Of a stretch of 26,010 nucleotides of DNA, positions 1-26,010 are shown piece after piece. Below the pieces are notes generated by a model, which worked only from the letters and a program-made list of their open reading frames with translations, had not been told where the DNA came from and did no database searches. The number at the start of each line of letters is the position of its first letter. The first letter of the stretch is position 1. This DNA is from a virus: IMG/VR virus record IMGVR_UViG_3300031578_000298, positions 1 to 26,010 of that record; one strand, written 5' to 3'. Both the position numbers and the translations under genes were made by a program.

Positions 1-1
1 A

Positions 2-2386
2 ATACAAGAGTTCCTCTCCCAATTTACTTTCGGAGGACTGTTAGCAATATCCGTTGGTACACCAGTTGGATCTGCGCATAAGTATTATAAGGCTGATGCT
101 GCGCTACCAACTATACCAACGGATGCTAATGTATTCTTCGGCCCTGCAATGCGCAGTACAGAAGGATCCGAGAAAGCTGACATACTTGGATCAACGGTGC
201 TCTGGGTTGATGTAGACGATCTACAACGACCTATGTGTACACTCCCGCCATCTGCATTGGTCTTCTCAGGCCACGGATGGCATTTATATTGGTTTCTTGA
301 TGCTCCCATTACAGACATCGAAATGCTAGAAGGTTTCAACAAGATAATGGTCGAAGATGTTCCAACAGCAGACATCGCATGTTGGAATGGTAACAGGGTA
401 TTACGTATACCCGGTACGATGAATAAGAAGGAGGCAGAACATGTTGCGGTACGTCTTGAAAATCTTCACCCCGAACGACGTTACAACGTGGCCGATATTA
501 CTGCCCTTGCTAAGCTGGACAGCAAGACGCGGCATAAGATTCGTACCGGAGATAGTAGAGGTTATCGGTCTCGAAGTGAACGTGATTGGGCAATTATCGT
601 TAAGTTGGTTCGCTGCGGCGCCAGTGACAGTCTCATACAAGGTATATTTACTGGGCAACCTTGCGGTGATAAGGCCGGAGAGAACAGCGCCTATCTGGCC
701 CAGACTATAGAACAAGTGCGCGCTAAGAAGATCTCGCCAGCTGATGAAGTATCAGCCGGAGGGATAGTTGAAACGGAGGAAGGTTATGTCATCGAAACTA
801 AGCGAGGCTTCAAGAGAATTAGTACGTTCACTCTCAAGCCCACAGTCCTTCTTGACGGGTCCAAGTTTGGTGCGGAAGACGCAATCGTCGCAAATGTTCA
901 TGCTGCCGGCTACACTTGGGAAGGTGTTACCTTCTCTCGTGGTGCCTTCACGTCCGTTAGTCGTTTTGATAAAGAAGCTCCGGTGGCGGCTTGGCAATGG
1001 TTGGCTCACGATGACGATCTGCGGGCGTTACTACCATACCTACTCGATCAACTCCGAGCAGAAGGATTACCAAAAGTCGGTGCTACAACAGTTCTTGGTC
1101 TACACAGGGTTCACGACGATTGGGTCTTCCTCGGTGACAAAGAAGTTATCTCTGCCAAAGAGGTTTGGGTAGGTCATGATGGCCCGATGTGTTGGTTACC
1201 GGTACGTAAAGAGCACCCCGAGTTAGGTCTCAACCCTGTGCTAAGCACTGCCGAGAAGAAGATTATTAGAGAACTTGTCCCTAAGTTGAACGAGGAGAAT
1301 ACCATATGGCCTATGATAGGATGGTACGCCGCCAGTGTGTTAAAACCGTGGTTAGAGGAAATGCATTACAGATACCCGATATTGAACGTCGCTGGAACGA
1401 AAGGATCCGGAAAGACTACTTTGATACAACGTGTTTTCCTACCGCTACTAGGTCAGCTGGATCCGAAAACATACGATGCGGGCACGACCCGATTTGTAAC
1501 ACTTGCCTTGCTTGGTTCATCCAACGCAGTTCCTATCGCGTTCAGCGAGTTTCGATATGAGCTGGTCGAAAGGTTGTTGCGCATTGTATTGTTGGCGTAC
1601 GACACGGGACATGATCCACGTGGTCGGGGCGATCAGACTACGGTTGATTACCCCTTATCTGCTCCGTTTAGCGTCGACGGAGAAGATCTCATCGAAGATC
1701 CTGCTGCAAGAGAGAGGCTCGTGGTCGCGCATTTACACCCGAAAGCTATCGCTGAAGGGTCGGAGGGTTACATTGCATTTCAGACTCTTCGTGAAAAGAT
1801 GCCGCCTGGTTTTGGTGGTTATTACATCCAACAAGTCCTCAAGTTAGAGCCGAAGTGGCCTACGTTACTTGACGAAGCCCGTGCAGCCATGTTCGAAGCC
1901 TACCCGTCTAAGTTACCCGACCGTGTTCGTGCCAATCACATCGTAGCATACTTCGGTATGAAGTTGTGGTGCCGAATAACAGGAACTGAACTACCCCCAC
2001 CAACGGTTCTTTATGAAAGCATCACATCCGTCTTCAATATAGAATCAGGCAGAGGCGCAACACTAGCCGACGCCATGGTTGAAGACGTCATAAACTCAAT
2101 AGCACAGGGTAGCAGTAACATTAACTGTGCGGTCGATTCAGCAGATGTTATCTGGTTTCAGTTAGCACCTGCTCATAGTTGGTGGGTAGCTTCACGTAGA
2201 CGTAGTGGCCGTGGCGCTCTCGAACGTGATGCCATAAGGGCTCAGTTGAAAGAGGCGCCCTACAGTCTCGCCCCTCAAGTCGTGAACGACGCTTGGATGT
2301 ATGGCATAGACCTGCAAAAAGCCGTTGACGCAGGATTGGATATACCCGTAAAGGTTTCCGACAGGGTATTCATAGTGAGGTTCTGA
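2..2386 (+). CDS. Primase-polymerase with C-terminal helicase-like ATPase, 5' end cut by window
   Basis: The frame is open from the left edge with no stop, so the true start lies outside the window; 794 residues are visible. Numbering from base 2, an archaeo-eukaryotic primase (PrimPol/RepB-like) core shows the metal-binding DVD at 70-72, SGHGWH at 89-94 and RIPGTMNKK from 135. A P-loop ATPase domain follows, with Walker A GTKGSGKT at 465-472 and a Walker-B-like VPIAFSEF ending near E516. The order primase then ATPase matches phage and plasmid primase-helicases that make primers and unwind the fork; whether the ATPase is SF3-like or DUF927-like cannot be settled by eye. It is the first visible gene of the + strand replication/modification block and ends 104 bases before queC. 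The role is fairly secure, the exact subfamily is not. Confidence 0.82.
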   Translation: MQEFLSQFTFGGLLAISVGTPVGSAHKYYKADAALPTIPTDANVFFGPAMRSTEGSEKADILGSTVLWVDVDDLQRPMCTLPPSALVFSGHGWHLYWFLDAPITDIEMLEGFNKIMVEDVPTADIACWNGNRVLRIPGTMNKKEAEHVAVRLENLHPERRYNVADITALAKLDSKTRHKIRTGDSRGYRSRSERDWAIIVKLVRCGASDSLIQGIFTGQPCGDKAGENSAYLAQTIEQVRAKKISPADEVSAGGIVETEEGYVIETKRGFKRISTFTLKPTVLLDGSKFGAEDAIVANVHAAGYTWEGVTFSRGAFTSVSRFDKEAPVAAWQWLAHDDDLRALLPYLLDQLRAEGLPKVGATTVLGLHRVHDDWVFLGDKEVISAKEVWVGHDGPMCWLPVRKEHPELGLNPVLSTAEKKIIRELVPKLNEENTIWPMIGWYAASVLKPWLEEMHYRYPILNVAGTKGSGKTTLIQRVFLPLLGQLDPKTYDAGTTRFVTLALLGSSNAVPIAFSEFRYELVERLLRIVLLAYDTGHDPRGRGDQTTVDYPLSAPFSVDGEDLIEDPAARERLVVAHLHPKAIAEGSEGYIAFQTLREKMPPGFGGYYIQQVLKLEPKWPTLLDEARAAMFEAYPSKLPDRVRANHIVAYFGMKLWCRITGTELPPPTVLYESITSVFNIESGRGATLADAMVEDVINSIAQGSSNINCAVDSADVIWFQLAPAHSWWVASRRRSGRGALERDAIRAQLKEAPYSLAPQVVNDAWMYGIDLQKAVDAGLDIPVKVSDRVFIVRF

Positions 2387-2387
2387 G

Positions 2388-2489
2388 TTGAGCATCGTAG
2401 CGGCCACGGAAAGCCTTGATGACACTTTGTCTAATTCGGCCGAGCCGTCTGTCGTTACGGTGCTCAATTTTCAATCTCAAAGGAGGTAG
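2388..2489 (+). CDS. Possible 33-aa leader-like ORF with TTG start
   Basis: This frame fills the only gap between the primase stop and queC. It begins with TTG, one base after the primase stop, behind a weak GAGG, and its TAG stop lies within the queC ribosome-binding region, one base before the queC ATG. The peptide (starts MSIVAATESLDDTL) has no recognisable family. It could couple queC translation to upstream translation, or be chance. The non-ATG start and short length make it a weak call. Confidence 0.22.
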   Translation: MSIVAATESLDDTLSNSAEPSVVTVLNFQSQRR

Positions 2490-2490
2490 C

Positions 2491-3195
2491 ATGAAAACGG
2501 TTCTACTCTTTTCGGGCGGTATGGATAGTACAACGTTACTAGGACTTCTCAAGTCTCAAGGTGACGAGGTACTATGTGTATCGTTCAAGTATGGCTCGAT
2601 GCACGAGAGTGCAGAAGGTCACGCAGCTTTACAGATAGCCCGGCATTATTTAGTAGCACGTGAGATCGTCACCATCAGCGAAGTCTTGTGGGCGGGAGGT
2701 AAGTCGGCGTTACTAAACCAAGCAGATATGCCACAAGGAGAGTATCAAGATGCCGAGACAGAAGGTCCTTCTTCTACTGTTGTCCCTTTCCGTAATGCTG
2801 TTATGCTTTCGCATGCTGTGGCGATGGCAGAGGCAAGAGGTTACGATCAGGTCGCCATCGCGAATCATGCAAATGATTATGCGCATTGGGCATACCCTGA
2901 CTGTAGTCCTGAATTTATTGGTGCGTTTACTGCAGCGACGTACGCTGGCACAGCCGGCAAAGTTCGATTGATGTCGCCGTTCATGTACAAGACAAAAGAG
3001 GAGATTGTCAAGTTAGCCCATAATCTGATGGTTCCGCTTGGTATGACTTGGTCTTGTTATCGTGGTGGAGCAAAGCATTGTGGTCGCTGTCCAACCTGTG
3101 TCGAACGTATATCAGCCTTTGTTAATGCAGGTTATATTGATCCCGTAGGTTACATACCCAACTTTGGTTGGGGCGCTAACCTGAAGGAGTTTTAA
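2491..3195 (+). CDS. queC: 7-cyano-7-deazaguanine (preQ0) synthase QueC
   Basis: QueC converts 7-carboxy-7-deazaguanine (CDG) and ammonia to preQ0 with ATP, the last step of preQ0 synthesis. The 234-aa protein opens with the PP-loop SGGMDST (residues 8-14). Near the C-terminus it has the four zinc-binding cysteines of the family, C189, C197, C200 and C203, in the context HCGRCPTC. The ATG at 2491 is chosen over an in-frame ATG at 2416 because AAAGGAGGT (2479-2487) sits just before it and the PP-loop falls at the expected distance from the N-terminus. There is no glutamine amidotransferase domain, so this is plain QueC and not the Gat-QueC fusion that leads to dADG. Its stop overlaps the queD start (TAATG). 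Confidence 0.95.
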   Translation: MKTVLLFSGGMDSTTLLGLLKSQGDEVLCVSFKYGSMHESAEGHAALQIARHYLVAREIVTISEVLWAGGKSALLNQADMPQGEYQDAETEGPSSTVVPFRNAVMLSHAVAMAEARGYDQVAIANHANDYAHWAYPDCSPEFIGAFTAATYAGTAGKVRLMSPFMYKTKEEIVKLAHNLMVPLGMTWSCYRGGAKHCGRCPTCVERISAFVNAGYIDPVGYIPNFGWGANLKEF

Positions 3196-3632
3196 TGAAT
3201 ACAATATCAAGACGTTATACTTTTAGTGCTGCGCATCGGTTAGAGGGTCACCCACGTTGCTCTCGTTTGCACGGTCATAACTACGTAGTCACCGTCAGCA
3301 TAATACATGAACAATCGAAGGACACTGGGATGGTTTTAGATTACGGAAGAATGGATGAACTCCTGAAACCCGTAATCGATCAATACGACCATCGTTACAT
3401 AGCGTCATCGGATAACATGCAGAGGGACGATCCCTATTTAGAGACTGCCGGTAAACAAGGTCATGTTATATATCCTGGTATCGCGTTCTCGACCGCTGAA
3501 TGTCTTTCCCAACGGATTGCTGCAGAGTGTGGTACGGCGTTGCGAGACGAGTTTCCATTCTATTTTACTCTGATAGTTGATGTACAGGAGTCGGAAAAGA
3601 GTCACGCATCGTATGAGTTGAAGGTGGAGTGA
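3195..3632 (+). CDS. queD: 6-carboxy-5,6,7,8-tetrahydropterin synthase QueD
   Basis: QueD makes 6-carboxytetrahydropterin (CPH4) from dihydroneopterin triphosphate, the step after FolE. The 145-aa protein has the PTPS/QueD zinc site H14 (FSAAHRL), H26 and H28 (LHGHNY), with the catalytic Cys22 before it. The second conserved region DHRY and the C-terminal acidic motif around ESEKSHASYE also fit the family. The length matches bacterial QueD, although there is a short insertion (about residues 75-92) before the IAFSTAECL segment. It starts inside the queC stop codon, so it is probably translationally coupled, and it ends one base into the next gene (TGATG). Confidence 0.94.
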   Translation: MNTISRRYTFSAAHRLEGHPRCSRLHGHNYVVTVSIIHEQSKDTGMVLDYGRMDELLKPVIDQYDHRYIASSDNMQRDDPYLETAGKQGHVIYPGIAFSTAECLSQRIAAECGTALRDEFPFYFTLIVDVQESEKSHASYELKVE

Positions 3633-3952
3633 TGGCTAAGAAGATTCCATACTATAAGACAGAAGCAGGTAAGGCTTCGCATCGCAAGTCGAACCTAAAA
3701 CGTCTTTATCAGATTACACCCGAAGATTATGCCGCGTTGATGTTGGTGCAGGACTTCAAGTGCGCTATCTGTCAACGTGATCGCGATCAGTTTCAAAAGG
3801 ATTTCGTTGTAGATCACAATCATGGTACTGGTAAGGTTCGTGCGTTGCTTTGTCCGGCGTGTAATACAGCCATAGGTTTGTTAGGCGACAACCCGGAAAT
3901 AATGGAACGGGCCGCCGCATTCGTGAGAGGAGCCGCCAATGCCAAAAAGTGA
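3632..3952 (+). CDS. Recombination endonuclease VII-like HNH nuclease
   Basis: This 106-aa protein has the layout of the endonuclease VII family (T4 gp49 and relatives), zinc-bound beta-beta-alpha-metal nucleases that resolve branched DNA. It shows C44-x2-C47, the catalytic core VVDHNHGTGKVRALLC (D61, H62, H64) and the second zinc pair C74/C77 followed by N78. An in-frame GTG lies one codon earlier, but the ATG at 3632 is preferred because it overlaps the queD stop and sits behind AAGGTGGAG. It lies between queD and queE, so it is co-transcribed with the modification genes. Likely jobs are clearing branched replication intermediates before packaging, or nicking. It could also be a homing-type HNH, but no intron or intein is seen. 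Confidence 0.85.
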   Translation: MAKKIPYYKTEAGKASHRKSNLKRLYQITPEDYAALMLVQDFKCAICQRDRDQFQKDFVVDHNHGTGKVRALLCPACNTAIGLLGDNPEIMERAAAFVRGAANAKK

Positions 3953-4211
3953 CATCGATGAACTCATTCAAGGACGTAACACGCAGTATGCTGAAGCGTG
4001 GCGTAAGACAGGTATAATGTCTCACCCAGTAGTAGATGACATTGCAAAGTTACACCAGGTATTTCCGGAGGGCTGGTACAATTGGGTTATCATCTTGAAT
4101 AAGCTTGTACGCTTATTGGGTGACCCCAAGAACATTGACAGCTGGCAAGACATTGCTGGCTATGCGACGCTAGTCGTCGATTATTTGAAAAAGGAGAATC
4201 AAGATGGTTAA
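3939..4211 (+). CDS. DUF6378-like phage protein
   Basis: The 90-aa product has the hallmark order of DUF6378 phage proteins: an N-terminal R-x2-x-Y segment (GRNTQYAEAW), a central amphipathic helix NWVIILNKLVRLLG, and DSWQDIAGYATLV near the C-terminus. The biochemical function of this family is unknown. The start overlaps the nuclease gene by 14 bases and has AGAGGAG upstream. The gene overlaps the next one by 8 bases. It is probably a soluble helical protein; a nucleotide-pool or regulatory role is only a guess from its place among the deazaguanine genes. Confidence 0.7.
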   Translation: MPKSDIDELIQGRNTQYAEAWRKTGIMSHPVVDDIAKLHQVFPEGWYNWVIILNKLVRLLGDPKNIDSWQDIAGYATLVVDYLKKENQDG

Positions 4212-4599
4212 GTTTTTAGAGGTTGACCCCAATGCAGTTGAAACACAAGCTATGACCACTTCACGTGGTGGCGTAATCGGACCCCTTATACAGGGCTTTT
4301 TGAAGACCGGTTTCTTCATGTGCGAGATCGATGCATCGGAGATCGGACGTAAACCCGCTTCGGTAAGTGCCAGCATAGCGGCTTATGCCGTGAACCATAT
4401 TGTACCTGTACGACCCATTCTGCGAACACCACATCTGTTCTTGCAACGACGTGATGTTGATAAGGATGGCAACGAGATCCCTGATTGGAAGGACGAGCTC
4501 TTAAAGAACTTCCAACAAGGAACGAAGGGTAAACCCTTACCTCAAGTTCCAACCATATCTTTCGAATCGGTATCCCTGGAAGACCAGAAAAATGAATGA
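4204..4599 (+). CDS. Unknown 131-aa protein between queD and queE
   Basis: I do not recognise this gene. It has a strong ribosome-binding site (AAAGGAG, 8 bases before the ATG) and overlaps its neighbours on both sides by 8 bases, which supports a real gene. Residues 20-85 look like a compact alpha/beta domain: a helix around LIQGFLKTGFFM, a polar helix SVSASIAAYAV and a strand-like stretch ending LFLQRRDVD, which may be a small winged-helix-like fold. The last 45 residues are charged and probably disordered. No catalytic motif or membrane segment is seen. The position inside the preQ0 cassette hints at a linked role, but nothing in the sequence proves it. Confidence 0.75.
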   Translation: MVKFLEVDPNAVETQAMTTSRGGVIGPLIQGFLKTGFFMCEIDASEIGRKPASVSASIAAYAVNHIVPVRPILRTPHLFLQRRDVDKDGNEIPDWKDELLKNFQQGTKGKPLPQVPTISFESVSLEDQKNE

Positions 4600-5233
4600 C
4601 TACCAAGTCAACGAAGTATTTAACACCATCCAAGGAGAGGGACTGAACAGTGGTCAACCGGCTACTTTCATCCGTCTCCAAGGATGCTCTGTAGGTTGTG
4701 TTTGGTGTGACACCAAGTACACCTGGGCCAAGGGCGGAACACGTTGGGCGGCTAGACCATTAGTCTTGTCTCTTGATTTGAAACCTCTCGTGGTTATAAC
4801 AGGTGGCGAACCTACATTATATAACCTTGACGATTTGATTACTGAACTACGTATTGTAGGTCAGCATCGTTGGGGCTACAACTTCAAAGTCCAGTTAGAG
4901 ACTTCCGGGCAGAACGAGCTCAAAGGGAATATAGTTCCTGACTGGATTACATGTTCACCAAAACCGAATCTGGGCTTTACCATTCCTCCCATGCTTGCTC
5001 GGCATATAGCAGAGCTGAAATGGGTCATAGATGATGACATAACCGAAGCCAACATCAAAGCTGGTTACGACTTCGTGAAGAACGTACAACCACAGAACAG
5101 AGTCTACAACATCTTGATGCCTGAAGGTACCCCGCCATCAGAAGATGCTATACACAGGGCGATGTGGATGTTGGAACTTCATCCGGAATGGAGATTTAGT
5201 GACCGATTACAGTGGAGGCTCAATGTCCGATAA
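4592..5233 (+). CDS. queE: 7-carboxy-7-deazaguanine synthase QueE (radical SAM)
   Basis: QueE is the radical S-adenosylmethionine enzyme that contracts CPH4 to CDG, the substrate of QueC. The 213-aa protein has the substrate loop FNTIQGEG (10-17), the three iron-sulphur ligands C32-x3-C36-x2-C39, and the SAM-binding TGGEP (70-74). Length and motif order agree with the family. The ATG at 4592 lies in the 8-base overlap with the previous gene behind a weak GGAAG, suggesting translational coupling. Its 3' end overlaps folE by 11 bases. All key residues are present, so the enzyme should be active. Confidence 0.94.
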   Translation: MNDYQVNEVFNTIQGEGLNSGQPATFIRLQGCSVGCVWCDTKYTWAKGGTRWAARPLVLSLDLKPLVVITGGEPTLYNLDDLITELRIVGQHRWGYNFKVQLETSGQNELKGNIVPDWITCSPKPNLGFTIPPMLARHIAELKWVIDDDITEANIKAGYDFVKNVQPQNRVYNILMPEGTPPSEDAIHRAMWMLELHPEWRFSDRLQWRLNVR

Positions 5234-5813
5234 ACCTAGTGGATTCATGCAAGACAGACTGAATGCGTATCCCACAGTTACCGTAGAACTGACTAACGCA
5301 TTGATTGACATATTCGGAGGAGACGTTTGGGATGACTCTCCTGTACGTACTGCCGAACGTTGGCTTTCAGCAATGAAAGAGTTTCATCCTGATGCCGAGA
5401 TACCGTTCAGCTTTACAACGTTCCCTGCAGTAGCGAATCAACTGATTGTAGTAGCAGACATACAGTTCGCATCGTTGTGTGCTCACCACCTGTTTCCGTA
5501 TAAAGGTAAAGTACATGTAGGTTACATACCTAACAAGTTGCAAGTCGGCGTTAGCAAGATACCTCGTTTGGTACATCACTTTGCAAAGCGTCCCACGGTT
5601 CAAGAAAGTCTAACCCGTAACATTGCCTCCTACCTGAAAACCAATCTTGAGGCAATGGGCGTAGCAGTTGTAGTAGAAGCCCTTCATACCTGTATGTCTT
5701 GTCGTGGCATTACAGAACGTAATGCTAGAATGGTAACGTCTGAGATGCGAGGGGTGTTCTTGACCGCTTCAGAAGCACGTCAGGAGTTTCTTGCATTATC
5801 GGGGTTGACATGA
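5223..5813 (+). CDS. folE: GTP cyclohydrolase I FolE
   Basis: FolE opens GTP to dihydroneopterin triphosphate, the entry step to both folate and preQ0; beside queC, queD and queE it feeds preQ0. The 196-aa protein carries the zinc site C86-x2-H89 in CAHHLFPYKGKVHVGYIP and the third ligand C157 in ALHTCMSCRGI. The QVGVSKIPRLV segment also matches type I enzymes. The in-frame region upstream (to 5145) is not used: GGAGG lies just before the ATG at 5223, and the protein then has a normal short N-terminus. It overlaps queE by 11 bases and dpdA by 4 (ATGA). Confidence 0.95.
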   Translation: MSDKPSGFMQDRLNAYPTVTVELTNALIDIFGGDVWDDSPVRTAERWLSAMKEFHPDAEIPFSFTTFPAVANQLIVVADIQFASLCAHHLFPYKGKVHVGYIPNKLQVGVSKIPRLVHHFAKRPTVQESLTRNIASYLKTNLEAMGVAVVVEALHTCMSCRGITERNARMVTSEMRGVFLTASEARQEFLALSGLT

Positions 5814-6562
5814 AGTACGCATTGATTGCCCCTCCTACCGAAAGTCTAAGACTTCTGGCCGTGTATGGTCTAACGTATCATATGGCCTTGGCGCAGTATG
5901 TTCTGAACGACGAACGTTATCAGAAGGTATATAAGATGATGCACGACTTGGACCACTTCATCATACTGGATAATGGCGCGGCCGAAAACGGAGTCCCACT
6001 AGACATCAAAGACATTGTTAAAGCTGCCAATCTAGTGGGAGCTGATGAAGTCGTTATGCCAGACGTACTCGATGACATAGACGGTACGCTTAGTAGAACC
6101 CATGCAGCGTTACCTTATATCCCCGCTCGTTATCGAGCAATGGTTCCTCAAGGAAAGAACTGGGGTCAATGGACAGAATGTCTTCGGGAAATGATTAATA
6201 TGGGTTGCGCTACCATATGTATTGCTAAACGTTATGAGGCTCTCAGTGGTGGTCGAGCCGAAGCCCTGAGCATCATTATGAAGAACTATTGGGCTTGGAA
6301 CCACCATATCCATTTATTAGGTTGCTATAGACGTCCGCTATACGAAATTCGCAGCGCCCTTAAAATGTATCCGCAGGTACGCGGAATCGATACAGCAGCC
6401 CCTGTGTCTTTTGCGCAGCATGATGACACCATCGGTGATGATACTATTTGGCATTCGTTGGATTGGGACGCCTCTATGGAGTATGATAGAGCATGTGACA
6501 ATGTGAAACTCATACTTAAGGAGTGTCATAATGCACGTAATATTACAGAACCAGGTTACTAA
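5810..6562 (+). CDS. dpdA: DpdA-like DNA guanine transglycosylase (TGT-like)
   Basis: DpdA enzymes resemble tRNA-guanine transglycosylases but exchange guanine in DNA for preQ0. This 250-aa protein shows the TGT-type barrel motifs: ILDNGAAENG with D54, VMPDVLDD with D85, VPQGKN at 112-117, the glycine of HLLG at 168-171 and RGIDTAAPV with D194, which aligns with the nucleophile segment of TGTs. The C-terminal zinc site (CxCxxC) of tRNA-acting TGTs is absent, which fits a DNA-acting phage form. It follows folE with an ATGA overlap and closes the cassette that makes its base substrate. Assignment as DpdA rests on motifs and context; the exact DpdA subtype and target motif cannot be read from the sequence. 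Confidence 0.88.
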   Translation: MKYALIAPPTESLRLLAVYGLTYHMALAQYVLNDERYQKVYKMMHDLDHFIILDNGAAENGVPLDIKDIVKAANLVGADEVVMPDVLDDIDGTLSRTHAALPYIPARYRAMVPQGKNWGQWTECLREMINMGCATICIAKRYEALSGGRAEALSIIMKNYWAWNHHIHLLGCYRRPLYEIRSALKMYPQVRGIDTAAPVSFAQHDDTIGDDTIWHSLDWDASMEYDRACDNVKLILKECHNARNITEPGY

Positions 6563-6779
6563 AGAAACCGAAGGCATCTTGTGTGTTGAGAGGTCTTCAG
6601 GATCTGCCATAATCTTGGAAGGCGACATTGAACGTCTAGACGAGTTGGTAAAGATAGCCTTCGCGTTGAAGGCACCCGCTGTGCGATTGGTTGTACCCGT
6701 CGCATTGGTTGAACAACTAGAGGCTCATGGATGGGTTCAAACCCCCGACCTAGTTGTATTATCGAAAGGAGCAAAGTAA
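6531..6779 (+). CDS. Unknown 82-aa protein after dpdA
   Basis: Not recognised. The ATG has AAGGAG 7 bases upstream, inside the end of dpdA (32-base overlap), and the stop overlaps the next ATG (TAATG), so it belongs to the same operon. The sequence alternates strand-like and helical stretches (SGSAIILEGD; LDELVKIAFALK; VRLVVPVALVEQL; GWVQTPDLVVLSK), consistent with a small alpha/beta fold. No catalytic motif is visible. A partner or regulator of the modification system is possible but unproven. Confidence 0.7.
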   Translation: MHVILQNQVTKETEGILCVERSSGSAIILEGDIERLDELVKIAFALKAPAVRLVVPVALVEQLEAHGWVQTPDLVVLSKGAK

Positions 6780-7045
6780 TGAAACTAACCGCAACAAGTA
6801 AGATCGTTCGAGGACAGGCTGTACACATAATAGAGTCAGCTGGTAAAGTTCGTCCTAAAGGTCGAGGTGATTCCGCTGACGGTATTGCCAACCATCTCAT
6901 ACTGAAGGGAGACAAAGTAGAGTTCGACCCTAACCGAAACACGGAAGATGTTCTCGTTAAAGGTGTTGACCTCGAAGCCCGTGTTGACATCAATTTTACC
7001 ACTGACGAGCCTGTTGAACCCGTGGAGATCGATGACGAAGACTGA
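6779..7045 (+). CDS. Unknown 88-aa protein with acidic tail, before the polymerase
   Basis: Not recognised. It is mostly strand-like and basic in the first half (KIVRGQAV, KVRPKGRGD), then LILKGDKVEF, and ends in an acidic tail (EPVEPVEIDDED). The ATG at 6779 overlaps the previous stop and has AAAGGAG upstream, which is better than in-frame starts further up. It overlaps the DNA polymerase start by 14 bases. A small beta-barrel with an acidic C-terminus beside a polymerase recalls single-strand-binding or processivity helpers, but no family motif supports that, so it is left as hypothetical. Confidence 0.7.
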   Translation: MKLTATSKIVRGQAVHIIESAGKVRPKGRGDSADGIANHLILKGDKVEFDPNRNTEDVLVKGVDLEARVDINFTTDEPVEPVEIDDED

Positions 7046-9446
7046 ACTACGCAAAGTACCTTACGCTAAGTGCGAACTTTGTACTTTGAAAGACGAACCC
7101 TTCGTACCTTCCTGGGGCGATCCTAAAGCTCGTATGGTTATTGTAGGAGAAGCCCCAGGCAATACGGAAGTGGATGAAGGAAAGCCTTTCGTAGGCATGA
7201 GTGGCATGTTACTCGACATTGCTATCACGGAAGGGGGAGGAGATCCTGCGGACACTTACCGTACTAATGTTGTACTATGTCGACCGCCAGGTAACCGAAC
7301 ACCCCAAGATAACGAGATACATTGTTGTCGGGAACGGTTGATCAAAGAGATACAGGGAACCTCAGGAGTTATTATGACCCTGGGTAAAGTAGCCTGCGAA
7401 ACCCTCGGTGTCCCTTTCACTCATAAATCAGCCTGGATCCAATGGGATAAGACCCACTGGTTGAAACCCGCTTGGCACCCTGCTTACATCTTAAGGAAGG
7501 CTGCTGAAGCCAATGTATTCCTGGCTGAAGTCAAATCAACCCTGTTAGGACCTGAAGTGAAACAGACCTTCGATCCGACTTGGAAAGTACCCCACACATA
7601 CGATGAACTCAAAGAGATGTTGGACGAGTGTCCAGACAATGCTTGGGTAGCCTTTGATATTGAAACGTCCCAAATAAAGTGGTATGACACTGTTAATAAG
7701 AAAGCTAACCCGATATTGATGTTACAAATAGCTTGGGATTACACTTTTGGAATTGTCGTTCCTGATGACGTTCTCTATGACATACCTGGCACAGGACCTT
7801 TGATTGAAGACTTCTTTCGGCGTGTGCGATCTATTGGGCATAACGGAAAGTTCGACGTTGTCTTCCTAAAGGCCCAGCTAGATATCGATGTTCAGTTGGA
7901 CTTTGATACCATGCTTGCACAGTATGTACTTGATGAAACGTTTCCTCTTGGCTTGAAGATGTTAGCCAAGTTATACTTCGGTATGCCTGACTACGAAGAG
8001 GTCTTGATTAAAGAGTATCTTACTTCCCGTAACGATGACTACTCTAAGATTCCTTTTGATAAACTTGCCGAGTACGGAGTACTGGACGTAATAGTCACGT
8101 TAAAGTTCCGGGAAGTATTCGAGGAGATGTTACGTAAGGAGGGTCAATACGATGAACCCTTTATGAGTCCTATCATGGAAGCATCAAGAGCATTTGCAGC
8201 CGTAGAGCTTCGAGGCTTCGAAATCGATCCTATAGCCCTTGACAAAGCGCATGAGATACTTGGAAGGAAGACGGAAGAAGCACGACTGCAGCTAATTGAG
8301 ATGTCTGGACATCCAGAACTGAATCCTAATTCACCAGTACAGTTATCCAAGATTCTATTTGATGAAATAGGTCTACCCGAAATTCGTAGCGTCAAGATAA
8401 AACCCCGTTCGACAGGTAAGGAAGCTCTAGCCATGTTGAAGGGAAAACATCCCCTTGTGGACGCCATTGGAGAGTACCGACGTGTTGCTAAGTTAAAAAC
8501 ATCATATGTAGACAACACGTATGGCTTGAAGGATGTAAACAATCGCGTACATGGTTCGGTGCTTATTCAGGGAACTGAAGTAGGAAGACTCTCAGTACGT
8601 GATCCTGCATTACAGACTATCCCACGAGCGTCGGACTGGGCTGGAGCTTTGATACGTGGTATGTATCAAGCAGCTAAAGGAAAGGTATTAATAGTTGCCG
8701 ACTATTCACAAGCTGAGTTACGAGTGATGGCTCATAGTAGTAATGAACCCTTCTTAATCGATGCATACCAGCATGACAGAGATCTGCATACAGAAGTGGC
8801 CTTGGCAATGTATGGCACCTCATATACCAAAGAGCAACGCAATCTGTGTAAGATGTTCAATTTCTCCTACATGTATGGTGGTACTGAATATTCCTTCGCC
8901 CAGGATGCTGGACTCCCAATTCACGTTGCGAGACAGTTCGTGGCAGACTATAACAAGAGTATGCCTACCGCCCTTGCCTGGAAGAAGAACCAACTCAAAC
9001 TAATGAAGGAAGTAGGCTGGGTCGAGAATGTTTTTCACAGACGAAGGCACTACAAGCTCATCACTCGTGACAACCTAGACGACGCTAGGAAGGCTTGTGT
9101 ACACTCCGTTATAGCAGGAACTGCGTCGGATCTTACTTTGAAGTCGTTGATAGCGGTAGAGCTCGATTATGGTATACCTACCGTACTAACAGTACACGAT
9201 AGTGTAATTGCAGAGATTGAGGGTCATGTAACCGATACTCCCGAGACCAACCCCAAGATGTTCGAACAGGCTGAGATTATACAACGTGTCATGGTTGAGC
9301 TAGGAGATAAGTATCAGAACAAGGTACCGTGGAAAGTAGATGTAGAGATAAGACGTTTCTGGTCAGGTGGCTCTATGTGGGTAAGAGAGAGCAATGGTGA
9401 CTGGACGTTCCACGATGCAAAAGAAAACTGGGAGACAGAATGGTAG
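7032..9446 (+). CDS. DNA polymerase I (family A) with N-terminal uracil-DNA glycosylase-like domain
   Basis: This 804-aa protein is the likely replicative polymerase. Residues 1-175 form a family 4/5-type uracil-DNA glycosylase domain: C14-x2-C17, GEAPG (39-43), PFVG (52-55), C83 and C98/C99 as Fe-S ligand candidates, and the WHPAYILR motif. A 3'-5' exonuclease follows with all four acidic residues: D209 and E211 (FDIET), D275 (HNGKFD) and Y348-x3-D352. The polymerase has motif A DYSQAELR (D557), motif B R603-x3-K607-x3-F611-x3-Y615-G616, and motif C VHDS (D723). Motif C has Ser724 where the family usually has Glu. Phe611 at the O-helix position is as in E. coli Pol I rather than Tyr as in T7. 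The start at 7032 has GGAG upstream and overlaps the previous gene by 14 bases. Confidence 0.93.
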   Translation: MTKTELRKVPYAKCELCTLKDEPFVPSWGDPKARMVIVGEAPGNTEVDEGKPFVGMSGMLLDIAITEGGGDPADTYRTNVVLCRPPGNRTPQDNEIHCCRERLIKEIQGTSGVIMTLGKVACETLGVPFTHKSAWIQWDKTHWLKPAWHPAYILRKAAEANVFLAEVKSTLLGPEVKQTFDPTWKVPHTYDELKEMLDECPDNAWVAFDIETSQIKWYDTVNKKANPILMLQIAWDYTFGIVVPDDVLYDIPGTGPLIEDFFRRVRSIGHNGKFDVVFLKAQLDIDVQLDFDTMLAQYVLDETFPLGLKMLAKLYFGMPDYEEVLIKEYLTSRNDDYSKIPFDKLAEYGVLDVIVTLKFREVFEEMLRKEGQYDEPFMSPIMEASRAFAAVELRGFEIDPIALDKAHEILGRKTEEARLQLIEMSGHPELNPNSPVQLSKILFDEIGLPEIRSVKIKPRSTGKEALAMLKGKHPLVDAIGEYRRVAKLKTSYVDNTYGLKDVNNRVHGSVLIQGTEVGRLSVRDPALQTIPRASDWAGALIRGMYQAAKGKVLIVADYSQAELRVMAHSSNEPFLIDAYQHDRDLHTEVALAMYGTSYTKEQRNLCKMFNFSYMYGGTEYSFAQDAGLPIHVARQFVADYNKSMPTALAWKKNQLKLMKEVGWVENVFHRRRHYKLITRDNLDDARKACVHSVIAGTASDLTLKSLIAVELDYGIPTVLTVHDSVIAEIEGHVTDTPETNPKMFEQAEIIQRVMVELGDKYQNKVPWKVDVEIRRFWSGGSMWVRESNGDWTFHDAKENWETEW

Positions 9447-9709
9447 ACACGACCGCAGACGATATCGTATTAAGCAGAGCCCGTAGTTATGTGAATATGG
9501 GGAAATATTGTACGGTAGTCGTATTCACGACTAAACATTCTGAGGTTGACAAGTTGAAGTACAGGTTTGGGGGACGATCGTACCGTCATGGCACAGGGCA
9601 TGTGTGGATGCTCTCCTCCCGGAGGGAGTTGATTCTACTTGTCCAGCGGCTTAGAAATCGCTTTCCGTCGGAGACAGGGTTTGAAAAGAAACTACCCCCT
9701 ATCGTGTGA
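9440..9709 (+). CDS. Unknown 89-aa protein, last gene of the + strand block
   Basis: Not recognised. The start overlaps the polymerase stop by 7 bases and has GGGAGA upstream. The product is basic, with a strand-like TVVVFTTK, a central Gly/Arg/Tyr segment (KYRFGGRSYRHGTGHVW) and an amphipathic helix near ELILLVQRLRNRF. The layout could suit a small nucleic-acid-binding protein, but no known motif is present. Its TGA stop lies within the terminator hairpin, so it ends the transcript. Confidence 0.7.
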   Translation: MVDTTADDIVLSRARSYVNMGKYCTVVVFTTKHSEVDKLKYRFGGRSYRHGTGHVWMLSSRRELILLVQRLRNRFPSETGFEKKLPPIV

Positions 9710-9721
9710 TAGAGGGTAGTT
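9690..9721. terminator. Bidirectional intrinsic terminator between convergent operons
   Basis: A 14-bp stem (AACTACCCCCTATC / GATAGAGGGTAGTT) with a 4-base GTGT loop. On the + strand one pair is a C-A mismatch and the hairpin is followed by UUCUUU. On the - strand the same pair is a G-U wobble, so the stem is unbroken, and it is followed by UUUCUUUUC. It therefore suits both directions and is slightly better for the - strand transcript. It sits at the meeting point of the + and - gene blocks and contains the stop codon of the preceding gene. Confidence 0.85.
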
Positions 9722-9799
9722 CTTTATGCAGGAGGGGGTTTGACTTATGTGTCAATTGGGGGTACGTACGTATAGGGAATTATTCGATAAGCACCTCCT
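9722..9799. other. Convergent intergenic gap
   Basis: The only non-coding gap of note. It holds G-rich patches, a weak 5-bp hairpin (TTGAC/GTCAA, 9740-9755), a 10-bp perfect palindrome TACGTACGTA (9763-9772), and on the - strand an AAAGGAGGTG sequence (9791-9801) that looks like a ribosome-binding site but is followed by no usable reading frame. No promoter is convincing. Confidence 0.6.
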
Positions 9800-10147
9800 T
9801 TAGCCTTCCAGTAACAACTTAGCGTCACGGTCAGCAATGATCTCTGCTACATCTTCAGCCTTAGGTATTGCGTTGTATATAGGCTGATTAGATGCAATTA
9901 GAGCGAATGCGACTCGTAAAACTGTACCCCAACTAAATGGAGGCACAGTAACGATAACTCCGTAGTAAGCCAACAAACAGATGGCTACTTCGGCTAACAA
10001 TAGCAATCCGAGCATGATGTAAGACTTGACCTCCGTGGCAAGTCCGGCATACGCTTGACGGAGTTTGGGAAAGTATGCAAAGGTTAGGGTTAGAACTACC
10101 CCAACTATCCCGGCGATGACTTCAGGTGTGAATAATACTGGTTCCAT
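9800..10147 (-). CDS. Small membrane protein, putative holin
   Basis: The 115-aa protein has three likely membrane segments: about residues 9-26 (VIAGIVGVVLTLTFAYF), 43-66 (YIMLGLLLLAEVAICLLAYY) and 73-94. A short charged loop (FPKLRQAYAGL) follows the first segment and the C-terminal tail is soluble and charged. The start has AAAGGAG upstream. It is the last gene of the - strand block, just downstream of the endolysin and two other small membrane proteins, and this context is the main reason to call it a holin. Holin families are too varied for a firm motif-based call. Confidence 0.65.
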   Translation of the reverse strand: MEPVLFTPEVIAGIVGVVLTLTFAYFPKLRQAYAGLATEVKSYIMLGLLLLAEVAICLLAYYGVIVTVPPFSWGTVLRVAFALIASNQPIYNAIPKAEDVAEIIADRDAKLLLEG

Positions 10148-10159
10148 AATCTTTCTCCT

Positions 10160-10288
10160 TTACAATAGGAACAGGGCGATCGTCAGGAACATGAAACCTC
10201 CTGGCGTCCAACTAACTGGTGCTTCTACTCTGAAAAAGTCCAACCCAAAACAAATGGCTGCTAATATGAACAGAATTGTTGCTAACAT
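10160..10288 (-). CDS. 42-aa membrane protein in the lysis cluster
   Basis: This short gene has a strong AAAGGAG 7 bases before its ATG, and its stop codon merges with the ribosome-binding site of the next gene. The product starts MLATILFILAAICFGLDFF, a hydrophobic segment, followed by a short polar loop (RVEAPVSWTPGG) and a second hydrophobic segment MFLTIALFLL. Tiny two-segment proteins of this pattern are common next to phage lysis genes. It may be a holin, antiholin or holin helper. Confidence 0.75.
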   Translation of the reverse strand: MLATILFILAAICFGLDFFRVEAPVSWTPGGFMFLTIALFLL

Positions 10289-10303
10289 TGTGTTTCTCCT
10301 TTA

Positions 10304-10681
10304 CTACGGTAAAAAGAGCTTAGAGAATAAGGTTACTAGAGCAATGGTCAGCCCTCCACAGGACATGACCGCTCCCATGACAGCGATAAGTAAAGCGATG
10401 TTAACCGAGTTCTGGCTGGCTTTCCCTTCCAGAACAGCACGACTTTCACGCAAGCCCTGAACGTCTGTTTCCACTCTATTTAGCGTCGCCTCTACTTCGG
10501 CACGCGGCATGAACGAGGTGGCTTGGTCGCGTAAGGTATCTCTGAACTCGTTCATGCTGTCAAGACGTTTTTCCATTGACGCTGAGGCAATAGCTCTGGA
10601 CTCGTTTATTTCCTTGAAGCGACCATCGACATAATCCTTCCACGTGACATTTATACAACCTAGCTTATCTTCGCCAGCCAT
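10304..10681 (-). CDS. Coiled-coil protein with C-terminal membrane anchor, lysis cluster
   Basis: The 125-aa protein has a soluble, charged, helical N-terminal part (residues 15-90, with KRLDSMNEFRDTLRDQA and a second helical run LNRVETDVQGLRE) followed by a hydrophobic segment at about 94-123. The start codon has GGAGG close upstream and lies 3 bases after the endolysin stop. An anchored coiled coil beside an endolysin is typical of phage lysis helper proteins. A spanin is possible, but there is no lipobox and the membrane segment is at the C-terminus. The function is inferred from context only. Confidence 0.7.
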   Translation of the reverse strand: MAGEDKLGCINVTWKDYVDGRFKEINESRAIASASMEKRLDSMNEFRDTLRDQATSFMPRAEVEATLNRVETDVQGLRESRAVLEGKASQNSVNIALLIAVMGAVMSCGGLTIALVTLFSKLFLP

Positions 10682-10684
10682 AGG

Positions 10685-12268
10685 CTATCCTCCGAGTGTT
10701 GTCTTTCGTCCGTTGAGATAGGCGATTGCTTTTTTGATTTCATCCAATCGTATCGCCTTCTCGTCAGGCGCTCCTGGTGGAGGAGGTGCAACAGGGTCAA
10801 TGTTAATCAAGTCAATGCGTATCCAACTTCCGGGATACACATCCAACAACTGCGCCCATCTGAATCCTTTATTGTCGGTAAAGAAACTTGTCATATCAAT
10901 AGTGATTCGTCTAAGATGTGCAAGTGAACCGACTACCGAAGCATACGTTCCATTTGCATCTGGGTGATTAGAGCGCACATTCAAACCGTTTGGTGCATTT
11001 ACACTAGCATTTGTAGCCATAGGCGACACTCCTTCTAATATTGAATCAAGTACGAACACAGCATTTCCCATATAGCTGTTGATTAGCATTTGATTTGGGA
11101 TAAGCACCCTACCGCTATCTGTGCGGTATGGGTCAAGTACAATTATGTTACTGTCATCATAACCTATTATGACGAACCAGTGGTTGAAGTTGCCAGGAAA
11201 CTGGGTAAGTCCTGCGTTTGCAAATAGAGTATAGACTACTAACGGTATTATTAACTGACCTGAGTCTATAGCTTGCCTGATGATGTTAATTGTAATAGTA
11301 GACTGTAGTGTTGAGTTTATATCGAATAAGTCTAAAGCCTTAACTAACTGATAAGCATACGTTCCAACATCGTTATTGGATATCTTCCAACCGTCCATCA
11401 AATACCAATCATCAGGCTTGACAACGATATCCTTTACCGCATTTACTACCATTGAACAGCAAGCTAGACCACAATCATTATTGTACGCATTTGCACCTTC
11501 ACCCAGTTGGCTTATAAAAGTGACGTCTAATTCTTTCATAGTAAACATCCTTACGAACCCATCGTCCGTGAATGCGTTCCAATCCAGATGATACCTGATA
11601 TTATCATACAACCCTTTTACTTCAAGGTAGCTTTCAAACTGTCTGCCTATTCCTGGCGAGTTCTGTAAAGCGTATTCGGCAAGTTCACTGACATGAGAGA
11701 TATCAAAAGGGTCGCCCCATAGAGCTATCTTAGCATCTACATACGCACTGTCCGTATAGCGTAAGTACCGAGCCTCCCAGTAGTTGGTGACCGTTGCCCA
11801 GTTCACCATAGCAGGACAATACTTTGACATGAACCAGTCAGCGCTATATTGACCGATAGGTACATGGTTGTTATCTACACACCAGTTGTGGAATGTACGA
11901 TAATAGTTATCAAGTTGCTGCGGCGTGAATTTAGTTCTATAAGCTTCGGTCAAGTCCTGCCGCATATAAGCTGCCCAGTCAGTCCAATATTGTTCATAGT
12001 CGTTGAACATACCTTTGGGTTTGAACAGTCTAACAGCACTCAACCATGTATCCTTTTGTCTTGACATCTGTACTGTAGGATCAACCCAATGATAACCTGC
12101 ATAAGGTAAGTTAACTCTATTACATTGGTCTACATGGTACTGAGCCATCACGTCAATATCATCACCGAAACTCAACCTTATCACCACGCCATCTAATACG
12201 GTAGCAAGGAGGTCATATTGAGCCGGACTGATATTGTTGTAATAACTAACGTCAATTATCAGTTTCAT
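10685..12268 (-). CDS. Modular endolysin: GH25-like lysozyme, C39-like cysteine peptidase, SH3-like domain
   Basis: The 527-aa protein has three parts. Residues 1-175 look like a GH25 muramidase: IIDVSYYN with D6, YHWVDP with D63 and the catalytic-type D90-Y-E92. Residues 245-410 look like a papain-like C39 peptidase: NDCGLACCSM with C266, NHWFVIIGYD with H363 and VLDPY with D379. Residues 425-487 (NGLNVRSN ... WAQLLDVYPGSWIRID) form an SH3-like repeat of the kind that binds cell walls, followed by a Pro-rich linker (about 492-500) and a short helical tail. It should cut both the glycan and peptide parts of the host wall. No signal peptide is seen, so it probably needs a holin, and small membrane proteins lie just downstream. 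Confidence 0.86.
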   Translation of the reverse strand: MKLIIDVSYYNNISPAQYDLLATVLDGVVIRLSFGDDIDVMAQYHVDQCNRVNLPYAGYHWVDPTVQMSRQKDTWLSAVRLFKPKGMFNDYEQYWTDWAAYMRQDLTEAYRTKFTPQQLDNYYRTFHNWCVDNNHVPIGQYSADWFMSKYCPAMVNWATVTNYWEARYLRYTDSAYVDAKIALWGDPFDISHVSELAEYALQNSPGIGRQFESYLEVKGLYDNIRYHLDWNAFTDDGFVRMFTMKELDVTFISQLGEGANAYNNDCGLACCSMVVNAVKDIVVKPDDWYLMDGWKISNNDVGTYAYQLVKALDLFDINSTLQSTITINIIRQAIDSGQLIIPLVVYTLFANAGLTQFPGNFNHWFVIIGYDDSNIIVLDPYRTDSGRVLIPNQMLINSYMGNAVFVLDSILEGVSPMATNASVNAPNGLNVRSNHPDANGTYASVVGSLAHLRRITIDMTSFFTDNKGFRWAQLLDVYPGSWIRIDLINIDPVAPPPPGAPDEKAIRLDEIKKAIAYLNGRKTTLGG

Positions 12269-12407
12269 TACTTGTCAACTTTTTTAATAAAGACTCCAAG
12301 ATAAGCAATGCATTCTTGACTTGCTCTCTTGTACCATGCATCTCTACACTATTCAAAATATCTGTCAAAAAGTTAATCTCGTCCTGTGTCAGCTTTTCCT
12401 TTTCCAT
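12252..12407 (-). CDS. Unknown 51-aa helical protein before the endolysin
   Basis: A short gene with AGGAG 6 bases before its ATG; its end overlaps the endolysin start by 17 bases, so the two are probably translationally coupled. The peptide is highly charged and helical (MEKEKLTQDEINFLTDIL at the start, ALLILESLLKKL near the end) with a heptad-like hydrophobic pattern. No family is recognised. It may be a small structural or regulatory protein. Confidence 0.65.
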   Translation of the reverse strand: MEKEKLTQDEINFLTDILNSVEMHGTREQVKNALLILESLLKKLTSNETDN

Positions 12408-12417
12408 TTTATCTCCT

Positions 12418-13464
12418 TTATGTGAGTAGACCTAATGCTTGCAGTTTGGTTTCCAATTCGCCAACTCTGGTCTGTAAGTTACCGATAACTTTATTGACAG
12501 TTCTGAACTCATTGGCTGATGAATATCCGAAACCACCTGATGTTCCTCCGGCTACCGCAAAGTCAGCGGTTGCTGGTGCTGTGCATGTTACGGTAGTACC
12601 AGCTCCATATTTTCCCGTCAGAGCAGTCGGTTTGACCACTGCGGTTACACCAAAGAACCCTAATTTGGGAACTGATGTGGCTTCCATACGCATACATTCA
12701 ACAAGACCAGTTGTGGCAACTGAACCCGCAACGTAGAATATCATCCTGCCGGCAGGGTCAGTGGTAAACACCGATGCTGACTGAACCAGAAGTCGGGCGA
12801 CAGTATTGCCATTGGTCAAAGTACTGTCGTCAGAATACCAGTCTATTTTCCCGATATTCAGACCAGCAGAAGTTATGGCATCAGTAGTTCTCCGAAGGAC
12901 GACACCGGCCGCCCCATCAAAACTGACTTCAAATCTGTCTGTTGCGGCGGCGGGCCCACAACCAACTCTACCTGTGCTTGAAATACGTATAGCCTGTGTA
13001 CCTGCAACAGAAAAGGCCAGTAAATTCGCACCCGGCGAGTACATGCCTGTATCTGGATCGCCTGCCCATGAAAATGTAGGTGTCCCTGGTGTATCTGCTG
13101 AATTTCCCAACAGTTGAACGCCTACATCAATACTTCCCGTTATAGTCAGCAATCCGGTCGAAGGGTTGAACGTGAGTTTGGTTGTAGAAAACCTAAATAC
13201 CTGACTGCCTGTTAACGACATAGACCATACCGGATATACTACCTCGTCAGTCGTTGTATCGTCAGATGGTACAAGATTAAGATCTGTTTTTAGAGTTGCT
13301 AAGGCTTGTACCTCCGGTGCGCCATCCCCAGCTGTCTTACGATAAAAGACAGTTCCAGTCGCGACGTTAGCCATCTTAGCAAGAGTTACTGCACCGTTGG
13401 CAATATCAAGAACAGTGATATCTTCGTCTTTTATCTGTTTAGCTTTTACTTCTGTATTAGCCAT
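12418..13464 (-). CDS. Tail fibre-like protein with C-terminal coiled coil
   Basis: The 348-aa protein is rich in Ala, Thr, Gly and short beta repeats, as in phage fibres. It starts with a short repeated attachment-like region (KAKQIKDEDITVLDIANGAVTLAKM, shown here only in part as DITVLDIANGAVTLAKM). The middle has fibre-type motifs (FSWAGDPDTGMYSPG; IRISSTGRVG). It ends in a predicted trimeric coiled coil (NKVIGNLQTRVGELETKLQ). It follows two other fibre-like genes with a 1-base gap. It probably sits at the tail tip and contacts the host; the receptor is unknown. Confidence 0.78.
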   Translation of the reverse strand: MANTEVKAKQIKDEDITVLDIANGAVTLAKMANVATGTVFYRKTAGDGAPEVQALATLKTDLNLVPSDDTTTDEVVYPVWSMSLTGSQVFRFSTTKLTFNPSTGLLTITGSIDVGVQLLGNSADTPGTPTFSWAGDPDTGMYSPGANLLAFSVAGTQAIRISSTGRVGCGPAAATDRFEVSFDGAAGVVLRRTTDAITSAGLNIGKIDWYSDDSTLTNGNTVARLLVQSASVFTTDPAGRMIFYVAGSVATTGLVECMRMEATSVPKLGFFGVTAVVKPTALTGKYGAGTTVTCTAPATADFAVAGGTSGGFGYSSANEFRTVNKVIGNLQTRVGELETKLQALGLLT

Positions 13465-13465
13465 A

Positions 13466-14419
13466 TTAGTACCTATATGAACAGAGTAGGACGTCGGTTG
13501 ATTCAGGGATAGCTGCTGTAAGCATTGTCAGAGTGTTCGTTGAAATAGTGTAGTCGTTTCCTGCTCCGACGTTCAATAGAATGCCATTTAGGAATAGCAT
13601 CTCACTTCCCGATACGGGAGTATTGGCGAGCGTAAAGGTCGGGTTAGTTCCGTTCTTTGTACCTGAAGGAACTTCACGAGTCGCATAGTTAGGAGCAGCA
13701 CCAGGAGCCGCACTAGTCCAGTCCGTTCCATCAGAAGTCAAGATGTTACCAGCTGTACTCGGTACAACGCTGGGGACATTATGGCTGTCCTTCAACGCCT
13801 TAGCAGTTGCGAACTTTACATCATCTGTGCCAGTATCAAGTTCAGCGCCAGTAGCCTTAGTGTTAGCAGTAGCACCGTCAGCTATATTCAATAGGGTATG
13901 AATTTGCGATGCGGTCAACCCTATAATGTTACCCGACGTGATGCGACCTAATAGAGTTTGTTCAGCCAATGTCAATGCTGTCGGCACAGCTACCGATCCA
14001 GTAGCGTTAGCTAGAACACTCTGAGCTGCCTGAGTGGGTAACTGGTTAGTATCGACATGAATAACAGACCAAAAAGCACCCACCGCTGCCTCTGTCCCTG
14101 ATGCTGTTGAGTCAGCAGAACATATTATCAAGTCCTCAGCTAATACTGCTTGACCTGATGCACCACCTATCTTACCTGCGACAGATACTTTATAAACATG
14201 ACCTGCGTCTGCGGCAGGGTAGTTAGGATTCGCAGAACAGTCGATAACGCCTTTATAAACTAACGCATCGACCGCACCAAACTTATCATCTACGTACTTT
14301 TTAGTCGCTGCGTCCTGATCTGAGCCAGGGTCTACGACTCCGGTTATCTTGTGTGTCGCCATGCTGAAGTCAGCATCGACGACTACCTGATCTGAAGTTC
14401 TAATTTTAGTTGTTGCCAT
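13466..14419 (-). CDS. Tail fibre-like protein
   Basis: The 317-aa protein has the common fibre motif DPGSDQDAATKKYVDDKF near residues 31-48, seen at the N-terminal attachment part of many phage fibres. A middle region follows with fibre-type helix turns (LLGRITSGNIIGLTASQIH). Its last 65 residues form a beta module (GTKNGTNPTFTLANTP ... LFLNGILLN ... DVLLCSY) that resembles the C-terminal module of the next upstream gene. The start has AAGGAG upstream. It is a structural protein of the tail tip; the exact place cannot be fixed. Confidence 0.8.
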   Translation of the reverse strand: MATTKIRTSDQVVVDADFSMATHKITGVVDPGSDQDAATKKYVDDKFGAVDALVYKGVIDCSANPNYPAADAGHVYKVSVAGKIGGASGQAVLAEDLIICSADSTASGTEAAVGAFWSVIHVDTNQLPTQAAQSVLANATGSVAVPTALTLAEQTLLGRITSGNIIGLTASQIHTLLNIADGATANTKATGAELDTGTDDVKFATAKALKDSHNVPSVVPSTAGNILTSDGTDWTSAAPGAAPNYATREVPSGTKNGTNPTFTLANTPVSGSEMLFLNGILLNVGAGNDYTISTNTLTMLTAAIPESTDVLLCSYRY

Positions 14420-14433
14420 TGTATTACTCCTTA

Positions 14434-15639
14434 CTAATTATATACTACAGTTATTAAGTCACCCGTTTTTGGAGCCGAGTTGAATGTGAACGTTCCTGAA
14501 GCAGGAGTCGTCTCAACCCAATCTTCAGCACTGCCTTGTGTCTGCAATAGACCATTCCGGTATACTAGTAACTTGCCTGAAGTATAGCTACCTAGTGATA
14601 CTGTGAATAATGCGTTACTTCCATTTATGGCACCAGCCAGTACACCATAGGTATCACCTGTACCTCCTGACTGGTCTGTCTGGGGTGCGCTACCACTACT
14701 GGGCGAGCCACCATCTTTTAGCAACTTTCCAGTAACACCGTCGAACACAGCGAGGTTGCCATTAACCGCACCAGCGGGACCGACTACATCTCCTGACCCT
14801 GTCGGACTATCAAACTCAAACTCGTTGGTGGTATTATTCCACTTGAGGTATTGGTCTGAGCCAGGGTCAGCTGGGAACAGTGAATCTATACCACCGACTG
14901 CGTGAAGCGATGAATGAGTGTTTGAGCGAGCGAACCGTAAGTCTAGATAATCAGGATTTGAAAAGTTCCTAGTTATTGCACTCTGCCCAACATACAAGAT
15001 GACAGCCCATAGAGGGATATGTCCGGCAGGTACACTAGGGATATCGCTTAGTGTCAACGCTGCCTTATTCGTAACAGGTGAACCTTCGGTAACGGTGAGT
15101 ACTCCAACTTCTGATAGTGTGATTAGAAGGTATAAGGCGTCTGTTCCGCTGACTGGGATATAACTGCTCAGGTCTAAGTCCTCAGTACCGTTAACTACCC
15201 ATGAACCGTCAGAGTACGATACCTTCTTCCTAATAGTAACAGTGAACGGACTGCCACTCTTTGTGGAGGCGTACCATGGCATGAACTGTTCAGCGTATAT
15301 ATTAGTTATATCTGTAGCACCGGATAGATATGAATGCGTGCTGCCGTGAGGAGGTGTCTTAGCCATCAGAAAGTTGTAGTAAGAATCTCTAATGCTTACT
15401 ACTTGCAACCGACCTTCTAATACTCCTATCTTGATTGCTAGATTTGCTATCAGCGGAACATTAGTATTCCACACCACAATAGTATTGCCGGACATTTCGC
15501 GTGCGTAGACGTAATTAGTTTGACCTGGGACAGATACAACACCATTAGCATCACCCATTAGGGCAGGAATGGTTTGCAGAATCTTCTCATAATCCTCAAA
15601 CTTACTCCTTACAGCACGTTTGGATTCGATGATTCTCAT
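14434..15639 (-). CDS. Tail-tip/fibre protein with beta-rich C-terminal module
   Basis: The 401-aa protein begins with a helical region (residues 1-25), followed by beta-rich segments. Toward the C-terminus it has the fibre-like stretch GVTGKLLKDGG and a final beta module (GAINGSNALFTVSLGSY ... LLVYRNGLLQTQ ... ITVVYN) similar to the end of the 13466-14419 product. The start overlaps the preceding stop by one base (TAATG) with GGAGAG upstream. It probably links the tail tip to the fibres or is itself a receptor-binding protein. Confidence 0.75.
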   Translation of the reverse strand: MRIIESKRAVRSKFEDYEKILQTIPALMGDANGVVSVPGQTNYVYAREMSGNTIVVWNTNVPLIANLAIKIGVLEGRLQVVSIRDSYYNFLMAKTPPHGSTHSYLSGATDITNIYAEQFMPWYASTKSGSPFTVTIRKKVSYSDGSWVVNGTEDLDLSSYIPVSGTDALYLLITLSEVGVLTVTEGSPVTNKAALTLSDIPSVPAGHIPLWAVILYVGQSAITRNFSNPDYLDLRFARSNTHSSLHAVGGIDSLFPADPGSDQYLKWNNTTNEFEFDSPTGSGDVVGPAGAVNGNLAVFDGVTGKLLKDGGSPSSGSAPQTDQSGGTGDTYGVLAGAINGSNALFTVSLGSYTSGKLLVYRNGLLQTQGSAEDWVETTPASGTFTFNSAPKTGDLITVVYN

Positions 15640-16871
15640 TAGCTCTCCATGACCATAACTACCTTCATTTTAAGACCGTTAGTATAAAATACTTCATATA
15701 TAATATTGTATTCGTCTGTTTGCCAATCATCTGTCTGAAAAAGACATTCTATTCTAGGTCTACTACCAGTAATACCTACGTTGTTTCCACTCTTATCATT
15801 GTCAACCCAATATCCCCACTTGCAACATACCATAAATATACTTCTGTTTGATGAAGTTTCAATGTACTTAGAGTCTGTCCAGACTCCGCTTATGTATGTA
15901 GCATATCTTAGAACGTGGGATACCCGACCGAGACCAAAGTCATGACCTAGAGCATATACAAAATGTAAGTCTGTGCCGTCTATCATTAGGGTAAGCTGTC
16001 CGAATGAATCTACGTAAGCTCCAGCAGCTCCGACTACATGGGAATCCCAAGTATCCCAAGGGTCACCATAGTTGTGTTTTTTGAAAGCTAGGTAAGGCGT
16101 GGCGCTATCACTCAACTGACTAACATAAGCGACATAATGATTTCCGTCTACATCAATAGCAGTAGATGGCATAATATAGGTGCTGGAATCCCAGTACGCA
16201 GCAGGGATTAGTGTCTTGTGGGTAAAACTAGTAGGATTATTAGCATCTCCGATGCAAGCGTATATCATAGAATAAGATGGAGCAGGGTAAGCGTCTACAA
16301 ATTTATAAAAGACTACCCAAGGTAAGTCATCTTTATCAACACCCATACAACTATAATTCGATTGACCAGTTAGTAGTTCTATTGCAGTACTCCACGAACC
16401 ACTTATTCTATTCTTATAGCGGATTGCTTTGGTTCCTGTGGGATCATATAAGTCATAGGAAACATGAGGGAAATCAGATGAATCAATACAAATACTGATG
16501 TTAGCACCAGATCTACCAGCAGAAGTAATAACCTCTTCTTTTATGACAAACAGGTCAGTTGTAGTATCAAACGTGTCATATCGTATACTCGCTGACGTAT
16601 CCCACAAGTCATGCGCAATATGGATTACGCCAAGAGAGTCTATAGCGCATGCGCAACTTCCGCCGAAGTTTCCACCACTACTATATGGAGTATTTGCACT
16701 ATCCTGCCATACAAACGACTTACCGTCATCGGAACTTTTGAACACCAGTACACGAATGAAGTTTGTAATAACAGCATATAGACTACCGTCTAATCCTCTG
16801 ACTAAGTTTCTGTCAGACATCTGCGCAGCATTTTCAGTCAACACAGAATCATATACTTCAGAGGTTGTCAT
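15639..16871 (-). CDS. Beta-propeller (sialidase/BNR-like) tail protein
   Basis: The 410-aa protein contains an Asp-box-like SSDDGKSFVW (about residues 46-55) and at least five spaced copies of a blade motif: AIDSLGVIHIAHD, CIDSSDFPHVSYD, GVDKDDLPWVVFY, AIDVDGNHYVAYV and MIDGTDLHFVYAL. This is the pattern of a sialidase-type beta-propeller. Whether it is an enzyme or only a glycan-binding scaffold is unclear, since no sialidase Arg triad can be assigned by eye. The ATG at 16871 is chosen over one 18 bases upstream because it overlaps the previous stop (ATGA) and has AGAGGT upstream. Confidence 0.75.
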   Translation of the reverse strand: MTTSEVYDSVLTENAAQMSDRNLVRGLDGSLYAVITNFIRVLVFKSSDDGKSFVWQDSANTPYSSGGNFGGSCACAIDSLGVIHIAHDLWDTSASIRYDTFDTTTDLFVIKEEVITSAGRSGANISICIDSSDFPHVSYDLYDPTGTKAIRYKNRISGSWSTAIELLTGQSNYSCMGVDKDDLPWVVFYKFVDAYPAPSYSMIYACIGDANNPTSFTHKTLIPAAYWDSSTYIMPSTAIDVDGNHYVAYVSQLSDSATPYLAFKKHNYGDPWDTWDSHVVGAAGAYVDSFGQLTLMIDGTDLHFVYALGHDFGLGRVSHVLRYATYISGVWTDSKYIETSSNRSIFMVCCKWGYWVDNDKSGNNVGITGSRPRIECLFQTDDWQTDEYNIIYEVFYTNGLKMKVVMVMES

Positions 16872-19384
16872 GATATTACCTCTACGCATATTACTAACTC
16901 TGGATTAGTACCAATGACATCCGATATATCAACGTGTAGCCAACTCCCTACAGGGAGATATCCGGTAGCCAATCCATTAGCCAATAACAACACACCGTCA
17001 GAGTCTGCTGATAGTTCTGCCGCCAACATATCTGTACCTGCAACATCTGGAGTAGATCGCCTCTCTAGGTTAAACTCTACAGTACCAGTACCACGTGCAT
17101 GCGCCCTAACAGTATTTATAATACTCTCCCTTGCGATATAAGGACCGCCGAGTATCCCCACAGATGGATCTTCGATAACCCAAGTATAAGTTCTATAACC
17201 ATAACCAAACTCTGGGATGTTCGGCAAAGGTAGCGGAGGAATAGGTGGCCATGGAGTCGGAGTTTCAGGAGTTTCGGGATCATCAGGCTTTTCTGGTACA
17301 TCACCTTTGACTGTATTGGGAACAATAGTAACTTCAGGCTCACCTGTGACACCGACTGTAAAGTAACTATCTTTACTAATCCAACTCATTGTCACATTTC
17401 TGATAAATATACTATTAGGAACAGTAATCCCACGAGGACTTTGAGAAGCATCAGTTGAGACGGCAAGTTGCTGTTGAGGACAAATGTCTACAAGTTTATT
17501 GTTGGAAGCCAAGTTAAAACTCATACTGGGGTACAGGTTATTGCGTTGAGCAAGTATCAAGCCGGCTAGTTCCGTACATTGAGCTTGACTGGTTACAAGT
17601 ATCTTATCAATAGTATTTATTGTACCATGTCTGCCTAGAGTATTCCCAGGCGACAGTCCTCTAACACCATATCCATCATGAGCTGTAAAGTATACTCCAG
17701 TCAGGTCAACTGCACTAACGCTGGGAGTACTCTGTCGTTCTAATGTTATTTCACCCTCACGGTCATAGTCCTCAACTGTCATAACGGAAGTAAACGCTCT
17801 GCTACCTATTGATACATATTGACCATCTACTTCAATATACATCCTACCGTATCTATCACAACACGGCACAGCTAATAGATCCCCATGTAGCATCCCTTTT
17901 ATCTGATCCCACATAGCACCTATACTGGCAGATTCTGACGTTGGAGCTTCTTGATCACACCCCAACATGATTACGTCCATCATACGTGTACAGGTAGATT
18001 TCCAATGAAGGATATCCCAAACACCTTTAGCGACAGTTAGATCTAACATGTAGTTCCAATCAACAGGATCAGTCGCTATATCGAATATACCGGATATCAA
18101 GTTGGGTGTAATGCCTAACCAATAGTGCGGACCGTGAGCAGTAAATGACGCTACTCCACCGTCAACATCTAACATCAAATCCTCTTTGGCTATCCATCCG
18201 CTTGCTATAATATTACCGCATCCCGCAACTTGACCTATGCTTACTTCCGTACTACCATTAACTACCCGTATAGTTACGGTTTCACCAGGAGAAGAGGATA
18301 CAGTAAAGGGTTTGTCTACAACTATCGCTGTAGGAACTCCACCTGTGACAACATTGTATACACCGTCATGGGCGCTTGAGCCACTAACCTGAATAGTCAT
18401 CCCTGTAAGGAAAATATCTAATCCAGACGGTCGCTCAATCGTATTAGTGCTACTATTAAACGATATATTCGTATCAGTTAGAGCAGTAATGTCGCCATAC
18501 CAATCGCGTGAGAATAGGATGACCCGCGCCCGGTCGCGTAGCACAGGCAGGGTCGCATTGTCGTACATATCGATTCTAAATTGCCATCCTCCAGCATCGA
18601 AGTCTCCCGCACATTGCGTCAACTGGAAGTCGCTTACTGGAGGATCGGTATCATCATATACAACAACAACCCGACGACCTCTGAATGTCTTACCGTTCGC
18701 TGCCGTCACTTGACACGATATACCGTATGTCCCTGGAGAGTTATAAGTAATAGTTGGAGTAGCTGTAGCCATATTAGATGTGTTTGATGCTCCTGGTGCA
18801 GACCATGAGTATGCTGTTATAGTTGAACCCAGACAATATGAGTCTGACGCATCCGGATATGCACTTATAGTATTGCCACCACCCAAAGTACCCTGATAGA
18901 ACAATACACGATCTGGTCCGAGTACAGGTACAGGATCTAGGTACTTGTGCTGATCTGTATACGCTATATCACGATCCATAAAGTCAATATGGGATGACCC
19001 GCTAGCTACATACTTCATTCTGGCCCAGATACCATACTCATCTATCACTGTAAGGTAAGCATCGTCATAGAACTTGACTTCAGATGTTTCACCCAAATAT
19101 AACTTAGTGTCAGTACAAGTCTTACGTATTCTAGCAATACCCCGATCGTGACCTCCCTCAGTCGTACCTACAAGCAAAGTCATGTCTTTGAGGATATCTG
19201 TATACGCACCTACAGTAACAGTATCGTAGGTAATTTCAATAATCATGTTACGACTTATTGTAGCTTGATTTACCCTAGCCTTGAATACTATAGCTGGTTG
19301 AGGGAACGCCAAGTATAACTTAGACCATTGACCGTCAGTTCTAAGGTGTAAAAGCTCGTCTGCAGTTGCCGCTCTAACAGCCAT
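16868..19384 (-). CDS. Tail-tip hub / tail-associated structural protein with PKD-like domain
   Basis: The 838-aa protein follows the tape measure and a small tail protein, the usual place for the tail-tip hub (Tal or Gp27-like). Around residues 185-245 there is a PKD-like Ig fold (ITAYSWSAPGAS ... NSPGTYGISCQVTAANGKTF). The central 400 residues are beta-rich with a YDREGEITLERQSTP segment. At about residues 695-725 lies a Pro-rich linker (PEKPDDPETPETP then PWPPIPPLPLP). A C-terminal carbohydrate-binding-like beta region follows. The start overlaps the previous stop by one base (TAATG) behind GGAGG. No lytic motif is seen. Confidence 0.72.
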   Translation of the reverse strand: MAVRAATADELLHLRTDGQWSKLYLAFPQPAIVFKARVNQATISRNMIIEITYDTVTVGAYTDILKDMTLLVGTTEGGHDRGIARIRKTCTDTKLYLGETSEVKFYDDAYLTVIDEYGIWARMKYVASGSSHIDFMDRDIAYTDQHKYLDPVPVLGPDRVLFYQGTLGGGNTISAYPDASDSYCLGSTITAYSWSAPGASNTSNMATATPTITYNSPGTYGISCQVTAANGKTFRGRRVVVVYDDTDPPVSDFQLTQCAGDFDAGGWQFRIDMYDNATLPVLRDRARVILFSRDWYGDITALTDTNISFNSSTNTIERPSGLDIFLTGMTIQVSGSSAHDGVYNVVTGGVPTAIVVDKPFTVSSSPGETVTIRVVNGSTEVSIGQVAGCGNIIASGWIAKEDLMLDVDGGVASFTAHGPHYWLGITPNLISGIFDIATDPVDWNYMLDLTVAKGVWDILHWKSTCTRMMDVIMLGCDQEAPTSESASIGAMWDQIKGMLHGDLLAVPCCDRYGRMYIEVDGQYVSIGSRAFTSVMTVEDYDREGEITLERQSTPSVSAVDLTGVYFTAHDGYGVRGLSPGNTLGRHGTINTIDKILVTSQAQCTELAGLILAQRNNLYPSMSFNLASNNKLVDICPQQQLAVSTDASQSPRGITVPNSIFIRNVTMSWISKDSYFTVGVTGEPEVTIVPNTVKGDVPEKPDDPETPETPTPWPPIPPLPLPNIPEFGYGYRTYTWVIEDPSVGILGGPYIARESIINTVRAHARGTGTVEFNLERRSTPDVAGTDMLAAELSADSDGVLLLANGLATGYLPVGSWLHVDISDVIGTNPELVICVEVIS

Positions 19385-19773
19385 TACGCTATAGCCTCCA
19401 TCTGAGTAAAGTCAATACGAAAGTCTAATGCCCTTGACGTTTGCGTTTCCTCTTCTGTTACTGGCCAATGCATCCTACAGCTAAAGCGCTTAGGAATAGT
19501 GCCACCATCCTTAGTGTAGGTTTGGATAAACACTTCAGAGGATACTCCTGGACAGTAAGTCCTGAGAACATCCCGTTGTGCTTGAGGAAGAAAATCCCAA
19601 TGCCAAGTAGCTACAGGAGAGCCTATACCCCGTTTACTTCCGTCTCCTAGTTCCACTACAGTAGCGTAAGGGGAGAACGTAGACTTAGGCCTCATTACGG
19701 GGGGCGTAAGGGCGCTAAGCAACACCAACCCGCCTGACGTCGTTCCTATCTTAAACAGCGTTTGAGTAGTCAT
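19384..19773 (-). CDS. Small conserved minor tail protein, possible distal tail protein
   Basis: The 129-aa protein is placed between tape measure and tail hub, where siphoviruses keep Dit-like or related minor tail proteins. It is beta-rich with a central segment VELGDGSKRGIGSPVATWHW and QAQRDVLRTYCPG, and ends RALDFRIDFTQ, a pattern I associate with conserved phage minor tail proteins. One-base overlaps (TAATG) on both sides show tight coupling. The Dit role is inferred from position. Confidence 0.72.
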   Translation of the reverse strand: MTTQTLFKIGTTSGGLVLLSALTPPVMRPKSTFSPYATVVELGDGSKRGIGSPVATWHWDFLPQAQRDVLRTYCPGVSSEVFIQTYTKDGGTIPKRFSCRMHWPVTEEETQTSRALDFRIDFTQMEAIA

Positions 19774-22349
19774 TATCTTATTGCCTCCACTAGCTCAGCT
19801 CGAGCTATGTTTAACATTTCACGTCTGAATGCTGCACGATCTTGTTCTGTAACGCCGCTAAAGTACATCACACGATTATCAGCATACTTTCCCTGGCCTC
19901 CTGAAAGTGCCGTTAGTATATTATCTTGGTTTAGTTTAGTGCCTATTCGTTGTTCCGCTATCCTAGTTGTCCTGTTGCTAAGAAGGAATTCGGCTCCTTC
20001 TTCGCCGGCTATGTAGGCTCCATAACCAAGATAGCCTCCTGCAGCATTTGTAGGTATGCGTTCTCGTTGACCCCACAGCCTGAACATCTCACCTACCCCC
20101 TGAGCAATGCCTCCTTGTACTCCTTGCATCCAAACAACAAAATCAGCATGTCGCTGCATAACAGCCGTGTGCCAAGCATCATAATCACCGAGTATGAACC
20201 CGTCTAGATCTTCTAGTTGTCTCTTAAAGGTGGTCTCCAAACGTTTAAGTTGTTCAATACGATTATCCTCAAGCATTTTAAGTTCTGCGTCTTTAGCATC
20301 TATCGCATCTTGCGCACGACGCTCCTGATCATCCTTTTCCCGTTGTCGGGCTAGGTCATAATCGAACTGTTGATCTGCCAACCTTAATTCAAAAGCGGCT
20401 AGTCTTTGTGCACGTTCCTCGGCAAAGTTCTTTTCGTTCTCTCTTAATTTCTCTGCTTGCTCGACGTTTAATCGGCTAACGTTTAAGATGTAATCTTCTT
20501 CCTTGCGTTGACGTTCTTTTTCATAACGTTGATCTTCGCGAATCATCGCCATACCGTCGCGAGATTCTAATAGTGAACGCTGAGTGTCCTCATGATCTTC
20601 CAAGTCGCGACGCATCTGTATCTGATGGTCTTGTTCCATCTCGAAAAGTTTCTTACTGTAGTCCTTAGCGGCTTTCAGCCGACGTTCGTAATAATCGTTT
20701 TCAATGTCGGATTCACTCTTTTCAAAATCACGCCATGCTCGATCCACGCTCCTGTCATAGTCATCTTGTATCCGAGCACGTTGTATCGCTTCGTCTCTGA
20801 GTATCTGGGTTCGTTGCTTTTCATACTGATCTTCGATCTGTACTCGTTGCTTCCCGGCTTGTTCATTTATATCGGTTTGTTGATTAACGTAATTACGCCA
20901 CAAGGTATCATTGTCTGTTGCAAACTGTTCTATATAAGCTAACGTACCTTGAAGAGGGCCCGCAGTTCCTGGCCCTGTGACCCCTAAAGCTCCTCCTGCT
21001 TCCGCACCTTGTTTTGCTCTTAAGGCATCGTAAGGATCTTTGATAGCAGGATCTCCTAGAATAAGACCTTTGAGCCACTTCCAAAATCCTCCTGCGGCTT
21101 CTTGCTGAGCTTTTAGGTCTACACTCCACTCTTCGGCCTGGTCTCTCGCAAACTGTTGTTGCTCCTCGGTTCCGTAAAGGTCTTTCTGCGACCCAAACAT
21201 ATATAGGGGCATTTGTTTTAGCGCTCCCAACCAACCGCCTTGTCCAAGTGCTGCAGTAGTTACGTTAGCCTTACTTCCCAAAGCTCCTACTTCAGCGACA
21301 GTCTTTCCCATTACGGTTGCTGCTGTACCATCGATAGCTATTTTAGCTTCGGTCGCACGAGCTGCCGATTCTACAGATGATACGTATCGCTTTGTAGTAG
21401 CATCTATAATTTTTCCTGCCTTGTTCAAGGTAAGACCAGCAACGCCTCCAGTACCTACCATTGCAGTTATTTGAGCGGCTGTAAGAGTAGTAGCTGCCCC
21501 AGCGGCTCCGGCAAGAGCAGGGCCTACCAAGCCTCCGGTAACCCCATATCCTAAAGCAGCCTTACCCGAAACTCCGCCCATCGCTAAAGCATTAGCGGCG
21601 GCTTGAGCCTCTACAGCAGTAGCGAAAGTTGTAACACCAGCATCAAATTGTAAAACGGCGGCAGCGTATTCGCGAGCAGCATCTCGTTCTCTAAACGTGG
21701 CCATAATATATTCCACGTTTGCATAGACTCTGAACCCTTTACCTACTGCTAACACTATTGCAGATGCAGCAAGTATTACACCCGATGCAGCAAATATTCC
21801 TTCAATAGCACCTGGATGCTTCTCTGCAAAAGCGGCAGCATGTTGCATCAAGGTTGCAGCAGATCGAAGATAAGGTAAGGCTTCCGTAGCTATAACCTTG
21901 CCTATCTCGGATTGGGAATCTTTAAGACTTTGTGTGGCTAACTTCCAGTCTCTTGTTGCTTCAGTACTCGCTTTAACACTGTCTACATAAGCATTGGCTG
22001 CTAACATCATTCCTGCTATTGCAGCCCCACTCGCGACAGCAAATGTTTGACCCGTTTCAACTACACCACGAACAGCAAATTGCATACGACGCCATTGGGT
22101 TTGAACCTGCTGAGACTCTTTGTGAGCAGCCTTCATCCCTTTGAGATAAGAATCAATAGTGTCTTGTTGGGACTTACGAAGATCCTCATCAGCCTTTGCG
22201 AGGTCTTTAACTCCCATTATTTGATCTTGAGTTGCTTGATCTAGCGAGGCAAAATACGCGTCTAACCTCTTTTTAGCTCCTGGCAGATTCTTACTAACGT
22301 CGTCCTCAAGCTTAAAAAGTAGCGTAAGTACAGCATTAATATCAGTCAT
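19773..22349 (-). CDS. Tape measure protein
   Basis: At 858 aa this is the longest gene of the tail block. It has an N-terminal helical region, a hydrophobic Ala/Gly-rich stretch (about residues 105-330, e.g. FAVASGAAIAGMMLAANAY and IFAASGVILAASAIVLAVG), and a long charged coiled coil (about 500-745). Together with its place after the frameshifted chaperone genes this identifies the tape measure that sets tail length; by the usual 0.15 nm per residue it predicts a tail near 130 nm. The start at 22349 is chosen because AAAGGAG lies 10 bases upstream; an ATG 39 bases further up has no such site. The start also overlaps the -1 chaperone frame. No lysozyme or peptidase motif is seen inside it. 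Confidence 0.9.
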   Translation of the reverse strand: MTDINAVLTLLFKLEDDVSKNLPGAKKRLDAYFASLDQATQDQIMGVKDLAKADEDLRKSQQDTIDSYLKGMKAAHKESQQVQTQWRRMQFAVRGVVETGQTFAVASGAAIAGMMLAANAYVDSVKASTEATRDWKLATQSLKDSQSEIGKVIATEALPYLRSAATLMQHAAAFAEKHPGAIEGIFAASGVILAASAIVLAVGKGFRVYANVEYIMATFRERDAAREYAAAVLQFDAGVTTFATAVEAQAAANALAMGGVSGKAALGYGVTGGLVGPALAGAAGAATTLTAAQITAMVGTGGVAGLTLNKAGKIIDATTKRYVSSVESAARATEAKIAIDGTAATVMGKTVAEVGALGSKANVTTAALGQGGWLGALKQMPLYMFGSQKDLYGTEEQQQFARDQAEEWSVDLKAQQEAAGGFWKWLKGLILGDPAIKDPYDALRAKQGAEAGGALGVTGPGTAGPLQGTLAYIEQFATDNDTLWRNYVNQQTDINEQAGKQRVQIEDQYEKQRTQILRDEAIQRARIQDDYDRSVDRAWRDFEKSESDIENDYYERRLKAAKDYSKKLFEMEQDHQIQMRRDLEDHEDTQRSLLESRDGMAMIREDQRYEKERQRKEEDYILNVSRLNVEQAEKLRENEKNFAEERAQRLAAFELRLADQQFDYDLARQREKDDQERRAQDAIDAKDAELKMLEDNRIEQLKRLETTFKRQLEDLDGFILGDYDAWHTAVMQRHADFVVWMQGVQGGIAQGVGEMFRLWGQRERIPTNAAGGYLGYGAYIAGEEGAEFLLSNRTTRIAEQRIGTKLNQDNILTALSGGQGKYADNRVMYFSGVTEQDRAAFRREMLNIARAELVEAIR

Positions 22350-23000
22350 TGGTGGGAGTCTCCTTTGCTTTGTCTGCCTGTTGTGCAATCATCTTGTCTA
22401 CCAATCCATCTAAAAGAAAAATGACATTCCACGCATCGGTAGGAAACAGGGTCGCCGCATTTTCAAAATCAACACGGCGGCCCGTGTTCCTCCATAAAAG
22501 CCAAGCGTTCCAATATTTGTCAATAAGTTCCGACGTTAGTTCTAAAGTGTCTGGTAAATCATTTGATTCGTCGGGTTCGAGTAATGGAATCAGTCGGTCG
22601 TAGACTCTGTCAGCATCATCTCTTTTTTTTTCAAATCGGCTTCAGAAAGTTTTCTTTCAGCTATTAAAGCGTCGAGACCTTTGAACCACGTAGGATTGAG
22701 TCTGTGGGCAACTTGAGCCCACTTCTCTCTTTCCACTGTTGCCATATGGTATGTCTCGTCTTCTGAAGGGACAGCGCCAGTCGAACAGGCGGCTAACTTG
22801 GGGTAAATGCTTTGCACGAATGCTATCCAACCAAAGTCGTTTTCAGTCAACTCCGGACCCCGGGTTGCAATCAATTCCTTTACCCGCTTTTCAGCATCGT
22901 CTTCCATACGTGCAACACGCATGTCGGCTTCCCAGCTAGCTTCCGTAACAGTCAATTTTGTTCCATCACGGAACTCTACGACCTCTGATTCAAGTTTCAT
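22342..23000 (-). CDS. Tail assembly chaperone GT fusion made by -1 frameshift
   Basis: Predicted 219-aa product: 126 residues of the short chaperone, then a -1 slip on the A9 run (22631-22623), then 93 residues ending at 22342. The -1 frame is open from the slip site to its TGA but has no start codon except an ATG near its end, so it can hardly be made without slippage. Its sequence (begins RDDADRVYDRLIPLLEPDE, contains DKYWNAWLLWRNTGRRVDF) is protein-like, and it ends overlapping the tape measure start by 8 bases. This matches the lambda G/GT scheme, in which both forms guide tail tube assembly on the tape measure. Confidence 0.85.
22590..23000 (-). CDS. Tail assembly chaperone, short form (G-like)
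   Basis: The 136-aa product made when the ribosome stays in frame. It starts MKLESEVVEFRDGTKLTV, has a helical middle (DDAEKRVKELIATRG) and a FVQSIYPKLAACSTG segment, and ends ADLKKKEMMLTESTTD after the slippery run. The start has AAGGAG upstream. The position between the major tail protein and tape measure is the standard place of tail chaperones. Confidence 0.85.
   Translation of the reverse strand: MKLESEVVEFRDGTKLTVTEASWEADMRVARMEDDAEKRVKELIATRGPELTENDFGWIAFVQSIYPKLAACSTGAVPSEDETYHMATVEREKWAQVAHRLNPTWFKGLDALIAERKLSEADLKKKEMMLTESTTD
22623..22631 (-). promoter_or_regulatory. Programmed -1 frameshift slippery run (A9)
   Basis: Nine consecutive A on the - strand read as three Lys codons (TTG AAA AAA AAA GAG). 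A slip of one base back on A AAA AAA leads into the open -1 frame. A short GAAAG/CTTTC hairpin lies about a dozen bases upstream; no strong downstream pseudoknot is obvious. Confidence 0.8.
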
Positions 23001-23032
23001 TGTAACTCCTTAGCCATCACGGCCTTGTTTGT

Positions 23033-23860
23033 TTAGTACTGAATGAACGCTCCGTACACGCCTGCGGCGGGGAATGCGGCGAATGTAATGCCCATCTTAT
23101 CTACATCGACGTCGTAGGTTGAGCCCTGTGCAACCACTGCACCAGTAACCCAACTAAAGACTACAACAGATGTAGTGTCGTTTAGAGCAACGATGCCTGT
23201 GGGAAAGTCTCCTGCAACATCGTCTGTACCGTCGAACTCCCAGAAGCAAACGCAAGGACGTCCGTTTGACATGCCCCCTAAGATGGCGGACTCAAGACAA
23301 CCATCAGCCAACTCGGTAAGTGGAACACCGAAGAGAGTTTTGGTTGACTTGTTGAGGATAACCTCATATTTGATCTCCTGGGGATTCTCTGTCATACCGG
23401 TCAACATAGGTACGCAAAGAGTCGAAGGAGCAATCTGCCAACGCCATGTTCGTGCACGTGTGGTCTTATCTTTGGCTTGTTGATACATGAATAGAGCGAC
23501 GTCAGGCTCAAAGCCTTGCTTATCGGTAATCCAGTGAGAAGCCTTCGACTCACCAATGTCAATTACCTTTGTAGCACCTAACGCAGCGTTGACGGCTAAG
23601 TTGTCAACACCAACAGTTAACTCAGCCGAAGCGGCTGTGTCTGGAGGCAAGAAGTCCGACACCGCAACGGAGTCGTTGTCCTTGTGATCGATACGCTTCA
23701 TGCCTGGAGCTGTTACGTTCCAAGCATGGAAGCCTTGAAATAACTCCCCCGCGTAGGGGGTTGGTGAAGGTGTTGCGATGGGCACGCCTTGGTCGTCAAG
23801 CAAGAACGCTGCAGCATATCGCGCTCCTACACCATATTGTAAACCGGTTGCAGCTGGCAT
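23033..23860 (-). CDS. Major tail (tube) protein
   Basis: The 275-aa protein forms the tail tube by position: downstream of the tail terminator and just before the chaperones. It is beta-rich with a polar loop (AWNVTAPGMKRIDHKDND), a central DVALFMYQQAKDKTTRARTW segment and a C-terminal Ig-like stretch (VVFSWVTGAVVAQGSTYDVD). The start has AAGGAG upstream. The usual size of siphovirus tail tube proteins and the gene order support it; no single diagnostic motif exists. Confidence 0.85.
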   Translation of the reverse strand: MPAATGLQYGVGARYAAAFLLDDQGVPIATPSPTPYAGELFQGFHAWNVTAPGMKRIDHKDNDSVAVSDFLPPDTAASAELTVGVDNLAVNAALGATKVIDIGESKASHWITDKQGFEPDVALFMYQQAKDKTTRARTWRWQIAPSTLCVPMLTGMTENPQEIKYEVILNKSTKTLFGVPLTELADGCLESAILGGMSNGRPCVCFWEFDGTDDVAGDFPTGIVALNDTTSVVVFSWVTGAVVAQGSTYDVDVDKMGITFAAFPAAGVYGAFIQY

Positions 23861-23875
23861 TTATTTATCTCCTTA

Positions 23876-24343
23876 TTATATCTCGCCGCCGCCAAAGGTA
23901 ACCCATTGTACGACAGTAAACGCGAGAGTTTGAATGATAAAGTTGATCTTGGTACTGTTCGGGTTGAACTTCATATATCCAGGGCGTTCAGATGAAGCTA
24001 GGGTTACATCCAGAACTCCGGGTGTATCATCTAGATTAGGATATTGATGTACCAAGTTAATCAGTGCACTACGCACTGCTTTGAAAGCATCCCACGACGT
24101 TTTGTAATTCTTGTATCGGACGTACAGGTCTCCCTGTATTTCCCAATGGTAAGTCCCTTCTTCCATCTCGGAGCCTTTCGTGTAAGGGAACTTTCCAGGT
24201 CGTGGAATGAGAAAGTGATCACCTCCTTTAGCAATGACGGCATCGTCATTGGACACGTTATGAGCGTGAGGAAAGTAGTCAGGAAGTTGAGCTAAGATTA
24301 ATGATTTTAACCCTACTTCACACTCTTCATAGAAATCTGTCAT
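23876..24343 (-). CDS. Tail terminator-like protein
   Basis: The 155-aa protein lies between the gp10-like protein and the tail tube protein, the normal place of the tail terminator (gpU-like) that caps the tail tube. It shows an alpha/beta pattern: an N-terminal helix (LKSLILAQLPDYF), strand YHWEIQGDLYVRYKN, helix AFKAVRSALINLVHQYP and strands at the C-terminus. The ATG at 24343 overlaps the previous stop (ATGA) with AAGGAGG upstream and is preferred over one 27 bases further up. Confidence 0.75.
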   Translation of the reverse strand: MTDFYEECEVGLKSLILAQLPDYFPHAHNVSNDDAVIAKGGDHFLIPRPGKFPYTKGSEMEEGTYHWEIQGDLYVRYKNYKTSWDAFKAVRSALINLVHQYPNLDDTPGVLDVTLASSERPGYMKFNPNSTKINFIIQTLAFTVVQWVTFGGGEI

Positions 24344-24825
24344 TCGACCTCCTTCGGTAATCTCTTCCATAATTTACGTAAGGTTTCAGTAACTTCCGAT
24401 GGTAATCTAATCATCGCAAGTTCTATTACGTCACGGAACCGGGGCCAACGATATGTATACATGGGTTCTTGTCGTTCACCTCGAGCGTCACCATAAAGAT
24501 ATACTACACCTGGGGAGTTGTTCTCAACTCTAGCACCAAAAGTAGTTGGTATAACCTTCCAACCTAATCTACGCGTATGCCTACGTACGTACGGTATTCC
24601 TTGACCGAAGCCTCCAGATAGACGCCATGCAGTATACTGTCTATCTGTTGACCATTCCAATCCTTCTCCTTCTTGAGTAGGCGTACCCTCTTCACGCAAA
24701 TCTTCGGTAGCGTCAGCTGCTTGCTGTTGTAGCATGGCGATGAGACTTTTTATAGTTTCTTCACCATACTTCCTTACAAGTGCTCCGAGAGCCCTTACGT
24801 TACCGCGAACAGTTAGTTGAGGCAT
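24340..24825 (-). CDS. HK97 gp10-like tail completion/neck protein
   Basis: The 161-aa protein starts with MPQLTVRGNVRALGAL and a long N-terminal helix (about residues 12-42), followed by a loop-rich region with GIPYVRRHTRRLGWK and a final helix (ETLRKLWKRLP). Long helix then beta core fits the HK97 gp10-like neck proteins that join head and tail. The ATG at 24825 lies 4 bases after the previous stop with AGGA upstream; a start 105 bases further up would add an unlikely basic extension overlapping the upstream gene. Confidence 0.68.
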   Translation of the reverse strand: MPQLTVRGNVRALGALVRKYGEETIKSLIAMLQQQAADATEDLREEGTPTQEGEGLEWSTDRQYTAWRLSGGFGQGIPYVRRHTRRLGWKVIPTTFGARVENNSPGVVYLYGDARGERQEPMYTYRWPRFRDVIELAMIRLPSEVTETLRKLWKRLPKEVE

Positions 24826-24829
24826 GTCA

Positions 24830-25591
24830 CTAGTCCTGTCTCTTTGGAGAGAAAGAGAATGATGTTGGAACACCAGTATCTGAGTGTCTCGTAACCAGGA
24901 GTTTCGAAAACCCGGATGCGAACTCTTCAACCCAAGTATTTATCTGACGGTTGATAACAGTGATGGGTGATATACCATGTTCAATCATACGCTCAGTATA
25001 GAATCTACCTTGCGAGTTAGCAGCGTGGCAAAGATCTGCAACAACCGATTCAACCACCATATCGATGGGCTCTACAGCTCCAATAGCTATGATAGGGGTA
25101 TCAAAGCCGTGTGCTTGTAATGCCAGATTCATCATACCGGATACCTGAACTAACCAAGCTTCCACTTGAGCTATGGTCGGTTGTGTGTCAGCAGTCCAAC
25201 GACCATTATCTGTCCATGTAGATGCTAAAGCTGCTACGGCATCTGATGTACCATAAGGTGATAAAGTAGGTACTACAACTGAAGTAACATCTACCCAAAA
25301 GTATATTTCGTAGCGACTTCCGTTAGCAGTGAATTGCACAGCAACATAATTAATATCTCCAACGGCTTGAGGTACGAATGGCGACAAGGTAATTAGGTCT
25401 CCAAGGACTGTAGGGGTATTTACAGGATAAGTGAGAGCCGTATTATCAGTAAATACCTCGTCTACGAAATCCATACAGCTCACTACAACGTCCGTTGGAG
25501 CTGAACCCCAAGGAGTTGTTAGTAAAGTAAATCGGAGTCGTTCGTTAAGACCCGTAGTCTGTCGACGTTCTAAGACTTCATTAATCGTCAT
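24830..25591 (-). CDS. Head-tail connector-like protein with N-terminal beta domain
   Basis: The 253-aa protein has a beta-rich N-terminal half (residues 1-110, e.g. RFTLLTTPWGSAPTD, YVAVQFTANGSRYEIYFWVD) and a helical C-terminal half (AALASTWTDNG; QVEAWLVQVSGMMNLALQAHG; MVVESVVADLCHAANSQG) that resembles gp6-type connectors, which have a packed helical core. It overlaps the upstream gene by 11 bases and has AGGAG before the ATG. The two-part layout may be a fusion. The connector role is inferred from its place next to the gp10-like gene. Confidence 0.62.
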   Translation of the reverse strand: MTINEVLERRQTTGLNERLRFTLLTTPWGSAPTDVVVSCMDFVDEVFTDNTALTYPVNTPTVLGDLITLSPFVPQAVGDINYVAVQFTANGSRYEIYFWVDVTSVVVPTLSPYGTSDAVAALASTWTDNGRWTADTQPTIAQVEAWLVQVSGMMNLALQAHGFDTPIIAIGAVEPIDMVVESVVADLCHAANSQGRFYTERMIEHGISPITVINRQINTWVEEFASGFSKLLVTRHSDTGVPTSFSFSPKRQD

Positions 25592-26010
25592 TATTAACTC
25601 CTATAGTTCGTGAACCAACATCCAACGCAATATCTCGTGGAGCAACATCAAGCTGAGTATCTCTAATTAGTACGGTTAACGGTACGTGATCCGTAAATAC
25701 ATATGATGCCTCTGTCCACGGCCATGCCTGCTCAACGATCGCTGCGTCATACTCTACACCAGTACCGCCTGCATCAGTTATATCAATTGCAGTTCCCGCT
25801 TCAACAATAACTGCTGATGTAATTATCGAGATATCAGATGCATCAACGAGCGAAGCGGACTCGGTAAGTACTGCGTCCTGCACCCTTCCAGAGGCCTGAG
25901 TATCTAATGCTGTTACATCTTCTGTAATTGTAGCTTCGTAAACAGGACTCCCCGTTTGTGTCGTATTAGCAGATGTTGCTTCGACAATAGCATCAGCTGT
26001 AATACGTAGC
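25581..26010 (-). CDS. Repetitive Ala/Thr/Glu-rich virion protein, 5' end cut by window
   Basis: The frame stays open to the right edge, so only the C-terminal 142 residues are seen; a GTG at 25883 is in frame but is not needed as a start. Short degenerate repeats of a form like DAxVxExxxxxD recur (ADAIVEATSA, QDAVLTESASLVD, TSAVIVEAGTAID, YDAAIVEQAW), followed by a less repetitive tail (TVLIRDTQLDVAPRD). Such acidic low-complexity beta repeats are common in phage virion surface or decoration proteins. The function is unknown; it is the most upstream visible gene of the - strand block. Confidence 0.6.
   Translation of the reverse strand, partial: LRITADAIVEATSANTTQTGSPVYEATITEDVTALDTQASGRVQDAVLTESASLVDASDISIITSAVIVEAGTAIDITDAGGTGVEYDAAIVEQAWPWTEASYVFTDHVPLTVLIRDTQLDVAPRDIALDVGSRTIGVNNDD

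Follow-up and report, generated by a model that had tools for sequence, protein, structure and literature searches.

The window analysed here, an IMG/VR virus record taken whole (26,010 bases) and a fragment of a larger genome, very probably encodes a FolE/QueD/QueE/QueC/DpdA route for placing 7-deazaguanine in the phage DNA. A first-pass annotation of the sequence had predicted such a modification, and the genes, residues, fold and context examined here support it well. Systems of this kind are already known. New are the identification of a DpdA subgroup, mostly unannotated so far, in at least 191 viral stretches, its near-constant link to DNA polymerase A (PolA), and a QueC motif that is a candidate for predicting the modified base. 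In the proposed route, FolE, QueD and QueE would convert GTP to 7-carboxy-7-deazaguanine (CDG), and QueC would take CDG to the amide (ADG) or further to the nitrile (preQ0). Exchange of guanine in the phage DNA for the 7-deaza base would then fall to a compact DpdA, acting via a TGT-type covalent Asp intermediate, and the modified genome would be protected from restriction.

The five genes QueC, QueD, QueE, FolE and DpdA were all located within positions 2491-6562, the stretch of about 4 kb in which the first pass had placed them. The order on the plus strand is primase-like gene, QueC, QueD, EndoVII, DUF6378-like gene, 131-aa gene, QueE, FolE, DpdA, two small genes and a UDG-PolA fusion, while an endolysin-like gene and apparent tail genes lie on the minus strand from about 9.8 kb. 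The features are as follows.

149..2386, plus strand: primase/helicase-like protein upstream of the cassette; frame open to the window start
2491..3195, plus strand: QueC with the S-type motif YGSMHESAE (Pfam QueC 2.5e-55; NCBIfam TIGR00364 over its cut-off; motif comparison)
3195..3632, plus strand: QueD, 6-carboxytetrahydropterin synthase (Pfam PTPS 1.3e-24; TIGR03367 5.4e-22, below its cut-off; conserved Cys/His/Glu)
3629..3952, plus strand: recombination endonuclease VII (HNH), outside the base pathway (PF02945 2.1e-24)
3939..4211, plus strand: DUF6378-like small protein (PF19905 1.8e-5, slightly under its cut-off; homologues in other loci of the window's clade)
4204..4599, plus strand: small unknown protein of 131 aa, winged-helix-like at best and without features of an enzyme (about a dozen other loci encode homologues)
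4592..5233, plus strand: QueE, radical SAM 7-carboxy-7-deazaguanine synthase with CX3CX2C (several QueE models match, best 2.2e-27, all under their cut-offs; solved QueE structures match at 5.6e-23, PDB 6nhl)
5223..5813, plus strand: FolE, GTP cyclohydrolase I (Pfam 4e-49; zinc Cys/His in 62/62 homologues)
5810..6562, plus strand: predicted DpdA-like DNA guanine transglycosylase of the CP220/phiST/immuto subgroup (AF2 pLDDT 94; TGT fold Z 18.5; profile matches to CP220, phiST, BSP7 and Youna2)
7032..9446, plus strand: family-4 UDG fused to DNA polymerase A, 3'-5' exonuclease plus polymerase (Pfam UDG 4.2e-22; DNA_pol_A 6.8e-73)

A clear Shine-Dalgarno sequence (AAAGGAGG) precedes QueC; the start codon of FolE is the ATG at position 5223, with GGAGG ahead of it. 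The genes overlap or abut, as had been described; however, the cassette is not strictly continuous, the EndoVII/HNH gene, the DUF6378-like gene and the small unknown gene being inserted between QueD and QueE. The primase/helicase-like protein had no match in a Pfam search; a primase-like gene is kept 5' of QueC in a related locus (L003), and an annotated primase stands at the equivalent position in the phages Youna2 and BSP7. The idea that the 131-aa protein is a hidden modification enzyme found no support (AF2 pLDDT 73.5, weak winged-helix matches with a best E of 0.08, patchy occurrence). An aminoadenine (Z-genome) polymerase was rejected, as the DpoZ models match PolA far under their cut-offs, as they would any PolA.

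QueC, QueD and FolE are identified by their Pfam and NCBIfam matches, and QueE by QueE models and solved QueE structures. Residue conservation was checked by aligning 53-62 homologues taken from related viral loci. In these alignments, the SGGxDS, VPxRN and YPDC motifs and the four zinc cysteines of QueC, the Cys, HxH, DH and Glu of QueD, the CX3CX2C and the GG of GGEP in QueE, and the CxHH and C of the FolE zinc site are intact and conserved, the last in 62 of 62 homologues. The statement that the key residues are intact, DpdA included, is thus borne out in more than 50 relatives for the base-synthesis enzymes and in a 42-sequence alignment for DpdA.

The product of 5810..6562, 250 aa in length, is predicted to be a DpdA-like enzyme of TGT fold, and the call made earlier by eye holds. 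The protein had no match in Pfam, NCBIfam or PADLOC and a weak one in PHROG (7.6e-6). The Pfam TGT model PF01702 also missed the 29 records expected to carry DpdA, while all 14 control genomes were matched. We read this miss as sequence divergence because the tests of fold and motifs came out positive, and we hold that a Pfam match helps detection but does not define the family. The AF2 prediction (pLDDT 94, pTM 0.91) is a TGT (beta/alpha)8 barrel that aligns to the archaeosine TGT 1iq8 over 238 residues (VIA-align Z 18.5, rmsd 3.3), and a Foldseek search with this model returned TGTs together with 7ui4, the solved DNA preQ0 insertase DpdA.

Relatives of this DpdA were collected and 42 sequences aligned. 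Residues D54, N55, E59, G115, H168, G171 and D194 are invariant, and D85 and Q114 are conserved besides. D54, D85, Q114-G115, H168-x-x-G171 and D194 lie at or just past the ends of strands 3, 4, 5, 7 and 8 of the model. From the strand order and an alignment with E. coli TGT, they appear to fit TGT D102, D156, Q203, G261 and D280, whose roles we take to be as generally assigned. Taken alone, this pairwise alignment is non-significant, and its register agrees at QG, MGVG/LLG and GID. Since the family gave no significant pairwise hhalign match to CAjan DpdA, nt-1 DpdA2 or E. coli TGT, the homology of DpdA and TGT rests on fold and motif order. The CxCxxC motif is absent, and the protein is too short to house the TGT zinc subdomain.

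By profile comparison, the window's DpdA groups with those of CP220, phiST and immuto, outside the CAjan/9g group, and at the sequence level this subgroup differs from both CAjan DpdA and nt-1 DpdA2. The family profile matches CP220 (8.5e-29), phiST (1.4e-39), BSP7 and Youna2; it found no DpdA in CAjan, 9g, Dp-1 or HVTV-1, and marginal matches only in nt-1. The alignment of the CP220 transglycosylase CPT_0056 to the family is near full-length (hhalign probability 99.3), and the immuto DpdA, 43.9% identical to the CP220 protein, belongs to the subgroup through this link. In GenBank, the protein of Flavobacterium phage immuto is annotated as 'DNA_guanine transglycosylase (7-deazapurine in DNA), DpdA'; other public records label subgroup members 'hypothetical', 'integrase/recombinase' or 'polynucleotide kinase'. 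A 2023 study by Cui reportedly names a DpdA3 group that permits complete replacement, a name that may apply to proteins of the CP220/phiST/immuto kind. The same study is said to have found dCDG in phiST DNA.

The Bacillus phages BSP7/BSTP and the Weizmannia phage Youna2, which are in culture, share the order primase-QueC-QueD-QueE-FolE-DpdA-PolA. Their DpdA, 26-27% identical to that of the window, is annotated as hypothetical or wrongly, and they differ in having an additional gene ahead of DpdA and a QueC that is Q-type, i.e., with the Q of the motif YxQxHxxE discussed below. The Campylobacter phage CP220 resembles the window in the group of its DpdA and in a QueC of YGSxH state, but its pathway genes are dispersed in a 177 kb genome and its QueC sits on a separate long branch. 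In the Cellulophaga phage phiST, a same-group DpdA lies close to QueD, QueE and FolE; however, QueC is missing and DNA polymerase III alpha takes the place of PolA. Immuto, apart from its subgroup DpdA, differs by carrying QueF, a formyltransferase-like gene and a Q-type QueC. Like the window, CAjan and Rosebush combine this minimal gene set with a lack of amidotransferase and QueF (PMC6884629), whereas the CAjan DpdA (306 aa) is missed by the window's family profile and their QueC is Q-type (Arbiter standing for Rosebush).

To define the context of this DpdA, 48 non-redundant IMG/VR loci were counted in which the sequence 5' of the gene extends for 6.5 kb or more. QueC, QueD, QueE and FolE are all present in 35 of the 48, which excludes chance clustering. 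PolA lies near DpdA in 51 of the 56 loci that have enough downstream sequence. Because standard domain models do not see the subgroup and at least 191 IMG/VR stretches encode this DpdA, the number of environmental phages credited with 7-deazaguanine DNA is probably too low. A search of bacterial genomes yielded only four relatives, all distant and none near enough to name a host.

The lack of Gat-QueC, ArcS and QueF that had been noted for the window extends to larger relatives. QueF, Gat and ArcS are missing both from the window and from four relatives with records of 50-56 kb, which are possibly incomplete, and the ArcS (PF17884) and class-II GATase (PF13522) models found nothing in the window or in 11 close relatives including these four. 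QueF, sought in 29 records, looks genuine in two distant relatives only (L052 and L083); the QueF matches in several other relatives were rejected as cross-matches to FolE, judging by position. The window, at 26 kb, is part of a larger genome, and a later enzyme could lie outside it. The sequence has the gene content that PMC6884629 asks of its group 2 (preQ0 plus DpdA): FolE, QueD, QueE and QueC without amidotransferase or QueF in the 26 kb of its own genome, and a DpdA/DpdA2 homologue, recognised here by its TGT fold and the match to 7ui4.

We then turn to the QueC motif, on which the nature of the base may depend. Canonical QueC (cluster 1) is defined in a 2026 study (PMC13329287) by SGGxDS, YxQxHxxE, VPxRN, YPDC and a zinc motif. 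The YxQxHxxE motif is reported there to face the substrate pocket, and the residues reported as mutated (Y35, R99, Y131 and Y189) do not include its Q. The window QueC retains all canonical motifs except this one, and the CY tyrosine of the canonical set is also present. In place of YxQxHxxE it has YGSMHESAE, in which Q, residue 37 of E. coli QueC, is changed to S at position 36 and one residue is added; we file the protein as a QueC-family enzyme whose status as a preQ0 synthase is unproven. The added residue by itself is non-diagnostic, as a few Q-type enzymes also have it. The S state is found in the QueC of the nearest relatives (L003, L007, L010, L014-L017, L019, L020 and L023) and in that of CP220 (YGSNHQDKE). 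Since CP220 falls outside the window's clade on the QueC tree, the change seems to have arisen twice, although the CP220 branch is very long (2.36) and its placement unsure. The Q state is found in E. coli, CAjan, Arbiter, Dp-1, phi47:1, immuto and the QueF-bearing L052 and L083, a set made up of the sampled QueCs known or needed to yield preQ0, in which Arbiter (species Rosebushvirus rosebush) substitutes for Rosebush. In HVTV-1, a dPreQ1 virus, the motif is too diverged for scoring.

Because QueC makes preQ0 via ADG, a QueC that stops halfway would give ADG. Tentatively, the QueC of the window's clade may be an ADG synthase in which loss of the Q halts the reaction at the amide, so that the DNA would carry dADG, possibly at most or all G, the same change having occurred twice; the link from S to dADG comes from one characterised virus, CP220, whose dADG could also come from another enzyme. 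In CP220, 100% of dG is replaced by dADG (PMC8306585, citing Crippen 2019). Three S-type loci with QueC but without nearby QueD/E/FolE (L019, L020 and L038) make more sense if the product of QueC is something that the host does not make, an argument weakened by the Q-type loci L029, L074 and L078, which have the same gene set. Two loci of the window's DpdA clade, L021 and L024, have instead an nt-1-like QueC, with Q in L024. A coincidence of DpdA C137 with S-type QueC was considered as co-evolution of the base pocket; adding immuto shifts the Cys of CP220 by two positions, and the idea was rejected for CP220, while within the window's clade the coincidence is confounded by kinship.

The first-pass annotation had taken dPreQ0 as the simplest product. 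The rule behind that choice derives from CAjan and Rosebush, and for this window it holds less strongly than the annotation had put it. The gene set is indeed minimal and without later enzymes, but dADG is at least as likely: we put its chance of being the main base at about even, slightly ahead of dPreQ0, because DpdA belongs to the group of CP220 and QueC shares its Q-to-S change. With low confidence, we also expect replacement of G in this phage to be more extensive than the 28-32% of CAjan and Rosebush. Should the QueC motif prove to read out the base, dADG and dPreQ0 phages could be told apart from their genome sequences, a distinction that gene content by itself does not allow, and a one-residue marker would predict the base.

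The most serious competitor is the same system with a normal preQ0 synthase and dPreQ0 in the DNA, which we consider quite possible while not expecting it. The QueC motifs other than YxQxHxxE are intact, TIGR00364 is matched over its cut-off, no QueF, Gat or ArcS was found, and the gene set equals that of CAjan and Rosebush, in which dPreQ0 makes up 32 and 28% of G, respectively (PMC6884629). Against it, the window's DpdA belongs to another subgroup than that of CAjan, and its QueC motif is in the CP220 state, while the scorable QueCs known or needed for preQ0 have Q.

Direct insertion of CDG by DpdA (giving dCDG), with QueC acting elsewhere or partly, would agree with phiST, of the same DpdA group, and with loci L026 and L077, all of which have QueD/E/FolE without QueC. 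It is nevertheless improbable, as QueC adjoins the cassette and is present in 42 of the 48 loci, some of them without QueD/E/FolE. Still less likely is that the cassette raises host queuosine in tRNA with no modification of DNA. The pathway enzymes are common to queuosine synthesis, and such a role has been suggested for phages without DpdA (PMC6884629); here, however, the cassette has its own TGT-fold enzyme, which belongs to a phage subgroup, is devoid of the zinc subdomain and adjoins a DNA polymerase in the 51 loci counted above, QueF was not found in the window, and mutation of dpdA abolishes DNA modification in CAjan (PMC6884629). The replication-gene neighbours, the missing zinc subdomain and a search for tRNA genes that found none in the 26,010-base window favour DNA over tRNA as the probable substrate. 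Incorporation of a 7-deazaguanine dNTP by the UDG-PolA fusion, without base exchange, was once proposed for Campylobacter phages (as cited in PMC6884629) and might be hinted at by the DUF6378-like gene inside the cassette, but it is scarcely credible given a transglycosylase with intact catalytic residues of a family also present in CP220, and a cassette that revealed neither a kinase nor a ribosyltransferase to serve this route.

The first pass had also expected the modification to block many restriction enzymes. This is plausible, but protection would depend on the level of replacement. CAjan, at 32% of G, is protected and, with dpdA mutated, loses the modification and becomes sensitive to all enzymes tested (PMC6884629); 9g, with 25-27% dG+, resists about 71% of the type II enzymes tested (PMC5567051). 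In contrast, the DNA of MED16, with 0.13% dADG, is cut normally and thus unprotected (PMC8306585).

In a separate test of restriction-site avoidance, palindromes were only mildly under-represented, both those with and those without G.

Several of the IMG/VR viral loci that carry relatives of the window's DpdA hold only part of a base-synthesis set. QueC, DpdA and the DNA polymerase A gene (PolA) are present in L019, L020, L029, L038, L074 and L078 with no QueD, QueE or FolE nearby, and QueD was not found anywhere in the 49.8-kb record of L038. The host may supply CDG to the phages of these loci. DpdA is accompanied by QueD, QueE and FolE, without QueC, in L026 and L077 (51-55 kb records) and in Cellulophaga phage phiST, which are candidate dCDG phages. 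What looks like a true QueF marks L052 and L083, both with window-type DpdA, as candidate dPreQ1 phages.

The DpdA of L021 and L024 falls in the window's clade, while their QueC is akin to that of phage nt-1. Set against L020, these two loci suggest that QueC was exchanged independently of DpdA. L021 also holds a tandem pair of DpdA-like genes in a single phage, with DpdA matches from 7980 and 8600.

A small gene adjoins DpdA in the following relatives:

L004, 5384-5935
L005, 5342-5905
L006, 5490-5987
Campylobacter phage CP220, CPT_0057, annotated with an NTPase domain

The phiST version encodes a P-loop (AAA_18). This gene, whose product is possibly a partner of the transglycosylase, is not present in the window.

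In the Bacillus phage BSTP records, the labels 'integrase/recombinase', 'polynucleotide kinase' and 'NadR' given to DpdA relatives are misannotations.

Two further genes of the window are as follows:

7032-9446, family-4 uracil-DNA glycosylase (UDG) domain at the N-terminus of DNA polymerase A, one fused protein
10685-12268 (-), putative endolysin, residues 247-381 of which form a C39-like peptidase domain

The UDG-PolA fusion is probably already known as such, since its PHROG 17 match covers the UDG and polymerase parts alike; it was also found in L002 (2424-4742).
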